Shown piece after piece: positions 1 through 64,000 of a stretch of DNA of 64,000 nucleotides (position 1 is its first letter; each line of letters begins with the position of its first letter). The stretch covers positions 62,001 through 126,000 of the forward strand of contig JAICSO010000013.1 in the NCBI GenBank assembly GCA_025936825.1. Reading direction: 5' to 3'. The notes under the pieces were generated by a model, which was not told the DNA's origin, did no database searches, and worked only from the letters and a program-made list of their open reading frames with translations. Position numbers and translations under genes: made by a program. Source of the DNA: Terriglobales bacterium (GTDB lineage: Bacteria > Acidobacteriota > Terriglobia > Terriglobales > Acidobacteriaceae).

Positions 1-3000
1 ACCGACTCCGTCAACTCGATGGCCGGAAATCTTACGGCGCAAGTACGAAATATCGCCGAAGTCACGACCGCCGTGGCCAGAGGTGACTTGTCGCGCAAGA
101 TCACAGTCGACGTGAAAGGCGAAATTCTCGAGTTGAAGAACACCATTAATACGATGGTGGACCAACTCAACGCCTTCGCCGGCGAAGTCACCCGCGTTGC
201 CCGCGAAGTCGGTACCGACGGCAAGCTCGGCGGTCAGGCAGAAGTGCCCGGCGTCGCAGGAACATGGAAAGATCTCACCGACAACGTCAACTTCATGGCC
301 TCGAACCTCACTGGCCAGGTGCGAAACATCGCGGAAGTCGCAACAGCCATTGCCAATGGCGATTTGTCGAAGAAGATCACCGTCGACGTGCGCGGCGAAA
401 TCTTGCAGCTGAAAGAAACCTTGAACACGATGGTTGAGCAGCTGCGCTCGTTCGCCGCGGAAGTTACGCGCGTCGCTCGCGAGGTCGGATCAGAGGGGCG
501 TCTTGGCGGTCAGGCTAACGTGCCTGGCGTGGCAGGAACCTGGAAAGATCTCACCGACTCGGTAAACGCGATGGCCGGCAACCTCACGGCCCAGGTGCGA
601 AACATCGCCGAAGTCACAACCGCAGTTGCTCGCGGCGACCTCTCCCGCAAGATTACGGTCGACGTGAAAGGTGAAATTCTCGAACTCAAGAACACCATCA
701 ACACGATGGTGGACCAGCTCAACGCCTTTGCCGCAGAGGTTACTCGCGTTGCCCGCGAGGTTGGAACTGAAGGCAAACTCGGTGGGCAGGCACAGGTGCC
801 CGGTGTCGCCGGAACCTGGAAAGACCTCACTGATAACGTCAACGTCATGGCCGCAAACCTTACAGAGCAGGTGCGCGGAATTGTGAAAGTCGTTACCGCT
901 GTCGCAAACGGTGACCTCAAGCAGAAGCTGACGGTCAACGCGAAGGGCGAAGTCGCCGCCCTCGCCGAAACCATCAACAACATGACGGACACGCTTGCGA
1001 CATTCGCCGATCAGGTGACTACGGTTGCGCGCGAAGTGGGCGTCGAAGGACGTCTCGGTGGTCAAGCCAACGTGCCCGGTGCTGCCGGCACTTGGAAGGA
1101 TTTGACCGGCAACGTCAACTTGCTGGCTGACAACCTCACGAACCAAGTCCGTGCTATTGCAGAAGTCGCAACCGCCGTTACTAAGGGCGACCTCACGCGG
1201 TCCATTCAGGTAGAGGCCCGAGGCGAAGTAGCGGAACTCAAAGACAACATCAACACCATGATCAACAACCTCCGCCTCACGACGGAGCGAAATACCGAAC
1301 AGGACTGGCTCAAAACCAACCTGGCGCGCTTCACCGGCATGTTGCAAGGTCAGCGCGATCTGGGAACAGTAGGCCGCATGTTGTTGTCTGAACTGGCGCC
1401 ACTGGTCAATGCGCAGCAGGGCGTGATCTACCAGATGGAGTCGGAAGACACCGCCGGCATGGTGATGCTCTCAGCATTCGCTGGTGATGGCGATAATGGC
1501 CACCTGCGTCAGCTCAAGTTGGGTGAGGGTCTCATAGGACAGTGCGCTCTCGAAAAGCGCCGCATGCTTATCACGGACCTGCCCCCGGATCGTACCGTGA
1601 CGATTAGGTCCGGACTCGTCGAAGCGGTGCCTAGAAACGTCATCGTTCTGCCGATCTTGTTTGAAGATCGCGTTAAGGCAGTAATTGAGCTGGCTTCGCT
1701 TGGCATATTCACCGCTTCCCAACTCGCGTTCCTTGAGCAGTTGACCGCTTCCATCGGCATCGTGCTGAACAGTATCGAAGCAACGATGCAGACTGAAGGG
1801 CTGTTGAAACAGTCACAACAGTTGGCTGCCGAACTTCAGGCGCAGCAAAAAGAATTACAGCAAACGAACGAGCAGTTGGCACTGAAAGCTCAACAGCTTG
1901 CCGAACAGAACGTCGAAGTCGAAAGAAAGAACCAGGAAATCGAGCAGGCTCGTCGCGCTCTGGAAGATAAGGCCAAGGAACTCGCTCTCACTTCCAAGTA
2001 CAAGTCAGAATTCCTTGCCAACATGTCCCACGAGTTGCGCACGCCGCTGAACAGCATTCTCGTTCTCGGTCAACAGCTCACGGACAACCCTGATGGCAAC
2101 CTCACAGGGAAGCAAGTCGAATTTGCTCGAACGATCCACGCGGCGGGTACAGACCTGCTGAACCTCATTTCCGACATTCTCGACCTGTCGAAAATTGAGT
2201 CCGGAACGGTATCGGTCGAAGCGGAGGAGATCTTCTTTAGCAGCTTGCTCGAAGCGGTTGCGCGACCCTTCCGCCATGAGGCTGAAAATAAGAGGCTCTC
2301 GTTTGAAATCCACAGCGACTCACATCTTTCACGCAGCATGGTTACAGACTCAAAGCGCTTGCAGCAGGTGCTGAAAAATCTGCTTTCGAACGCGTTCAAG
2401 TTCACCGAGCAGGGCGGCGTGAGGCTTTCGGTTTCTGCCGCCCCGAACGGCTGGAGTACCGATCATCCAATTCTGTCGAAAGCGGCTTCTGTCATTGCCT
2501 TTGAAGTTGCAGACACCGGAATCGGAATTCCATCAGATAAGCAACGCATCATCTTCGAGGCATTCCAGCAGGCAGATGCAGGCACCAGCCGCAAGTACGG
2601 CGGAACCGGTCTTGGTCTTGCCATCAGCCGCGAATTGTCAAGCTTGTTGGGCGGAGAGATCCAATTGCGAAGCACGCCGGGTAAGGGCAGCACGTTCACT
2701 CTGTACCTGCCGCAAACCTACGTGGGACCGTCTGCGACGACAACTGCGCCGGAAGGTCACGATACACATAAGCCTGTGCTTCAATTGGCCAACGTCAAGA
2801 TTGTGGAGCACCCGGTCGAGCACATTCCCGACGACCGCGAACGCTTACAGCCTGGCGATACCGTGCTATTAATCGTCGAAGACGATCCCCACTACGCGCG
2901 AGTGCTTGTCGATCTTGCGCGCGACAAAGGCCTGAAGGTACTCGTCGCCATGCGTGGCGCTGAAGCCCTGGCGTTAGCGCGCGAGTACAAACCCACAGCA

Positions 3001-4029
3001 GTCTCGCTCGATGTGTTCCTGCCCGACATGCTGGGTTGGACCGTTCTCAATCACTTGAAGCAAGATCCTTCTACCCGACACATTCCCGTGCAAATGCTCA
3101 CGCTGGACGAAGACCGCCAGCATGGCTTGGCACGCGGTGCTTTCGCATTTGTAACCAAACCTACGACACCGGAAGCGATTGACCAGGCGCTGCTGAAGAT
3201 CAAGGAGTACGCGTCTCCGCGTCGCAAGCGGCTCCTGGTCGTGGAAGACAATCCTGCCGAGCAGCTGAGCATTCGCGAGCTCCTCGGTTACGAGGATATA
3301 GACGTTAAGACGGTTGGAAACGGCAATGAGGCTTTGGATACGATCCAAACCGAACAATTCGATTGCTGCGTTCTCGATCTTCGATTGCCCGACATGAGCG
3401 GATTCGAAGTGCTGGAGCGTCTCAGCAGCATGCCGCAGTCTCTCGATCTGCCGGTGGTGGTCTTTACCGGTAAGGAACTCTCCCCTGAAGAAGACGCCAG
3501 GCTCCATACGCTGGCTCGAAGCGTAGTCGTGAAAGGCGTCGAATCGCCCGAGAGACTCCTCGATGAGACGGCACTGTTCCTGCACCGCGTTGTTTCCGAA
3601 CTGCCCGTCGAGAAGCAACGCATGCTGGATCGCTTGCACCGTTCCGACGAGGCCTTAGTCGGACGCAAAGTGCTAATTGTCGACGATGACGTGCGCAATA
3701 TCTTCGCGCTGAGCAGCGTTTTGGAACGTCGCGGCATGAGGGTACTGACAGCAGGCACGGGACGCGAGGCTATTGACACCTTGGAAAAGACTGATGATGT
3801 CGCGATTGTTCTGATGGACATCATGATGCCGGAAATGGATGGTTACGAGACGATGCAGGTGATTCGTCAGAACCCATCATTCAGACGGCTGCCCATCATT
3901 GCCCTGACAGCAAAGGCCATGAAGGGAGATCGGGAGAAATGTCTGGAAGCGGGCGCCTCCGAATATCTGGCCAAGCCAGTCAATACGGAGCAACTACTTT
4001 CAGCGCTGCGCATGTGGTTGCATCGCTAG
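1..4029 (+). CDS. HAMP-array hybrid histidine kinase with three receivers (5' end outside window)
   Basis: The reading frame is open from base 1 and enters in the middle of a repeat, so the N-terminus is missing. Counting residues from base 1: five HAMP-type repeats of 92 residues from 15 onward (each begins VRxI and contains GTWKDLT), a GAF-like domain at about 445-590, a glutamine-rich coiled coil at 595-665, HisKA with [10 protein letters not shown] (His677), HATPase_c ([25 protein letters not shown]), then three receivers with phosphoacceptors Asp1004, Asp1126 and Asp1273. The layout resembles the HAMP-repeat group III/Nik1-like hybrid kinases, which are generally cytosolic and sense osmotic or other stress; the signal here is unknown. 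It heads a cluster with the next two genes (gaps of 10 and 15 nt), probably one phosphorelay. Function class is certain, the input is not. Confidence 0.95.
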
Positions 4030-4039
4030 ATAGGTCGCT

Positions 4040-5602
4040 ATGACACACGAGCCAGTAAACATCCTGATGGTGGATGATCAGCCCGGAAAATTGCTCAGCT
4101 ATGAGGCGATCCTCAATCCGTTGGGCGAGAACCTGATCAAAGCAAACTCCGGCCGCGAGGCCTTGGAGGTCTTGCTGAAGGCGGACATTGCGATTGTCCT
4201 GATGGACGTAAGCATGCCGGACATTGACGGCTTTCAGTTGGCCGACATGATCCGTGAGCACCCACGGTTCCAGCAAACAGCGATTATTTTCATTTCCGCT
4301 GTTCATTTGAGCGATCTTGACCGCCTCAAGGGGTACGAGCGTGGCGCGGTGGACTACATATCAGTTCCCGTAGTTCCGGAACTGCTGCGTGCGAAGGTCA
4401 CGATCTTTGCCGAACTCTACCGGAAGACTCAGCAACTGGAGCGCCTGAATCACGAACTCGAACAGCGTGTGGCGGATAGGACCGAAGAATTACGAGAGAG
4501 CGAAGGCCAATTCCGCTCTCTTGCGAATTCGATTCCGCAACTGGCATGGATGGCCCATCCCAACGGCGACCGCTTTTGGTATAACCAGCGCTGGTACGAC
4601 TACACGGGAAAGACATTTGATGAGCTCAAAGATGGTGGCTGGAAGGCAATTCACCACCCGGACCACCTCGATAGAGTTCAAAACAGCTACACCTCTTCTG
4701 TTGAGTCAGGTCAGCCCTGGGAAGACACGTTTCCTTTGCGCGGTACGGATGGCTCTTATCGTTGGTTCCTGTCCAGGGCAGTCCCGATTTACGACGTGAA
4801 TGGCAAAATTGCACGTTGGTTCGGCACCAATACCGACATCACGGAGCGCAAACAGGCCGAAGAGGCGCTGGTCAAGTCAGAGCGATTTGCCGCTATGGGG
4901 CGCCTCGCGGGAATTATCGCCCACGAAATTAATAACCCTCTGGAGGCAATCTCGAATGCATTCTATTTGCTTCGAGATCATCCATCACTGGACGAAGAGG
5001 CGCGCTATTTCGCGAAACTCGCCGAGGAGGAGTTGAAGCGTGTCGCTCACATTACCAAGCAGACCCTCAGCTTCTACCGTGAATCGCAACAGGCGGTTCA
5101 GGTAGCCCTCGCGGAGGTCCTTGAGAATGTCATCGAACTCCAATCGCGAAGACTACAAGTCGGGGGCATCATCCTGGAGAAACGCCTTGCAACCGATGGC
5201 GTGATTCATGGTTACCCCGTGGAACTCAAGCAGGTCTTTTTGAATATAATCGGCAACGCAGTTCAGGCTATGCCGAACGGCGGCCGGTTACGAATAGATT
5301 TGCGGGAATCCTGGGGACGCAACAACGGTCACTTTGGGGTTAGGGTGTCGGTGCATGATACCGGCGTCGGCATCCCGCCAGAGCACGCAAGGAAGATATT
5401 TGAGCCCTTCTTTAGCACCAAGGATGCCAAGGGAACGGGCCTTGGGCTCTGGATCAGCAAAGGTATTATCCAGAAATACGGCGGAACGATTCGGTTCCGC
5501 AGCATGCGTAGGGGAGAGCGCTGTGCCACATGCTTTAGTGTGTTCATTCCGACTGCCGTTTCGGCAGAATCCAAGGAAGCAGCTCAGGTGCTTGTGGCAT
5601 GA
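4040..5602 (+). CDS. Response-regulator/PAS histidine kinase
   Basis: 520 residues. It has an N-terminal receiver (VDDQ acidic pocket, phosphoacceptor Asp56 in LMDVSMP), a short coiled linker, a PAS_3-like domain at about 155-275 (WYNQRWYDYTG), HisKA with AHEINNPLEA (His295) and HATPase_c (NIIGNAVQAM, DTGVGIP, GTGLGLWIS). The receiver position normally held by the conserved Lys reads SVP, so the Lys is Val; I recall this substitution from related receiver-kinase fusions, so it may be a subfamily trait. It starts 10 nt after the HAMP-array kinase and ends 15 nt before a lone receiver. Inference: it takes phosphate or a signal from the upstream hybrid kinase and passes it to the downstream receiver. 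Confidence 0.93.
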   Translation: MTHEPVNILMVDDQPGKLLSYEAILNPLGENLIKANSGREALEVLLKADIAIVLMDVSMPDIDGFQLADMIREHPRFQQTAIIFISAVHLSDLDRLKGYERGAVDYISVPVVPELLRAKVTIFAELYRKTQQLERLNHELEQRVADRTEELRESEGQFRSLANSIPQLAWMAHPNGDRFWYNQRWYDYTGKTFDELKDGGWKAIHHPDHLDRVQNSYTSSVESGQPWEDTFPLRGTDGSYRWFLSRAVPIYDVNGKIARWFGTNTDITERKQAEEALVKSERFAAMGRLAGIIAHEINNPLEAISNAFYLLRDHPSLDEEARYFAKLAEEELKRVAHITKQTLSFYRESQQAVQVALAEVLENVIELQSRRLQVGGIILEKRLATDGVIHGYPVELKQVFLNIIGNAVQAMPNGGRLRIDLRESWGRNNGHFGVRVSVHDTGVGIPPEHARKIFEPFFSTKDAKGTGLGLWISKGIIQKYGGTIRFRSMRRGERCATCFSVFIPTAVSAESKEAAQVLVA

Positions 5603-5617
5603 TGACGCAAAGCACCT

Positions 5618-5980
5618 ATGAGCGATGGGATACCGGTGATACTCTGCGTCGATGACGAGCCGAACGCGCTTGTCCTGCGGAAACTCGTCCTTCAAAAGGC
5701 GGGATACGAGGTCATAACCGCGAGCTCTGGCAAGCAGGCTCTCGAAATGGCGGAATCTCGTCCGATCGATCTGCTACTTTCGGATCAGCTTATGCCGGGC
5801 ATGACGGGGACGCAGCTGGCAAAGCAGATAAGAGTCATAGCTCCCAAAACCAGAATCGTACTGATTTCGGGCGTGAATGAAATGCCTCCGGACGCGAGCG
5901 TGGCAGACGTATTCCTCAGCAAGGTGGAGGGACCTGACGCCTTGTGCAATACAGTAGCTTCCGCTCTCTCAAAGCTCTGA
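5618..5980 (+). CDS. Single-domain response regulator
   Basis: 120 residues, all one CheY-like receiver. Visible are the acidic pair in CVDDEP, phosphoacceptor Asp56 in LLSDQLMPG, the Ser in LISG and the conserved Lys in FLSKVEG. There is no output domain, so it acts through protein contacts or as a phosphorelay shuttle. It is the last gene of the three-gene signalling cluster starting at the window edge, 15 nt after the PAS kinase, and is likely co-transcribed and cognate with it. The target is unknown. Confidence 0.93.
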   Translation: MSDGIPVILCVDDEPNALVLRKLVLQKAGYEVITASSGKQALEMAESRPIDLLLSDQLMPGMTGTQLAKQIRVIAPKTRIVLISGVNEMPPDASVADVFLSKVEGPDALCNTVASALSKL

Positions 5981-6485
5981 TCCAATTAGCATTGCGGCCT
6001 CGCACGCAGCGCAGTCTTTCCACACTACGTCCTTCCAAACGCGAACAAGATTTCGATTTGTTGATTCAGCTCACATTTTGAAATTCTCCGTGCAGATGAC
6101 GCTCTGGCCATCAGCAATGTACCGTATCGAACATTCAGAGACGTTCGGTAGGATGTTCATTTCCGAGCGGTTCTTCACTGCGTTCCAAGTTCGCGCGCAC
6201 TATCATTCGCAAAGACGAGGGATTGCTACCCGAGAGGAGCTGGAACTGCCGACACATCGGAGTTTGTGTCGTTTTTGGGTCTTAACTGCTCTGCCGGGCA
6301 CTTCCAGCCAGCGCATCGAGGGTGTCCCGAATGCGGGGAGACGTTTGGCCCTCCAAGAAATCGGGCCGCTCTGAGGAGGGCCAAGGCGGTGCAGACGTTG
6401 TGCCGAGCGCAGGCGGGAGGGGTGAATGGGGTCAGTGGGGGTTGACGGGGTCGGGGTTAATGGGTTCGGAACTGAGATCTGGCAG
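5981..6485. other. Intergenic stretch without a supported gene
   Basis: Several short open frames exist on the plus strand (for example 6078-6374), but none has a good ribosome-binding site, a recognisable domain or a natural composition. The part at about 6410-6470 is markedly G-rich on the plus strand (runs of GGGG around a TTGACG hexamer at 6442). I see no gene here; it may carry the promoter of the candidate RNA that follows. Confidence 0.5.
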
Positions 6486-6486
6486 C

Positions 6487-6646
6487 TCGCATACAGTAAA
6501 TACCTGATTCCCGGTATGATTGCGTTCGCATAGGATCAAGTTCCGTTGTCGGTAGTTGACGCTGCCGCCGTCAGGACGGCGAGAGATGGAACTTCCGACA
6601 CAAACGATTTGACAAGACCCGCTGAGCCTCTCAGCGGGTTTTTTGT
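6487..6646 (+). ncRNA. Candidate structured small RNA
   Basis: This non-coding stretch folds into consecutive helices and ends in a clear intrinsic terminator. Visible helices are ATACC/GGTAT near 6499-6516, TGCG/CGCA near 6522-6531, and a long-range AAGTTCC (6538-6544) with GGAACTT (6588-6594) that encloses a CGCCGTC/GACGGCG hairpin at about 6567-6582. The terminator follows at 6618-6646. It lies between a response regulator on the plus strand and a convergent gene, too far from either to be a simple 3' end. I could not match it to 6S, SRP, RNase P or tmRNA. The 5' end is a guess. Acidobacteria-specific RNA families exist, but I cannot assign one by eye. Confidence 0.45.
6618..6646 (+). terminator. 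Rho-independent terminator
   Basis: A perfect 9-bp stem CCCGCTGAG/CTCAGCGGG (6618-6626 with 6630-6638) with a 3-nt loop is followed directly by six T residues and GTT. It points in the plus direction and lies 638 nt past the nearest plus-strand stop codon, so it more likely ends an RNA gene than the signalling operon. Confidence 0.85.
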
Positions 6647-6722
6647 TCTACGTCCTCTTGGAACACCCCTCGTTGCGTTCTGGCTTTTTTCCCCTCTTCA
6701 TCATTTCTTGGGGTCAGGTAGC

Positions 6723-7631
6723 TTATTGCTCGTCGTGTGTGATTGGTTGCCAGCCGCCGTTGGGATGTTGGTTATACCAGTTCCTCCAGACAGCGGCATC
6801 GTGGGGCAGAGTCCACCCTGTAATGTCCCGCAGAGCTTGGAATACCCACTCGCGAGTTTGTGGGTCCAGGGTCGCGTCTTCGGCAAAGTCGAGCAACTTG
6901 GGCACTTCCGTCCGCCTCTGCTTCTCACTCAGCATTCCTGATTGAGCCAAGCCGCAGGCAGCGTCCTCACGAATCGTCGGAGAGGGTTCGTCGTGGAATA
7001 CCCCCAGCAATGGAGCGATGGTCTCATCTGTGCCTAGATAGGCCAGTCCTTCGACTGCCCACGATCGAACCGTTGCGTCGCCATCATGTACAGCCGCAGA
7101 GATGATTTCGAAGGCCCGGTGTGGCTCGACGCCCCTATTCCCAAGCAGCCCAATCTTCCACAGTGCCATGGAACGGGGTCCCGGCTGTCCGAACCGAGCG
7201 GTGTTCTCCAAGGCATCAATCGAAGCGGAAGTCTTCGGCAGCCCATAGCTGGCAATTTCGATTTCTATGGCGGCTGCCCTTACCCGCAAGTCATCGGAGT
7301 ATAAGGCCGTCGTAAAAAGATCGCCCAGTTGGTTGCTAATGCTGACTTTGCCTTGCCAACCATTCACTCGTTTAGCGATTTGATCGTTTGCGCCCCGATA
7401 GTGATTGATGGAGCGTTCGAGGAGCAGGATTGCCTGATTCTGCGGCGTCATGTTGTCCAGTGCCGCAATCTCATGCTCGGAGAGCACGTTTGCCGAGGCT
7501 GGTTTGGGCTTGCCGCGCAGCCCGACATATTCGGCGAGTTGGTCCCAAACCGACTGCGCACCAGTGGCCGCCGTGGTGACGACTACAGCCATGCAGATGA
7601 GAGCGACGGTTCGTGTCGTGCGTGCAAGCAT
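6723..7631 (-). CDS. Secreted HEAT-repeat-like protein
   Basis: 302 residues from ATG 7631. I chose this start because it opens directly into a signal peptide (RTTRTVALICMAVVVTTA, cleavage near ATGAQS); the frame extends upstream to 7739 but that extension looks non-coding. The mature part is alpha-helical with HEAT-like repeats: VRAAAIEIE, MALWKIGLLG, VRSWAVEGLAYLG, IREDAACGLAQSG and WVFQALRDITG. The C-terminus is Trp-rich (VWRNWYNQHPNGGW). Such repeats usually form protein-binding solenoids; here it is probably periplasmic. No catalytic motif is seen and the partner is unknown. Confidence 0.75.
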   Translation of the reverse strand: MLARTTRTVALICMAVVVTTAATGAQSVWDQLAEYVGLRGKPKPASANVLSEHEIAALDNMTPQNQAILLLERSINHYRGANDQIAKRVNGWQGKVSISNQLGDLFTTALYSDDLRVRAAAIEIEIASYGLPKTSASIDALENTARFGQPGPRSMALWKIGLLGNRGVEPHRAFEIISAAVHDGDATVRSWAVEGLAYLGTDETIAPLLGVFHDEPSPTIREDAACGLAQSGMLSEKQRRTEVPKLLDFAEDATLDPQTREWVFQALRDITGWTLPHDAAVWRNWYNQHPNGGWQPITHDEQ

Positions 7632-8017
7632 GCTGTCTTCAGATCGTGAGATCGTACCGTAACTTGCGCGAAATTTTCTAAAATTTTTCTGAACGCGGGC
7701 AAGCACGTATGTGAGGTGGGGCTGGGCTGCTCGCCCCAATCGGAGGCCTTCGAGCCATTGCCCAGTCGAGAAACTTGTGTCGTTGACTTGTGTCGTAACC
7801 GGCGTGATCCCTGCCCAGATCGTGTGGGATCATTCGATGTCACTGGACATCATCAGCAGGGCAGGGAACTACGCTCAAACCCGCATGAACGCTGGCGATC
7901 TGTGTTCTTCAATCTCACTCTCTGTCTCCCGGTGTTTTGCCGGTAGAGAACTGTCATGGCAGAGGCCGACGGTTCGAGTCCCATCGTCCCCGGCAGTCTT
8001 TCAGATCCATTCAAATG
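7632..8017. other. Intergenic region with a tRNA-like remnant
   Basis: There is no supported gene. Around 7938-7998 a T-loop-like GGTTCGAGTCC and a D-arm-like GCCGGTAGAG occur in the right order, bracketed by TGCCGG and CCGGCA, but the anticodon arm is too short and the T stem does not pair. I read it as a decayed tRNA or a chance resemblance. Confidence 0.4.
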
Positions 8018-8887
8018 TTATGTCCGTCCCGCGACGATGCGCGCCAGGGCCGCAGTCTTTTCTCGCCCTGGAACGAATTGTTGGAAACCGAGCAGGAAGA
8101 AGGTGTCACCCTTCAACACCATGATGGAGTGGCCTGCCGGCAACTCGATGGCGTGATCACCGATACCATCGACCGGCTGCATGGCCATGTTCCCGCCCAC
8201 GACATTGTTGACGCGGGTTTGCGCCAATTCGACTTTCTGCCATTGCTCTTTGCCATTCTTTTGCCAGACCTGCAGACTGAACGCGAAATCACTATCCTTG
8301 TTGGCACTGTTGACTTCGTTCAACACGCCTGCTGCTCCGCCAATGAGTGTCTCAACGTTGGCTTCGCCGTTCTTGGTATCAGCCTTATCCATGCCCATGA
8401 GACTCGAAGCCATCTCTTCCCGAAGCAACCGTTGTCGCTCAGAGGCATTCACCCAATACTTGCACAGAGAGCTGCTGTTCGGGCCGTTGGGGTCGAACTC
8501 CGCGCGGGCCACGGCAACTCCCAGTATCTGTGCCGCCTCCTGGCCCTCGAGCATCTTGCACCCGCTGCCTTGGGACGGAGGAAACGCGCGAGCCCTCGAA
8601 CTCGCACCAGTCGTTCCGGAATTCTCAATTCCGTACTCTTGCTTCAGTTCCGTGATTTTCTGTTTGGCGCGATAGGCGAGGTATGCGATGGTTCCGACCC
8701 CCATGCCGCCCACCAACAGCAGGCCACCCAAAACGATGAGCAAAACTTTTGAGCCTGAGCTTTTGGGTGGCCCTGGTGCTGCTGCCGACACCGGTGTCGG
8801 GGCGGACCCTTGTTGACTCGACGCGCCGCATTTCGTACAGAAACGACCTGTTATCGGAGCTCCGCAAGATATACAGAAGTTCGACAT
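8018..8887 (-). CDS. Zinc-ribbon membrane protein of unknown function
   Basis: 289 residues, ATG 8887 preceded by GAGGAG at good spacing. The N-terminus is a zinc ribbon (CISCG then FCTKCG), followed by a Ser/Pro/Ala-rich linker, one membrane helix (VLLIVLGGLLLVGGMGVGTIAYL, about residues 48-70) and a roughly 210-residue outer part with no motif I know, containing CKMLEG, LCKYW and AIELPAGHSIMVLKG. It should sit with the ribbon inside and the large domain outside. Together with the similar 9518-10015 gene it brackets a DUF3617-like gene, all on the minus strand. Function unknown. Confidence 0.75.
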   Translation of the reverse strand: MSNFCISCGAPITGRFCTKCGASSQQGSAPTPVSAAAPGPPKSSGSKVLLIVLGGLLLVGGMGVGTIAYLAYRAKQKITELKQEYGIENSGTTGASSRARAFPPSQGSGCKMLEGQEAAQILGVAVARAEFDPNGPNSSSLCKYWVNASERQRLLREEMASSLMGMDKADTKNGEANVETLIGGAAGVLNEVNSANKDSDFAFSLQVWQKNGKEQWQKVELAQTRVNNVVGGNMAMQPVDGIGDHAIELPAGHSIMVLKGDTFFLLGFQQFVPGREKTAALARIVAGRT

Positions 8888-8958
8888 GTAATCGCTCCTC
8901 TCGCGCTATTGCTTTATGTCGCCATCGCGAATTGCCCGGCCGCTCGAGTCACGCTCTA

Positions 8959-9453
8959 CTACTTCAGGTCCGCGGGGCAGGCCGCACCCATCCACTTGCC
9001 GGTGTAATCACCATTGATCGTGACATTGCTCCCTTGTTCGTTTCCAGTTCCGTGGAGGGTGGCACGTACATGCTCGGAATCAAGCGCGTGAATCTTGACA
9101 TCCATTTCGCCGTCTCCAGCCCTGCAAGCAGTCCCATGGATCTCGAGGTCACTGCTTGTGGACTTCACTATTTTCCAGCGGCAATTGTCGTCTCCCTCCG
9201 TCCAGGACTTATTCAGGTCTTTTTCCTTGACGCACATCTTGTAAGTTTTCGGAGCGGCGATCCCCATCGCGGCCTTCTGCTGCGGTGTCATATGGTCCAT
9301 CATGGCCTGAAGTTGCGGAGAGAGGCCGCTGTACTTGATGTTGTATTCCACCTGCCACACGCCCGCTTTGACGTTCAGTGGCTGCCCAGTCGCACCGAAA
9401 AGAAGAGCAGCATAAATTCCTAAACAACACAGTAGATAGACGGCCTTTCGCAT
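8959..9453 (-). CDS. DUF3617-like secreted protein
   Basis: 164 residues from ATG 9453, chosen because TAAGGAGG lies just upstream and the first 24 residues form a signal peptide (RKAVYLLCCLGIYAALLFGA). The mature part has the pattern of the DUF3617 family: VKAGVWQVEY near the start, a middle MCVKEKDL with a conserved Cys, a paired Cys (NCRWK), then beta strands ending in GDYTGKWMGAAC. The role of this family is not established. It is set between two zinc-ribbon membrane protein genes and may share transcription with the one that ends at 9518. Confidence 0.72.
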   Translation of the reverse strand: MRKAVYLLCCLGIYAALLFGATGQPLNVKAGVWQVEYNIKYSGLSPQLQAMMDHMTPQQKAAMGIAAPKTYKMCVKEKDLNKSWTEGDDNCRWKIVKSTSSDLEIHGTACRAGDGEMDVKIHALDSEHVRATLHGTGNEQGSNVTINGDYTGKWMGAACPADLK

Positions 9454-9517
9454 TACGTCCTCCTTAGAGAATTGTGGTGAATTTGCTAAACGTGCCTGGA
9501 ATTCAAGTTTTGTGGGA

Positions 9518-10015
9518 TCAATGCGCGTGTTTCGCGGCAAAGTTCCCAATGAACGGAATGCGGAACTCGCGCTGGCTGTACGCTTGCAACATCACATAGA
9601 GCCAGAGCCCGAAGATGCCGAGTCCGAATAACAGCCGCAGTGGAACGTCAATCGTCAATACCCAAAATCCTGCGATGCTCACCAGAATCCCGACAACGAT
9701 GCTCCAGGCTATGGAGATGATGATGCACGCGACACTGAAGAGCACCGACTGCATCGCGTGAAATCGAACGAAAGGATCTGTTTTGTAGGGATCGAGCACG
9801 AGGAAAATAACTCCAGTGATCGCCCCTAGAGCGTAAGAGAGTGCGGCCACCAGGTTCATAGTCGGGCCTGTGCCGGCGGCAACCGGAGCGGCCGCAACGG
9901 CTGCACCCGACGCAGACGTGGTTGCAACCGCTGGGGCGCCGTTTGCCGCTCCGCACGACCCGCAGAAGGCGCTTCGTTCGGTTAAACTTGCGCCGCATTT
10001 TGTGCAATGTGCCAT
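9518..10015 (-). CDS. Zinc-ribbon DUF4870-like membrane protein
   Basis: 165 residues, ATG 10015 with CAGGAG upstream. It has an N-terminal zinc ribbon (HCTKCG, FCGSCG), an Ala-rich linker, then three to four membrane helices in the arrangement of DUF4870 proteins: NLVAALSYALGAITGVIFLV, then DPFVRFHAMQSVLF, then two more hydrophobic segments and a short tail with REFRIPFIG. DUF4870 proteins are small membrane proteins of unknown role. Composition and strand match the 8018-8887 gene, which has the same ribbon-plus-membrane plan. Confidence 0.8.
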   Translation of the reverse strand: MAHCTKCGASLTERSAFCGSCGAANGAPAVATTSASGAAVAAAPVAAGTGPTMNLVAALSYALGAITGVIFLVLDPYKTDPFVRFHAMQSVLFSVACIIISIAWSIVVGILVSIAGFWVLTIDVPLRLLFGLGIFGLWLYVMLQAYSQREFRIPFIGNFAAKHAH

Positions 10016-10105
10016 AGATTTGCTCCTGTAATAAATTCAAAATCTCATTGTGAGAACCTGGAACTGAACGTTACATCAGTCTCCCTTTTTCAGTGCCGAT
10101 TCAAG

Positions 10106-10201
10106 TCAGTGCCGCATAGCCATCCACACGGTGCACACAATCAAGATCAACACCGTCAACAAAATCACCCGGGTAGCGGTTGACCAGTTGGACTGCTTCA
10201 T
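10106..10201 (-). CDS. Possible 31-residue single-pass membrane peptide
   Basis: ATG 10201 to TGA 10106. The peptide starts MKQSNWSTATR, then has an uninterrupted hydrophobic stretch (VILLTVLILIVCTVW) and ends MAMRH, which fits a single transmembrane helix with a positive N-terminus. A GAGGA lies about 9 nt before the ATG. It fills an otherwise empty 400-nt gap next to a membrane protein gene on the same strand. The short length means chance cannot be excluded. Confidence 0.4.
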   Translation of the reverse strand: MKQSNWSTATRVILLTVLILIVCTVWMAMRH

Positions 10202-10388
10202 TGGACGATCCTCGCAGTCGTGTGCATGTCCACGGCTGGAACCGCCCCTCCCCCGAAGGTCGGTTCCAGTCCGGAACAAATGCGACGGCCGCAGAATGCC
10301 GTAAGCGATAGCAGAAGGTCAAAGGAACTAATTCTTAACTCGGGCCTGAACAGCCAAGAGTTTTATCTTGTGATACTTAGCAGAACTA

Positions 10389-10418
10389 CTGACTCGCGGG
10401 AAGCGGACGTGCTATGAT
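10389..10418 (+). promoter_or_regulatory. Possible sigma-70 promoter of the winged-helix/TPR gene
   Basis: CTGACT (10389-10394), an 18-nt spacer and TATGAT (10413-10418) lie 24 nt before ATG 10443. The -10 is good and the -35 matches at four of six positions. No other candidate is evident in the gap. Confidence 0.35.
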
Positions 10419-10442
10419 TCCAGCCTCTTCGGTCGTGGGGAT

Positions 10443-13310
10443 ATGGACTCGGCAGCTTCTTCCGAGCGAATTTTTCGGTTTGGTGTCTTTGAAGCGGATG
10501 TGGCGCGCCACACGCTCACCCGCAAAGGTGTGCGCGTCAAAATCCAGGACCAACCCTTCCGCACTCTCATATTGCTGTTGGAGAACCCCGGCGAGATTGT
10601 CAGTCGCGAAACACTGCGTCGGGCCCTTTGGCCGGAAGACACCTATGTGGATTTCGACGGCAGCCTGAATGTTGTCCTGAAAAAACTCCGCGCCACCATT
10701 GATGACGACTCCGAGAATCCGCGCTTCATAGAGACGGTTCCACGGCGTGGATACCGTTTCATTGCTCCGGTATCAGCGGAAGAGCCAACGCGTGCCTCTG
10801 TCGCGATCCCAGATCCAGCCGCAGATACGATTCCGCAGCCGGTTGTTGAACCGATCCCGACGAAGATTGAGAAAAGCACCCGCTGGCCTTTGATTCCCAA
10901 ATTTGCCCTGGCAAGCGTGATTCTCCTCGTCTTAACCGGAATTTCATGGATTACGTTACATCGAAAACAAACCATTGGATTGCCGCTACAAGCGAACGCA
11001 GAAGTTCCCCTGAGGAAATCGATAGCGGTCTTGGGGTTCCAAAACGTCTCGGGACGAGCCAGTGATGCCTGGTTAGGCACGGCATTTTCCGAGATGTTGA
11101 ACACGGAACTGGCGGGTGGAGGAAAGCTGCGCCTCGTTCCTGGCGAACAAGTTGCCAACCTTTGGGTTTCCTCTCCGTGGGTTCAGTCCGGCTCGCTCGA
11201 TCCGCAGACCACCGCCCGCATAGGAACGGCGCTGAACAGCGATGTGCTTGTTTTGGGCTCTTACACTGCAACTGGAAAATCGGAACAAAGCCAACTGCGG
11301 CTCGACGTTCGTCTTCAAGATTCCAAGACCGGCGAAATTCTGATGGAAAGCGCAGCAACCGGTGATCGCGAAAATCTATTTCGCCTGGTTTCGATGATTG
11401 GATCGAAACTGAGGAGTCGGCTCGGCATTCCGCAACTCGACGAGCCAGATCAGGCGAATGTCATGGCGTCATTGCCGTCAGACCATGAAGCCGCCCGGCT
11501 CTACTCACTCGGACTTGTCAAACTGCGCGAATTCGACGCCTTGGCCGCGAAGGACCTTCTGCAGCAAGCGTGCAATGCTGATCCAAAGTTCGCGCTAAGC
11601 CACGCAATGCTTTCGCGCGCCTGGAGCCAACTCGGGTACGAACAGAAGCGCAAAGAGGAAGCAAAAAGGGCGTTGGACCTTTCCGTCAACTTGCCGCAAA
11701 TCGACCGGATGCAGGTTGAGGGTGACTATTATTCGAGCCTCTCGAACCATGACAAGGCTGCGTCCAGCTATCGCGCCATGTTCGCGTTGTTTCCGGACAA
11801 CGTCGAATACGGACTGCAACTTGCGGCAGCCGAGAACGCCGCCGGACATGCCGATCAGACGTCGCAAACCCTTGCCCAACTGCGGCGTCTCCCCTCGCCG
11901 GCTTCTGACGATCCGCGCATCGATCTGCTGGACGCGCGCGCAGGGCCGACCAACGATCCCGCACGGCTGGTTCTGATCCGAAGCGCGATCCGCAAAGCCA
12001 ACACGCAGGGAAAGAAACTTATTTATGCGCAAGCCCGCAAAGAGGAGTGCATGAATTTGATTTATGGCGACCATCCCGCGGACGGGCCCCCGGCGTGTGA
12101 AGACGCCAACAGCATATATATGTCTGCTGGAAATCGCCTGGGAGCGGCGGATGCCGTTCGCCTGCTTGCAGACTATGAAGGAAGCCGCGGCCATCTTGAT
12201 GCAGCCATTGCTACCTACGAGCGAGCGCTGAAGATTTTGCAAGAATTAGGCGAGCACTACAAGACCGGCGCAGTCCTCAACAACATGGCGATTAATTACG
12301 CCAATCAGGGCAAGCTCGACCGCGCCGAAGAATTGTACCGCCAGGCCAAGACTCATTTCGAGCAAGCAGGCGACAAGAGCGACACCGCCGCTGCGCTCGG
12401 CAATATTGCCGACATACTCTTTTTACGCGGCAATCTCTCCGGGGCTGAAAAGCTTTACCGGCAAGCGGTCGATATTGAAGCATCGCTCGATCGTGGCAAT
12501 GCTGGGTACCTTTTATTCCGGTTGGCCGACTTAAACCTCGCACAAGGGCGAGTCCCGGATGCACATCGACTCGCGCAACAAGGTCTTGATGCGATCCGTG
12601 CTAATCAGGGCGGCTATGGGTATCTGAGCGAAGCGATGATTGAGTTAGGGGCCGTGCTCATGGCGGAAGCAAAGTTGAGCGAGGCCCATCAACAATATCA
12701 ATCGGCGCTCGAATTGAATCAAAAATTGGGAGAGAAGGGCCTGGCAGAGGAGAGTCGCGCCGAACTGGCGGAACTCGCGATCGAAGAGGGACACCCTGAG
12801 CAGGCCGAGTCGTTGATTCGCCCAGCAATCGCCGAATTCGAACAGGAGAAAAGCGATCCCTCCTCTGCCGGCGCGTACACCGTCTTGAGCCGTGCCCTAC
12901 AGGCTTTGGGCAAATTGGACGAGGCTCGCGCCGCCGCGCAGCACGCCACTGTGCTCAGCCACACTAGTTCCGACCCGGCTTTGCGATTTCCTGCTGCAAT
13001 CCAGTTGGCGCGGGTGGAGATGGGAGCTTCTGAAAAGACTCCTGACCACTTGAGAATTCAATCTGCACAAAGCGCACTGAGCTCGACAATAGGCAGCGCC
13101 AAGAAATTGGGTTACTACGAACTCGAATGCGAAGCTCGATTGGCGCTGGGTGAAGTCGAAATCGAGCGTGAACCCGTACAAGGCCGGTCTCTACTCAGTG
13201 CTCTGGCAGCGGAAGCTCGTAGTCATGGTCTGGAATTGATTGCACAAAAAGCAGAACGTGCGGCTCGTGCGTCAGCCGCCGTGGTTGCCTCTAACGCTCC
13301 GATCAACTAG
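10443..13310 (+). CDS. Winged-helix membrane regulator with TolB-like and TPR ectodomain
   Basis: 955 residues. Residues 8-105 are an OmpR/PhoB-type winged helix as in CadC/ToxR (FRFGVFEAD, LLENPGEIVSRE, then VPRRGYRFIAPV). One membrane helix lies at about 150-175 (ALASVILLVLTGISW). After it comes a TolB/FlgO-like module (IAVLGFQNVSG, WLGTAFSEML) and then a long TPR array from about 340 to the C-terminus. The family acts as one-component regulators: the outer part senses and the inner part binds DNA. The same TolB-like plus TPR ectodomain occurs on the Ser/Thr kinase at 44739. The regulated genes are unknown; the esterase that follows is a candidate target by position only. Confidence 0.88.
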   Translation: MDSAASSERIFRFGVFEADVARHTLTRKGVRVKIQDQPFRTLILLLENPGEIVSRETLRRALWPEDTYVDFDGSLNVVLKKLRATIDDDSENPRFIETVPRRGYRFIAPVSAEEPTRASVAIPDPAADTIPQPVVEPIPTKIEKSTRWPLIPKFALASVILLVLTGISWITLHRKQTIGLPLQANAEVPLRKSIAVLGFQNVSGRASDAWLGTAFSEMLNTELAGGGKLRLVPGEQVANLWVSSPWVQSGSLDPQTTARIGTALNSDVLVLGSYTATGKSEQSQLRLDVRLQDSKTGEILMESAATGDRENLFRLVSMIGSKLRSRLGIPQLDEPDQANVMASLPSDHEAARLYSLGLVKLREFDALAAKDLLQQACNADPKFALSHAMLSRAWSQLGYEQKRKEEAKRALDLSVNLPQIDRMQVEGDYYSSLSNHDKAASSYRAMFALFPDNVEYGLQLAAAENAAGHADQTSQTLAQLRRLPSPASDDPRIDLLDARAGPTNDPARLVLIRSAIRKANTQGKKLIYAQARKEECMNLIYGDHPADGPPACEDANSIYMSAGNRLGAADAVRLLADYEGSRGHLDAAIATYERALKILQELGEHYKTGAVLNNMAINYANQGKLDRAEELYRQAKTHFEQAGDKSDTAAALGNIADILFLRGNLSGAEKLYRQAVDIEASLDRGNAGYLLFRLADLNLAQGRVPDAHRLAQQGLDAIRANQGGYGYLSEAMIELGAVLMAEAKLSEAHQQYQSALELNQKLGEKGLAEESRAELAELAIEEGHPEQAESLIRPAIAEFEQEKSDPSSAGAYTVLSRALQALGKLDEARAAAQHATVLSHTSSDPALRFPAAIQLARVEMGASEKTPDHLRIQSAQSALSSTIGSAKKLGYYELECEARLALGEVEIEREPVQGRSLLSALAAEARSHGLELIAQKAERAARASAAVVASNAPIN

Positions 13311-13386
13311 CCTTGCTGCGCTGGCAATTGAAAACCCGCTGATGACAGATTCAGTCGTAGTTAAAAACTCTGTGGAAAGAGTGTCG

Positions 13387-14463
13387 GTGATTAACACAAA
13401 AGTCTTTCTGGTTTTTGCGATCGCGCTGGGGCTTGCTTTGGGATCTCAACTGCGCGCCCAAGTGCAAACCGAAGTTCCTGCTGTCGTACCTGGCGCCAAG
13501 CCGGTGGCAGTCGAGCACATCAAAATTCACGGGTCGTACTTGGAAGGCAATTTGGAGAAGGATGCCGTGGAGCGCGACGTTTTCGTCTTTTTGCCCCCCA
13601 GTTATGCGAAAGAGAAGTCGCGCCGTTATCCGGTTGTTTACGCGCTGCACGGTTATTCGATCGGCGCGGAACAATGGACGCACGAGATCCACGTGCCACA
13701 AACCATCGAGGGTGCTTTCGCGAAAGGCGCGAAAGAGATGATCGTCGTGCTGCCCGATTCGAAGACGCTTCACAACGGCTCGATGTACTCGAGCTCGGTG
13801 ACAACTGGTGACTTCGAGAATTTCATTGCGCACGATGTTGTTGCCTACATTGACGCCCACTACCGCACCCTTCCTGATCGCGCCAGCCGCGGCCTGGTCG
13901 GCCACTCCATGGGCGGTTACGGTGCGACCCGCATTGGAATGAAGCACGCAGATGTGTTCGGCAGCCTGTACATCATGAGCCCGTGCTGCTTGTCGCCACG
14001 CTTTTTCTCGACGCCCAACCCGGAAGTCGAAAAAGCCCTGGAAGCTGTGAAGACCCCTGAAGATTCGGCCAAGCTGCCGTTTTTTGCCCGTGCTCAACTC
14101 GCCAGCGCTGCGGCATGGGCGCCGGATCCAAAGAATCCGCCGCTTTATCTGGACCTGCCGATGAAAGACGGACAACCTCAGCCGGACGTAGTGGCTAAAT
14201 TCACCGCCAATGCGCCGCTGGCCTTCATTGATCAATACATCGATCAGTTACGCAAGTATCGCGCGATCTCGATCGATGTTGGCGATCAGGACGGCCTGAA
14301 GGTTGATACCGGTAAACTTCACGACATTCTTGATCTGTACGGAATCAAGCATGGCTTTGAGATCTACAAAGGCACTCACACCAGCGCGGTCGCCGACCGA
14401 TTCCAGAACCATGTGCTGCCGTTTTTCAGCCAGAACCTTTGCTTTACGAACGGGTGCCGATAA
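13387..14463 (+). CDS. Secreted esterase (alpha/beta hydrolase, esterase D-like)
   Basis: 358 residues from GTG 13387. I prefer this start because GGAAAGAG lies about 6 nt upstream and the product opens with a clean signal peptide (INTKVFLVFAIALGLALGS, RAQVQ). ATG 13342 is the next option. The fold is the PF00756 putative-esterase type: FVFLPPSY, YPVVYALHGY (oxyanion region), nucleophile Ser in GHSMGGYGA, an acid in DVGDQDGLK and the catalytic His in KGTHTS. Members cleave acyl or feruloyl esters; here it is exported, so it may act on polysaccharide esters. It begins 76 nt after the regulator gene. Confidence 0.85.
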   Translation: MINTKVFLVFAIALGLALGSQLRAQVQTEVPAVVPGAKPVAVEHIKIHGSYLEGNLEKDAVERDVFVFLPPSYAKEKSRRYPVVYALHGYSIGAEQWTHEIHVPQTIEGAFAKGAKEMIVVLPDSKTLHNGSMYSSSVTTGDFENFIAHDVVAYIDAHYRTLPDRASRGLVGHSMGGYGATRIGMKHADVFGSLYIMSPCCLSPRFFSTPNPEVEKALEAVKTPEDSAKLPFFARAQLASAAAWAPDPKNPPLYLDLPMKDGQPQPDVVAKFTANAPLAFIDQYIDQLRKYRAISIDVGDQDGLKVDTGKLHDILDLYGIKHGFEIYKGTHTSAVADRFQNHVLPFFSQNLCFTNGCR

Positions 14464-14594
14464 CCCGAGTTGCTAACGTGCATTTGTTGGCTCTGTTGGC
14501 ACGAGCAGCAATATTGTTCGTGGTACCGAATGGAACGGCAACGCCTCACCGTAAAGCCTAGAGCCCGAGGTCACGGTACAATCTCAGCACTCCC

Positions 14595-15122
14595 ATGCAC
14601 GAGGCGATATGGATGCTTTCTGCGGCCTTCGCGCTGGCCGCGGGGTTCACCGACCTGCGCTGGCGACGCATTCCCAATTGGCTGACGTATCCCGCTGCGC
14701 CGATCGCAGTGGTGCTGCATGCGATCGCTGGAAGGTGGCCGGAGGCAAAACTTTCTCTCGAAGGCCTTGCCTTAGGCTTGGGCTTGCTCCTTCCATTTGT
14801 CTTGTTGCGAAGCTTAGGCGGGGGCGACTGGAAATTGGTCGGGGCGCTAGGCGCGTTTTTCGGCCCGAAGTCGCTCCTGGTGGTAATTTTTTATACGCTC
14901 CTTGTCAACGCCCTCATGGCAATTGTGCTCATCGTTGCCAAAAAGCGAATGTGGCGCACTGTTCGCAACATGGGGCGACTGATCGCGGCTTTCTTCCGCC
15001 TTCACCTCCCCGCAAACGATCTCACCATCGATAACCCGGAAGCCATCAAGGTGCCATTCGGGGTCGCGGCCGCAGTTGGAGTTCTGCTTTATGTCGGTTG
15101 GCATTGGCGAGGGCCGTTCTAG
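14595..15122 (+). CDS. Prepilin peptidase (A24 family, CpaA/TadV-like)
   Basis: 175 residues, several membrane helices. The two catalytic Asp motifs of aspartic prepilin peptidases are present: FTDLRWRRIPN near residue 20 and GGGDWKLVGALGAFFG near residue 76. It is the short form without the N-terminal methylase domain, as in Tad/Flp systems. No pilus assembly genes are adjacent, so it may serve pilins elsewhere in the genome. A TACAAT hexamer lies 12 nt before the ATG with no good -35. It faces convergently the AMIN-domain gene. Confidence 0.88.
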   Translation: MHEAIWMLSAAFALAAGFTDLRWRRIPNWLTYPAAPIAVVLHAIAGRWPEAKLSLEGLALGLGLLLPFVLLRSLGGGDWKLVGALGAFFGPKSLLVVIFYTLLVNALMAIVLIVAKKRMWRTVRNMGRLIAAFFRLHLPANDLTIDNPEAIKVPFGVAAAVGVLLYVGWHWRGPF

Positions 15123-15188
15123 CTGAGAGTCCTCTGTTGTCTAACGGATTTGGCGCTCACGACGCGACTGGTCACTAGCAAGTAGCTA

Positions 15189-16181
15189 CTACGTTCCCGG
15201 AGGCGGGTCCTGCTGGGACGGGGGTGCTGTGATCTCGGGTGCGGTTTGCTGTTGCTGTTGAATTTCAGGGCCGGGAACCGCGACTGAGTCCGGAGCTTCC
15301 ATTTCCACATTCTGTGCGACGGGCGGCGAGTATGACTGCGCCGGCGTTGGGATGTCTGGCCCTTTCGGACTGAGAAGTACGCTTCGCAACGCATTGGGAT
15401 CAGATTCAGAACCCACAACCACAAAATTCAGTCCGGATCCGTTGAGCAACTGGGACAAGACCTCACTCGGAGTTCCGGGTCCAAAATCTGCCGCAACCCG
15501 CTCCTGCTCGGTTCCTGCTGGAATCGCAATTTCGGCTCCGGTCTTCTTTTGGATCTGGAATAGCACTTCCGAGAGCGACGCGTTGTTGGCATGGATTGAG
15601 AGCATGCCGTTCGCAAACTCCACACTAACGCCATTTACGGGCGCTGAACGTCGAGTACCGGCGATTGCCTGCGGGGCAGTGGTTTTCGCCGAGCTCATAT
15701 GATGCGCAGGAGATTTCGTGGAAACCCATCCGACCGTCGTTCCCGAATCTGTCGGAGCTCCGGCGCCGCCACCAATCGTTACCAGCACGCCCGAACTGTC
15801 AGGCACAATGCGATACCACTGCGGCAAGCTGAGGTCGACAACCACTCGCGTTACGGATGGCTGCCTTGAGTAGAGGCTAGTGCGCACGCTGCGCACTGCA
15901 CCACGGTCCACATTGAAGCGATGAAGTCCGGTCCCAGGTTGTGTGTCGGGAAGATCAATGACGAGGCGGTCTGGTCCCTCGATCATCTGCGCTTGAGGTG
16001 CAATCTGGCCGCTGGTTTCGATGCGAAGTTGAAAAGGATTTTCCGCGACGACTGAGACTTTGTTCACGCTCGCGAGACGAGATGGTTCCCCGGCCTGTGC
16101 CGTAATTGGCACAAGCAATGCCAGCGCAACCAAGCTCAAGAGGGAGAACTTCACTGTGCGAATTCTAGCAGCGGATTCCAC
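15189..16181 (-). CDS. Secreted AMIN-domain protein (secretin-type N domains)
   Basis: About 330 residues. The GTG at 16181 or the GTG at 16154 (giving KFSLLSLVALALLVP as signal peptide) could be the start; neither has a strong ribosome site. Residues about 38-140 are an AMIN domain (NPFQLRIETSG, DRLVIDLPDTQ, VRSVRTSLYSR, TRVVVDLS), which binds peptidoglycan in amidases and PilQ. Residues about 195-275 look like an STN/secretin N1 domain (LSIHANNASLSEVLFQIQ, then EVLSQLLNGSGLNFVVVG). No secretin pore domain follows; the tail is Pro/Gln-rich. It may be a periplasmic scaffold tied to cell wall or pilus assembly, which fits the nearby prepilin peptidase. Confidence 0.78.
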   Translation of the reverse strand: MESAARIRTVKFSLLSLVALALLVPITAQAGEPSRLASVNKVSVVAENPFQLRIETSGQIAPQAQMIEGPDRLVIDLPDTQPGTGLHRFNVDRGAVRSVRTSLYSRQPSVTRVVVDLSLPQWYRIVPDSSGVLVTIGGGAGAPTDSGTTVGWVSTKSPAHHMSSAKTTAPQAIAGTRRSAPVNGVSVEFANGMLSIHANNASLSEVLFQIQKKTGAEIAIPAGTEQERVAADFGPGTPSEVLSQLLNGSGLNFVVVGSESDPNALRSVLLSPKGPDIPTPAQSYSPPVAQNVEMEAPDSVAVPGPEIQQQQQTAPEITAPPSQQDPPPGT

Positions 16182-16247
16182 TGCTTCGATTGCACTTTAG
16201 TTCTAGTACCAACACGCAAACTAGCGTCGAGGGTTCCTGTGCCGAAA

Positions 16248-17198
16248 TTAATTCCGTTCCGATTCCAAGCTTCCGTTGCGGCGCTTGCGCCAGTTCCGCG
16301 CGAGCACAGCCGCTGCGCCGGACGCGACCAGCACAATCGTGCCGGGCTCCGGAACTGCTGGCGGCGGAGGCGGTGGCGGCGGAGGCGGTGGCGGCGGAGG
16401 CGGTTTGTGGCACTCCACGCTCGTGTCTCCGGGTGGGCATGTGTGCCCGGTTGGAAGGATTGGGCCGCCGCCGATTGGCATTGGCATAAATCCGCCCGGA
16501 GGTGGTCCGCCCGCGAACAGATTTCCGGGGGCGGAACTTGCTGGTCCAAGTGGAAGACCGGGGTCCAAATCGAAGAGTCGGGAATCGAAATCGGAGGGCC
16601 CTGCCCGATACATGCCGCTTGCCATCGCATCCGGACGGTCCAGTTCAGCGATCGTCGGCTCTTGTGGCGACGTATTCGCCTGCGGCAGCACCGAAACCTG
16701 GTTGCCGCATCGTGTGCGGACGCTCATGTGGCCATCGGTGAGTAGTTTTTCTCCGACATGCAGGCTGGCCTGCTTGTGCGTCCAGAAGATCTTGTCACCG
16801 CGTCGATAGGAGAGATACACGAGCTTCGGTTGGCTGACTTCGACAATCCGCGCGCGCTGATAGTCGAAACCCGAATAGTGCTGCGAGACTACCGGATCCT
16901 GGTCCGCGACCTCGCGCAGTTCCGCACCCGAGAGCACGCCGCCCGGAACCACCGAGTATGGATATACGGTGCGCCGATTCCGGGTCTGCACTTGTGGCAC
17001 CCCGAAAAGCGACGGCATAGCCGTCGAAGACTTGATGATGACATTATTTCCGACCATCGATTGGCGTGGCTCATCGAACCACCGGAAGGCTAGAACGCAA
17101 CCCACAACAATTGCGAGAAAGGCGACGCTGCGTATGAGGATGCCGCCAACTTTGCGCCGACTCCGCTGCCTTCTGCCCCGACTTCGCGAATGCCTCAC
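16248..17198 (-). CDS. PEP-CTERM anchored surface protein
   Basis: 316 residues from GTG 17198 with GGAG 7 nt upstream. A basic N-terminus and one helix (SVAFLAIVVGCVLAF) give export. The middle contains a YLSYRRGDKIFWTH segment and a low-complexity Gly/Pro part, then 15 consecutive prolines, and the C-terminus is a textbook PEP-CTERM tripartite signal: VPEPG, a hydrophobic stretch (IVLVASGAAAVLA) and NWRKRR. Exosortase recognises such signals and the protein should end on the cell surface. No exosortase gene is in the window. The role of the body of the protein is unknown. Confidence 0.82.
   Translation of the reverse strand: MRHSRSRGRRQRSRRKVGGILIRSVAFLAIVVGCVLAFRWFDEPRQSMVGNNVIIKSSTAMPSLFGVPQVQTRNRRTVYPYSVVPGGVLSGAELREVADQDPVVSQHYSGFDYQRARIVEVSQPKLVYLSYRRGDKIFWTHKQASLHVGEKLLTDGHMSVRTRCGNQVSVLPQANTSPQEPTIAELDRPDAMASGMYRAGPSDFDSRLFDLDPGLPLGPASSAPGNLFAGGPPPGGFMPMPIGGGPILPTGHTCPPGDTSVECHKPPPPPPPPPPPPPPPAVPEPGTIVLVASGAAAVLARNWRKRRNGSLESERN
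16359..16403 (+). repeat. 15-bp tandem repeat, three copies
   Basis: The unit TGGCGGCGGAGGCGG occurs three times in a row without mismatch and encodes, on the minus strand, the 15-proline linker of the PEP-CTERM protein. The five-codon period suggests growth by replication slippage, so the linker length probably varies between strains. Confidence 0.9.
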
Positions 17199-17537
17199 TG
17201 CAATCTCCTACGGACACCAATACCCAAATCATTGGGAAGGGGAGGATACAACTTTAGTTGCAGTTGTCATACCAGTCCGCAACTGCCTTCAAAAAGGTAA
17301 GTACCTTAAGTATCCAGCAGATACTTACCTCTGCTTAGCTCGGGATGCTAGCAGAGTAGGAAAAAGATTGCACAAATATTATCTGTTGATAACCTATGTT
17401 CGATGTGATCACGCGCACCGAAAAAGTACTTTTCCAATCAGGAACTTAGACCGCCTCCGGGGTTGTGGATATCTCGTACTGAATTGGGAATCCGAAGTGC
17501 ACAGGCCATGCGCTCCGCGCATTAATATTGAAAGCCA
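17199..17537. other. Divergent intergenic region, PEP-CTERM gene / glmU
   Basis: 339 nt between two divergent genes. Apart from the overlapping dyads at 17294-17330, I see an AT-rich patch at about 17355-17400 (ATTGCACAAATATT, TTGATAAC) that may hold a promoter, but no convincing -35/-10 pair. No coding potential and no glmS-type ribozyme motif is seen. Confidence 0.45.
17294..17330. promoter_or_regulatory. Overlapping dyads upstream of glmU
   Basis: AGGTAAGTA (17295-17303) is the exact reverse complement of TACTTACCT (17322-17330). Inside them, AAGTATC (17308-17314) pairs with GATACTT (17320-17326), and AAGGTA (17294-17299) pairs with TACCTT (17302-17307). The outer and inner pairings exclude each other. 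This could be an operator or a switching leader, between the divergent glmU (208 nt downstream) and PEP-CTERM gene (96 nt away). Confidence 0.5.
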
Positions 17538-19004
17538 ATGGCAACCAAGAAAGTGAAATCCGGGTCGCGCATAGCGCGCGGCGCGGCTGAATCTGTGCCC
17601 ACATCCATCGCGATCGCCATCATGGCGGCCGGTAAGGGAACGCGGCTCAAATCCAAACATCCGAAGGTCCTCCATGAAGTTGGCGGGAAGCCGCTGCTGG
17701 CACACGTCATCGCGGCCGCCGCCCAAGTTGTCGCTCCGGAGCACGTATTCGTGATCATCGGGCATGAGGCGGATCGTGTGCGCGATGCGGTCCGGACAAC
17801 CGGAGTCAACTTCGTCCGCCAGGAACCGCAACGGGGGACCGGGCACGCTCTGATGTGCGCAGCGCCAAGTCTCTCCGCTTACGACCACGTGATCGTCCTT
17901 TCCGGCGACGCGCCGCTGATCAAGTCAGAGACTATCAAACGCTTGCTTGAGTTCCACCTGCAGAAGAAAGCCGCGATGACAATCCTGAGTGCGAAACTCA
18001 GCGACCCTACCGGCTATGGCCGCGTGATTCGCAAAGGGAAGTCCGACGAGGTTCAGGCAATCGTTGAAGAAAAGTCATGCAAGCCTGCACAAAAGAAGAT
18101 TCAGGAGATCAATTCGGGGTTCTACGCGTTTTCGGTGAAAGGGCTGTTCGACAACATCGAGCGTCTCACCACCGCGAATGCGCATGGCGAGTACTACCTC
18201 ACGGATATGGCTGAGGTTCTGCGGAAAGCAAGACAGCGAGTGGCCGTGATTCCGACGGAGAATCCATCGGAGATCCTGGGCAGCAACACGCGCGCTGAAC
18301 TGGTCGACCTTGATCGAACCTTCCGCCGCGAGAAAGCTTCGGCCTTGATGGCTGCCGGCGTGACCATTTTTTATCCCGACACCTGCGTGATTGATGCCGA
18401 GGTGGAGGCCGGGCCGGACACCGTCATCGAGCCGTTTGTCCAGTTGCTGGGGCGTACCAAGATAGGTGGCGGCTGCCGCATCCGCTCTTATTCCGTGATC
18501 GCAAACTCAGAGATTGGCGATGGTGTGCTTGTACGGCCTGGATGTGTGATGGAGAACGCTAAAGTAGCCGCTGGCGCGTTGCTCGGGCCGTACTCGCACC
18601 TGCGGCCGGGAAGCGAAATTGGCGAAGGTGCTCACGTGGGAAATTTTGTCGAAACCAAGAAAGCGAAGTTGGGGCGAGGCTCCAAAGCCAACCATCTTAC
18701 TTATCTGGGCGACGCCGAAATCGGCGCAGGCGTGAATATCGGCGCAGGTACCATCACCTGCAACTACGACGGCGTGCATAAGCACACCACGGTGATCGAA
18801 GATGGCGTTTTTGTCGGAAGCGACTCAACGCTGGTCGCGCCGGTGAAACTAGGGAAGGGGGCCTACGTGGCTGCGGCTTCGTGCATCACCCAGGACGTAC
18901 CCGAAGATTCCCTCGCGCTTGGCCGCTCTCGCCAGATCGTTAAGGAGCAGTGGGCCAAGCAGAAACGCAGCGCTGCACACGCAGACGCCAAAGTTTCCAA
19001 ATAA
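17538..19004 (+). CDS. glmU: Bifunctional UDP-GlcNAc pyrophosphorylase / GlcN-1-P acetyltransferase
   Basis: 488 residues, about 30 more than the usual length, mostly from a basic N-terminal extension of roughly 25 residues. The uridyltransferase half starts at IAIMAAGKGTRLKSKHPK and includes GTGHALM and SGDAPL. The C-terminal half is a left-handed beta-helix of hexapeptide repeats with the acetyltransferase signature NFVETKKAKLG, KANHLTYLGD (catalytic His) and GAGTITCNYDG. It makes UDP-N-acetylglucosamine in two steps, for peptidoglycan and outer-membrane lipids. It is transcribed alone, with a dyad-rich leader upstream and a long palindrome after the stop. Confidence 0.97.
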   Translation: MATKKVKSGSRIARGAAESVPTSIAIAIMAAGKGTRLKSKHPKVLHEVGGKPLLAHVIAAAAQVVAPEHVFVIIGHEADRVRDAVRTTGVNFVRQEPQRGTGHALMCAAPSLSAYDHVIVLSGDAPLIKSETIKRLLEFHLQKKAAMTILSAKLSDPTGYGRVIRKGKSDEVQAIVEEKSCKPAQKKIQEINSGFYAFSVKGLFDNIERLTTANAHGEYYLTDMAEVLRKARQRVAVIPTENPSEILGSNTRAELVDLDRTFRREKASALMAAGVTIFYPDTCVIDAEVEAGPDTVIEPFVQLLGRTKIGGGCRIRSYSVIANSEIGDGVLVRPGCVMENAKVAAGALLGPYSHLRPGSEIGEGAHVGNFVETKKAKLGRGSKANHLTYLGDAEIGAGVNIGAGTITCNYDGVHKHTTVIEDGVFVGSDSTLVAPVKLGKGAYVAAASCITQDVPEDSLALGRSRQIVKEQWAKQKRSAAHADAKVSK

Positions 19005-19021
19005 TGCTCTTCTTACAGAGA

Positions 19022-19133
19022 TGTCATTCCGAGGAGCGGAGCCATGCGGAACGACGAGGAACCTGCTTTTTCCCGACAGCAGCGGTATCTCCTGCAAGCA
19101 GGTTCCTCGTCGCTGGCGCTGCTCGGAATGACA
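19022..19133. repeat. Long imperfect palindrome (TGTCATTCCGAG family)
   Basis: TGTCATTCCGAG (19022-19033) is mirrored by CTCGGAATGACA (19122-19133), and inside them ACGAGGAACCTGCTT near 19052 pairs with AAGCAGGTTCCTCGT near 19096. The whole 112-nt unit would form one long stem. It follows the glmU stop by 17 nt and may also terminate glmU transcription. From memory, units beginning like this are scattered through acidobacterial genomes; a genome search would confirm it. Confidence 0.8.
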
Positions 19134-19178
19134 TTAGTTAATGGTGAGAGATAGATGTTAAGGCGCCTGTACTCAAAG

Positions 19179-19937
19179 CTACGCCTTCTCTCCTAGGAAC
19201 TCTTTCAATCGCGTCAAACCCGAACGACTCACGGGCAGCCGGCTGCCGTCGCTCAGAATCGCAATGTGCGAATCTTTTCCGTAAGGTTCCAGCCTCGATA
19301 CGCGCTCCAAGTTCACCAGATACGAGCGATGTACCCGCACAAAATTCTTCGGATCGAGTGACGCTTCCAAACTCGAAATCGTCTGCTGCTTTAGGTACTT
19401 CTTGCCTTGGCTGGCCAACGCGACGTAATCGTCCTGTGCCTCGGCATAGTCGAGTTTCGCGGCAGGGAAGATGTGCACGCGGGTTCCGTCTTTCACCACG
19501 ATTCGTTCGGCGAACTCGGCCGAGCGGGCCGCCGCAGCCAGTTGATCCGGCCCAGCAGCGGGCTTCTTCCCGATCCGTTCCTTCGCTCGCAGCAGAGCGT
19601 CGTTCAACCTTTCTGCCCGAAACGGCTTCAGCAGATAATCAACGGCGTGGACTTCAAACGCGCGGATCGCATGCTCGTCGTAGGCGGTGGCAAAAATCAC
19701 GGCTACTTCAGAACCAATCAACTCCAGCACCTCGAATCCATCTAGCTTCGGCATCTGCACATCGAGAAACATGAGATCCGGCTTGAGCTCGGCCACGGAC
19801 TTCACGGCATCGAAGCCGTTGGCACACTCGCCCACAATTTCGATTTCGGGATGCGTTTTCAGCATCTCGCGGATCACCTGACGCGCGAGATCCTCGTCAT
19901 CCACGATGATGGCGCGAATTGTTGCGTTCTCTTTCAT
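19179..19937 (-). CDS. LytTR-family response regulator
   Basis: 252 residues. Residues 1-120 are a receiver (IVDDEDLARQV, phosphoacceptor Asp in LMFLDVQMP, Lys in YLLKPF). A linker leads to a LytTR DNA-binding domain from about 150 (FPAAKLDYAEAQDDYV, NFVRVHRSYLVNLERV, LPVSRSGLTRLKEFLG). Family members (LytR, AlgR, AgrA) bind direct repeats upstream of target promoters. The ATG overlaps the kinase stop codon (ATGA), so the two are translationally coupled. It is the last gene of a four-gene operon with LiaF-like membrane proteins. Confidence 0.95.
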   Translation of the reverse strand: MKENATIRAIIVDDEDLARQVIREMLKTHPEIEIVGECANGFDAVKSVAELKPDLMFLDVQMPKLDGFEVLELIGSEVAVIFATAYDEHAIRAFEVHAVDYLLKPFRAERLNDALLRAKERIGKKPAAGPDQLAAAARSAEFAERIVVKDGTRVHIFPAAKLDYAEAQDDYVALASQGKKYLKQQTISSLEASLDPKNFVRVHRSYLVNLERVSRLEPYGKDSHIAILSDGSRLPVSRSGLTRLKEFLGEKA

Positions 19938-20989
19938 GCAGTCTGTGCCGGGAGTTGCATCGATACTTGAAAGCGCCCTTCTCCTGCGGTCACGTCGAAC
20001 TTCGCGCGACTGGCGTACATCGCGTCTACGCGCTGGCGTACGTTCTTTAATCCAATATTCGCGCCGCTCCGCCGAGGCGCTTCCGGATCGAAATTGTTTT
20101 CCACTTTGATCGCGAGCAGTCCAGGCGTGCCGTTATTGATCTCCAGTCGGATCCACCCGCCCTCGGTGAGCGTTGCAATCCCGTGCCGGATCGCATTCTC
20201 GACCAACGGTTGAAGCAGCAGAGGAGGCACCGAGTACAGCAGTGTCCCCGGCTCGATGCTCTCCTCCAGCTTCAACCTCGCGCCGAATCGCATCTTCTCT
20301 ACCGACAAATAGGCATGGATCAGATCCATTTCTTCCTGGAGCGTGATTTGAGACCTCTCGCCTAAACCAAGCGTCTTGCGCAAAAATTCTGCCAGACGGA
20401 TGCACATCTCGCGCGCAGTCGCCGGATCACTGGACGTCAGTGCGCTGATTGAATTCAAGCAATTAAAAATGAAGTGCGGGTTGACCTGCGTCTTGAGAGC
20501 CTTCAGTTCGGACTCGCGCGCCAGCGACTGTGCTTCTATTTCCCGTCTGGCCGCTTCGTGTGCGGCTTCGTTCGAGAGCAGGATGTAAAACAATGCGACG
20601 ACCAGCAGGTAAAGGAACACTCCGCTGCCGAGCAACAAGGGATTCACTCGGCTCACTTGATGGTCAAGTCCCGCGAAGGTCTGAAAAAAGCTGGATAGTG
20701 CAATCGCAAGACCCTTGGCGACCGCAACCCAGACAATACTCGTGATGAGTGCCGCTGCGAGGTGCTTCAGCCACGCCGCGGAATTCGCCGCAGGACTATT
20801 CCGGCAGGAATACCAGGCGGATAAACAAACAATCGCATAGTACAGGCATAAAGGGACCGCCAACGCTGCCGCCCGACCCCAACTCAGCCCGCCGATCGTG
20901 GCGAACAAGTAAACCAGGATCGCCGAGACTGGGCCCCAAGCCGACAAGTACAGCAACAGCCGGCGGAAATTGCTCAGAATCGGATGCAT
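19934..20989 (-). CDS. LytS-type membrane histidine kinase
   Basis: 351 residues. The first 170 carry four or more membrane helices (for example AILVYLFATIGG, ALAVPLCLYYAIVCL, ALITSIVWVAVAKGLAIAL, GVFLYLLVVALFYILL). A coiled segment leads to the His_kinase domain with QVNPHFIFNCLNSI (phospho-His) and then an HATPase with PLLLQPLVENAIRHG and IGLKNVRQRV. This pairs with LytTR regulators, and the 4-nt stop/start overlap with the next gene confirms the pair. It starts 4 nt after the LiaF-like gene, so membrane stress sensing is the likely theme. The ligand is unknown. Confidence 0.94.
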   Translation of the reverse strand: MHPILSNFRRLLLYLSAWGPVSAILVYLFATIGGLSWGRAAALAVPLCLYYAIVCLSAWYSCRNSPAANSAAWLKHLAAALITSIVWVAVAKGLAIALSSFFQTFAGLDHQVSRVNPLLLGSGVFLYLLVVALFYILLSNEAAHEAARREIEAQSLARESELKALKTQVNPHFIFNCLNSISALTSSDPATAREMCIRLAEFLRKTLGLGERSQITLQEEMDLIHAYLSVEKMRFGARLKLEESIEPGTLLYSVPPLLLQPLVENAIRHGIATLTEGGWIRLEINNGTPGLLAIKVENNFDPEAPRRSGANIGLKNVRQRVDAMYASRAKFDVTAGEGRFQVSMQLPAQTA

Positions 20990-20993
20990 GAGC

Positions 20994-21713
20994 CTAGTTC
21001 TTCACCTCGACTCCGCCGAACATGGCCATACCTTTCACGACAAGAGTTTTCGTTGGCTTGGTCGGGTCGGGTTGGAAGTGCCGCGACTTGTCGGTATACC
21101 CGCCAAAAATGCCTACGCCGTGCATCGCAACGAACCAATGCTCGGGAACGATAATTTCGCCGCCACCGAAAAACGCGTTCGCCTCAAGCACGGCAGTGTC
21201 ACCTTGAATGTCGGCATGGCGGAAATCAATTTTGTAGCCTCCAAACATCGCGAACAGCCGGCCGCTTTTGAAGTTCTTGGTGTTGATGTGGCGCTCCGCG
21301 CCTCCGAAAATGTAAGCCGAATCAAATTCTGGACTGTCAGTCTCAGGCACGTCAGGCGAGTTGGAAACTTGAGGCGTGTTCGGGCGCATCAGTACCTGAA
21401 ATAACATGACGATGCCCACGATAATCAGGAACGCAGGCCACAACTGCCATAATTCGACCCGGAGAATACCCATCTGCTGCAGTTGCAGCAGGACGCCCAC
21501 TCCGATCAGAGCCGCTCCAATGGCGCGCCCTCCGGCATAGACGATTTTTACGATCCCGATGACGATGAAAATCAACGGCCAGAAATGAATCGCGAAGTCG
21601 CGCGGCAGGTATCCGAGCTTCTCCAGCAGAAGCACCGTGCCGACGACGATCAGCACTACGCCGCCGACAACTGGGCCTCGATCCGGGCCGATCATGTTGT
21701 CTCTGCAGCTCAT
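20994..21713 (-). CDS. LiaF-like membrane protein (DUF5668 plus LiaF C-terminal type)
   Basis: 239 residues, ATG 21713 with GGAGG 7 nt upstream, overlapping the previous stop by 4 nt (ATGA). The N-terminus has LiaI/LiaF-type membrane hairpins: GGVVLIVVGTVLLLEKLGYL, then FWPLIFIVIGIVKIV, GAALIGVGVLLQLQQMG and LWPAFLIIVGIVMLF. The C-terminal soluble part is beta-rich with repeated F/A-x-FGG (FGGAERHINT, MFGGYKIDF, FFGGGEIIVP, GIFGGYTDKS, MFGGVEVKN), the pattern of the LiaF/VraT-like domain. In Firmicutes LiaF restrains a cell-envelope-stress kinase. Here it sits directly upstream of a LytS-type kinase, so a similar restraining role is a reasonable inference. Confidence 0.85.
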   Translation of the reverse strand: MSCRDNMIGPDRGPVVGGVVLIVVGTVLLLEKLGYLPRDFAIHFWPLIFIVIGIVKIVYAGGRAIGAALIGVGVLLQLQQMGILRVELWQLWPAFLIIVGIVMLFQVLMRPNTPQVSNSPDVPETDSPEFDSAYIFGGAERHINTKNFKSGRLFAMFGGYKIDFRHADIQGDTAVLEANAFFGGGEIIVPEHWFVAMHGVGIFGGYTDKSRHFQPDPTKPTKTLVVKGMAMFGGVEVKN

Positions 21714-22003
21714 CGTGCGCCTCCCGTGGGTACCTCAGATTCCACCACTTGCCTACGGCGGTTCTGCCTTGCGCTGCGCCACCACACCACCACGCCGGCT
21801 ACGATCAGCATGGCCGGCCACCACCACTCAACTACATGCCAATTGACGAAGTTGCCTAAGAATGCCATGGCCGCGGCACGCCACGCGCCCAACCGAGTGT
21901 CCGGCAACAGTGTACTCTGGAGCACTGCCATTCCCGCGAATGCCAGCCCCGCCGCCATGATTGCATCCTGGTTCCACAGTGGGCTTTGCCGATTGCTTGC
22001 CAT
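21710..22003 (-). CDS. Small LiaI-like membrane protein
   Basis: 97 residues from ATG 22003, preferred over the in-frame ATG 22024 because GAGAGGAG lies 7 nt before it. Two membrane segments are seen: AIMAAGLAFAGMAVLQSTL and VEWWWPAMLIVAGVVVWW; the second (WWWPAMLIVAG) matches the DUF5668 hairpin in the next gene. The C-terminus is basic and soluble. Its stop overlaps the next start by 4 nt. It is the first gene of the four-gene operon and probably a partner of the LiaF-like protein. Confidence 0.75.
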   Translation of the reverse strand: MASNRQSPLWNQDAIMAAGLAFAGMAVLQSTLLPDTRLGAWRAAAMAFLGNFVNWHVVEWWWPAMLIVAGVVVWWRSARQNRRRQVVESEVPTGGAR

Positions 22004-22131
22004 CGCCGTTCTCCTCTCCGTCATGAGTAGAAGTTAGCGAGATTGGGTCGGCAACGCCGCTCGAATTCGGCGAATGTCGGGAATTTACCGGCGAATGACG
22101 GCGGCTCCCTTCAAATGATGAGTATTAGCGG

Positions 22132-22186
22132 CTAACCGCAGAGTACGACCAGGTGTCCTTGCGTTCTTTGCGTCCTTTGCGGTTAG
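22132..22186. repeat. Intergenic inverted repeat with GCAAAG words
   Basis: CTAACCGCA (22132-22140) is mirrored by TGCGGTTAG (22178-22186). The right arm, read on the minus strand, is CTAACCGCAAAGGACGCAAA followed by GAACGCAAGG: three near-copies of an ACGCAAAG word. It lies in the 226-nt gap between two divergent genes. It aligns with the repeats at 42.45 and 50.2 kb. Confidence 0.7.
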
Positions 22187-22229
22187 ATTTTGAGTAAAGT
22201 TTGGGAATTGGGATGGACCAGAGGAAGTG

Positions 22230-22766
22230 ATGGCACGGAGAACTGAAACACGGGAACCGGCCTCAGCTCGCGCCAATTTTAGCGATGGCGATCTGTTTTT
22301 TGTAAAAGCTCGCAAGTCCGTTCCCCACGAGTTTGTTCTCGAGGCCCTCGAGCCAGTCTCGCCCTGGACGCGTCCCATGTTCGGTTGCACCGCGATTTAC
22401 GTGGGCGAGAAAATTGTTCTGATTCTCCGCCAGAAGCCCAGCTATGAGCGTGACAACGGTGTCTGGTTGGCAACCGCTCACGGGCACCACGAGAGCCTGC
22501 GCGAGGATTTCCCCAACATGAGATCCATCGAGTTGCTTGGCGAGCCGGTCAGCAACTGGCAGGTCCTGCCAATCGACGCTCCGGACTTTGAAGAATCTGC
22601 CATGCGTGCGTGTGAGCTCGTCATTGCAGGCGACCCGAGAATCGGGAGGGTTCCGAAGTCCAGGAAGCCGACGCAGGGTAAGAAAGCGGCTAAACCAAGC
22701 AAGAAAGCGGCGAAGCCAAGAAGGAACAGTTCGGGCGCAAAAAGCAAACGCGCAACACGCCGTTAA
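22230..22766 (+). CDS. Protein of unknown function, TfoX/YjbR-like core with histone-like basic tail
   Basis: 178 residues from ATG 22230 with AGAGGAA upstream (a GTG directly precedes the ATG). The core of about 130 residues has a pattern reminiscent of the TfoX-N/YjbR fold: MFGCTAIYVGEKIVLIL, GVWLATAHGHHESLREDFP and NWQVLPIDAPDFEESAM; this assignment is tentative. The last 40 residues are a Lys/Ala/Pro/Arg tail (KKAAKPSKKAAKPRR) like that of histone H1-type proteins, which suggests nucleic-acid contact. It stands alone and diverges from the LiaI-like operon. Confidence 0.7.
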   Translation: MARRTETREPASARANFSDGDLFFVKARKSVPHEFVLEALEPVSPWTRPMFGCTAIYVGEKIVLILRQKPSYERDNGVWLATAHGHHESLREDFPNMRSIELLGEPVSNWQVLPIDAPDFEESAMRACELVIAGDPRIGRVPKSRKPTQGKKAAKPSKKAAKPRRNSSGAKSKRATRR

Positions 22767-22793
22767 CTATGCTTGCCACGCTGCACTGACGAT

Positions 22794-24971
22794 TCACTCC
22801 AGCGGCTGCCACGCCCGGCACTGTGAAGCAAGCAACGGTGCAGTGAGCGGCGCCTCGACTTTGAAACGGACAACTCCGTCTGACGTTGCGCAAAAGTTCT
22901 TGGTTCCTGCCGCGGCGGCTACCGGCGTGGCGACGGCCACAAACTCCTGGCACATAAGCTTCGGGCACACTGGGGAAAACGTAAACTTATAGCCCGATTT
23001 TTCGCACCATGTTCCGGCTGTGCAGTTTGGCTTAGCGAAGTTGAAGTCAATAAGGCCCGCATGCTTCGGAGTTACCGCATTCGATTGTGCTGGGTCGACT
23101 CCCAGCGAGGCCAGATCTTTTGCGTATCCCCGCGCGGGATAAGTTTCTTGATACGTAACCTGCGCCGTGACCATCGTCCGCAAACTTGCGGCCGCAGATG
23201 CTTCGTTGGCCGAGTTCTTGGCGCGCAGCAGATTCGGGAGCGCCACCGCCCCGGCGACCAATATCGTGCTGAGATCCACCGCCTGGCTCATGCTTGCACC
23301 GCGAATTGTGGTCTCATCCGCGTACGCCACCGTTACGGCTGGACTGCTCGCCAAGCCCTGGAAAATTGAATTGCCGAGTTCAGGTGACAGGCGTGACAAC
23401 TGCATTCCCATGAGTTTCAACACATCCTGGTAATACAGCGCGGAAGCTCGCGTTGAATGTCCCGGAGGCAGCGATGCCAGGAAGTTGGGCGACTTAGCCA
23501 AAGATCCACCTTGACGATGGATCCGGACGGCATCGCGGACACTTGCGTCACTCGATCCAATAATCAAGTAGCCGTCCGCGAACGCATAGCCGATTTGCAT
23601 AGGCTTGGCTTGCGAAGGCACCGTCAGGCTGTGATAGGTGATTCCGTCTTCTTGCGACACCTGCGCCCGCATTGGGGCCATCGCCAGCAACTTTGTGAAC
23701 GTTTGCTGCACGCGCGCGGCGTCATTAACCTGGAGAATCGCCCTCCACGCCGGCTGTTCTTTTTCAAGGCTGTCTATTTCGAGTGTGATCTCTCCTCCGA
23801 GTTGGCTGAGCACATCATCCTTCAGATTTATCCCGAGCCCCTGTTGCATCTGGTCCATTTGCGCAAAGGCATTCGGGTTCGCGGCCGTAGCGAAAGCCTG
23901 GATCTCGTCGAAAATGCTACCCAGGTTCTTCAGCCCGATGCTGGCGACGAGAATCGCTTGTGGCGAGGCAAAGTCCAGGCTGCCCAGATCGCGAGGGGAC
24001 GCCAGCCACGAGGCCAGACCTCGCCGAGGACGCGTGAAACTCAGTTCGCCTTCGCTGCTGGGCTGCCCCGGAAGCCCACGGTGTTTCCACACCGCATACT
24101 TCATGTCCGCGAAACCGGTCTGCTGGAGCATCTGGCTCTGTTGCGGAGGAATCGGCGCTTGGCTCAGGATGGTTTGCAGGTCAGCGCCTGCAATGACTGC
24201 GGCGCCGCCCTTATAACTTTGTTGTAACCGCTCTCCGAACTCCGTTGACACAAATTCGTGTTTTCCCGTGTCCAGATGACGGCTGAAATTGCGCACTGTC
24301 TCCAGGTCGGGACCCGCAATGACAAAATCCGGCCTCACGAGTACGGTGAGCTGTCGCGGCGTGGATTCAGTCGCCGACAACAACTCTGATTTGTCGAGGA
24401 CTCGCACCGCAGGCTTTGAACCCGCGGACGCGACTTGAATTGCGAAGTCCAGTGCCGGTTTCAGTCCGGGTTTCCGAATTTCGGCCAGCAATACCACATT
24501 GGGCGGTTTCGATTGGTTCAACGATCCCGCGATCACAATTTCGTCGCCTATGTACTGCGCAAGGTTGCTGGCGGCTTCGATGCCCATTTCAAACTGTGGA
24601 CCTTTCTTCGCCATCTCGGGGCTGTGCCACCACTCGCGTAAAGCCGGACGCGATTCGCGCTCCTCGCGAAAAATCTTCAGAGCTTGTTTAGCAGCATCAC
24701 CATAGTTGGGAATAGCCGCGTAAAAAACGGTCGACTGGGGTAGTAACGTCAACAACCGCCTTTCCTGCCGAGGAGTCGGAAGCACCACGTCTTTTTGCAG
24801 CCGGATATAGACTTCGCCCAAGTCATTCGTCGGGTACTTCGCGAGTTGTTTCATTGGTTCGGCAGATGGCGCTTCGTTCGTTTTGCGCTGGGCGAAAACC
24901 GAAATGGAAACTAAGAAAAGTAAAACTACAACGCCAGTCAACCGGCGCATGGAAGATGTCAGGCGATTCAT
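22794..24971 (-). CDS. Secreted protein with a type IV pilin-like C-terminal domain
   Basis: 725 residues from ATG 24971, chosen because it opens with a signal peptide (LTGVVVLLFLVSISVFAQ). Residues about 40-560 are a large periplasmic part resembling DUF3352-type proteins (LLPQSTVFYAAIPNY, LAQYIGDEIVIAG, DDVLSQLGGEITLEI, YAFADGYLIIGSSDASV). From about 568 the sequence becomes pilin-like: ILVAGAVALPNLLRAK, NSANEASAAASLRTM, VTYQETYP, GYAKDLASLG, then Cys pairs and a C-terminal strand region. The prepilin cleavage motif (G then FTLIE) is missing, so it should not be processed as a pilin. Function unknown. Confidence 0.78.
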   Translation of the reverse strand: MNRLTSSMRRLTGVVVLLFLVSISVFAQRKTNEAPSAEPMKQLAKYPTNDLGEVYIRLQKDVVLPTPRQERRLLTLLPQSTVFYAAIPNYGDAAKQALKIFREERESRPALREWWHSPEMAKKGPQFEMGIEAASNLAQYIGDEIVIAGSLNQSKPPNVVLLAEIRKPGLKPALDFAIQVASAGSKPAVRVLDKSELLSATESTPRQLTVLVRPDFVIAGPDLETVRNFSRHLDTGKHEFVSTEFGERLQQSYKGGAAVIAGADLQTILSQAPIPPQQSQMLQQTGFADMKYAVWKHRGLPGQPSSEGELSFTRPRRGLASWLASPRDLGSLDFASPQAILVASIGLKNLGSIFDEIQAFATAANPNAFAQMDQMQQGLGINLKDDVLSQLGGEITLEIDSLEKEQPAWRAILQVNDAARVQQTFTKLLAMAPMRAQVSQEDGITYHSLTVPSQAKPMQIGYAFADGYLIIGSSDASVRDAVRIHRQGGSLAKSPNFLASLPPGHSTRASALYYQDVLKLMGMQLSRLSPELGNSIFQGLASSPAVTVAYADETTIRGASMSQAVDLSTILVAGAVALPNLLRAKNSANEASAAASLRTMVTAQVTYQETYPARGYAKDLASLGVDPAQSNAVTPKHAGLIDFNFAKPNCTAGTWCEKSGYKFTFSPVCPKLMCQEFVAVATPVAAAAGTKNFCATSDGVVRFKVEAPLTAPLLASQCRAWQPLE

Positions 24972-25167
24972 TGCGTACCCCGTGCGAGATAAATTCAGGA
25001 TAGCAACTGACATACGCAGCGCACAGTATCTTCCGGTAATCGCCGATTTGCACGAAAGCCTGTGGCCAATAGATAACATGACAAATAAGTCAGGAGCGTG
25101 CCGCTATTGAACAGGGACAAACTGCTGCGTAGTATTGAACCTAAGTTGTTGGGCTTGAGGAGACGTA

Positions 25168-26850
25168 ATGCGAGAATCGCGGTTATCTGCTCTGGTGGCT
25201 ATCCTGTTTACTCTGTGTATCAGTGTACAGGGAACTGCACAGAGGGAACCTAAAGCTTTTGCTTCCACTACCGACGCAGCCGCAACCACGCTTCATGTCG
25301 AGAGTCAACTTGTCTTGGTGGATGTCGTTGTTAGACATCACCGCGAGCCTGTAAAAGGCCTAATCGCATCCGATTTCGTTCTGCTCGAAGACGGTAAGCC
25401 GCAGAAGATTGCATTCTTTGAAGCGCATGAGGCTCCTCGGTCTTCCGCGAGCTATGTTAAGCAAGCCCGACCGCCAGACATCTTCACCAATGACACGGCC
25501 GAACCTCCCCCTTCGGTAAACGTGATTCTGTTTGACACGCTCAATACTCCTCCAAGCGACCAGCCATATGCCCGAAAGCAAATGATCGAGTTTTTGAAGA
25601 CCCTCCCTTCTGGTTATCATGTCGCACTGTTCGAATTGGGCGCGAAGCTCCGAATGCTGGCAGGATTCAGCGACAATTCCGAAGAACTGGTTGCCGCTGC
25701 CAAGAAACTCGTCCCTCACACGTCTCCTTTGCTCCAGACGGATGAGGACCTACTCCGAGAACAAAAAGAAATTGCCAAAACGAGAATGCCGTACAACGGG
25801 GAATCGGTCGAGGCCATGCAGCAATTCATGAGCGCCACCTCGGCGGCCGTAGCTCAGAATCGTGTGCGCCTGACGTTGCAAGGCCTGAACACATTGACTG
25901 GGGCGATGTCTGGTTTTCGCGGCCGAAAGAACGTGATCTGGCTGTCTGAATATTTCCCTGTGTTCTTCGGTTTAATGGCCGATAGCAATAAGTTTCCAGA
26001 GGTGCAAAGGTACAGCGATCTCATGCGCGGTACGTCCTCTACGTTGTCATCTTCCCAGGTTGCGCTATATCCAATCGATATTCGTGGCTTAACGTCAGGG
26101 TTCCTTGGAAACGCCGCACTGGAAGGCAAAGCTGTAGACAATCTCAGCGCAATACAGGGAATTGAGGCACGACACCTAGGGATGGATGAGATCGCGGCCG
26201 ATACTGGTGGCCATGCGTATTACAACACCAACGATCTGAAGTTTGCGATGCAACGAAGCTTTGAGAGCGGTTCCGAGTACTATACGTTGGCTTACGTGCC
26301 TCCAAACGGCACTGACTCTAAGTATCACCGCATCGAAATACGATTTAGCCGTTCAGGCTTCAGCGGTGAACATCGCAAAGGATATTTCGCGTTTCCGATC
26401 AAACAGTCGAACGAAGGCGGGAGCGAGTTTGCCGCGGCGGTTCGACCCGCGGCGCCAGTTCTGAACCGCTTGCATCTGAAGGCGCGTCTGCAATCGCCCG
26501 CCTCGAGGCACCCCAACACCGTCGTCGAATGCACAATCAGCCCGGAAGATTTGACCTTTGCAGACCAGCCGAACAATCGTAAGGTAGTACGGCTGAACCT
26601 GCTTACGGTGGCGTGGGATAAATATCTGAATACCGTTAGCCAAATTTCTAATACCGTCGAACTACAGTTCTCTCCTGAACAGTATGCGCGCGTGTTGCGC
26701 GACGGGATTACAACGCGTCAGGAGATGCGTTTAACCAAGCCGGGCCGATACCACATACGTACGGCTGTGATGGACGATGCAAACCACCGCATTGGCTCGC
26801 TCGAGATTCCGATTGAGATCTCGTCCAATGCAAAGCTGGCGAAAAAGTAG
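25168..26850 (+). CDS. Secreted VWFA-related protein (acidobacterial type)
   Basis: 560 residues, ATG 25168 with TTGAGGAG upstream. It has a signal peptide (ALVAILFTLCISVQGTAQ), then the signature of the TIGR03436-like family: LVLVDVVVRHHREPVKGL, DFVLLEDGKPQKI, a VWA-like core (VILFDTLNTPP, GYHVALFELG, GRKNVIWLSEYFP, VALYPIDIRGL, ADTGGHAYYNTNDL) and YTLAYVPPNG before a C-terminal beta domain. The MIDAS-like site reads DTLN rather than the canonical DxSxS. The family is strongly expanded in Acidobacteriota and has no proven function. A second member is at 29217-30992. Confidence 0.88.
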   Translation: MRESRLSALVAILFTLCISVQGTAQREPKAFASTTDAAATTLHVESQLVLVDVVVRHHREPVKGLIASDFVLLEDGKPQKIAFFEAHEAPRSSASYVKQARPPDIFTNDTAEPPPSVNVILFDTLNTPPSDQPYARKQMIEFLKTLPSGYHVALFELGAKLRMLAGFSDNSEELVAAAKKLVPHTSPLLQTDEDLLREQKEIAKTRMPYNGESVEAMQQFMSATSAAVAQNRVRLTLQGLNTLTGAMSGFRGRKNVIWLSEYFPVFFGLMADSNKFPEVQRYSDLMRGTSSTLSSSQVALYPIDIRGLTSGFLGNAALEGKAVDNLSAIQGIEARHLGMDEIAADTGGHAYYNTNDLKFAMQRSFESGSEYYTLAYVPPNGTDSKYHRIEIRFSRSGFSGEHRKGYFAFPIKQSNEGGSEFAAAVRPAAPVLNRLHLKARLQSPASRHPNTVVECTISPEDLTFADQPNNRKVVRLNLLTVAWDKYLNTVSQISNTVELQFSPEQYARVLRDGITTRQEMRLTKPGRYHIRTAVMDDANHRIGSLEIPIEISSNAKLAKK

Positions 26851-26873
26851 GGCCCTCTTTGCCGAACAGACCG

Positions 26874-28196
26874 CTAGGCGCTGGCCTTGTCGGTGAGGGG
26901 GAGGGAATCGATGCCAGCGGAATCCAGTTCGAGTTGTTCTTGTCCGCTCAAGGCACTCACTTTCCCACGATAATTCTTGAGGTGTGTGGTGGCTTTATCG
27001 AACGCTTCCTGAGCTTTGTCGAGGCTCTTTCCGACGTTCTCGAACTGGTTCTGGAAATGATCGAACGATTTCTGCGCCTTGGCCAGTTCCTGGCGGCTTT
27101 TCTCGAACCGGCTTGCGACCTCGTACCACTTGTGCACGAGCGCGATTGTTTGCAGAGTCATTAGCAGCGTATTCGGCGAAACCGGGAAAACATGTTGCCC
27201 ATTTAGCCAGTCAGCCAGTTCACGGTTGCGTACAGCTTCCATGTATAGCGTCTCACTCGGTAGATACATCAGAGCGATTTCCGTGGTTCCATGTTCCGGT
27301 TGAATGTACACCTTGATGCGCTTTGCCTCGGCTTTCATGACCCGCACGAATTCATCGCGCGCGATTTCCAACTGCGCTTCCGTGCTCTCTTCAAAGAATG
27401 CCAACACTTGTTCGCGCGGGAACTTGGCGTCAATGGGCAGGCGGCGATCAGGGAAGTTGATCATGGCATCCACACGCCCGCCCCCATTCACCGAGCACTG
27501 CATTTCGAACATATGGGCGGGCAGGAAATCCGAGAGAAGGCGCTCCAGGCTCGCTTCACCGAACTGTCCGCGAAGGTGTGGAAGCTTGAGCAGATTGTTG
27601 AGATCGTTGATCGAGTGCCCGAGTGCCCCCACTTCGCGCAGTTGCTCTTCGGCGGCCCGCAGGTGCTGTTGTACTTTTTCGAACTGCGCAAAACCTTCTT
27701 TAATATTTTGATCGAGCTTCGACTGAACTTGCTCGGTGATCGCCAGCAGCTTGGCATCGACTCGCTCGCGAATGGATTCCAGGCTTTCGCCGGTCTGCTG
27801 ATTGAGGCGTGCGAACTCAGACTTCAGAGATTCGGTGGTCAAAGCCAGAGAATTGGTCAGTTCTGACCGGGTTTCACCGAGTCTTTCCGCTTGTTCCCGG
27901 CGTCCCGCGGCCATCTGGTTTTCCACCGCTCGACGAATTTCGCCGAACCCACCATTTAGCCGGTCCGAAACCTCCTGGCGCAAGTCGCCCTTAGTTTGCT
28001 CAAGGCGTGAAGCGAGGTCCGCCGTAGCCGCGGAAAACTGCTGGGTCAGGGCCTGTTGTAACCCGTCGGAACGCTGAGCAAGTCCTTTCAGCGCAGCGGC
28101 TTGTGAGCCGCCGGAACGTTGGTACACCACCAGCCACAGAAGTAGGACGACATTGACGGCAAGAAGCAGGCCAAGCAGCAGCGGGAGAGAGGCCAA
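26874..28196 (-). CDS. rmuC: RmuC-family DNA recombination protein
   Basis: 440 residues from TTG 28196 (CGGAG about 10 nt upstream). An N-terminal membrane helix (LLLGLLLAVNVVLLLWLVV) is followed by a long coiled coil (about 30-180) and the RmuC catalytic-like core: LRGQFGEASLERLL, GGRVDAMINFPDRRLPIDAKFP, LMYLPSETLYMEAV and VFPVSPNTLLMTLQTI. The core belongs to the PD-(D/E)XK nuclease superfamily; in E. coli RmuC limits inversions at short inverted repeats. That is suggestive in a genome so rich in intergenic inverted repeats, but that link is only inference. Confidence 0.94.
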   Translation of the reverse strand: MASLPLLLGLLLAVNVVLLLWLVVYQRSGGSQAAALKGLAQRSDGLQQALTQQFSAATADLASRLEQTKGDLRQEVSDRLNGGFGEIRRAVENQMAAGRREQAERLGETRSELTNSLALTTESLKSEFARLNQQTGESLESIRERVDAKLLAITEQVQSKLDQNIKEGFAQFEKVQQHLRAAEEQLREVGALGHSINDLNNLLKLPHLRGQFGEASLERLLSDFLPAHMFEMQCSVNGGGRVDAMINFPDRRLPIDAKFPREQVLAFFEESTEAQLEIARDEFVRVMKAEAKRIKVYIQPEHGTTEIALMYLPSETLYMEAVRNRELADWLNGQHVFPVSPNTLLMTLQTIALVHKWYEVASRFEKSRQELAKAQKSFDHFQNQFENVGKSLDKAQEAFDKATTHLKNYRGKVSALSGQEQLELDSAGIDSLPLTDKASA

Positions 28197-28345
28197 TCGG
28201 TAATATCTCCGGTGTAATCGTGCTCAGCCCGATTGTAGAGACTATTCTTTTTGAAGCAAAGCAGTTTCTCCCGGGGGCATCTGGAATGTAGGCATGGGCA
28301 TCTGAAACGCCCGTTGGACGGGGTTTTCAGCTACTCACGAGCGCA

Positions 28346-29197
28346 ATGTTCCTGGTCCTCATTACCGCGATCTCCCTGCATTTAGCCCCTGGCGCAGCTT
28401 TGCCCAAGGGGGCAGCTCCGGATACCGCTCCGCAAAGCTCGTGGCAGCAGGTCGCGCCTGATTCTGCCCCGGCATTCGAGAGCGATGCCGAGCACCAGTT
28501 GCTGGATATGGCCAACGCGGATCGCGCGCGCGCAGGACTGCCGCCGCTCAAAATGGATGATGGCCTGGTCCGTGCTGCTAGAGCCCATGCGATCAAGATG
28601 GCCGCCCAGGAGCAACTCTCGCATCAGTTTTCTGGAGAACCGGCCCTCGGCGAACGCATTTCTGCAAATTCAGCACTTCACCTCGATCGCGAAGGGGAAA
28701 ACGTCGCCCTGGCTCCCGATGCCGAAGGTGCGCATCATGCCCTGATGACATCGCCGCCGCACCGCGACAACCTGCTCAGTCCAAATTTCAATGTGGCTGG
28801 GATTGGCGTGGTCCGGAAGGGGGCACAGATCTACGTGGCGCAGGATTTTGGCGACAGTATTGCCACCGTTTCCCTTCAGAAAGCGGAAGAGCTGGTGGCC
28901 GAGAGTGTGGAACAATTACGCTCGCAAGCGCATATGCCGCGCCTGGCTCGCATGAGCAGTCGTTCCACGGAAGCTAGCGCTTGCGCAATGGCCCAGGCTG
29001 ATTCGCTCAGCGCCGCGGTCCCTCCATCCGGAGCGTATACGCTGCGCTATACCAGCATGCAGCCGGAGCAATTGCCGTCGAACATTTCCAAAGTGATTGC
29101 CCAGCGCGGGCTCAAAACCTACTCCGCCGGCACCTGTTACGCTCGCACCCAGAAGTATCCCAACGGGGCCTACTGGGTTGTGCTTATCTTCTACTAA
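28346..29197 (+). CDS. Secreted CAP/SCP-domain protein
   Basis: 283 residues. Signal peptide FLVLITAISLHLAPGAA. Residues about 45-185 are a CAP (SCP/PR1/YkwD) domain: LDMANADRARAGLPPL, AARAHAIKMAAQ, LSHQFSG, ENVALAP, LMTSPPHRDNLLSP and VAQDFGDS. The CAP His/Glu residues are present (SHQ, GENV, PPHRDN). The C-terminal 100 residues are unassigned. Bacterial members are extracellular; some bind sterols, lipids or the cell wall. The promoter is probably in the 149-nt gap shared with the divergent rmuC. Confidence 0.88.
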   Translation: MFLVLITAISLHLAPGAALPKGAAPDTAPQSSWQQVAPDSAPAFESDAEHQLLDMANADRARAGLPPLKMDDGLVRAARAHAIKMAAQEQLSHQFSGEPALGERISANSALHLDREGENVALAPDAEGAHHALMTSPPHRDNLLSPNFNVAGIGVVRKGAQIYVAQDFGDSIATVSLQKAEELVAESVEQLRSQAHMPRLARMSSRSTEASACAMAQADSLSAAVPPSGAYTLRYTSMQPEQLPSNISKVIAQRGLKTYSAGTCYARTQKYPNGAYWVVLIFY

Positions 29198-29216
29198 GCC
29201 TTCCTCTAAAACTTGC

Positions 29217-30992
29217 CTAGTGTGGTGCGGTTTGCGTTTGATTGCTTCCGGCCGGCGCAATTGTCGCGAGCGGGGCGCGATCTCCCAGCTTGATGTTGAT
29301 CGACCCTATCCTTCCGCTTGGGACATCTCTCACCAGTAGTCGTACCGCAGCAGGCTGTGGACCGGGAATTGAGACCGTGTGAGGCAATCCATTCTTCAAA
29401 AGAGAATCGTATTCCGGTTGCGTGAATTCGTGATGGATGTCTTCGCTCATTAACTGCTGGGCCCAGCCCTTGCTGTTAAAAGTACAAGCTGCGATGGTAA
29501 AGTTCAGGTCCCGACCACCCTTGTTTGTTTCCGGAGCGGTAAGCGCAGAAGTATTGATCGTCATGTAGAACTTGACGCTGTCCGGCGAGTCGGCAGGAAG
29601 GCGCTTCGCGAATAAGAAGATCGAAGTCGCGTCCAGGTAATCCTCGCACGCAGCCTGTCGTAGCTCATTTTTCTGATCCTGAGGACCTTCGGATGCGGCG
29701 TAATAACCTTGCCGGTAGGTGAGGTGCAATCCATCCTGCCGGGTTTTAACGATGACTTTCCTGTACTCACCATTCCAGTTTTGCGAGTCGGGGTAGTAGG
29801 CAATTTCGTAGAACGAACTGCTGTCGTCCATTGCCTTTTGGACGCAATCCCCCAGATCGTTGTCACCCGTACAGACGCGGCCGCCGGTCCCGTCCGCTAT
29901 CACCTCCATAGTGTCTTGTTCGCTGCTGCGCATATTGACTTCACGTTGGATCGCGCGCTGGGCTCCCGACGCGGAAACATCGCGCGGGCGAGTCCCGGCT
30001 TCAAAGAACGAAAAACCCTGCACGCCGGCCGGATTGATGGGATAGACGGCGATTTTAGCCTCGCTAAGAGCGCTGGACATTCTTTTCAGAACGGTCCAAT
30101 AGTCGCGCGGTACATTATCGGCGTCGTTGATCGCAATGGGAAAGCCTGTCGATATCCAAAGCAAATTTTTTCGACCGGGATAGCCAGACAGGCGACGCCC
30201 GAGGGTTGTCAATGCCTCGATCGTCTCGCGAATACGTAAGTCCATATCGGAGGCGTAGAGTTCTCGCTCAAAGCGTGACACAGCCGCGAGTAATTGTGGT
30301 GATACTTGTACGTTCCCGGCATTCATCGAAGCGAGTTGTGCCGACATCGTGTCAGGATCATCGTCGGGATCGAGTGTTGCTACATTTTGTCCCGCCGGAT
30401 TATTGATAGTTGACAGCGCAGTCTGTAAAAGTTTTGGATCGCTGGTGAAATCCTGGACCATGCGGAGTTTGTGTCCAAACAAGAAGACTGCGACAGGAAT
30501 ATTTTTCGGCAACGATCGCAACATCTTCAACATCTGAACGTGGACTTGCATCTGGTGCTTAACGTCGGTATTCAGGCCATCCACTAAGAAGATGGTGGGT
30601 GGCACTGGTTCTTTCTGCAGCGTTATGAGGTTGGTATAGATGCCGGCCGGTATCTGTAATTCCGAGGGAAGCTGGCCTGCGAGGTCGGACATGCGAACCT
30701 CTCGGAAGGACGCGATCTTTTGTTCATACTTCTGCTTTCCGCGGCTTCGTGCTTGTTCGAAGATTTGAAAATCGCCGGCTTTCAGACCGGTCAGGTGATT
30801 ACCCTTTCGGTCTTTTGCGACGACCTCAAGGGTTACCATGCGCGCGGATGCCCTGAAGGTCGTAACTGGCTCGGAACGTTCAGTCACACTGGCAGCCGGG
30901 GACTGCGATTGTGCCACTAATCGCGAAACAGCAAGCACAGTGAGAAGGAGAAGAGTGATAATTCTGTAAAGAGTAAGTGAGCTGCGAATCAT
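29217..30992 (-). CDS. Secreted VWFA-related protein (acidobacterial type)
   Basis: 591 residues, ATG 30992. Signal peptide IITLLLLTVLAVSRLVAQSQ. It shows the same signature as the 25168 gene: MVTLEVVAKDRKGNHLTGL, DFQIFEQ, a VWA-like core (TIFLVDGLNTD, IPVAVFLFGHKLRMV, GRKNLLWISTGFP, IAVYPINPAGV, ADGTGGRVCTGDNDL) and YEIAYYPDSQNW, then a beta-rich C-terminus ending in SIPGPQPAAVRLLVRDV. The two proteins are clear paralogues, separated by rmuC and the CAP gene. Function unknown. Confidence 0.88.
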   Translation of the reverse strand: MIRSSLTLYRIITLLLLTVLAVSRLVAQSQSPAASVTERSEPVTTFRASARMVTLEVVAKDRKGNHLTGLKAGDFQIFEQARSRGKQKYEQKIASFREVRMSDLAGQLPSELQIPAGIYTNLITLQKEPVPPTIFLVDGLNTDVKHQMQVHVQMLKMLRSLPKNIPVAVFLFGHKLRMVQDFTSDPKLLQTALSTINNPAGQNVATLDPDDDPDTMSAQLASMNAGNVQVSPQLLAAVSRFERELYASDMDLRIRETIEALTTLGRRLSGYPGRKNLLWISTGFPIAINDADNVPRDYWTVLKRMSSALSEAKIAVYPINPAGVQGFSFFEAGTRPRDVSASGAQRAIQREVNMRSSEQDTMEVIADGTGGRVCTGDNDLGDCVQKAMDDSSSFYEIAYYPDSQNWNGEYRKVIVKTRQDGLHLTYRQGYYAASEGPQDQKNELRQAACEDYLDATSIFLFAKRLPADSPDSVKFYMTINTSALTAPETNKGGRDLNFTIAACTFNSKGWAQQLMSEDIHHEFTQPEYDSLLKNGLPHTVSIPGPQPAAVRLLVRDVPSGRIGSINIKLGDRAPLATIAPAGSNQTQTAPH

Positions 30993-31160
30993 CGAGACCT
31001 CATGCAGAAACAGCCGTAGATACAGTACGTCACCTTTGCCGGTGCCTAACTATACTATGGCTGCTTCACTCGAACCGAGACCAAACCAGTGGCGTCGGCG
31101 AAACATCTCAAACGATTACCAGCAACTTTATCCGCGTGGGGGAGCGAGTTCCAGCTGGGA

Positions 31161-31433
31161 TTACTCCGCCGTGGTCGGGTCGATGATGGTCTTCACTTCG
31201 GAAATCCGGTTGGCGGGGAATCCGCCTTGCTGCGCATGCTCGCGCACCATGGCCTCGTTCGGGGCGCGGTAGACGCAATAAATCTTGTCCTCTGTTACGA
31301 AGCTTTCGATCCACTGAATCTGTGGCCCAAGGTTATTGAGCACGCCACAGGATTTCTGCGAGATCGCGTGCAGTTGATCCTTCGAAAGTTTGCCTGCCCC
31401 AGGTATTTCGCGCTCAATGACGTATTTCGGCAT
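31161..31433 (-). CDS. DUF4242-like small protein
   Basis: 90 residues from ATG 31433; the longer frame back to 31541 overlaps the next gene and looks non-coding. The pattern MPKYVIEREIPGAGKL, IQWIESFVTEDKIYCVYRA and REHAQQGGFPANRISEV matches the DUF4242 (nickel-binding-like/SCO4226) family, a small ferredoxin-like fold. It follows the HD-GYP gene on the same strand by 61 nt and may share its transcript. Role unknown. Confidence 0.85.
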   Translation of the reverse strand: MPKYVIEREIPGAGKLSKDQLHAISQKSCGVLNNLGPQIQWIESFVTEDKIYCVYRAPNEAMVREHAQQGGFPANRISEVKTIIDPTTAE

Positions 31434-31494
31434 AAACCCCTCCGCGTTGCTGGAGCACAGGCTAACAACGGTCAGGGGACTCTGGCAAGTGGGG

Positions 31495-32586
31495 CTAGCT
31501 TTTGCCGGCGGCAGAGTAAGCGAACCGGTGAATCTGTTCATCGATGCCCTTGCGGAGGTCGTCCCAGATATTCTCGGGCATTTGCAGGAAAGTCGTTACC
31601 ACTTGGGGATCGAACTGGCGTCCTGACCAGCGTTGAATCTCATCCCGCGCAACTTCGAAGGGCAGCTTTGCGCGATAAGGGCGATCGGAAGTCATTGCAT
31701 CCAGCGTGTCAGCCACAGAGAAAATTCTGGCTCCCAGCGGAATCTGGTCGCCCTTAAGCCCGCGCGGATAACCTGTCCCGTCGTACTTTTCCTGGTGAGC
31801 GTAGACGATTTCTGATGCTTCGGTGAGGAAGGGAATACGCTTTAGAATCTGGTAGCCACGGTAGCAGTGCTCCTGCATGATCGCGATTTCTTCCGTGTCG
31901 AGAGCCCCCGGCTTGCGCAGGATCGCATCGGGGATGGCCATCTTCCCGATATCGTGCAGGAATGCGCCGCGGGCAATTACGCGAATCTGGTCGGCCGAAA
32001 GTCCCATGGCGCGAGCGATGGCGATCGTGAAAGCGGTAACGCGCTTGGAGTGGCCTTCCGTCTCCGCGTCCTTCAAGTCCAGCGCATTGCCGAGAGCCTC
32101 AAGCGTAATGTCGTAGGAGCGCTCGAGCGTGGTGATCGCCTGGCGCAACTGCTCGGTTCGGGCAGTCACCAGGGCTTCGAGATTCGTTTGATAAGCACGG
32201 TTTTCCAGCTTCAGGCGCCGGTTCTCGAGCGCGCGGCGCACCGTAGCCAGCAGTTGTTCGCGATCAAATGGCTTAAGCAGGTAATCGTAGGCGCCGTTGC
32301 GGATCGCATTGAGCGCAATGGAGATATCGTGCATGGCCGTAACCATGACAACGGGCATATCCGGAAAACGCTCTTTCGTAGCGGCCAGCAAGGCTTCACC
32401 ATCCATGACCGGCATCATCATGTCGGAAAGCATCAGCTCAAATTCTTCGCCGGATTGCAGCAGGGCCAGCGCTTCTTTGCCGGACTGCGCCTGAGTGCAC
32501 ACGAAGCTCGACGACGTCAGCATGGAGGAGACGACCTCTCGGATCGAGTCTTCGTCGTCGACGATAAGAATTCGTTCGGCGGACAT
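31495..32586 (-). CDS. RpfG-like response regulator with HD-GYP domain
   Basis: 363 residues. Residues 1-125 are a receiver (IVDDEDSIREVV, LMLSDMMMPVMDG with the phosphoacceptor Asp, YLLKPF). A helical linker leads to the HD-GYP domain with GHSKRV, FLHDIGKMAIPD, EHCYRGYQIL, YAHQEKYDGTGYPRGL and VADTLDAMTSDRPYR, so the metal-binding and GYP residues are complete. Such proteins hydrolyse cyclic di-GMP. It is divergent, by 132 nt, from a large hybrid histidine kinase, the likely cognate partner. Confidence 0.96.
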   Translation of the reverse strand: MSAERILIVDDEDSIREVVSSMLTSSSFVCTQAQSGKEALALLQSGEEFELMLSDMMMPVMDGEALLAATKERFPDMPVVMVTAMHDISIALNAIRNGAYDYLLKPFDREQLLATVRRALENRRLKLENRAYQTNLEALVTARTEQLRQAITTLERSYDITLEALGNALDLKDAETEGHSKRVTAFTIAIARAMGLSADQIRVIARGAFLHDIGKMAIPDAILRKPGALDTEEIAIMQEHCYRGYQILKRIPFLTEASEIVYAHQEKYDGTGYPRGLKGDQIPLGARIFSVADTLDAMTSDRPYRAKLPFEVARDEIQRWSGRQFDPQVVTTFLQMPENIWDDLRKGIDEQIHRFAYSAAGKS

Positions 32587-32718
32587 GGGCTGGCGCTACT
32601 AAGTGTATGGCGATTGTACCTGAAAGGCTTGATACCGAAAGTAACCAAATCTGGGGGATTCCTGCCTGGTTACCCGTCTTCGTCGTGCTAAAACGTTAGG
32701 AAACTAGCTGGTTTTCGC

Positions 32719-35700
32719 ATGAACTCGATCCTCTGGCGTGCGTGGGAGGGCCTCGCCGGCCTTGCCATGCCTAAACTGATGGCGCGCGAAATGGCTGTGC
32801 TGCTTATCCTGGCAGCCAGCCTATTGGTGTTTCGCACACTGCGTGAGCGCTGCCTGATGGTATGGATCGTGGGCTGGGTCGCTTATCTGGCTTCGCGCCA
32901 CGCTCTCAACAATCCTGCCGATCCTTTCGCGGTACCTATTGGTCAAACCGAGTTCGTAATCGCCGTCAGTCTATTTGTTATCGGCGCAATCATCTATGCG
33001 AAAGCACGCAGCATCCTGACCCCGTTGGTCGCCATTTGTGCCGCGGTTGTAGTGTTCGCGGCCTTGCAAGGCTTCTATTGGCCTGGATTGCCAACGTTAC
33101 GATTTGCGCTGGAACTCTCGTATCGCATTTTGACCTTCGGCGCCGCGATCGGATTGCTGCGGTACAGGCGCATGCGCCGGGAGATTGGTACATGGGTTCT
33201 CGCGGCAGGATTGACTCTGCTTCACCTGGACTGGGCTCCACTGACGTCGCGTATCCCTGGCGAAAGCGGGATTCTGATCGACGTTCTGCTTGGCCTGGGG
33301 ATGTTGTTGGTCATCCTTGACGAGGCCCGCCTGAAGAATCACCGCCTCGCCACCTTAAACGAGCTTTCGACGACGATCTCCGACGCCGCGCACGCCGGGT
33401 CGATGAACACCGCGGCTGCGTTGCACCATTTGCGCAAGCTTATGGGCGCCGATGCCGCGTGGTTCCGTTTCATCAACGGACCGCGGCTTACGATCTTTCA
33501 GCATGTCGGCTTGTCTGACCAATTCCTTCAGGATCGCGCCGCGGTGAACACAAACGATCCTCTGGAAAAAATTCCGGCAGAAATGACGCCGGTCCTGCTG
33601 CCCAAGTCGAAATTTGGCGACCAGGCAGCCGTATTTCGCCGTGAACGGCTGCAGCAGCTTGTAGTGACGACCGTACCTGGACGCAAAGCCTTGGCTGGCA
33701 CGCTCGTTTTGGGCAATCGCCGTGGCCGGTCTTATTCCCCGGATGAGAGAGAATTCCTGGTCACTTGCGCGCAACAGCTCGGGCTCGCCCTGGAGAACCT
33801 GCACCTCGTCGAAGAAATCCTCCGGTCACACCGGCAGTGGAGCAATACGTTCGAATCGATTCAAGATATCGTGCTGCTGCACGACGCAGAATTCCGCATC
33901 CTGAAAGCCAATCCTTCGCTGCTGGGCCGCCTCGGCAAATCGCAAGCGGAGGTCGTGGGCAAACTGTGCGAGGCGGTTCTCCCGAAGCAGGACACTGGTT
34001 GGGCGAATTGCCCATACTGCCGCGGACAGGAAGACGGTTTCTACGAAGGGCTTGACCCATTCGGCGGCTTCTCGGTTGCTTCTACCTCCACCTACGTCGA
34101 CCAGGGCACAAAGCAGAAAGCTACGATCCACGTAGTTCGCGACATCACTGAACGCCGCGCAGCCGAAGAAAAGTACCGATCACTCTTCGAGCAGGTGCAG
34201 GAAGGCGTATTTGTCACAACGCCCGAGGGCAAGCTGCTCGATTGCAACGACGCCTTCGTTCGCATGCTCGGCTATGGAAGCCGTGAGGCCTTGCTCGGCC
34301 ACAACGTCGACGCGGATTTTTATACCTCAGCGCAGCAACGCAAGACCTTTCGTCAGGAGCTCGAAACCCACAACTTTGTGCGCGACTTCGAGGTCAGCCT
34401 GCGCCGCAAAGATGGATCGATGCTTACCGCCGTGGAGAGCAGCTTCGCCTTCCGCGACGAGGCAGGCAAGATCGAGCGCTACCAGGGCTTCCTGCTCGAC
34501 ATCACGGAGAAGAAGCACGCCGAAGACGAGATCCGCCGTCGCAACCGAGAGTTGAATGCCCTCAACGCGATGGCCGTGATCGCCACCCAGAGCTTCGATC
34601 TTGACGAGATTCTCAACCTCACGCTGCGCCAGGTGATTTCGTTGTTGGGCGCGGAAGCCGGCGCGGTTTACCTGGCAGAACCGGACCAGCGCTATCGTCG
34701 GCGCGCCAACTGGGGCCAGCGAATTACTGACCGCAAGAGGCTTGGGGAAGTCGTGTTTTCAGATGGGCTGGGTGAGTTGGTAACACGCTCGCGCGCCGAA
34801 GTGCTGACGGACGAGTATCTGCCGCATTTGCCGGAGAGTGTTCGCGAATTCATCGCGAACGCAAATGCAGGTTCGTCGATCTGGGTTGTGCTTTGGGGCA
34901 AGGACGATCCCGTTGGATTGATGGGAATCACGCGTGCCCAGCAGCAGGAATATACGCTCAACGACGAGAATCTCCTCGTCGCCATTGGCCGCCAACTTTC
35001 GACCACGGTCGAAAAGGTCCGGTTGTACGAAGAAACCTGCAAAGCATACGACGACTTGCGGCGCGCGCAGGAACAACTGCTGCAGAGCGAGAAGATGTCG
35101 GCCATCGGCCAACTTATTGCTGGTGTGGCGCACGAACTGAATAATCCGTTGACCGCCATCCTCGGCTATGCTCAGCTTCTCGAAGCGGAACCGCTGGACT
35201 CCAAGGCGAAGGAATTTACCAGCAAGATTTTCAAGCAGGGACAGCGCACTCATCGAGTGGTCCAGAACCTGCTTTCGTTTGCGCGCCAACGTGCGCCGCA
35301 AAAAGAAGAATTCAACGTGGTCGAAGTGCTGGAAGAGGCGCTACTGCTCCGCGACTACGATCTCAAAGTTGGGAACATCACGTTGGAGCGCGATTTTCAG
35401 GCTGGCCTGCCTGCCGTACTGGGAGATCGCCATCAGTTGGAGCAAGTCTTCCTCAATATCGTGAACAACGGGCTCGACGCGATTACCGAGGATGAAGACA
35501 ATCCGAAGAATGCCCGCCGCTTCCGCGTTCGAGGATTTACCCAGGACAACTGGGTGCACCTGGAATTCCAGGACTCAGGGCCGGGTATCAAGGAACCCAC
35601 CCGTATTTTCGAACCTTTTTATACGACCAAGAGCGTGGGAAAGGGCACCGGGCTGGGATTGAGCATCTGCTACGGAATCGTGAAGGAGCACGGCGGTGAA

Positions 35701-36219
35701 ATTTCGGCGCGCAATGCCGAAGGCGGCGGAGCAATCATCGAAGTGAAACTACCTTCCGCAGGACGCGCCGTAGCCTCTTCTCATCCGCGCGCCACTACAC
35801 CGGTTCGCGAAGCGGTGCTGAAGGGAAGAGTGCTGTTGGTGGAAGACGAAGAGAGTGTCCTGGATTTCGAGCGCGACGTACTCTCGGGGGCAGGCGCACA
35901 AGTCGTCGCCGTTGCCAGCCTGGACGCCATGAAGACTGCGCTCAGCTCTCAAACCTGCGACGCCATCGTCATGAACGGCAAAATGCCGGGGTCCTCCAGT
36001 GTTCAGGAAACGCGTAAATGGGTGGCAGAGACATGGCCTGAGCTCGGCAGCAATTTGATGTTCACGTTCTCCAGTTTGGCGGAACCTGATGTTCGCAGCT
36101 TCCTGGAGCACAGTGAAGTTCAGTACCTGGTGAAACCGTTCGAGATCGGCGAGCTGATCGCCGCCGCGCGCAAGCTGCTGGAAAAGCCCCGCGCCGCCGC
36201 GGCGAAGGCGGGAGAGTAA
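32719..36219 (+). CDS. Seven-TM GAF/PAS hybrid histidine kinase with a degenerate receiver
   Basis: 1166 residues. About seven membrane helices fill residues 20-200 (AVLLILAASLLVF, CLMVWIVGWVAYLA, FVIAVSLFVIGAIIY, LVAICAAVVVFAAL and others). Then come GAF (about 215-370), PAS (375-475, with a NCPYC motif), PAS (480-605), GAF (615-765), HisKA (AHELNNPLTAI), HATPase_c (NIVNNGLDAI, DSGPGIKEP, GTGLGLSICYG) and a C-terminal receiver. In the receiver the phosphoacceptor is Asn1086 (IVMNGKMPG instead of xxxDxxMPG), while the acidic pocket (VEDEES) and Lys (YLVKPF) are kept. It is probably partnered with the divergent HD-GYP regulator. Confidence 0.94.
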   Translation: MNSILWRAWEGLAGLAMPKLMAREMAVLLILAASLLVFRTLRERCLMVWIVGWVAYLASRHALNNPADPFAVPIGQTEFVIAVSLFVIGAIIYAKARSILTPLVAICAAVVVFAALQGFYWPGLPTLRFALELSYRILTFGAAIGLLRYRRMRREIGTWVLAAGLTLLHLDWAPLTSRIPGESGILIDVLLGLGMLLVILDEARLKNHRLATLNELSTTISDAAHAGSMNTAAALHHLRKLMGADAAWFRFINGPRLTIFQHVGLSDQFLQDRAAVNTNDPLEKIPAEMTPVLLPKSKFGDQAAVFRRERLQQLVVTTVPGRKALAGTLVLGNRRGRSYSPDEREFLVTCAQQLGLALENLHLVEEILRSHRQWSNTFESIQDIVLLHDAEFRILKANPSLLGRLGKSQAEVVGKLCEAVLPKQDTGWANCPYCRGQEDGFYEGLDPFGGFSVASTSTYVDQGTKQKATIHVVRDITERRAAEEKYRSLFEQVQEGVFVTTPEGKLLDCNDAFVRMLGYGSREALLGHNVDADFYTSAQQRKTFRQELETHNFVRDFEVSLRRKDGSMLTAVESSFAFRDEAGKIERYQGFLLDITEKKHAEDEIRRRNRELNALNAMAVIATQSFDLDEILNLTLRQVISLLGAEAGAVYLAEPDQRYRRRANWGQRITDRKRLGEVVFSDGLGELVTRSRAEVLTDEYLPHLPESVREFIANANAGSSIWVVLWGKDDPVGLMGITRAQQQEYTLNDENLLVAIGRQLSTTVEKVRLYEETCKAYDDLRRAQEQLLQSEKMSAIGQLIAGVAHELNNPLTAILGYAQLLEAEPLDSKAKEFTSKIFKQGQRTHRVVQNLLSFARQRAPQKEEFNVVEVLEEALLLRDYDLKVGNITLERDFQAGLPAVLGDRHQLEQVFLNIVNNGLDAITEDEDNPKNARRFRVRGFTQDNWVHLEFQDSGPGIKEPTRIFEPFYTTKSVGKGTGLGLSICYGIVKEHGGEISARNAEGGGAIIEVKLPSAGRAVASSHPRATTPVREAVLKGRVLLVEDEESVLDFERDVLSGAGAQVVAVASLDAMKTALSSQTCDAIVMNGKMPGSSSVQETRKWVAETWPELGSNLMFTFSSLAEPDVRSFLEHSEVQYLVKPFEIGELIAAARKLLEKPRAAAAKAGE

Positions 36220-36224
36220 GAACA

Positions 36225-36315
36225 GTGGTTAGTGACTAGTGGTTAGTTGCTAGTCTTTGCGTAAGCCCCCGGAATCCCCCTGCGCGAATCCGGCTAGCCA
36301 CTAGTCACTAGCCAC
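36225..36315. repeat. Inverted repeat of CTAG-rich words
   Basis: GTGGTTAGTGACTAGTGGTTAG (36225-36246, 22 nt) is the mirror of 36294-36315 with two mismatches by eye. Each arm is itself made of repeated (C/T)TAGT words. It fills most of the 155-nt gap after the hybrid kinase and before ftcD. Confidence 0.8.
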
Positions 36316-36374
36316 TACGCCACTAGCTCACTCCTCCTTGCACCCTCCTTCCCGCACAGCTATCCTTCTCCCGT

Positions 36375-37847
36375 ATGCAGACCCTGGTCGAATGCGTCCC
36401 AAATTTCTCCGAAGGGCGCGATAAGTCGAAGGTAGATGCGATTGTCGAAGCGATGAAGCTCGACGGCGTTTATCTGCTCGACCGCGAAATGGACGCTGAC
36501 CACAACCGCTGCGTGATCACCATCGTTGGTGATCGCGAGGCGGTGCAGGAGGCCTCGATTCGCGGCGTCGGCAAAGCGGCGGAACTCATCGACCTGAATC
36601 AACACCAGGGGGCGCACCCGCGGCTGGGCGCGGCGGACGTCGTGCCGTTCATCCCGATTGAAGGCGTCACGCTGGAAGATTGTGTCGCTATGGCGCGGCA
36701 TGTTGGCGAGGAGATATGGAAGCGACATAGAGTTCCCGTGTACCTTTACGAAGCGGCCGCGACCTCGCCCGAACGTCAGAATCTGGAAAATATTCGCCGC
36801 GGGCAGTTCGAAGGCATTCGCGCAGAGATCGCCACCAACCCGGCGCGCAAGCCGGACTTTGGTGAAGCTGCGATACACCCAACTGCGGGTGCCTGTGTCG
36901 TTGGCGCGCGCAAGTTTCTCATCGCCTACAACATCTTTCTGAATACCGCGGATGTCGAGACCGCAAAAAAAGTGGCTAAGGCTGTACGCTTCTCCAGTGG
37001 CGGCCTACGCTTCGTTAAAGCCGCCGGATTCCTGGTGCGCGGGCAAGCACAAGTTTCCATGAACCTTACCGACTTCGAGCAGACGCCGATCCATCGCGTC
37101 TTTGAAGCGGTACGCGCCGAGGCTGCACGATATGGCGCGCTGCCGCAGAGCAGCGAGATCGTCGGGCTGATTCCGAAAAAAGCGCTCGAGCAGAGTGCCG
37201 AGTGGTTTCTGCAGATCGAGAACTTCGATTCTTCGCTCATCCTGGAGAACCGGCTTGCAGGGGTGGTGGGAGGGAAGATGGCTGTGGGCGGAATTCGTGC
37301 CGGGGTCGAGCCATTCATCGAGCAACTCGCCGCACCGACAACGACTCCGGGTGGGGGCAGCGCTGCGGCTGCGGCCGGATCGATGGCGGCCGCGTTGGGC
37401 GCGATGGTCGCGACCATGTCACGGGGGAAGAAAGCGTATGCACAATATGAGGGTCAACTGAGCGAGGCCATCTCTCGTCTGTCGCAACTCCGCGAGGACC
37501 TGAAGACGTCGATTGACGCGGATGCGGAGTCTTTCAAACAGGTGATGGCCGCCTACAAAAAGGCGAAGGAAAGCGCTTCAGCAGACGGGATTGTCGACAG
37601 TGCGCTCAAACACGCAACGGACGTCCCACTAAACGTCGCCGAGAAGGCAAGGGAAGTTCTTCGCATCCTGGACAGCCTGGGCCCAATCACCAGCCCGAAT
37701 ATGAAATCGGACCTGTTCACTGGCGCCGCAATGGCGCGTGCGGCGATCGAAGGCGCGCTGTCGAACGTTGAGGTAAACCTTGAGTCGCTGAAAGACGCAG
37801 AATTTACAAATCAGGCACGCATTCGGGCAAAAGCGCTCAGAGCCTAG
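36375..37847 (+). CDS. ftcD: Bifunctional formimidoyltransferase-cyclodeaminase
   Basis: 490 residues in two fused parts. Residues 1-300 are the glutamate formimidoyltransferase (VECVPNFSEGRD, DADHNRCVITIVG, HQGAHPRLGAADVVPF with the catalytic His, VYLYEAAA, QVSMNLTDFEQTP). Residues about 315-490 are the cyclodeaminase (PTTTPGGGSAAAAAGSMAAALGAMVATMSRGK, split here by Ala runs; DAESFKQVMAAYK; DLFTGAAMARAAIEGA). It moves the formimino group of formiminoglutamate to tetrahydrofolate and then releases ammonia, the last step of histidine degradation. No hut genes are adjacent. The repeat at 36225-36315 precedes it. Confidence 0.95.
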   Translation: MQTLVECVPNFSEGRDKSKVDAIVEAMKLDGVYLLDREMDADHNRCVITIVGDREAVQEASIRGVGKAAELIDLNQHQGAHPRLGAADVVPFIPIEGVTLEDCVAMARHVGEEIWKRHRVPVYLYEAAATSPERQNLENIRRGQFEGIRAEIATNPARKPDFGEAAIHPTAGACVVGARKFLIAYNIFLNTADVETAKKVAKAVRFSSGGLRFVKAAGFLVRGQAQVSMNLTDFEQTPIHRVFEAVRAEAARYGALPQSSEIVGLIPKKALEQSAEWFLQIENFDSSLILENRLAGVVGGKMAVGGIRAGVEPFIEQLAAPTTTPGGGSAAAAAGSMAAALGAMVATMSRGKKAYAQYEGQLSEAISRLSQLREDLKTSIDADAESFKQVMAAYKKAKESASADGIVDSALKHATDVPLNVAEKAREVLRILDSLGPITSPNMKSDLFTGAAMARAAIEGALSNVEVNLESLKDAEFTNQARIRAKALRA

Positions 37848-38004
37848 TTACCTCGCAAGAAATGCGTCTCTTTGCCGTTCTTACCTTGGGAGACGCCCGC
37901 ACTCTGGTAAGCCTGATTGCCGCCACCGCTCGACTACAATGGGACTTACATCTGGGTGACTGCTGGATTAGGCTCTGCATCCAATACTGTATTCCGAGGT
38001 CTCT

Positions 38005-38949
38005 ATGACGAATTCTGTGCGCAAGTTGTCGATCGTCCTCTGCATCGCCGCGCTGGGGGGCAGCGCTTTGGCCGCGCCTCTGCCCGGTTCGATCCGCCCG
38101 GCCATCCCTTCCGAGGTGCAGCAGATCATTTGCGTCGATTACCGCGCACTGAAGGATTCGAGCACCGCCCAGGCGCTCAAGGCACAGGTGCTGCCCGAGA
38201 ATCTCAAAGAATTCGAGTCTGCACTGAAGTCAGAAGGAATCAATGTTGACCGCGATGTGGATGAGTTGACCTTCATCAGCTATCGCCACCCCAAGCAGGG
38301 CATCAAGATTGTGGGCGCGGCGCAGGGAGTTTTCCAGACAAAGGCGGTCCTCAAAAAGCTGCAGGTGCAGAAAATTAAGCCGACGAAATACCGCGATGCC
38401 GACATTTATCCGATGTCGGATGGCATGCAGATGACGTTTCTTGACGACAGCACGTTGCTCTTTGGTGATGGCGGCGCAGTCCGCGGCTCTCTCGACGCAC
38501 GCGATGGTTATGTGCAGACGCTCGATTCGAATCCCGACATTGCAAACCTGATTGAAGGTGTGGAGAGTGGCGCGGTATGGAGCATCCTTGATCAAAAGGG
38601 CACGCAAAATATGCTGCTGTCGGCGCTTGGCGATGCCTCGCACCTCGCCGACTACGAGAACGTGAAGAAGCGCATCCTCGGCTCGCGCTACATCATGAAT
38701 TTTTCCAGCGGTGTGAATTTCGATTTGGACGTGATCACTTCGGATTCGGTGACGGCGGCGACGCTTTCTTCGTTGGTGAAAGCCGGTGTTCTTTATAAAA
38801 AGATGACAGCCAGTCCTGTCGAGAAAGCCGCTCTGGAAGGTGTGTCGGTCGATTCCGACAGCGCCAAGCTACAAATGCACTTCAAGACGGACGACAAGCA
38901 ATTCCAGGCCCTGATGCGCACGAGCTTGTTTGCCGCGGTATCGCGCTAA
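38005..38949 (+). CDS. Secreted protein of unknown function
   Basis: 314 residues, ATG 38005 with CCGAGG upstream. It has a signal peptide (LSIVLCIAALGGSALAAP) and a mature alpha/beta part: VQQIICVDYRALKDSS, LTFISYRHPKQG, VGAAQGVFQTKAVLKKL, MQMTFLDDSTLLFGDGGAV and AVWSILDQKG. The order of elements loosely recalls the DUF3352-like part of the 22794 gene, but I cannot show homology by eye. It lacks catalytic motifs. A GCGTCTC/GAGACGC stem lies at 37864-37896 between ftcD and this gene. Confidence 0.75.
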   Translation: MTNSVRKLSIVLCIAALGGSALAAPLPGSIRPAIPSEVQQIICVDYRALKDSSTAQALKAQVLPENLKEFESALKSEGINVDRDVDELTFISYRHPKQGIKIVGAAQGVFQTKAVLKKLQVQKIKPTKYRDADIYPMSDGMQMTFLDDSTLLFGDGGAVRGSLDARDGYVQTLDSNPDIANLIEGVESGAVWSILDQKGTQNMLLSALGDASHLADYENVKKRILGSRYIMNFSSGVNFDLDVITSDSVTAATLSSLVKAGVLYKKMTASPVEKAALEGVSVDSDSAKLQMHFKTDDKQFQALMRTSLFAAVSR

Positions 38950-38974
38950 CTAGCCTAACGCTCGTAACCCCTGT

Positions 38975-39463
38975 TCAGACCACACCAGGTCTTGGCAGCT
39001 GATGGCTTTCTGTTCTCCGCGCTCTAACGATGACAAACCAGACAATCTGTGCCACGAGCGCAGCGCTGCTGTCGAGAATGACATCGCGGAAAGTGCCGGT
39101 TCTCGAGGGCAGAAAAGTCTGGTGCCATTCGTCAAATGAAGCGACGAGAGCGGTGCTAAAAAACGCCACCGCAGCCCATTGCAGACACCAGCGCGTACTC
39201 AAGCGCGGAAATGTCGCCCGCCAGGATCGAAACAGCAGCACGCTCAGAATGAAATACCCGACGACGTGCCCCGCCTTGCGCATCAATGCATGCCAGACGG
39301 CGAAGCGGGCAGGATCCAAGCCGAACAGAAACGAGAAGATGGGATACAGGAGACTAGCGGTGTGGTCGGAGGATCCGATGTTTGTGGATTCGAGCGCGAT
39401 GATCGCAAGCCAGATGGCCGACGGCAACCAAACTTTGATGACGCGCTTGGCGGATGTGTTCAA
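38975..39463 (-). CDS. VanZ-like membrane protein
   Basis: 162 residues; TTG 39463 is the only sensible start, with a stop just upstream. Four membrane segments and the family motifs are present: WHALMRKAGHVVGYFIL, ALVASFDEWHQTFLPSRTGTFRDVILDSSAALV. The first motif carries the conserved Lys-x-x-His and the second the DEWHQ...R...D pattern. VanZ of Enterococcus gives low-level teicoplanin resistance, but most relatives have no known role. It is convergent with the 38005 gene. Confidence 0.85.
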   Translation of the reverse strand: MNTSAKRVIKVWLPSAIWLAIIALESTNIGSSDHTASLLYPIFSFLFGLDPARFAVWHALMRKAGHVVGYFILSVLLFRSWRATFPRLSTRWCLQWAAVAFFSTALVASFDEWHQTFLPSRTGTFRDVILDSSAALVAQIVWFVIVRARRTESHQLPRPGVV

Positions 39464-39497
39464 ACGCCAATTCTAATCTCGATGTGGGAAGAGCGCT

Positions 39498-39962
39498 TTA
39501 CGCCACCTGTTCCTTCGTCCCATCTTTCGCGGCAAAAATCCCTTCGAAATTAACGAAGAAGCACTCGACCTGTAGGTCAGGGAAGCGGTCTTTCAGCAGT
39601 CCCGTCGCCCTTTCCAACTCCTGGCAGTGATGCTTTGCCTCTACCTCGCGGTCGCCGTTGAAGGCAGCCAGTCCGCCGTAAGTCGCGCAGTCCGAGTGGC
39701 ACATGATGTAAGCGCGCGTGGTCTTGTGCAGCAAGATGGACATGCGCACCTGCTCGAGGATGAAATCACGCTCAAAGTCGTTGCGAGGGGAAGCCAGCGT
39801 CTTCGCGCCTCCGGCGATCACGACCATGTCCGGGCGAAGGATGCCACGCTTCTGCAGAAATTTGTTCACAACCGTGCGAATGCGCTGGTCAAAGCAGGTG
39901 AGTACGACCGCATCGGCTACATACGGCTCGGATGGGGAGTCGAAATGGAAGGTCTTTTCCAT
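39498..39962 (-). CDS. Small beta-carbonic-anhydrase-like protein
   Basis: 154 residues from ATG 39962; the longer frame back to 40139 overlaps the divergent desulfurase and is unlikely. Zinc-site motifs of the beta class are present: TCFDQRI (Cys-x-Asp-x-Arg) near residue 21 and CHSDC (His-x-x-Cys) near residue 85. At this length it resembles the minimal carbonic-anhydrase-fold proteins, some of which are not hydratases. It may interconvert CO2 and bicarbonate. It is divergent, by 60 nt, from the cysteine desulfurase. Confidence 0.8.
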   Translation of the reverse strand: MEKTFHFDSPSEPYVADAVVLTCFDQRIRTVVNKFLQKRGILRPDMVVIAGGAKTLASPRNDFERDFILEQVRMSILLHKTTRAYIMCHSDCATYGGLAAFNGDREVEAKHHCQELERATGLLKDRFPDLQVECFFVNFEGIFAAKDGTKEQVA

Positions 39963-40022
39963 GGGCGTATGTAGGATATCAAGGTCCGCGGGAATGGCCT
40001 TGGAGGCGGGTAAAATAGATAG

Positions 40023-41192
40023 ATGCGGCGGGTTTACTTGGACAACAACGCGACCACCCCTGTGCTGCCCGACGTGCTGGATGCCATGCGTCCATACTTT
40101 GGCGAGCACTTTGGGAATGCCTCGTCCATCCATCACCATGGGCAGGAGACCAGGTCAGCGGTCGAGCGGGCTCGGGAATCTGTAGCGACCCTGCTGGGGT
40201 GCCGCCCTGCAGAAGTTGTCTTCACCAGCGGAGGCACTGAAGCTGACAATCTGGCGATCTTCGGTCTCGCTCGTTCCGGCGATCACGTTATCACTTCAAC
40301 CATCGAGCACCATGCTGTCCTGAACTCCTGCAAGCAGTTGCAGGAACGCGGCGTCGAGGTCACGTTCGTGCCGGTAGATGGCCGTGGGATCGTGAATCCC
40401 GATGATGTTCGCCGAGCGCTGCGGTCCAACACTAAGCTGGTCACGATCATGTACGCGAACAACGAGACCGGGGTGATCCAGCCGGTTGAAGAATTCGGCA
40501 AGATCTGCGCCGAGGCAGATGTCTACTTCCACACCGACGCGGTGCAGGCTGCGTCGAAGATCCCCATCGATGTAAAGACAATCGGCTGCGACTTGCTCTC
40601 GATTTCTGGACACAAGTTCCACGCACCGCAGGGAATTGGCGCGCTGTACGTCCGCAAAGGCACCAAGCTTGAGGCGCTGTTTTATGGCGGAAGTCACGAG
40701 CGATCCCGCCGCGCCGGTACGGAGAACGTGCCTGGAATTGTGGGTCTGGGAAAGGCGGCAGAGCTTGCCACGAAGGGCTTCGCAGCTGGAGATGATCGCG
40801 CAACGGCTGCTTTGCGAGACAAACTGCAGACGGCCATCCTGGACAAGATTGAGTGGGCCGGAGTGAATGGTCAGGGCGCTGCTCGGGTCCCAAATACGAC
40901 GAACATTTACTTCGATTACATTGAAGGCGAGGCGCTGGTGATTGCACTTGATCTCAAGGGACTTTCGGTCTCCACTGGCGCCGCATGTTCATCAGGCGCG
41001 ATTGAGCCTTCGCACGTGTTGACCGCGATGGGATTGCGTCCGGACCGTGCCCGCGCCAGCATCCGATTCAGCCTGGGTAAGCAGAACACGGCCGAGGACG
41101 TGGATTTCGCTCTGCAACTCGTCCCATCTGCTGTGGAACGATTGCGCGAATTGTCGCCCCTGTACAATAAGAAAACAGCTGTTAGCTCTTAG
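40023..41192 (+). CDS. Cysteine desulfurase (NifS/IscS family)
   Basis: 389 residues, a class V PLP enzyme. Motifs: YLDNNATTP, FTSGGTEADNLAI, EHHAVLNSC, ANNETGVIQP, HTDAVQAA, the PLP Lys in SISGHKFHAPQGIG, SRRAGTENVPG and the sulfur-carrying Cys in TGAACSSGAIEPSHVL. It makes persulfide from cysteine. The next gene on the same strand is mnmA, which uses this sulfur for tRNA 2-thiouridine, so a sulfur relay is likely. The ATG has no clear ribosome site; TAAAAT lies 6 nt upstream, which could mean a leaderless message. The last codons and the stop lie inside an intergenic repeat. Confidence 0.95.
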   Translation: MRRVYLDNNATTPVLPDVLDAMRPYFGEHFGNASSIHHHGQETRSAVERARESVATLLGCRPAEVVFTSGGTEADNLAIFGLARSGDHVITSTIEHHAVLNSCKQLQERGVEVTFVPVDGRGIVNPDDVRRALRSNTKLVTIMYANNETGVIQPVEEFGKICAEADVYFHTDAVQAASKIPIDVKTIGCDLLSISGHKFHAPQGIGALYVRKGTKLEALFYGGSHERSRRAGTENVPGIVGLGKAAELATKGFAAGDDRATAALRDKLQTAILDKIEWAGVNGQGAARVPNTTNIYFDYIEGEALVIALDLKGLSVSTGAACSSGAIEPSHVLTAMGLRPDRARASIRFSLGKQNTAEDVDFALQLVPSAVERLRELSPLYNKKTAVSS

Positions 41193-41281
41193 CCTTTAGC
41201 CGTCAGCGGAACCCGCTGGCCCTCTCCATCGCGGAACCACCTCGTGCTTTCGTTTCGGCTAAAAGCTAAAGGCTAAGAGCT
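41184..41281. repeat. Inverted repeat of TTAGC/GCTAA words
   Basis: AGCTCTTAGCCTTTAGC (41184-41200) is perfectly mirrored by GCTAAAGGCTAAGAGCT (41265-41281). Each arm consists of repeated GCTAA(A/G) words, and the right arm is extended by another AAGAGCT. The left arm overlaps the 3' end of the desulfurase gene and supplies its TAG stop (41190-41192). The right arm ends 14 nt before mnmA. Confidence 0.85.
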
Positions 41282-41295
41282 AAGAGCTGAGCCTC

Positions 41296-42408
41296 ATGCC
41301 TACATCCCGCACCATTGCCGTTGCCATGTCGGGAGGGGTTGACTCCTCGACCGTCGCGGCCATGCTGCGCGCCGATGGCTACAACGTGGTCGGCCTTACC
41401 ATGCAGCTCTGGAACCAGCGCCGGCTGGCGGGCCGCGAGGGCATGCCTGAGGCCGTCACGGGACGCTGCTGCTCGCTCGACGACGTCTACGACGCGCGGC
41501 GTGTTGCCGAGACAATCGGCATTCCTTACTACGTGGTCAATCACGAAGACCGGTTCGAGCGCGATGTGGTCCGCCCGTTTGTGCAGGAGTATCTGTCAGG
41601 GCGCACTCCCATCCCGTGCAGTCTCTGCAACAATCACTTGAAGTTTGATCAGCTACTCATTGTTGCACAGCAGATTGGAGCCGAGGCAGTCGCCACGGGT
41701 CATTACGCGCGAGTTGACTTCGATGAGCCCAGCGGACGCTGGCTGTTGACGCGGCCGACTGATCGCTCGAAGGACCAGACCTACTTTCTTTTTGGCCTCA
41801 CCCAGGAGCAGCTTAGCTGCACGCTGTTTCCCCTGGGCGGGATGACCAAGCCGGAGGTGCGCGAGCTCGCCCGCAAGCACGGTCTTGCCCTTGCCGAGAA
41901 GCCGGATTCCCAGGAGATTTGCTTTGTCCCCGGCGGAGACTACAAGCGTTTTTTGGACGCCTACCTCGCCGAGCAGGGCGACTCGCTTCCGGACACGTCG
42001 GGCGAGTTGGTCACAAGCGACGGCCGCGTCATTGGTGAGCACACGGGCATTCACAACTTCACAGTTGGTCAGCGGAAGGGCCTGGGTGTCGCGACCGGTT
42101 CACCGCTGTACGTCCTCCAAATCAAGGGCGACCAGCGCCAGGTGGTTGTCGGCGAGCAGGAGAATCTCTATTCGCAGACGTTGATCGCGCGCCGCACAAA
42201 TCTGATTTCCATTGAGGAGTTGCTTGAGCCGAAGCGGGTTGCGGTAAAGATTCGTCATCGTCACGAGCCTGCGCCGGCGGTTATCGAGAAAAGGGACGCC
42301 GACGAGATTCTCGTTACCTTCGATGAGCCGCAGCGCGCAGTCACTCCCGGACAGGCCGCCGTGTTCTACGACGGCGATGTTGTTGTGGGCGGCGGATGGA
42401 TTGCCTGA
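41296..42408 (+). CDS. mnmA: tRNA-specific 2-thiouridylase
   Basis: 370 residues, standard length. The PP-loop ATPase motif is at residues 10-17 (AMSGGVDSS), followed by GLTMQLWN, the first catalytic Cys in [20 protein letters not shown], the second Cys in [10 protein letters not shown] and the C-terminal domain beginning [13 protein letters not shown]. It adds sulfur to U34 of tRNA Lys, Glu and Gln using persulfide from a cysteine desulfurase, and such an enzyme is encoded just upstream (103 nt). The gene is bordered on both sides by GCTCTTAGC-type repeat sequence. Confidence 0.97.
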
Positions 42409-42411
42409 AGC

Positions 42412-42490
42412 GGCTCTTGGCTTTAGGCTCTAGCGCTCCAAATTTCCTTCAGAGTTTTTTCGTGTGACTTCGTGTCCTTCGTGGTTGAAT
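42412..42490. repeat. Degenerate repeat copies after mnmA
   Basis: Two elements lie in the 107-nt gap. GGCTCTTGGCTTTAGGCTC and the next four bases (42412-42434) look like a decayed copy of the TTAGC repeat upstream of mnmA. Then 42456-42490, read on the minus strand, gives TCAACCACGAAGGACACGAA followed by GTCACACGAA, three near-copies of an ACACGAAG word, matching the layout of the repeats at 22.15 and 50.2 kb. Confidence 0.6.
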
Positions 42491-42515
42491 CCTTGGCTGG
42501 GCGCCAAGTTAGACT

Positions 42516-43063
42516 TCAGGCAACAAAGGGAATGTAGGCCCGCACTTGGGCCTTGTATTCCCGAAACTCTTCACCGAATCGTTCTTCCAGCAGCTTCTCT
42601 TCCGTCCGTACCCTAATTTCGGTTCCGATCACAAACAGCACAATCGCGGGCACAAACATTGCCATGGGGTGACGATCACTCCGGTTGCGCAATCCACCAA
42701 CAGCATGGAGGTATAGATCGGGTTGCGCACCAGCGCGTAAGGACCAGATCGCACGAGGTGGTGGTCGGCCCCCAGTGCCGCATCAATACGCAGTTGGCCA
42801 GCCAGCGCGCGAGACGACGTCCATGAGAGCGCGATAGCCAGCGCGAACAGCACAACGGAGACAATCAGCCGCCACCACGGCAGCGGCCGCGTCCAGAAAT
42901 GCCCTTGCCACAAGAGCGTGAAAGCAAGGAACTGCAGCAGAAGTCCCCATCGCGAACTGCGATTTACGATGCTGGCGCCCGGCGTCTTCCGATGTGCCGG
43001 AACAAAGGGATAAAACCAGATGACGATTCCGATGATGATGAGAAAGTAGACGTAGACGGGCAT
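42516..43063 (-). pseudogene. Isoprenylcysteine-methyltransferase-like membrane protein, frameshifted
   Basis: The 5' part (ATG 43063) encodes membrane helices and the family motif HHLVRSGPYALVRNPIYTSM, then runs off frame after GVIVTPW at about 42660. The 3' part continues in another frame as MFVPAIVLFVIGTEIRVR, EEKLLEERFGEEFREYK and ends at TGA 42516. Together they make one ICMT/PEMT-like protein of about 180 residues, which methylates a lipid-linked or thiol substrate in the membrane. A single missing base at about 42655-42662 explains the break. It may be a real mutation or a sequence error. Confidence 0.8.
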
Positions 43064-43098
43064 CAGGTCAGAATTGAATCACTGGGGGAAATAGAGTC

Positions 43099-43184
43099 AT
43101 TGAATCATCGGATCATTGAACCCACGTGAGTAGCCGCGGTTCTTCAATGATTCAATCGCTAAATGATTCAATGATTCAATCTAG
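43099..43184. repeat. ATTGAATCATTGAA-type repeats, inverted
   Basis: 43099-43120 contains ATTGAATCAT and ATCATTGAA. 43143-43156 (TTCAATGATTCAAT) and 43164-43181 repeat the same words in reverse orientation. The 117-nt gap between two minus-strand genes consists mostly of these words, and the last one touches the stop codon of the next gene. Confidence 0.75.
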
Positions 43185-43684
43185 ATAAACATCTCGTCCT
43201 GCGGCACCGTTACGCCATCGCGTCCGCGCCGTCTTCCAAAAAATGCTTCGAGTCCCACGCCCAGGCCGTGTGCAATTCCGGAGAGGTAACGCACCGGGGA
43301 AACGACAGTCCTCGTCACAACCTCACGCGTTTCCTCAAGCTTGTCCATGGTGCCGGTGACGAACTCGTCTGCGCGGATCACTTGCAAGCGAGTGCGGTCG
43401 ACGATGTCGGTGAGAGTCGCGTCGATGCGCTCCAGTTGCGTGCGCATGACCGTGGTGGACACGCTCACATTGTCCACCACAGTCTCGATCTTCGGACGCA
43501 GTTCCGTAATCATGGAATGCGCTAGTTCCGCCGTGGGCAGGACTTTGTTCTTCACTTCATCCGCCAGCGCCTCGACCTTGGCACTGGTCTTCCTCATGGC
43601 GATGAACATGCCGACAAGAATGCCGGCCTGAATGACGACCGCCACGGCGGTGACGACAATAAAAATGATCAGTAGGTTTTCCAT
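43181..43684 (-). CDS. Membrane-anchored coiled protein (DUF948-like)
   Basis: 167 residues from ATG 43684. One N-terminal membrane helix (LLIIFIVVTAVAVVIQAGILVGMFIA) is followed by a long amphipathic helix with heptad-like spacing (VEALADEVKNKVLPTAEL, ETVVDNVSVSTTVMRTQLERI) and an Arg-rich tail (FFGRRRGRDG). The layout is that of DUF948 proteins, small membrane-anchored proteins of unknown role often next to YtxH genes. The YtxH-like gene is indeed 30 nt upstream on the same strand, so they form a pair. Confidence 0.8.
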   Translation of the reverse strand: MENLLIIFIVVTAVAVVIQAGILVGMFIAMRKTSAKVEALADEVKNKVLPTAELAHSMITELRPKIETVVDNVSVSTTVMRTQLERIDATLTDIVDRTRLQVIRADEFVTGTMDKLEETREVVTRTVVSPVRYLSGIAHGLGVGLEAFFGRRRGRDGVTVPQDEMFI

Positions 43685-43714
43685 AGAGCTCGACACTGCA
43701 GTGTCGGCAAGAAA

Positions 43715-44032
43715 CTAAATGTTTTCTCCATCTCCGGGGACCGAAGCTGTGGTCTTCTCGCGATAAGCTTGGCGTCCCGCTTCAACCGCTGAGCGCAACT
43801 GCTCCTTCTGCGAGTTAATGACTTCCTTACCGCGAGCGGCCCACTGTCCAGCCTGTTCGCGCGCTTCCTGCGTTCGCTTCTTAACGTAATCCCGGCCCTC
43901 TTCTGCTTTCGACATCAGAATCTGCCGCGTCTCTTCACCCGAATGGGGTGCAAACAGAATTCCAACTGCCGCGCCGATGCCGATCCCAGCCAAAAACCAC
44001 AAAACTCCACCGCTACCATTCCGTTCAGACAT
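43715..44032 (-). CDS. YtxH-domain membrane protein
   Basis: 105 residues from ATG 44032, chosen because TTGGAGG lies 6-7 nt upstream. A single N-terminal membrane helix with Gly-rich packing (VLWFLAGIGIGAAVGILFAPHSG) is typical of the YtxH (GvpP-like) family; the FAPxSGxETR motif follows. The rest is a charged helix (EEGRDYVKKRTQEAREQAG). YtxH proteins are stress-linked in Bacillus, with no defined biochemical role. It is the first gene of a pair with the DUF948-like gene. Confidence 0.88.
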   Translation of the reverse strand: MSERNGSGGVLWFLAGIGIGAAVGILFAPHSGEETRQILMSKAEEGRDYVKKRTQEAREQAGQWAARGKEVINSQKEQLRSAVEAGRQAYREKTTASVPGDGENI

Positions 44033-44221
44033 AAAGAACCTCCAACAATGATTGCAACAGACGGATGGTAGCACCCGCTATAGGGAAATACAATTCGCGG
44101 GCATGGGGAGCAGCCTGTCCTGAGCGACTGACGCCGAAGGCGGGAAGGAGCTCGAACGAGGCACCTTCGTGGGCTTGTGCTGGAAGTCGCCAAGCGAGAG
44201 AATGAGCGTTCCGGAGTTCCA

Positions 44222-44650
44222 GTGTCAGACCGTAAATACCGCCAACAGGGATATCAGGATAGCGGGGGCGAGAAGCAGAAGACCTCGCACGAGAAGCCAC
44301 CCGCACGGAAGGACACTTTCGGGCCACGTGCCATCCAGATGCCCGGCACGCACACCGTTTCCCGCTGTGCACAATGCGGAACAGTCCTGGCGATGGTGAC
44401 CGAACCTCTAGGTCAATGCGCGAAGTGCGGCTTCGAACTGCATTCGTGCAAGCAGTGCACCTACTTCGATCCTTCGCAGAGGTTCGAGTGCCTGCAGCCG
44501 GTTCCGGAAAGAGTCACCAAGAAAGATGCCCGCAACGAATGCAAGTTCTACTCCATCAGCGTGCGGGTTGAAAAGCAGACCTCGACCGGAGCTAGCCCGT
44601 CCAGCCCCAAGGATGCCCGCAAAGCATTCGACAGCCTGTTCAAGGATTGA
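44222..44650 (+). CDS. Cysteine-rich zinc-ribbon protein
   Basis: 142 residues from GTG 44222, preferred because CGGAG lies 6 nt upstream; an in-frame start at 44177 is possible. After a charged N-terminus the core has eight Cys in ribbon-like pairs: RCAQCG, QCAKCG, SCKQC, then FECLQP and NECKFYS. The last Cys are followed by a Ser/Ala/Lys tail ending FDSLFKD. The Cys pattern suggests one or two structural zinc sites. No enzymatic motif is seen. It precedes the TPR kinase by 88 nt. Confidence 0.72.
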   Translation: MSDRKYRQQGYQDSGGEKQKTSHEKPPARKDTFGPRAIQMPGTHTVSRCAQCGTVLAMVTEPLGQCAKCGFELHSCKQCTYFDPSQRFECLQPVPERVTKKDARNECKFYSISVRVEKQTSTGASPSSPKDARKAFDSLFKD

Positions 44651-44738
44651 ACTCGCGCTACTATCCAGGCGTCCGATACCGACCGCCATCGTTGACTTCG
44701 GAGTTCGTACTCCCTAAGATCCTTAGGTCTCTTCGTCT

Positions 44739-47700
44739 ATGATCGGCGAAACTATCTCCCATTACAGGGTGATCGAGAAACTCGGGGGCGGCGGAATGGG
44801 AGTGGTCTTCAAGGCCGAGGACACCCGTCTGGGCCGCTATGTCGCCCTGAAGTTCCTTCCTGAGAATGTTTCCGCAGACGAACAAGTTCTAGGCCGTTTC
44901 CGGCGGGAAGGGCAGGCAGCATCTGCGCTGAATCATCCCAATATCTGCACGATTTATGACGTCGGCGAAGAGGCCGGCCGGGCATACATCGTGATGGAGT
45001 ATCTGCAAGGCGAGACGCTGAAGCATCTGATCGGCGATCACCCGCTGGAACTCGACGAGCTTATGACCTTGGCGATCGATCTGGCGGATGCCCTGGAGGC
45101 GGCGCACGCGCGCGGAATAATTCACCGCGATATCAAGCCTGCCAACATCTTTGTGACCGATCGTGGCCACGCGAAAATCCTGGATTTCGGATTGGCCAAG
45201 GTGGAGGTCGGAAATGCGTTGGCGCCCGTGGGAGAAACTGCACCGACGGCTGGAGTTGCTGACGACCACCTGACGAGTCCGGGTTCGGCTCTGGGTACGG
45301 TCGCGTACATGTCTCCGGAGCAGGTGCGGGGGAAAGCTCTCGACGCCCGCACCGACCTGTTTTCATTCGGGGTTGTGCTCTATGAGATGGCAACGGGGGC
45401 ATTGCCATTCCGCGGAGAAACCTCGGGCGTGATCTTCGATGGCATCATGAACCGCGCGCCGGTTGCGCCAGTACGGCTGAATCCGGACTTGCCGCCAAAG
45501 CTTGAGGACATCATCAATCGCGCTCTGGAGAAAGAGCGCGAGTTGCGGTATCAGCATGCGTCGGACGTCAAATCGGAATTGCTGCGGCTCAAGCGCGATT
45601 TGAGCAGCAAGAAAATCACCTTGCCCGAAGCCATGCCTACGATACCCGAAGAACCGGCAGGATCCACCTCGCCAAGCAGGCCGTTTGCTTCCTCACCAAA
45701 GCCGGACTCGGGAAAGGCGCGGCCTGCCATGGAGAATGCCAGTGGATCAGCTGTCGCCCCGACAGAGACTCGCCCATCTGGCAATGTAGAAGTGCCGCCA
45801 GTGTTGCATGAAACCGGCAGCAAACCGCCTTCGCGGCGCTGGTATAGCCTGCTGATTCTTGTCGTTGTGGCAGTCGCGGCTTTCGGCGCCTACTTCTACT
45901 TCCACAAAACCACGACTCCCGAGCTCACCGATAAAGACCAACTCATCCTTGCTGACTTCGATAACAAAACCGGCGATCCAGTGTTCGATTCGACTCTGAA
46001 AGAAGCGCTGGCGATCCAGTTGGAGCAGTCGCCGCTGATCCAGTTGGTGAGTGACGCCGAGTTGCACGACAGCCTGCAGTATTTGGGACAGCCGAAGAAC
46101 CAGCGCATCACCCCGGAACTGGCGCAACAAATCGGGCAGCGGCTGGGAGTGAAGGCGTATTTGACGGGCACAATCGAACCACTGGCGTCGTCATATGTGA
46201 TCTCTATTAACGCGGTCAATTGCGCGACCGGTGATGTTTTCGGGCGCACGCAAGTCACCGCGCCGGACAAGTCAGGGGTGCTCGCCGCAGTTTCCACTGC
46301 CGCCACAAGCATGCGCGCCAAGCTAGGAGAGTCACTCGCTTCGATCCAGAAGTTGTCGACGCCGTACTTGAGCAGTGTGACCACTGCTTCTCTGCAGGCA
46401 TTTCATGCATTTTCGCTGGGCGAGAATGAACATCGGCTCGGACACGACTTCCCAGAGGCCGCTTCTTTTTACGAGCAGGCGGTGCAGCTCGATGGCAACT
46501 TTGCGATGGCGTGGGCGCGCCTCGGGGTCGTACATGCAAACACGGGAGCTACGGCTAAGGCTCTGGTTTACATGAAGAAGGCTTACGAGCTCCGCGAACG
46601 CGTCACCGAACGCGAGCGCATGTACATTGAGGCGCAATACGCTCTTGCCCAAGGCGATCTGCCAAAGAGCTTGGAGTCGTACAAGCTCTATGCTTCTACC
46701 TATCCGCGAGACGCGAACGCGCTGAATAATCTAGGTTCGACCTACTCGGCAGCCGGGGATTATGAGCAAGCCGCGCAGAGCTTCGTGAAGACCTGGGAAG
46801 CCGCAAAATGGGACAACGCGGCGGCTACCAATGCTGCCGGGGCATTTCTGTTGCTAGACGATCTTGCAAAGGCTTCAAAGTACCAGCAGGAATCCTTGCA
46901 GGAGGGTGCTGGCGAAAACCCTAGTTACCACGCGAATGATTTGCTTTACAAGTTTCTTTCTGGGCAGGGCGATTGGGAAAACGAAATACAGTGGAGTGCT
47001 CCCCGCCCGGGCGGTTTTCTTGTAGACACCATTGCAGCCGGTGTGAATTTCTTCCAGGGAAGAGTTCGCCTTGCCGAGCAGCAGTGGGAGCACGCTGCCC
47101 AGCGCGCCTTACAGCAGCACCTCACCGACACTGCGGGCGCAATCTATTCGGTTGAAGCCGTGCAAGCCGCCATGATCTCGAATTGCACTATGGCTCGCTC
47201 GGCGGCCCACAAGGCCCTGTCGTTGGATCACTCCGAGGCAACGGTCCCCAACTCCACTCTTGCTCTCGCACTCTGCGGCGAGATCGCTCTCGCGCAGCAG
47301 GACATGCAGCGACTCGCAGCCGCCGAACCGACCAATACTCTCGTGAATGAGGTTGCGCTACCCCAAGTGAAAGCGGCGATCGCGATCAGCCAGAAACGTC
47401 CCAAGGATGTCGCCCAAATCTTGACGTCGGCAGCGCCGTATCTTCTGGCATCGAAAGCTTCGCAACTCTCGGGGCTTGCATCACTCGATGCAAATGATTG
47501 GCAACAGGCGGTCTCAGATTTCGAGCCTTGTACGCGCTATCGCGGTCTGACCCTTCAAGAGGGGCCGTCTGGAAATCCCCAGGTGCCCGACTATGAACTT
47601 TGCCTTCTGGGCATCGCTCGCGCTCAGTCGCATCTCGACAGGGTGGCAGCTCGCCAGAGCTACACCAAGCTCCTGGAAATCTGGAAAAGCGCCGATCCCG

Positions 47701-47750
47701 ATTTCGCGCTGGCGCAAGAGGCAAAAAAGGAATTTGCAGCTCTGCAATAG
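44739..47750 (+). CDS. Membrane Ser/Thr protein kinase with TolB-like and TPR ectodomain
   Basis: 1003 residues. Residues 9-275 are a complete Hanks-type kinase: [11 protein letters not shown] loop, Lys38 in [16 protein letters not shown] (catalytic Asp131), DFGLAK, and [14 protein letters not shown] Pro/Ser-rich juxtamembrane part leads to one membrane helix at about 367-388 ([18 protein letters not shown]). Outside comes a TolB/FlgO-like module ([26 protein letters not shown]) and a TPR-rich region to the end ([11 protein letters not shown]). Such kinases are common in Acidobacteriota and sense an unknown external cue. The ectodomain plan equals that of the winged-helix regulator at 10443. 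Confidence 0.93.
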
Positions 47751-47777
47751 AAGCTGCCCAGATACTTCGCCGCAACT

Positions 47778-48498
47778 CTACGGTTTCTGCGTCGGCCGGA
47801 TCAGCACTTCGCTGACGAACGACTGCGGTGCCTGCGTCGCCAGCATACCGACCACGTGGGCAATGTCTTCGGGTTTAAGCATCTTGTTAGAGTTCTTGCC
47901 GTGGTGACAGCCCTCGCTTGTGTCGACCGAGCCAGGGCACACCACCGAAACGCGAATATTCTTCGCGCGCAGCTCCTCGGCGACCGCGTAGCTCAACCCG
48001 TTCAATCCCCATTTCGACGCTGCATAGGCCGCGCCATTGGGCAACGGATTTTTGCCGGCTAAAGATGAGATGTTCACGATGTGCCCGCCATTTTGCCGAA
48101 TCATCATGGGCGCGAATGCGCGAATGGTGTAGAAAACGCCGCGGAGGTTGGTATTCAGGACCTTTTCCCAGTCCGCCGGTGTCATTTCGTGGAGCGGGCC
48201 GGAGAAGGAGCCGACGCCTGCGTTGTTGACGAGGATGTCGATGCGTCCGAACCCCTTCTCGACCTCGGAAGACGCGGCTTCGACCGAGCGCAGGTCGCTG
48301 ACGTCGCAAGTAATCGGGACCGCATTACCTCCGGAAGAGGAGATTTCGCGGGCCAAAATCGAGTTCATTGCGGGAGCGCGCGCATAGCGCGACCGTAGCA
48401 CCCAGGCTGGCAAGGTGAGAGGAAATCGATTTGCCAATGCCGCGTCCAGCGCCGGTTACCAGCGACACCTGATTCGAAAGGGGTTTTGCGGAAGTCAT
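47778..48498 (-). pseudogene. Short-chain dehydrogenase/reductase, frameshifted
   Basis: The 5' part from ATG 48498 gives the NAD(P) site of an SDR: VSLVTGAGRGIGKSI, then ATVALCARSRNEL. The frame breaks at about 48345-48365. The rest continues in the other frame: LAREISSSGGNAVPITCDVSD, DILVNNAGVGSF, NLRGVFYTIRAFAPMM, the catalytic Ser in NISSLAG and the YAASKWG Tyr/Lys pair. The combined span is 721 nt, one base more than a multiple of three, which fits a one-base insertion. Without it this would be a normal 239-residue SDR. It may be an inactive gene or a sequence error. Confidence 0.82.
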
Positions 48499-48580
48499 TT
48501 TGGAGCTCCGTTTTGGTTCAAACCACCAAGTCTATGGAATTTAGCATCTCAAGCATTAAGACGTGTTGGAGCTAAGTTGC

Positions 48581-48609
48581 TTGCGTAACTTTAAGTGCGC
48601 CAATATAAT
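48581..48609 (+). promoter_or_regulatory. Sigma-70 promoter
   Basis: TTGCGT (48581-48586), a 17-nt spacer and a perfect TATAAT (48604-48609). The -35 matches four of six. Transcription should start near 48616, giving a leader of about 170 nt before ATG 48785. It is among the clearest promoters in the window. Confidence 0.75.
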
Positions 48610-48615
48610 CCGCTC

Positions 48616-48784
48616 ACCGGAACAAAGGCCTCTGCGCCAAAAACGGCAGAGGGTGTTCCGTCCCCAGCGTATCAGGGGGCGCACCACGCTGGAACCATCC
48701 GTGTGTTAGATGTCTGAGTGCGGGTTCCGCGTCCGACCGGTATCCTGAAGAAATCGATTTCCCAAAAGCCCGAGGAGCGATGGA
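48616..48784 (+). promoter_or_regulatory. Structured 5' leader
   Basis: Downstream of the promoter, two strong stems follow each other. The first is GGAACA/TGTTCC (48619-48624 with 48654-48659), extended inside by CCTCTGC/GCAGAGG (48629-48635 with 48646-48652). The second is CCAGCGT/ACGCTGG (48664-48670 with 48686-48692). A GAGGAG ribosome site lies 7 nt before ATG 48785. No known riboswitch is recognised. Confidence 0.5.
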
Positions 48785-50149
48785 ATGAAAAAGATTGTTC
48801 TGGCGATTCTGCTTGCGTGCGCAATGGTGGCCACCACGCAAGTTCCTACACAGGCCCAAGCCGCGCCGCAAAATCCGCCTGCTGCCCAGGGTGCCTCGGG
48901 CGGCGGAGAATCGGCGCCTACCATTAAGGATCCAGCCGAATATAACGCCTACGTCAATGCCATTCAGCAGCAAGATCCCAACGCCAAGATCAGTGCGCTG
49001 GAAGCTTTTCTCACGCAATACCCCAATAGCGTAATGAAGACCACCGCGCTGGAAGTCCTCATGGGAACCTACCAGGCGGCGAACAATCCGACCAAGGTTG
49101 TTGACACTGCAAAGCGGTTGCTCACCGCCGAACCATGTAGCCTCTCAGCGCTGGCTCTGTTGACGTTCAATAGCCGCCAGGCAGTTGCTACAGGACAGAA
49201 CCCGCAACAGAACCTGGCCGACCTCACGCAGTATTCCAATAAGGGCCTCGATTGTGTAAAGACCGCGCCCAAACCGGCCACTTTGCAGCAGGCGCAGTTT
49301 GACGACCTCAAGAAGAAAGTGAACCCAATTTTTGAGGCGGGTGCCGGCTTCGCGGCTCTGCAGAACAAGGACTACGAAAACGCAAAGACGCACCTGCGCA
49401 ACGCGGTGGAAACACAGCCCGAAGATTTACAGAACGTTTATCCTCTAGCCCTGGCTTACTTGACGCCGAATCCCCGGCCCGACGAAGACACCTTGAACGG
49501 CCTCTTTTTCACGGCGCGCGCCGTCAACCTCTCGAATGGCAATGCGCAGTTGATGCAGTATTTGACGAAGACGTACAAGAATTTCCATGGCTCGGATGAG
49601 GGTTTGCAGGACCTGCTGGCCTGCGCAAAAACCAATCCCATGCCAACCGCGGATTGCACCTCCAAAATCACGAAGTATGTGCCTCCTACACCGGCACAGC
49701 AGGCGCACGACCTGGTCAATGGTAAGACTCCCGAGCAGATTGCCCAATTGAGTTTCGGCGAATGGGAATTGGTTCTCTCCGCCGGCGCGCCTGAAGATCA
49801 GGACAAAGTTTGGAGCGTGATCAAGGGCAAGCCGCTGCAGATGCTTGGCCTCGTGGTCGAGGTGCCCAGTAATACGGAACTTCACATGGCGGCCAGCGCG
49901 GACGATATCGACGCCAAGCGGACCGACATCACCTTGACCATGACCGGCCCGATTCCAGCTGCGAAGCTGCCCAAGGGTGGTGAGACAGACTTTGCATTCG
50001 AAGGTGTGCCGGCATCCTACACGGCAACTCCTTTCATGTTGCAGATGACCGATGGCAAGCTTCTCAGGAAGCCCGGGGCAGCTCCGGCCAAGCCACCGGC
50101 GCGGCGACGCCCGGCGGGCACTACGCGGCGCAAACCAGCCGCGCAGTAG
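48785..50149 (+). CDS. Secreted TPR-like protein of unknown function
   Basis: 454 residues, ATG 48785 with GAGGAG at 7 nt. Signal peptide KKIVLAILLACAMVATTQV. An Ala/Pro/Gly linker leads to helical repeats of TPR type: AEYNAYVNAIQQQDPNAK, SALEAFLTQYPNSVM, VDTAKRLLTAEPCSLSAL, AGFAALQNKDYENAKTHL, NAVETQPEDLQNVYPLALAYL. The C-terminal third is beta-rich, followed by a basic Pro/Arg tail (KPPARRRPAGTTRRKP). It probably acts in the periplasm as a protein-binding scaffold. It is transcribed alone: strong promoter and structured leader before it, intrinsic terminator after it. Confidence 0.82.
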   Translation: MKKIVLAILLACAMVATTQVPTQAQAAPQNPPAAQGASGGGESAPTIKDPAEYNAYVNAIQQQDPNAKISALEAFLTQYPNSVMKTTALEVLMGTYQAANNPTKVVDTAKRLLTAEPCSLSALALLTFNSRQAVATGQNPQQNLADLTQYSNKGLDCVKTAPKPATLQQAQFDDLKKKVNPIFEAGAGFAALQNKDYENAKTHLRNAVETQPEDLQNVYPLALAYLTPNPRPDEDTLNGLFFTARAVNLSNGNAQLMQYLTKTYKNFHGSDEGLQDLLACAKTNPMPTADCTSKITKYVPPTPAQQAHDLVNGKTPEQIAQLSFGEWELVLSAGAPEDQDKVWSVIKGKPLQMLGLVVEVPSNTELHMAASADDIDAKRTDITLTMTGPIPAAKLPKGGETDFAFEGVPASYTATPFMLQMTDGKLLRKPGAAPAKPPARRRPAGTTRRKPAAQ

Positions 50150-50172
50150 ATCGGAACCGCTCAAACCAATAA

Positions 50173-50202
50173 GGCAGCCCGCAAGGGCTGCCTTTCCTTT
50201 TT
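50173..50202 (+). terminator. Rho-independent terminator
   Basis: Perfect 8-bp stem GGCAGCCC/GGGCTGCC (50173-50180 with 50185-50192), GCAA tetraloop, then TTTCCTTTTT. It lies 24 nt after the stop codon at 50149 and ends that one-gene unit. Confidence 0.9.
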
Positions 50203-50221
50203 GCTCAGCGCCCGTTTACGA

Positions 50222-50370
50222 AAACCTTCACCACAGAGAACACAGAGTCCCACAGAGGAACGCCACAGAGGAGTTCGAGAGTCTGTAGCTGCGGGAGGAC
50301 TTCGGCTTCAAAACCAAAATTCCTCTGTGAGCTCCTCTGTGGGACTCTGTGTTCTCTGTGGTGAAGGTTT
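50222..50370. repeat. Large inverted repeat of CACAGAG words
   Basis: 50222-50259 and 50333-50370 are perfect 38-nt reverse complements. The left arm begins AAACCTTCACCACAGAGAAC and continues with CACAGAGTCCCACAGAGGA. Just inside, CACAGAGGA (about 50264-50272) pairs with TCCTCTGTG (50321-50329), so the stem continues. The spacer is about 50 nt. The element separates the terminator at 50173 from the convergent Fis-like gene. Confidence 0.92.
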
Positions 50371-50390
50371 GTTTTTGCGGGGGAAGGCGA

Positions 50391-50669
50391 TTACCGCGCC
50401 ACTTTTTTGTCGTAGATGCCAGGGCGTGCGCTGCGCGGAGGGCGGCGGCCGCCATCGCGGAATTCGCGAACATCGATCTTCAGTTCATCAATTGTGCGGC
50501 TCAGAGTATTGCGATGCATGCCGAGTTGCCGGGCCGCGCGGCACTGGTTCCCCTTGTTTTCTTCCAGGACTGTGGCAATAAAACATCGCTTAAACTCTCG
50601 TACCGCTTCTGAATAGAGAATATTGCTGCGATACATGTTCTGCACGAGGGTCAGTAGTTGATCTTTCAC
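50391..50669 (-). CDS. Small Fis-family DNA-binding regulator
   Basis: 92 residues. The C-terminal half of a Fis domain is visible: REFKRCFIATVLEENKGNQC then the helix-turn-helix AARQLGMHRNTLSRTIDEL, followed by an Arg-rich tail (GGRRPPRSARPG). It is about the size of Fis (98 residues), which bends DNA and shapes the nucleoid, but could equally be a detached NtrC-type C-terminus. It follows cvpA on the same strand by 43 nt and is the likely last gene of the purC-cvpA unit. Confidence 0.88.
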   Translation of the reverse strand: MKDQLLTLVQNMYRSNILYSEAVREFKRCFIATVLEENKGNQCRAARQLGMHRNTLSRTIDELKIDVREFRDGGRRPPRSARPGIYDKKVAR

Positions 50670-50712
50670 GAGTATCTCTTTTCAGCGCTTTCAGCTGTCT
50701 GCGGCGACTCGA

Positions 50713-51246
50713 CTACTTGCCTGAGTGTGCAGCCTGCTGCGACTTGCGCACGTAGTCCAATCCTTTGTAAAACGCGTCTCGTAACTCGGCCGGTGCCACC
50801 CAGATCGCAGCGCGCCCTACCACCAGGAAATACGGCGCGAGCGATGAATTTTGTAGCCAGCGCGAAGTCGGCGTAAACGCCGTCATGCCCACCAGAACAA
50901 TTGCGATCAGCAAACAACCACGTATCAATCCGAGCACACCGCCAAAAAAACGGTCGACAAAACTCAGCCCTGCTTCTTTCATCAACCAGCGCACGATCTT
51001 GCCACAAATCCCGGCAAGAACCATGATCCCAATAAAGATGGCAAGAAAGGCGACGATCTGCGCCAACCACTGCGAGCTCATGTGTTCTACAAAATGGGCC
51101 GCGAGTTGGCGGTACTCCCACGCCGCGATCAAATACCCAAACACCAGTCCCGCAATTCCGAACGCTTCTTGAAAGAATCCGGAACTTGCGGCCTGAATTA
51201 CAGAAATCAGCAAAACCGCAACAATGATCCAATCCGCGATGTTCAA
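50713..51246 (-). CDS. cvpA: CvpA-family membrane protein
   Basis: 177 residues, four membrane helices: DWIIVAVLLISVIQAASSGF, GIAGLVFGYLIAAW, WLAQIVAFLAIFIGIMVLAG, GLIRGCLLIAIVLVGMTAF. The family motifs GFFQEAFGIAGLV and FVDRFFGGVLGLIRG are present. CvpA is needed for colicin V production and biofilm in E. coli, where it is linked to purine genes. Here too it follows a purine gene (purC, 23 nt upstream). Exact role unknown. Confidence 0.9.
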   Translation of the reverse strand: MNIADWIIVAVLLISVIQAASSGFFQEAFGIAGLVFGYLIAAWEYRQLAAHFVEHMSSQWLAQIVAFLAIFIGIMVLAGICGKIVRWLMKEAGLSFVDRFFGGVLGLIRGCLLIAIVLVGMTAFTPTSRWLQNSSLAPYFLVVGRAAIWVAPAELRDAFYKGLDYVRKSQQAAHSGK

Positions 51247-51269
51247 AGATCAGCCCCAGCCCACCGGTC

Positions 51270-52181
51270 TTACACGTCCAAATCGCGCCCGGTCAGCTTG
51301 CGATACGCTTCCACGTACTTCTCACTCGTCTTACGCGCCACCTCGGCGGGAAGCGCGGGAGCAGGCGGCTGCTTGTTCCAGCGGATCTCCTCGAGATAGT
51401 CGCGTACGTACTGCTTATCGAACGACTGCTGTGACATTCCCGGCGAGTACAACTCGGCAGGCCAGAAACGCGAAGAATCCGGCGTGAGCACCTCGTCGGC
51501 GAGCGTGATGCCGGCGGCAGTCTTACCAAATTCGAACTTGGTATCGGCGATAATGATGCCCTTGGTGCGCGCGTAATCGGCCGCCTTGGTGTAAATCGCA
51601 ATACTCAGATCGCGGAGTTGCTTAGCTTCCGCCGGATCGACCAGCTTGCACATCTCTTCGAAAGAAATGTTCTCGTCGTGGCCAGTAGTGGCCTTGGTTG
51701 CCGGTGTGAAGATCGGTTCCGGCAGCTTGTCGGATTCTTTGAGTCCCGAGGGCAGCTTGATTCCGCAGACGCTGCCGCTTGCCTTGTACTCTTTCCAGCC
51801 CGATCCTGAGAGATATCCGCGCACCACGCACTCAACCGGGAACATGTCGGCTTTCTGGACCAGCATGGATCGTCCCCGAAGCTGGTCGGCGTATGGCTGA
51901 ACCTCAGCCGGATACTTGCTGACGTCGGCTGTGACGAGATGGTTGGCTATCGTATCTTTCAGGTACTCGAACCAGAACATCGAAATCTGCGTGAGCACAC
52001 GGCCCTTGTGCGGAATGCCGGTGGCGAGCACGTAGTCGAAAGCCGAAATGCGGTCGGTCGCTACAAAAAGGAGCCGGTCCTTGCCGACGTTATATACATC
52101 GCGCACCTTGCCACTGGCAAAGAGTTCCAGGTTGGGGAAGTCAGTCTTGAGGAGAACGGGATCGAGGGTCTGGGTAGTCAT
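51270..52181 (-). CDS. purC: Phosphoribosylaminoimidazole-succinocarboxamide synthase
   Basis: 303 residues, the longer form of SAICAR synthetase. Motifs: [14 protein letters not shown] (ATP loop), [72 protein letters not shown] and [11 protein letters not shown]. It joins aspartate to CAIR in purine synthesis. A near-consensus promoter lies upstream (52213-52240), and cvpA plus a Fis-like gene follow on the same strand with gaps of 23 and 43 nt. Confidence 0.97.
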
Positions 52182-52212
52182 TTATAGATTCTAACAATCG
52201 GAATCGTCGCGT

Positions 52213-52240
52213 ATTCTAGCGGCTCTGAATTTTTTGTCAA
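52213..52240 (-). promoter_or_regulatory. Sigma-70 promoter of the purC unit
   Basis: On the minus strand TTGACA (52240-52235), a 16-nt spacer and TAGAAT (52218-52213). The -35 is perfect and the -10 matches five of six. The start site should lie near 52206, giving a leader of about 25 nt before ATG 52181. Confidence 0.8.
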
Positions 52241-52365
52241 CGGCGGAAATCATACTGGATTTTCCGGAATACTGCTTAACACTGAAGTGGCATTGACAAA
52301 GTCGCAATCGGCGAAAATCTGCGTAGGCGGGACAACTGCAGGGTCCGGGCCTAGGGTAAGAATGC

Positions 52366-53373
52366 TCACTTGGAAAGCATTCCAATGGTTGTGAGCCAGA
52401 TGTCAACCAACTCTGGCCAGTGCGTTATAGGAAATTTCGTGGGTCGCAGGCCAAATGCGTGCCCGCCCTGAGCGTAGAGATGCATTTCGACAGGAACGCC
52501 GGCCTTTTTCAGACCAATGTAATAAGCCAGTGAGTCGTTCACGTTGTCGACGTGATCATCTTCCGCTTGCACCAGGAAGGTCGGCGGCGTTTCGCCGGTA
52601 ATATGCAGGTCAGGATTTAACTCCAGACTTCTATCACCGCCTGACCGGTTGTCGAGAGCGCGAATTACATACTTCTTTGTGCCGAAGTTCGCGTCATATT
52701 CGGCTGCGTCAAATGAGAGATGCCCGGGATAAATCGCGGCAGCGAAATCCGGTCGGCAGCTCAGCCTGTCGGCAGAGTCCACAGCGGGATATAACCGCTT
52801 ATCAAAATGTGTGCTCATCGCGGCTGCAAGGTGTCCGCCGGCTGAAAAACCAAGCACGCCGATCTTGTGAGGATCAACATGCCACTCTGCTGCGTGGAAA
52901 CGTAGTAGTCCGACTGTCCTTTGCGCATCTTCCAGCGCCATTGGCGATTCCGGATACGGACCTGATTTGGGATACTCGCCTACGTCGGTCACCCGATATT
53001 TCAGTAACACGCACGTGATCCCTTTCGGCGTGAGCCAATCGCAAACCTCCGTTCCTTCAAAATCGATAGCTAAACCTTGATATCCCCCGCCAGGAAAGAC
53101 GACGATGGTTGCCCCCGTGTTCTTGCCTTCCGGCGAGTACACAGTCATCGTAGGCCGCGTCACATTGGTGACAGAAGTTACCGGTTTCCCGGCGAATAGT
53201 TTCTTGGATGTTGCAACATGTTCCGGCCCGGCTGCGGGCTGAGGGTCGGGCGGAGTACTCGGCCAGATGGAAATTTGTTTATGTCCTGGAGAGGGTTCCC
53301 ATACCCCGGTCTGAGCAGGCAGCGTGACAGACGCAATGATTAAGAACAGCGCTGAAATGAAGCATTTCTTCAT
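52366..53373 (-). CDS. Secreted acetyl-esterase-like alpha/beta hydrolase
   Basis: 335 residues from ATG 53373, chosen because it opens with a signal peptide (KKCFISALFLIIASVTLPAQ). The hydrolase core resembles the BD-FAE/Aes type: TIVVFPGGGYQGLA (oxyanion GGG), VLLKYRV, nucleophile Ser in GVLGFSAGGHLAAA, the acid in VQAEDDHVDN and the His in GGHAFGL. Such enzymes remove acetyl groups from xylan or other polysaccharides. It is the second secreted esterase in the window. No sugar-degradation gene is adjacent. Confidence 0.88.
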   Translation of the reverse strand: MKKCFISALFLIIASVTLPAQTGVWEPSPGHKQISIWPSTPPDPQPAAGPEHVATSKKLFAGKPVTSVTNVTRPTMTVYSPEGKNTGATIVVFPGGGYQGLAIDFEGTEVCDWLTPKGITCVLLKYRVTDVGEYPKSGPYPESPMALEDAQRTVGLLRFHAAEWHVDPHKIGVLGFSAGGHLAAAMSTHFDKRLYPAVDSADRLSCRPDFAAAIYPGHLSFDAAEYDANFGTKKYVIRALDNRSGGDRSLELNPDLHITGETPPTFLVQAEDDHVDNVNDSLAYYIGLKKAGVPVEMHLYAQGGHAFGLRPTKFPITHWPELVDIWLTTIGMLSK

Positions 53374-53423
53374 GAGAACAAGCCTACGCGTGGATGGATT
53401 CACACAAACTGCGGTGTACCCGC

Positions 53424-54602
53424 TCAGAACGCATCTATTCCTGTCACACTCTGCCCGATGATCAACGTGTGAATGTCGTGGGTGCCCTCGTAGGTCTTGA
53501 CCGACTCCAGGTTGGCCATGTGGCGGAAGATGGGGTATTCGTCTGCCACGCCATTCGCGCCGAGAATGTCGCGCGACAAGCGCGCGCATTCCAGCGCCAT
53601 CCAGACGTTATTCCGCTTCGCCATCGAAATGTGCTGGTGACCTACTTTTTCCTGATCTTTCAAACGTCCCACCTGCAGGATCAAAAGCTGGCCCTTGGTG
53701 ATTTCATTAATCATCCATGCCAGCTTTTCCTGCACGAGTTGGTGGGAAGCGATAGGCGCGTCGTGGAACTGCTTGCGGAAGAGCGAATACTGCAGCGCGC
53801 AATCGTAGCACGCCATCGCTGCGCCGACGGCTCCCCACGCGATTCCATAACGCGCCTGGTTCAGGCACATTAGCGGAGACTTCAAGCCGCCGGATTTCGC
53901 CAGCAGATTCGATGCAGGCACGCGCACGTCCTGTAACGACAGGGAAGAGGTCACTGAAGCGCGCAGCGACCACTTGCCGTGAATGTCCTCGGCGCGGAAG
54001 CCGGGGCGATCGGTCTCAACCAGGAAGCCGCGGACCTTGTTGTCCTCGTCTTCAACTTTGGCCCAGACCACGGCAACATCTGCGATCGACCCGGACGTGA
54101 TCCACATCTTCTCGCCGTTGAGCACGTACTCGTTGCCGGACTTGCGTGCGCGGGTGCGCATGCCGCCGGGATTCGAACCGAAATCCGGTTCCGTCAGGCC
54201 AAAGCACCCAAGTTTCTCGCCGGATTGCATTGCGGGCAGCCACGTCTGCTTCTGCTCCTCGCTACCGAACTCGTAAATTGGATACATCACCAGCGCCGAC
54301 TGCACGCTCACGAACGAACGCACGCCAGAGTCGCCGCGCTCGAGCTCCTGCATGACCAGGCCGTATTCGACGTTCGACATCTCCGCGCAGCCGTAGCCCT
54401 TCAGGCTGGCTCCGAAGAATCCCAACGCACCCATGGGCTTGACCAATTCGCGCGGAAAGCGGCCGGCGCGGTTGCATTCCTCGATGATGGGGATGAGATT
54501 GTCTTCGATGAACTGGCGTGCGGTATCGCGGACGAGGCGCTCTTCTTCAGAGAGCAGGGTATCGAACTCGATAAAATCCACTCCACGGAACTTGATGGCC
54601 AT
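53424..54602 (-). CDS. gcdH: Acyl-CoA dehydrogenase, glutaryl-CoA type
   Basis: 392 residues from ATG 54602; the frame continues upstream to 54710 into a repeat and that part is not coding. The three ACAD domains are seen: N-terminal helices (ERLVRDTARQFIEDNL), a beta domain with CFGLTEPDFGSNPGGMRTRA and WITSGSIADVAVVWAK, and a C-terminal domain with FRKQFHDAPIASHQLVQEKL, DILGANGVADEYP and the catalytic Glu in TYEGTHDIHTLIIGQ. The closest match from memory is glutaryl-CoA dehydrogenase (lysine, tryptophan and benzoate breakdown, FAD, crotonyl-CoA product). No other genes of that pathway are adjacent, so the substrate is inferred. Confidence 0.88.
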   Translation of the reverse strand: MAIKFRGVDFIEFDTLLSEEERLVRDTARQFIEDNLIPIIEECNRAGRFPRELVKPMGALGFFGASLKGYGCAEMSNVEYGLVMQELERGDSGVRSFVSVQSALVMYPIYEFGSEEQKQTWLPAMQSGEKLGCFGLTEPDFGSNPGGMRTRARKSGNEYVLNGEKMWITSGSIADVAVVWAKVEDEDNKVRGFLVETDRPGFRAEDIHGKWSLRASVTSSLSLQDVRVPASNLLAKSGGLKSPLMCLNQARYGIAWGAVGAAMACYDCALQYSLFRKQFHDAPIASHQLVQEKLAWMINEITKGQLLILQVGRLKDQEKVGHQHISMAKRNNVWMALECARLSRDILGANGVADEYPIFRHMANLESVKTYEGTHDIHTLIIGQSVTGIDAF

Positions 54603-54630
54603 GGCAGAACTCGATTCTGTTTCCGAAGGC

Positions 54631-54710
54631 GTGGGCCGGACATTCGTGTCCGTCAAATGTTGGAGGAAAACCAAATGTCCGGAGTTGGCGGACAAGAATG
54701 TCCGCCCCAC
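54631..54710. repeat. Inverted repeat GTGGGnCGGACA...TGTCCGCCCCAC
   Basis: GTGGGCCGGACATTCGTGTC (54631-54650) is mirrored, with a few mismatches, by 54688-54710 (CGGACAAGAATGTCCGCCCCAC); each arm also holds its own GGACA...TGTCC dyad. It lies upstream of the gcdH start, in the gap to the hybrid kinase. From memory, GGGGCGGACA...TGTCCGCC units recur in acidobacterial intergenic DNA. Confidence 0.7.
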
Positions 54711-54782
54711 ACGATCAAAGGAAACGTTAGACAGTAGCAGAGGGCCGGAAGCGGGTCAAACCCGGCACCGCAGGCAGAATTT

Positions 54783-57700
54783 CTACGGTATGGCTACGCT
54801 ATCAAGAACCTCACGAACCGCCGCGGCGACTTGATCCGCGGTGAATGGCTTCTCGAGACAGTCAATGCGTTCGCCGGCCACCTCTTGGCTAGAAAGGATC
54901 TCTTCCGAGTGTCCAGACATGTACAACACGCGAATGCCGGGCCGTTTGGTGGATGCCTCAGCAGCGAGCACTCGCCCAGACATTTCCGGCATGACCACGT
55001 CGGTCAGTAGTAGTTCAATCGAAACCGTGGTGTTCTCCAGGATGCTGAGTGCCTGCATCGGCCCAGGCGCTGAGATGACTCTGTACCCGTGTTTCTGAAG
55101 CGCGGTAGAAACCAGTTGTCGTACCGCAGTCTGGTCTTCGACAACAAGAATGGTTTCAGAACCGAGTTGCTTCTTTGAAGAAAGCTGGGGCTCTTGCATG
55201 CAAGGAACGGGGCGTTCGGCAGTCGGCAGGTAAATTCGAAAACGAGTGCCAAATCCGGGCTTGCTCTGTACCTGGATGTGGCCTTTGCTCTGTTTCACGA
55301 TGCCGAACACCACAGCAAGGCCAAGTCCGGTGCCTCGTCCCGCTTCTTTCGTGGTGAAGAAAGGCTCGAAAATCCGCTCGCGGGTAGCGCGGTCCATCCC
55401 CTCACCGGTGTCGGAGACGGTCACGCAAGCGTATTTTCCCGGTTGCAAGCCGTATTCGGGGCGGACATCTCTGGGTCCAAGATCCATATTCATAGTCTCG
55501 AAGATGAGTGTTCCGCCGTTGGGCATTGCGTCTCGCGCGTTCACCGCAAGGTTGACCAAAACTTGCATGAACTGCGCTGGATCGATGTTCGCGTGGTCGA
55601 CCGCACCGAGGCTCATCACGATCTCGATGTGTTCCCCGATTAGCGGCAGCAGGGTGGACTTAGGATTCGAAATAATCTCATTCAAATCCGAGGGCACCGG
55701 CTGCATCACCTGTTTACGACTGAAGGCCAGAAGTTGACGAGTCAGGGATGCAGTTTTCTGACCCACTTCGCGGATCGTATTCAGCTGGCTCCGAATGAGC
55801 CCGTTTTCGGGAAATTGGTCGAGCAGAAGTGACGTGTAGCCAAGCACAACGGTTAGATAGTTGTTGAAATCGTGAGCGACGCCGCCGGCAAGGCGTCCGA
55901 CGCTCTCCAGTTTTTGCGCATGCAGAAGTTGCTCTTCCAGGCTGGAGCGCCGTGCCATTTCGACGACGAGGTTATGGCGCAACCTGACGACCCAGACGAG
56001 CACTATCACCAGCAATAGGGAAGCCGCCGAGGCCGCGTACACCGCACGTCGCAGGTCCCACCATGGCGCGCTTCGGACAAGGCTGATGTCCTGATCGTTT
56101 CGTAACCATAGGCTGGGGACGAGCGCTCCCCCGAGATGTTGTCCAGCTGCGGGCGCTGAGACTCCCGTCAATCTCAACAGCGCACCCGGGCGAATTTCGG
56201 GAAACGCATCACTCGAACCGGGCGCTTCCATATGCGCGGTGAAACGTGTTCGCCCGGAGATTAACTCGAGTTGCAGCTCACCGCCTGAGGTGTGTCTGTC
56301 TTCCAAGAAGGCTTCGATGGTCACGAGCCTTCCCTGTAACTCTGCCGAAGCGAGCGACTCCGCCAATGCCTGTCTGACCGCAGGCATTGGGCCACGCGTC
56401 GTGCTCAGCCATCGCACGTGTTCCATCCGAGGCATTCCGCTGTCGGGACTGAGGAAACCGTCGAGTGTTGCCCATGTATTCAGCGGAGGATCTCCACCTC
56501 CGGTACCCACGACCTGCAGGGCACTGCCTCCATCCTGAAGGTAAATTCGGCCCATACTGTCGCGATAGGTGACCGTCCCAGAAGTGCGGAAGCGATGTCG
56601 TGGGAGGCCGCGCACATCAAACTGTGAGAGTGACGCAATGCTGCGGAATTCTTCCTCGCTCGGCGGGGGTTCGATCACTTTCAACAACGAGGTGGAGGGC
56701 GTGAACAGGCGGAAGCCCGCCAAATCACCGGAAGCGGTGTACAACGGGCTGTAAACACCACGCACCAGAACTCGGGATCCAATTAACGAGTTCAGCGTCT
56801 GAACGGGAGTTGCTTCCGAAAACCAGATGAGCAGGCGCTTTGGGCCGGCAAACAATTCCAGTTGGTTGCTCATTCCATCGGACACAACCGCGGTCGCAAG
56901 CCCCTCAATCTCGGCCCATATGTTTTCCTCCCAACCCTGAAAAAGCTCGCCGGGGTCGATCCTCACGGGCCTCGGTAAGGAAGCGTTCCCCAATATCTGC
57001 AGAGAGCTTTGTCGAATTACCGGGGCAAATCCACCTTTTTCGCTCCTGCCTGTGATGCGCACCCGTTGTCCCGCTCGCAGCGCCTCTGCGCTGCCTCGCG
57101 ACGCAAAAACACAAATGCCAGTAGCGCCTTCCTGCAGGAAGTACCCATCGTGTCGCGGATTGATAGGCGCGGTGACTACTCCTTCGACATTTACCGGATA
57201 GCCGCGAGCAGCTTCTGCGCGAGAGAGGCCCTTGACACCCTGCACCGATCTCATCTCCGGAAGTGCGGAGGATAGTTTTCCTGTACTGTCTGAGGCTGGC
57301 GGATCGAGCACGTCGACATCCGCATCGTCCTCGAACATCAAGCGGACCTGATCGACTGCTCCGGAGGGCGAATAAGAGACAATTGGCACGCCACGAACGC
57401 GCAGGCGATGGCCAGCGAGACTGGATGGCGAGTACCGACGCAGCAATCGACCGATCACCACCAGTTGATTGCACTGCTGGCGCGTAGTAAATAGCGCCGT
57501 GTGGGTGGCGTCTCCAATGGCTGCCTCGTCGGGGCTGAATTCGATCTGCACCACGCGCTCGGATATGTGGCCGCAGGCGAGGGAAGCGGCCGAGGTCACT
57601 TCTGGACGCGGGCGGGAGCCCTTGCCGAGTACGTGGACCGATGCCGTCACAATCGAAAGTACGTGATTGTCAATGGAAGTGGCCCCTTTCACTTCAATCT

Positions 57701-58019
57701 GGTCGCCGCTTTGAACGTTGGATTCGAGGGGAGGCCAGTCCACGAGCACCCCACCGGTGTCGTCCTGAATCGTCAGCAGTCTCCAACCTGGATCGAAAAC
57801 AGTTACGACGCCTCGCAGCTCGACGCGCCGCCCACTTGCGATTGCTCGTTCGGGCAGACTCCTGATAGCTGCAATGGTTCGGACCGGCGCGTCAGTGTGG
57901 TTTACCTTGGCGCATCCTGAAAAGCAGGCCAGACACAAGATGGCAAACGTTTTCCCGAGAAGCCGCGCATACGCGCAGCAGCCAGAGGGGTAAACCGACT
58001 CAGTCCTCGTGGTATTCAC
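54783..58019 (-). CDS. Hybrid histidine kinase with tandem OB-fold-like ectodomain
   Basis: 1078 residues from GTG 58019 (GGGAAG upstream). After a hydrophobic segment that ends in a lipobox-like FSGC (about residues 24-36) come roughly 590 residues of repeated OB-fold-like units: [90 protein letters not shown] and [20 protein letters not shown] membrane helix ([16 protein letters not shown]) leads to HisKA ([16 protein letters not shown]), HATPase_c ([28 protein letters not shown]) and a receiver with phosphoacceptor Asp ([13 protein letters not shown]). The ligand of the ectodomain is unknown. Confidence 0.9.
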
Positions 58020-58170
58020 TGATTGCTTCCCAACGGAGCAGGCTAAGAGACCGGTAGGCGCTTTTCAGCCACTTAGCCTAGATTGCGCTGAATAATACTG
58101 TCAATGATTGCACGACGGGGCTGTTTTGCCATGGTTACCAACGTTAGCAACCCGGAAACTGAGGAAGCCT

Positions 58171-59250
58171 TCACGGATTCGCGGTCGTAAAGCGAATAAG
58201 AGCGTCGAGTTTCTGGGACGCGCTTCCGGAGTCAACTGATCTGGCGGCGATCCCGACCGCATCTTTCAGGTGCTCGGATTTGCCGGCTGCAACCAGGGCA
58301 GCTGCAGCGTTTACTAGAACGACATCCCGGCGTGGCGACTTTTCGCCGCCCAAGACTTCGCGAATGATGCGTGCGTTTTCTTGGGCATCTCCACCGGCTA
58401 AGGCGGAAATGGGTGCGGCCTTAAGCCCGAATTCCTGGGGCGTGATTTCGTAAGAATGAACATTTCCTTCTCGCACCTCAGCGATTCGGGTTGGCCCGGT
58501 CATAGTGATCTCGTCGAGGCCATCGAGTCCGTGAACGACGAACGCGCGATGCGTGCCTAACATGCTGAGCGCTTCTGCGACCTTTTCGACCAGATCGATC
58601 GCATATACGCCAACCACCTGCGCCGAAGCACCCGCCGGATTGGTAAGCGGCCCGAGCAGGTTGAAAACCGTTCGTAATCGGGTTTCACGGCGTGCTGGGG
58701 AAACATACTTGGCGGCGCTGTGGATGGAAGGCGCGAATAGAAAAGCGATGCCCACTTCCTCGATGCATTTTCCGATCCGCTCGGGCGAAAGCTGGATGTT
58801 TACTCCTAGAGCTTCCATCACGTCGGCCGCGCCGCATTTTGTCGCGAGCGCCTGCCCTTCCACTTTCGGCGTCGAACTGCGATTGCCGTGCTTAGCGACC
58901 CGTACCCCGCATCCCGCTACCACAAATGCAGTGGCGGTCGAGATGTTGAAGGTTCCCGCTGCATCGCCGCCGGTACCGCATGTATCAACCAAGGCCTCGC
59001 GCTCGGTCCCACTGGCGTCCAGAACAGAATCGTTCTGCACTCGAATAGGAGTGGCAGCAGAGCGAATGGCCTCGGCGAATCCGACGATCTCTTCGACGGT
59101 TTCGCCCTTCATATGAAGGCCGACCAGCAAGGCCGCAATCTGCGCATCGGTGCACTTGCCGGACAGAACTTCGCCCATGACGCAGCGGGCTTCTTCCCGC
59201 GAGAGCGGCTCGCGGTGATTCACAATTCGGTGCAGGGCTTCCACGATCAT
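58171..59250 (-). CDS. trpD: Anthranilate phosphoribosyltransferase
   Basis: 359 residues, slightly longer than usual (about 340). Family motifs: [49 protein letters not shown] (PRPP loop), [41 protein letters not shown] and [10 protein letters not shown]. It couples anthranilate to PRPP in tryptophan synthesis. Two insertions stand out: SGTEREAL before the CGTGG loop and about nine residues (PKVEGQALA) right after KHGNRS, next to the active site. No other trp genes are adjacent. Confidence 0.95.
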
Positions 59251-59330
59251 GGGTTTCTTCCAGCAGTAACAGAACTGCTCAGGAGACGCAAGGGAGCATT
59301 AAGGCCGCCGTTCCAGGGAGCCTCGGTGAA

Positions 59331-61187
59331 TTAGTGGATGTACGTGACGCCGTTTGACATGCGGTTAATGATCAGCGGCTGGCCCACCATCTCCACGTAA
59401 ACCGTCCAGGTGCCAGTCGGAACGACCGAGGATAGGTCCAGAAGATTTGTCGTGATCGACAGGTTCGAAGCCGCGCTGTACAGGTTTCCCGCAGCGTCTT
59501 CGTAGTAGACGTTAAAGTGGTGAATTGTTGCCGTCGAGGCATACGAATCCGAAGCGGCGAGCGACCAAGTCAACTGCGAACCGGATAGGGACGCGTTGAC
59601 CGTGTAGCAGTTGTCGATGCCATCTTCAACCGCTGTGCCCTCCTCGTAGTCATTCCAGGTAACCACCTGCACATAGGGCAATTGCGGGTTCGATCCACCA
59701 AAATATTTTGATATTTCCTTGGCTGTGTTGAGCAGGACCTGACCGCATTGCTCCGCTATCACGCGATTCCTACCCCATGACGCGTTATTGTCGTCAAAGC
59801 CCTTCCACAACGCTCCGATCGTCAGTTGAGAAGGATGCGTCAGCCCCGCACTATAGAAGGTGTCGAGATACGTTGGAGAGGAACTGGTGCTCGAACCCCA
59901 CCAGAACTGCTGCGTCGAAGAATAAGTCGGCGGCTGCACCCAACCGAAGCGGCCGTTGTCGTAGGTAGCTGTAGTGAACGAGCCGAACTGGTGGATGTAC
60001 GTGAATGGTGCGGAGTACGCGTCGGTGTGCGCCTTTACAGCGGACCAGACCGTGTCCCAATCGGCCGCCGTCAGGATGGGCCATACCGACTTCGTCACAA
60101 ATGAAAAGATGACGGGCTTGCCAGCATCGGTGAAATACACGCTGCTATTCGCGTAATGCGTGTTGATGTAATCCATGTCCGCAATGAGGGCATTTTCAAG
60201 GCAGGTTACGGTCGCAGCTTCGGTCTGGTTGGACGTCGGGCAACTCGAAATCAGCGCGCCTTTGTCTTCCATGATCCCAAACTTCAGCGGATATCCCGAG
60301 CGGGAGTTCAAGTCCGCAAACACAGCATTCGTCGTGGCGAAATTAAAGCTTTGATTGGGATCCAGTGAGCCGTAAAAATCCACCAGATTGATGTCGCAGC
60401 CTTCGCGCAGCATGAAGGAATTTTGTGCCGCTACAGTCGCGGAACTATTCTCGTTGTAGCCAACGCTTGCATGACTGCTGAGGCCGAACCATGGCTGGTA
60501 TTCGCAGATCACTTTGCCGCTCCAGCCGGAGTACAGAAGATTCCGAATGCTGAGACTGGAAACATGACCGGCAGGCGCGTCTGGCACAAGCGTTTCGGCG
60601 CCGAGGTTATTTGCGTTGGTGTTGAAACCATTGAAGAAGGCAAAGCAGTATGAGAGATTACCGCCCGGGTCGCTCGAAGATGAGCAGGAACTCGTGTTAT
60701 TGGATAACTGTTGCAGCAGTGCGCCAACCGGTACTGGCGTTGGTCCACCGGTACCGCCGGTCAATGTTGCTCCGGAGGGCGTCGCCGTAAACGAGGCCTT
60801 CGCGAAATTGCTGTTGTGCGTCACCGCTGTCGATAACGGGTAGTTAGCCGCGGTACCCGTCGCCTTCGTTATCATTGTGATTTTTGATTTCGAAACCGCC
60901 GCAGTTACCGGTGAGGTAGACGCGTTCAGCTTGGCTGCCAGGGAATTCGCCAGCTGCGTGGCATTCTTCTGATTGGCGGACCGGCTGTAGTTCGTCGACA
61001 CGGTGAAACTATTAACCGTGATCTGAATTGTCCCTGAGTCATAAATGCCGCAGGTGCCGTTGACGCAAATTGGACCTTGCAGCGATCCACTGATGGTGAC
61101 GGAGCCGCTGGCGGATGTTTGAGCAAAAGCGCTCGAAATCAGCGACAGGAGCACAAGAAAAATGACGAGGGCGGACGCACGACTCAT
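59331..61187 (-). CDS. Secreted glycoside-hydrolase-like protein (GH71/GH99-like)
   Basis: 618 residues, ATG 61187 with GGAG upstream. Signal peptide ALVIFLVLLSLISSAFAQ. Residues about 25-145 form a Thr/Ser-rich beta domain (VTISGSLQGPICVNG, TIQITVNSFTVS). Residues about 175-520 look like a TIM-barrel hydrolase: KVICEYQPWFGLSSH, NLVDFYGSL, LKFGIMEDKGALI, YINTHYANSS, KPVIFSFVTKS, TIGALWKGFDDNNASWGRN and YVQVVTWNDYEEGT. The last motif resembles the WNDxxE region of GH71/GH99-type enzymes. A C-terminal beta sandwich follows. It probably attacks an extracellular glucan or mannan; the family call is tentative. Confidence 0.7.
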   Translation of the reverse strand: MSRASALVIFLVLLSLISSAFAQTSASGSVTISGSLQGPICVNGTCGIYDSGTIQITVNSFTVSTNYSRSANQKNATQLANSLAAKLNASTSPVTAAVSKSKITMITKATGTAANYPLSTAVTHNSNFAKASFTATPSGATLTGGTGGPTPVPVGALLQQLSNNTSSCSSSSDPGGNLSYCFAFFNGFNTNANNLGAETLVPDAPAGHVSSLSIRNLLYSGWSGKVICEYQPWFGLSSHASVGYNENSSATVAAQNSFMLREGCDINLVDFYGSLDPNQSFNFATTNAVFADLNSRSGYPLKFGIMEDKGALISSCPTSNQTEAATVTCLENALIADMDYINTHYANSSVYFTDAGKPVIFSFVTKSVWPILTAADWDTVWSAVKAHTDAYSAPFTYIHQFGSFTTATYDNGRFGWVQPPTYSSTQQFWWGSSTSSSPTYLDTFYSAGLTHPSQLTIGALWKGFDDNNASWGRNRVIAEQCGQVLLNTAKEISKYFGGSNPQLPYVQVVTWNDYEEGTAVEDGIDNCYTVNASLSGSQLTWSLAASDSYASTATIHHFNVYYEDAAGNLYSAASNLSITTNLLDLSSVVPTGTWTVYVEMVGQPLIINRMSNGVTYIH

Positions 61188-61504
61188 GACAAAAACTCCA
61201 AAATGTGGAAGGACTCGGGATCAGCAGACAGGCGCTCGCGGGAGCGCAAAACCCTGAGTAGTTGAACGTGAGTATCACCTAGTTCTGCTGCGGAAAAAAG
61301 GAAATTCGACAAATCCGGCGCGAAATCTCGCTGATTGCTTGTTCTTCTCAGGTGTTCTACTTAGACTTGGTGCGGTGAAGAACCATTTCGTTCGTCGTTG
61401 GGAGCGGGAGTGAAAGCATGGCGACGTGATATATACGGTAAAGCGAGCCCATGTGAGACAACTCGGCGAAGATCGGATTGCAATGAAAAGGGGAGGAACG
61501 ACTC
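61188..61504. other. Divergent intergenic region
   Basis: 317 nt between the secreted hydrolase and the sugar kinase genes. It should hold both promoters, but I see no convincing -35/-10 pair. A GGGGAGG ribosome site lies just before GTG 61505. No gene, no repeat word and no known RNA motif is evident. Confidence 0.45.
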
Positions 61505-62599
61505 GTGACCTTGCAGGTCAAGCCTGAAGAGAATTGCCGGTGGGATCTGGTCAGTCTCGGTGAAGTTATGCTGCGCCTGGATCCCGGCGACCGCCGCGTT
61601 TGGACCACCCGCACTTTTGAAGTTTCCGAAGGTGGCGGCGAATACAACGTCGCTCGCGGCCTAAAGCGGTGCTTCGGCTTGAACACCGCGATCATCACTG
61701 CGCTCGCAGACAACCCTGTTGGGCATCTAGTCGAAGACCTGATCTACCAAGGCGGCGTTGACCAGCAGTTCGTGCGCTGGATGCCGTATGACGGCGTGGG
61801 GCGTGCCGTTCGCAACGGATTAAACTTTACCGAACGCGGCTTCGGGGTGCGGCCTGCGCTCGGATGCTCGGATCGCGGCCACACCGCAGCCTCGCAGCTC
61901 AAGGTGGGTGACATCGATTGGGACGAAATCTTCGGGAAACACGGCGCGCGCTGGTTCCATACCGGCGGCATTTTTTGCGCGCTGTCCGAGAGCACGCCTG
62001 CTGTCGCTAAGCAGGCGATGGAGGCCGCACGCAAACAAGGCACTATCGTTTCTTATGATCTGAATTACCGTGAGTCGTTGTGGAAGGCGGTCGGCGGCAA
62101 GAAGCGAGCGCGCGAAGTGAATCGCGAATTGGCTCCACTGGTCGATGTCATGCTGGGCAACGAGGAAGATTTTTCGGCGGCGCTCGGTTTTGAAGTCGAA
62201 GGGATGGACGAACACATTTCCAAGGTGGAAGCCGATTCGTTTAAGGCGATGATTGAAACCGTGGTGAAGGAATTTCCGTTCAAAGTGGTTGCGACCACGC
62301 TACGGCGCGCGATTACCGCGACACGGAATGACTGGGGCGCGATCTGCTACGACGATGGAGGCTTCTACCAGTCGCGCCAATACGAAGCGCTGGAGATTTT
62401 AGACCGCGTCGGTGGCGGAGACTCCTTCGCCTCGGGATTGATCTACGGATTCCTCTCGGGCCAGGGTGCGCAATGGGCGGTCGACTGCGGCGCTGCGCAT
62501 GGGGCGCTGGCCATGACCACTCCGGGGGATACAACAATGGTGACGCTGAAGGAAGTGACGCAAGTGATGCGCGGTGTGGGTGCGCGCATCGCACGCTGA
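61505..62599 (+). CDS. kdgK: PfkB-family sugar kinase, probable KDG kinase
   Basis: 364 residues from GTG 61505 with GGGGAGG 8 nt upstream. PfkB family: DLVSLGEVMLRLDPGD, the first signature region GGGEYNVARGLKRCFG, YDLNYRESLWK, DVMLGNEEDFSAALG and the C-terminal VGGGDSFASGLIYG with the catalytic Asp. The substrate call, 2-keto-3-deoxygluconate, rests on the eda gene starting 8 nt later, which cleaves the product KDPG. The two steps give pyruvate and glyceraldehyde-3-phosphate from uronate or gluconate breakdown. Confidence 0.88.
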   Translation: MTLQVKPEENCRWDLVSLGEVMLRLDPGDRRVWTTRTFEVSEGGGEYNVARGLKRCFGLNTAIITALADNPVGHLVEDLIYQGGVDQQFVRWMPYDGVGRAVRNGLNFTERGFGVRPALGCSDRGHTAASQLKVGDIDWDEIFGKHGARWFHTGGIFCALSESTPAVAKQAMEAARKQGTIVSYDLNYRESLWKAVGGKKRAREVNRELAPLVDVMLGNEEDFSAALGFEVEGMDEHISKVEADSFKAMIETVVKEFPFKVVATTLRRAITATRNDWGAICYDDGGFYQSRQYEALEILDRVGGGDSFASGLIYGFLSGQGAQWAVDCGAAHGALAMTTPGDTTMVTLKEVTQVMRGVGARIAR

Positions 62600-62607
62600 G
62601 AATTGAG

Positions 62608-63279
62608 ATGACCAAAGAACAAGTTCGTCAGAAGGTACTCGAAATCGGTATCGTGCCAGTTGTTCGGGCCTCATCAGGGCAACAGGCAATTCAAGCCGCG
62701 GAAGCGGTGTGCGCGGGAGGGATTCCCATCGTCGAGTTGACGATGACGGTACCCGGTGCGATCGAGGTAATCGCGCAATTGGTAAAAAGCATGGGTACTG
62801 ACGTCCTGATTGGTGCCGGCACGGTCCTGGATGCAGAAACTGCTCAGCGGTGCCTCGATGCGGGAGCACAATTTCTCGTCAGCCCAGGGACCGATGTTCC
62901 GACAATTCATCTCGCCAAGCAGAAGGGTGTTCTGATCATGGCGGGCTCGCTGACTCCAACCGAAGTGATCACTGCATGGAAGGCCGGCAGCGATTTCGTC
63001 AAAATTTTTCCTTGCGGAACGGTGGGCGGAGCGAAGTACATCAAGGCGCTCAAGGCTCCGTTGCCGCAGGTTCCCATGGTTCCGACCGGCGGGGTGAATT
63101 TGGAGACTGCCGCGGATTTCCTACGTGCCGGATCGTCAGCGTTGGGAATTGGTGGCGAGTTGATTTCGGCGGCCGCACTGAAGTCCGGCAACATGCAAGC
63201 CATTACGGACTCCGCAAAACAATACATTGCGATAGTGAAGAAGACACGGCAGGAAATGGCTGAACCCGTGCCGGCGTAA
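62608..63279 (+). CDS. eda: KDPG/KHG aldolase
   Basis: 223 residues from ATG 62608, the standard length; the frame continues upstream into kdgK but that part is a shadow. Class I aldolase motifs: IVPVVRASSG (substrate Arg), IVELTMTVPGA (catalytic Glu), IGAGTVLD, FLVSPGTD, the Schiff-base Lys in DFVKIFPC, and PTGGVNLETA. It splits 2-keto-3-deoxy-6-phosphogluconate into pyruvate and glyceraldehyde-3-phosphate. It starts 8 nt after the kinase that makes its substrate, so the pair is one operon. Confidence 0.95.
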   Translation: MTKEQVRQKVLEIGIVPVVRASSGQQAIQAAEAVCAGGIPIVELTMTVPGAIEVIAQLVKSMGTDVLIGAGTVLDAETAQRCLDAGAQFLVSPGTDVPTIHLAKQKGVLIMAGSLTPTEVITAWKAGSDFVKIFPCGTVGGAKYIKALKAPLPQVPMVPTGGVNLETAADFLRAGSSALGIGGELISAAALKSGNMQAITDSAKQYIAIVKKTRQEMAEPVPA

Positions 63280-63282
63280 CCT

Positions 63283-64000
63283 GTGGGATCGAAACGCGCG
63301 CAACTGCCTCAAGTGGGATCTCAATCTCCTCTCAATCAACTCGTCGTCGTGCTCGTATCCACGCGCAACCCGTTGAACATCGGAGCGGCGGCGCGTGCGA
63401 TGAGCAACTTCGGGTTTTCGCAGCTTCGGGTAGTCAACCCATATGAACTCGCATTCCGTGAAGCGAAGTCCGCTGTCGGTGCTGCGGGCCTGCTCCGAAA
63501 CGCCCAGGAGTTTTCATCCCTCGCGGAGGCTGTGGCTGATTGCACGCTGGTGGTGGGTACGACCGCCGCTCGCGACCGCAAACTCGATCATTCATTAAGG
63601 CCTCTTCTACAAGGCGCAGCTTTCATTAGACGAAAATTGCGCATTGGCAGGGTAGCTCTGCTCTTCGGCTCCGAGAAGCGTGGTCTCTCTAACGGGGATT
63701 TCAGCCACTGCGACTTCCTGATTCGCATTCCCACCGAACCGCAGCAGCCGTCGATGAACCTTGGTCAGGCAGTCGCTGTCTGCCTGTACGAGATTTCACG
63801 AGCCGCGACGCTTCCTATGGTTCACCAGCGCGAACCATCTGCCGTTGCAGCCGATCTGGCACGCCTGACGGACCTGCTGCACGAATGCCTAATCCTGTCC
63901 GGCTATGCGAAAAACCAAGATGACAAAGGCGCCACTCGCCGCCTTGTACGCCGACTAAAGCTCTCCAGTTCCGATGCGCAACTCTTACTCGGAATGCTGC
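63283..64000 (+). CDS. TrmH/SpoU-family RNA methyltransferase, TrmJ-like (3' end outside window)
   Basis: The frame is open from GTG 63283 to the window end (239 codons seen). It begins 3 nt after the eda stop. SPOUT motifs are clear: VVVLVSTRNPLNIGAAARAM (motif 1), VVGTTAARDRK, LLFGSEKRGLSN (motif 2) and IPTEPQQPSMNLGQAVAVCLYE (motif 3), with the knot residues in order. The C-terminal helical part is TrmJ-like (LARLTDLLHECLILSGY). TrmJ methylates the ribose at position 32 of tRNA. The exact start is uncertain because no strong ribosome site is seen. Confidence 0.9.
   Translation, partial: MGSKRAQLPQVGSQSPLNQLVVVLVSTRNPLNIGAAARAMSNFGFSQLRVVNPYELAFREAKSAVGAAGLLRNAQEFSSLAEAVADCTLVVGTTAARDRKLDHSLRPLLQGAAFIRRKLRIGRVALLFGSEKRGLSNGDFSHCDFLIRIPTEPQQPSMNLGQAVAVCLYEISRAATLPMVHQREPSAVAADLARLTDLLHECLILSGYAKNQDDKGATRRLVRRLKLSSSDAQLLLGML

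Follow-up and report, generated by a model that had tools for sequence, protein, structure and literature searches.

Word-built inverted repeats associated with GxxExxY genes in a Terriglobales genome and across its phylum

Word-repeat arms in the window and in the genome

The window analysed here is a stretch of 64,000 nucleotides from one contig of a Terriglobales genome (G000; 6,540,933 bases, 141 contigs). Three short elements built from repeated words, E1, E2 and E3, are located between its protein genes (Table 1). A first-pass annotation of the DNA had called them related, and this is borne out by a pattern of two units with the same word: its six partly overlapping matches all lie inside E1-E3, far exceeding the mean of 0.04 and maximum of 1 in 100 first-order Markov shuffles of the window. 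The two 16-bp arms of E1 (22132-22147 and 22171-22186) are 88% complementary. E3 sits beyond a terminator-like hairpin that follows the gene at 48785-50149, and its 38-bp arms (50222-50259 and 50333-50370) are 100% complementary around a 73-nt loop. Because E1 is an imperfect palindrome and E3 a perfect inverted repeat, we regard the inverted pair of arms as the unit. A facing arm was looked for beside E2 and none was seen. On folding, E3 has a z-score of -12.9 and E1 one of -3.1; E2 forms no hairpin (z +1.2). The window contains no Rfam hit at gathering thresholds.

Table 1. Word-built palindromes and arms in the window.
Feature	Position	Strand	Description
E1	22132-22186	-	55-bp imperfect palindrome, GCNAAG subfamily (CTAACCGCAAAGGACGCAAAGAACGCAAGG ... 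CTCTGCGGTTAG)
Four-helix-class palindrome	36224-36332	.	Word like CACTAGC; arms against own four-helix locus L036 score 21, shuffled maximum 10
Four-helix-type palindrome, by form only	41176-41289	.	7-nt words GCTAAAG / GCTAAGA
E2	42456-42490	-	Lone arm, ACNAAG subfamily
Four-helix-class palindrome	43091-43180	.	8-nt word ATTGAATC; arms against own four-helix locus L039 score 24, shuffled maximum 10
E3	50222-50370	.	Whole gene-less palindrome, ACNGAG subfamily

In the whole genome, the degenerate pattern ACCRCNNAGNMCRCNNAG has 150 matches, compared with four for the reversed control pattern. The first-pass annotation had also suggested looking for a strand bias; the matches fall on both strands (83 and 67), as expected of palindromes. 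We read the arms at the first 100 listed places and in the window, which gave 105 unique arms. Clustered by inner word, as had been proposed, they form four subfamilies, ACNGAG (35), ACNAAG (32), GCNAAG (18) and GCNGAG (18), the first three containing E3, E2 and E1, respectively. Each subfamily has its own word, linkers and outer bases, such that the likeness extends beyond the word. Of the 105 arms, 32% repeat the first word exactly as the second (shuffled 11%; 0 of 10,000 shuffles as high), with agreement of 90% at the R position (shuffled 53%), 49% at the third letter (37%) and 83% at the fourth (47%). Word agreement within arms is strong, yet imperfect. Copies of the arms lie less often in long open frames than random positions do (36/100 in frames of at least 200 codons, against 250/500 random positions of the same loci).

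Gene-bearing elements and their proteins

G000 contains two GxxExxY genes (searched as TIGR04256 / PF13366) and eight four-helix-bundle genes (23S IVP, searched as TIGR02436). Both GxxExxY genes are flanked by inverted CRCNNAG arms, with the word CACGGAG at locus L031 and CACGAAG at L032. When these two elements were scanned, PDDEXK_3 was the sole Pfam match of the open reading frame (ORF) between the arms. E2 resembles the arms of L032 (score 21, shuffled maximum 12). The arms of E1 and E3 match neither element, and therefore their gene-bearing partner is missing or lost. The earlier statement that no coding gene is present thus holds for the window copies and fails for the full-length form, which carries a gene for the predicted nuclease GxxExxY.

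The link between repeats and gene extends over 199 genomes of the phylum. Among the 28 genomes that we class as repeat-rich (pattern excess of at least 10 over the control; 14 family labels), all 28 contain GxxExxY, compared with 45 of the 171 others (p = 1.2e-14 without kinship correction). At an excess of at least 5, the gene is found in 36/46 genomes versus 37/153 others, the ten genomes without a detected GxxExxY having an excess of 5-7; it is found in 31/31 genomes at 8 or more, 20/20 at 15 or more and 17/17 at 20 or more. Four-helix genes occur in 22/28 repeat-rich genomes and 76/171 others.

To score the arms, we required an inverted repeat of at least 14 between the left and right flanks of a gene, with flanks of different loci paired as control. 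GxxExxY loci of the phylum pass in 27 of 31 cases, against 19 of 149 mismatched flanks. A search across phyla had been recommended at the outset. In a scan of named genomes with alignment A1, 57 of the best 80 loci among those listed pass (control 37/394), and the record titles of these 80 name Acidobacteria, Proteobacteria, Chloroflexi, Planctomycetes, Verrucomicrobia, Cyanobacteria, Bacteroidetes, Ignavibacteria, Armatimonadetes, Omnitrophota, Cloacimonadota, other groups and one archaeon (Methanothrix). The Methanothrix locus has no flanking inverted repeat scoring 14 or more. The phylum loci and the best 80 named loci together make 111, of which 29 are without a flanking inverted repeat of score 14. 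Inward-pointing CRCNNAG words number 3.35 per flank in the phylum loci and 3.23 in the best 80 named loci, and outward-pointing ones 1.26 and 1.29, a ratio of about 2.5:1. Word rows with ACC outside are found on both sides at 82 of the 111 loci, 9 of which also have ACC-inside rows; two loci have ACC-inside rows alone and 27 have neither orientation. Measured in 82 of the 111 loci, the element has a median length of 470 bp (interquartile range 450-524). The full form is one GxxExxY ORF between two inverted arms, each of about three 7-bp CRCNNAG words with ACC outermost.

Loci from long or separate branches of the GxxExxY tree (L116, L118 and L122) have other arm words, ACCGATG, GCAGATG and GACAGGATT-like, and the words of the protein clade L116+L122 (support 100/98) lie outside CRCNNAG; therefore the fixed letters AG may shift with the deeper protein clade. 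Three GxxExxY loci from two distant families (L109, L111 and L118) have neighbouring sequence in common, at 70-73% between L111 and L118, as though one gene repeatedly had the element, or a site that it prefers, next to it. Eight plasmid records contain GxxExxY and 24 contain four-helix genes; none of the phage records matched the GxxExxY query. A recent insertion pair was sought in six plasmid regions and none was found.

GxxExxY is a predicted minimal Cas4/RecB-like PD-(D/E)XK nuclease, judging from its conserved residues and modelled fold. D62, E72, K74, Q86 and Y90 are invariant in alignment A1 (24 rows); in A2 (27 rows), the first four are invariant and Y90 is conserved in at least 90%. 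We assign these residues to the D-ExK-QxxxY set, which we take to be that of Cas4/RecB nucleases. The two proteins of G000 match Pfam PDDEXK_3 with E-values of 2.8e-42 (L031) and 1.1e-41 (L032), and L032 has a weak PADLOC Cas4 hit (0.0077). An AlphaFold model of L234, built from A2 (pLDDT 96.5), has SSO0001 (4ic1) as its top structural neighbour (Z 9.3, rmsd 3.2 over 95 residues); further neighbours with Z below 8, such as the Hjc resolvase (1gef, 6.8) and XisH (6.1), may reflect general fold likeness. Foldseek returned no match for the model at E <= 0.001, and a sequence search of the PDB found no match for GxxExxY. Although the predicted fold and the D-ExK-QxxxY residues are those of Cas4/RecB-type nucleases, GxxExxY differs from them in standing alone, in its size of about 115-150 residues and in being encoded inside an arm-bounded element.

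Parallel to this runs a second class, that of the four-helix genes, whose arms have private words of 7-8 nt. In G000 these genes lie between inverted rows of such words, a different word for each gene; at one of them, L036, only weaker pairing is seen, with ACTAGT/ACTAGCC rows. The inverted-repeat test is passed by 35 of 37 four-helix loci of the phylum (control 5/179), and the element has a median length of 482 bp in 35 of the 37. Their arms are near-pure tandem repeats, with a median match of 68% at the best lag and 34/35 above the shuffled 95th percentile; the best lag is 7 in 18 loci, 8 in eight, 14 in six and 9 in three. Right flanks of other elements match at a score of at least 14 in only 1.8% of cases; for 24/37 elements, no right flank matches as well as their own. 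Three palindromes of the window belong here by word or by form (Table 1); together with E1, they fold at z -3 to -6. For the one at 41176-41289, no own four-helix element with the same word was found (score 11, equal to the shuffled maximum of 11). Two further structures of the window are of other kinds: at 19021-19134, two nested inverted repeats (ATGTCATTCCGAGGAGCG and CGACGAGGAACCTGCTT) have a REP-type look, and at 54631-54710, a 26-bp inverted repeat (GTGGGCCGGACATTCGTGTCCGTCAA), 88% complementary, is unlike any word type described here. Some plasmid four-helix genes (L313-L314, L316-L317, cyanobacterial) lie in gene neighbourhoods common to different plasmids and not in an obvious isolated element.

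Arms also occur in an arrangement that complicates this picture. A facing partner (CTNNGYGGT) lies within 200 bases of 45 of the 105 arms read in G000; random positions in these loci give a frequency of 0.29, with the elements themselves counted in this control. A back-to-back partner lies within 60 bases of 21 arms (random frequency 0.097); no arm has both kinds of partner and 39 have neither. In the back-to-back pairs, the ACC ends face each other at a distance of 8-44 bases, mostly 10-20, and the inner ends abut host DNA, so that the pair is a palindrome turned inside out relative to E1, E3 and the gene-bearing elements. Such arms are seen at L006, L011, L016, L020, L022, L023, L026, L041 and other loci of the genome. 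Reading the gene-less arms simply as copies of the element does not predict this form; our guess would be relics of joined ends, as at a circle junction, or neighbouring insertions. At L062, a facing pair spanning 354 bp, inspection by eye found no obvious GxxExxY ORF.

Orthologous sites and the behaviour of words and linkers

The first-pass annotation had called for a test of empty sites, and E3 provides one. In the congener G254, both flanking genes and the terminator-like hairpin are present and the element is absent; the gap between the aligned blocks is about 100 bases, compared with 275 in the own genome. At the intergenic site of the L031 element, we read 26 loci of the family by eye. 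Four contain a GxxExxY element (L209, L210, L115 and the own copy, L208), six a gene-less CRNNAG palindrome (L212, L216, L218, L219, L226 and L231), four an apparent single-arm remnant (L213, L215, L220 and L227) and four a palindrome or row built from other words (L211, L221, L223 and L225); the remaining eight are without arms (L214, L217, L222, L224, L228, L229, L230 and L232). At L216 (genome G280), the gene-less palindrome and the adjoining gene end are repeated in tandem about four times, with a unit of some 179 bases, which suggests local instability at the palindrome. We considered whether L031 (CACGGAG) and L115 (CACCGAG) descend from one ancestral insertion with a concerted change of word. 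Since the protein tree groups L031 with L209 and L210 (97/92, together with L240) and leaves L115 unresolved, we do not claim this.

Four-helix sites vary in the same manner. Among 20 loci of one site in genus g41, four have an insert of element length (L154-L157), ten are short and six are of other length (596-1115 bases), with only about 5-35 bases between the genes in L160, L163, L167 and L172. L161 has a gene-less palindrome, and its word is of the kind found in the four-helix element that its relatives carry. Different words occupy the same intergenic slots in relatives, both in g41 (L158 and L161) and in the own family (L211, L221, L223 and L225), which may make such slots hot spots of more than one word class. 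A candidate empty site for L124 in G030 (L190/L194, contig C47), where sister species have a GxxExxY element, was rejected on finding the left arm still there and the interior replaced; this interior contains an ORF that by eye resembles an IS200-type (Y1) transposase, along with other palindromes. No target-site duplication could be read in the aligned orthologous flanks, whose identity of mostly 64-78% would hide any, and the orthologous sites compared include no empty site with near-identical flanks. E1 and E3 show several features of MITEs, being gene-less, dispersed, bounded by inverted terminal repeats and polymorphic for insertion; E2 has one arm.

Word statistics were taken from the 66 of 111 GxxExxY loci that have three readable words on each side. 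Word identity is 0.616 for facing words, 0.611 for non-facing words of opposite arms and 0.581 within an arm, compared with 0.157 between elements. This agreement of 61% within an element against 16% between elements upholds the initial impression that the inner word is replaced as a unit. When right arms were re-dealt among the elements, the observed agreement was reached in 0 of 2000 trials, and the order of the units within an arm is irrelevant (1219 of 2000 shuffles as high). All six words are identical in 17 elements (0.06 expected), which use seven different words. In elements with heterogeneous arms, identity is 0.456 for facing and 0.447 for non-facing words; with no preference for mirror positions among the words, hairpin pairing was rejected as the cause of their agreement. 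Across 79 elements, word agreement falls as protein identity falls, from 0.88 above 75% identity (11 pairs) and 0.73 at 70-75% (30 pairs) to 0.60 at 65-70% and 0.53 at 50-55%.

The linkers behave differently from the words. Both linkers of one arm have the same lengths as their counterparts in the opposite arm in 64 of 65 elements (re-dealt arms, mean 18.0, maximum 30), and among 25 elements with unequal linkers the order is kept in 24 and swapped in none. Linker sequence identity is 39% at mirror positions, 26% at non-mirror positions between arms and 16% within an arm, an excess at mirror positions that 144 of 5000 swaps reached; pairing is 0.70 at mirror and 0.67 at non-mirror positions. 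From the element-wide word agreement and the mirrored linker lengths, it therefore follows that the word belongs to the whole element and the spacing to the mirror position. A templating process, as proposed in the first-pass annotation, is a possible source of the word agreement, which would equally follow if the six sub-copies were sites of one protein or if arms were born uniform and then drifted. The joint pattern of word and spacing fits either a protein that binds symmetrically to the duplex arms or uniform arms that were copied from each other and then drifted. Associations between protein residues and the fourth word letter beat permutation at alignment column 2 and marginally at column 3, and no other association did so. 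An edge effect is the probable cause, and we trust no residue to track the word.

Origin of the elements and relation to known repeats

We consider it probable that E1-E3 are gene-less, non-autonomous, MITE-like copies or remnants of mobile GxxExxY elements of about 0.4-0.7 kb. The nuclease, possibly together with host recombination or replication functions, would assemble symmetrically on the word rows of the two arms and cut the DNA, and the arms and their contents would thereby be moved or copied. Loss of the gene would leave a palindrome that may still be movable in trans. The word could stay uniform either because one protein recognizes all six sub-copies or because the arms are made from one another on copying.

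Tandem slippage, unequal exchange and hairpin template switching are standard mechanisms, and the first two acting within an arm, with template switching between arms, could produce concerted words by no special process. The near-pure tandem arms of the four-helix class are what this account would lead one to expect. Slippage as the sole cause in the GxxExxY arms would, however, spread the linkers too, and these are not homogenised whereas the words are (58-62%); template switching predicts that mirror words agree better than non-mirror words, which is not seen, and uniform-born arms that have drifted since fit equally well. On balance, we find this explanation rather doubtful. Selection on arm pairing, with the elements persisting as RNA or single-strand stem-loops (RNase III-processed, IVS-like or terminators), draws on the stable folding of E3 and the weaker folding of E1 and three other window palindromes, on the ability of back-to-back pairs to form hairpins too and on the 23S rRNA intervening sequence (IVS) with an S23p ORF, described as an RNase III-excised stem in the part of PMC4990558 drawn on here. 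Yet facing words agree no better than non-facing ones, linker pairing is hardly better at mirror positions, E3 lies behind a separate terminator that is retained in G254, and E2 is single-armed, all of which makes this reading improbable.

Alternatively, GxxExxY could be a passenger or host nuclease, for example one that cuts cruciforms, settled in pre-existing palindromes that spread otherwise. The Holliday-junction resolvases among its fold neighbours, the many gene-less palindromes and the presence of four-helix genes in similar palindromes with other words would be in keeping with such a history. It is nonetheless unlikely, given that, a few exceptions apart, CRCNNAG arms accompany GxxExxY and four-helix genes have 7-8-nt arms, and that all 28 repeat-rich genomes contain GxxExxY. 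We likewise give little credence to the arms being bound by an architectural or regulatory protein of the chromosome (IHF/HU-like) beside an incidental nuclease gene. Mirror spacing fits symmetric binding, back-to-back pairs fit sites without fixed polarity, and the parts of PMC2700814 covered here annotate opposite-strand pairs whose class 2 word is the complement of CACGGAGA; against this, the gene lies between the arms in most sampled loci of many phyla, every repeat-rich genome carries it, and sites are present or absent between relatives. Movement as REP-like palindromes by a Y1 (RAYT-type) transposase is very improbable. G000 does have eight Y1_Tnp genes and other REP-like palindromes (19021-19134), but across the 199 genomes Y1_Tnp (PF01797) is not associated with the repeats (20/28 versus 105/171, p = 0.21), contrary to the link to RAYT-like transposases that had been suggested for checking, and genome G076 combines 100 pattern matches and eight GxxExxY genes with no detected Y1_Tnp.

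MITEs, like the gene-less copies of this family, are short, dispersed intergenic palindromes whose ends are common to a gene-bearing element; here, in contrast, the partner gene encodes a small predicted PD-(D/E)XK nuclease rather than a known transposase, the ends are rows of private words and some arms stand back-to-back. REP/BIME sequences likewise form many palindromes per genome, and RAYT is proposed as their single-gene partner; the E1-E3 family differs in sequence and in having no association with Y1_Tnp. Intergenic tandem heptamers are known as STRR in cyanobacteria. The TAACTGA heptamers of Beggiatoaceae, cyanobacteria and Bacteroidetes, also intergenic and tandem, are given no explained origin in the parts of PMC4679880 covered, where, unlike the arms here, they are mainly direct repeats with no gene linked.

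Two described repeats come nearer. In Geobacter metallireducens, paired tandem-word 'global regulator binding sites' (47 sequences aligned) were annotated as possible IHF/HU sites; their class 2, like the arms here, comprises three tandem words in opposite-strand pairs at variable distance, and its consensus TCTCCGTS corresponds on the opposite strand to the CACGGAG word (PMC2700814, in the parts covered, which contain no GxxExxY link and no presence/absence data). The IVS of Coxiella 23S rRNA, as portions of PMC4990558 describe it, is about 430 nt long with one small S23p ORF, a 28-bp terminal stem and internal heptamers; its stem is excised by RNase III, and a mobile origin has been suggested. 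It lies in rRNA and its protein is that of the parallel four-helix class, not GxxExxY, whereas the arms described here consist of words and, within the window, lie between genes. E1-E3 fall outside the IVS type, lying between protein genes and having GxxExxY as the gene of their class. The Avd protein of diversity-generating retroelements (DGRs) resembles the IVP family (PMC10053308, in part), and the portion of PMC8934634 covered mentions GxxExxY once, with a possible link to reverse transcriptase. Among open-licence full texts, we found none linking GxxExxY to these repeats.

Since we infer mobility and the IVS offers a near precedent, we would place the family among known small mobile palindromic elements with MITE derivatives. 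More tentatively, and we regard this as possible rather than probable, the elements could be transposable elements of a separate class, apart from IS, RAYT, introns and DGRs. Such a class would be transposase-free, its iteron-like inverted word rows being acted on by a single Cas4-like nuclease or, in the parallel class, by an IVP/Avd-like four-helix protein. Each line's own word would be rewritten in all sub-copies with the mirror spacing kept, as if re-made from one template or tracking an evolving recognition code, and back-to-back pairs would be relics of joined ends.

The findings place two widespread, functionally uncharacterised protein families, GxxExxY and the 23S-IVP/four-helix-bundle proteins, in a genomic setting. 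They also indicate where a common type of intergenic repeat in bacteria, annotated elsewhere as regulator sites, is likely to come from. Words that change together, with spacers of mirror length kept, also make it a testable question how the ends of mobile elements evolve with their protein.
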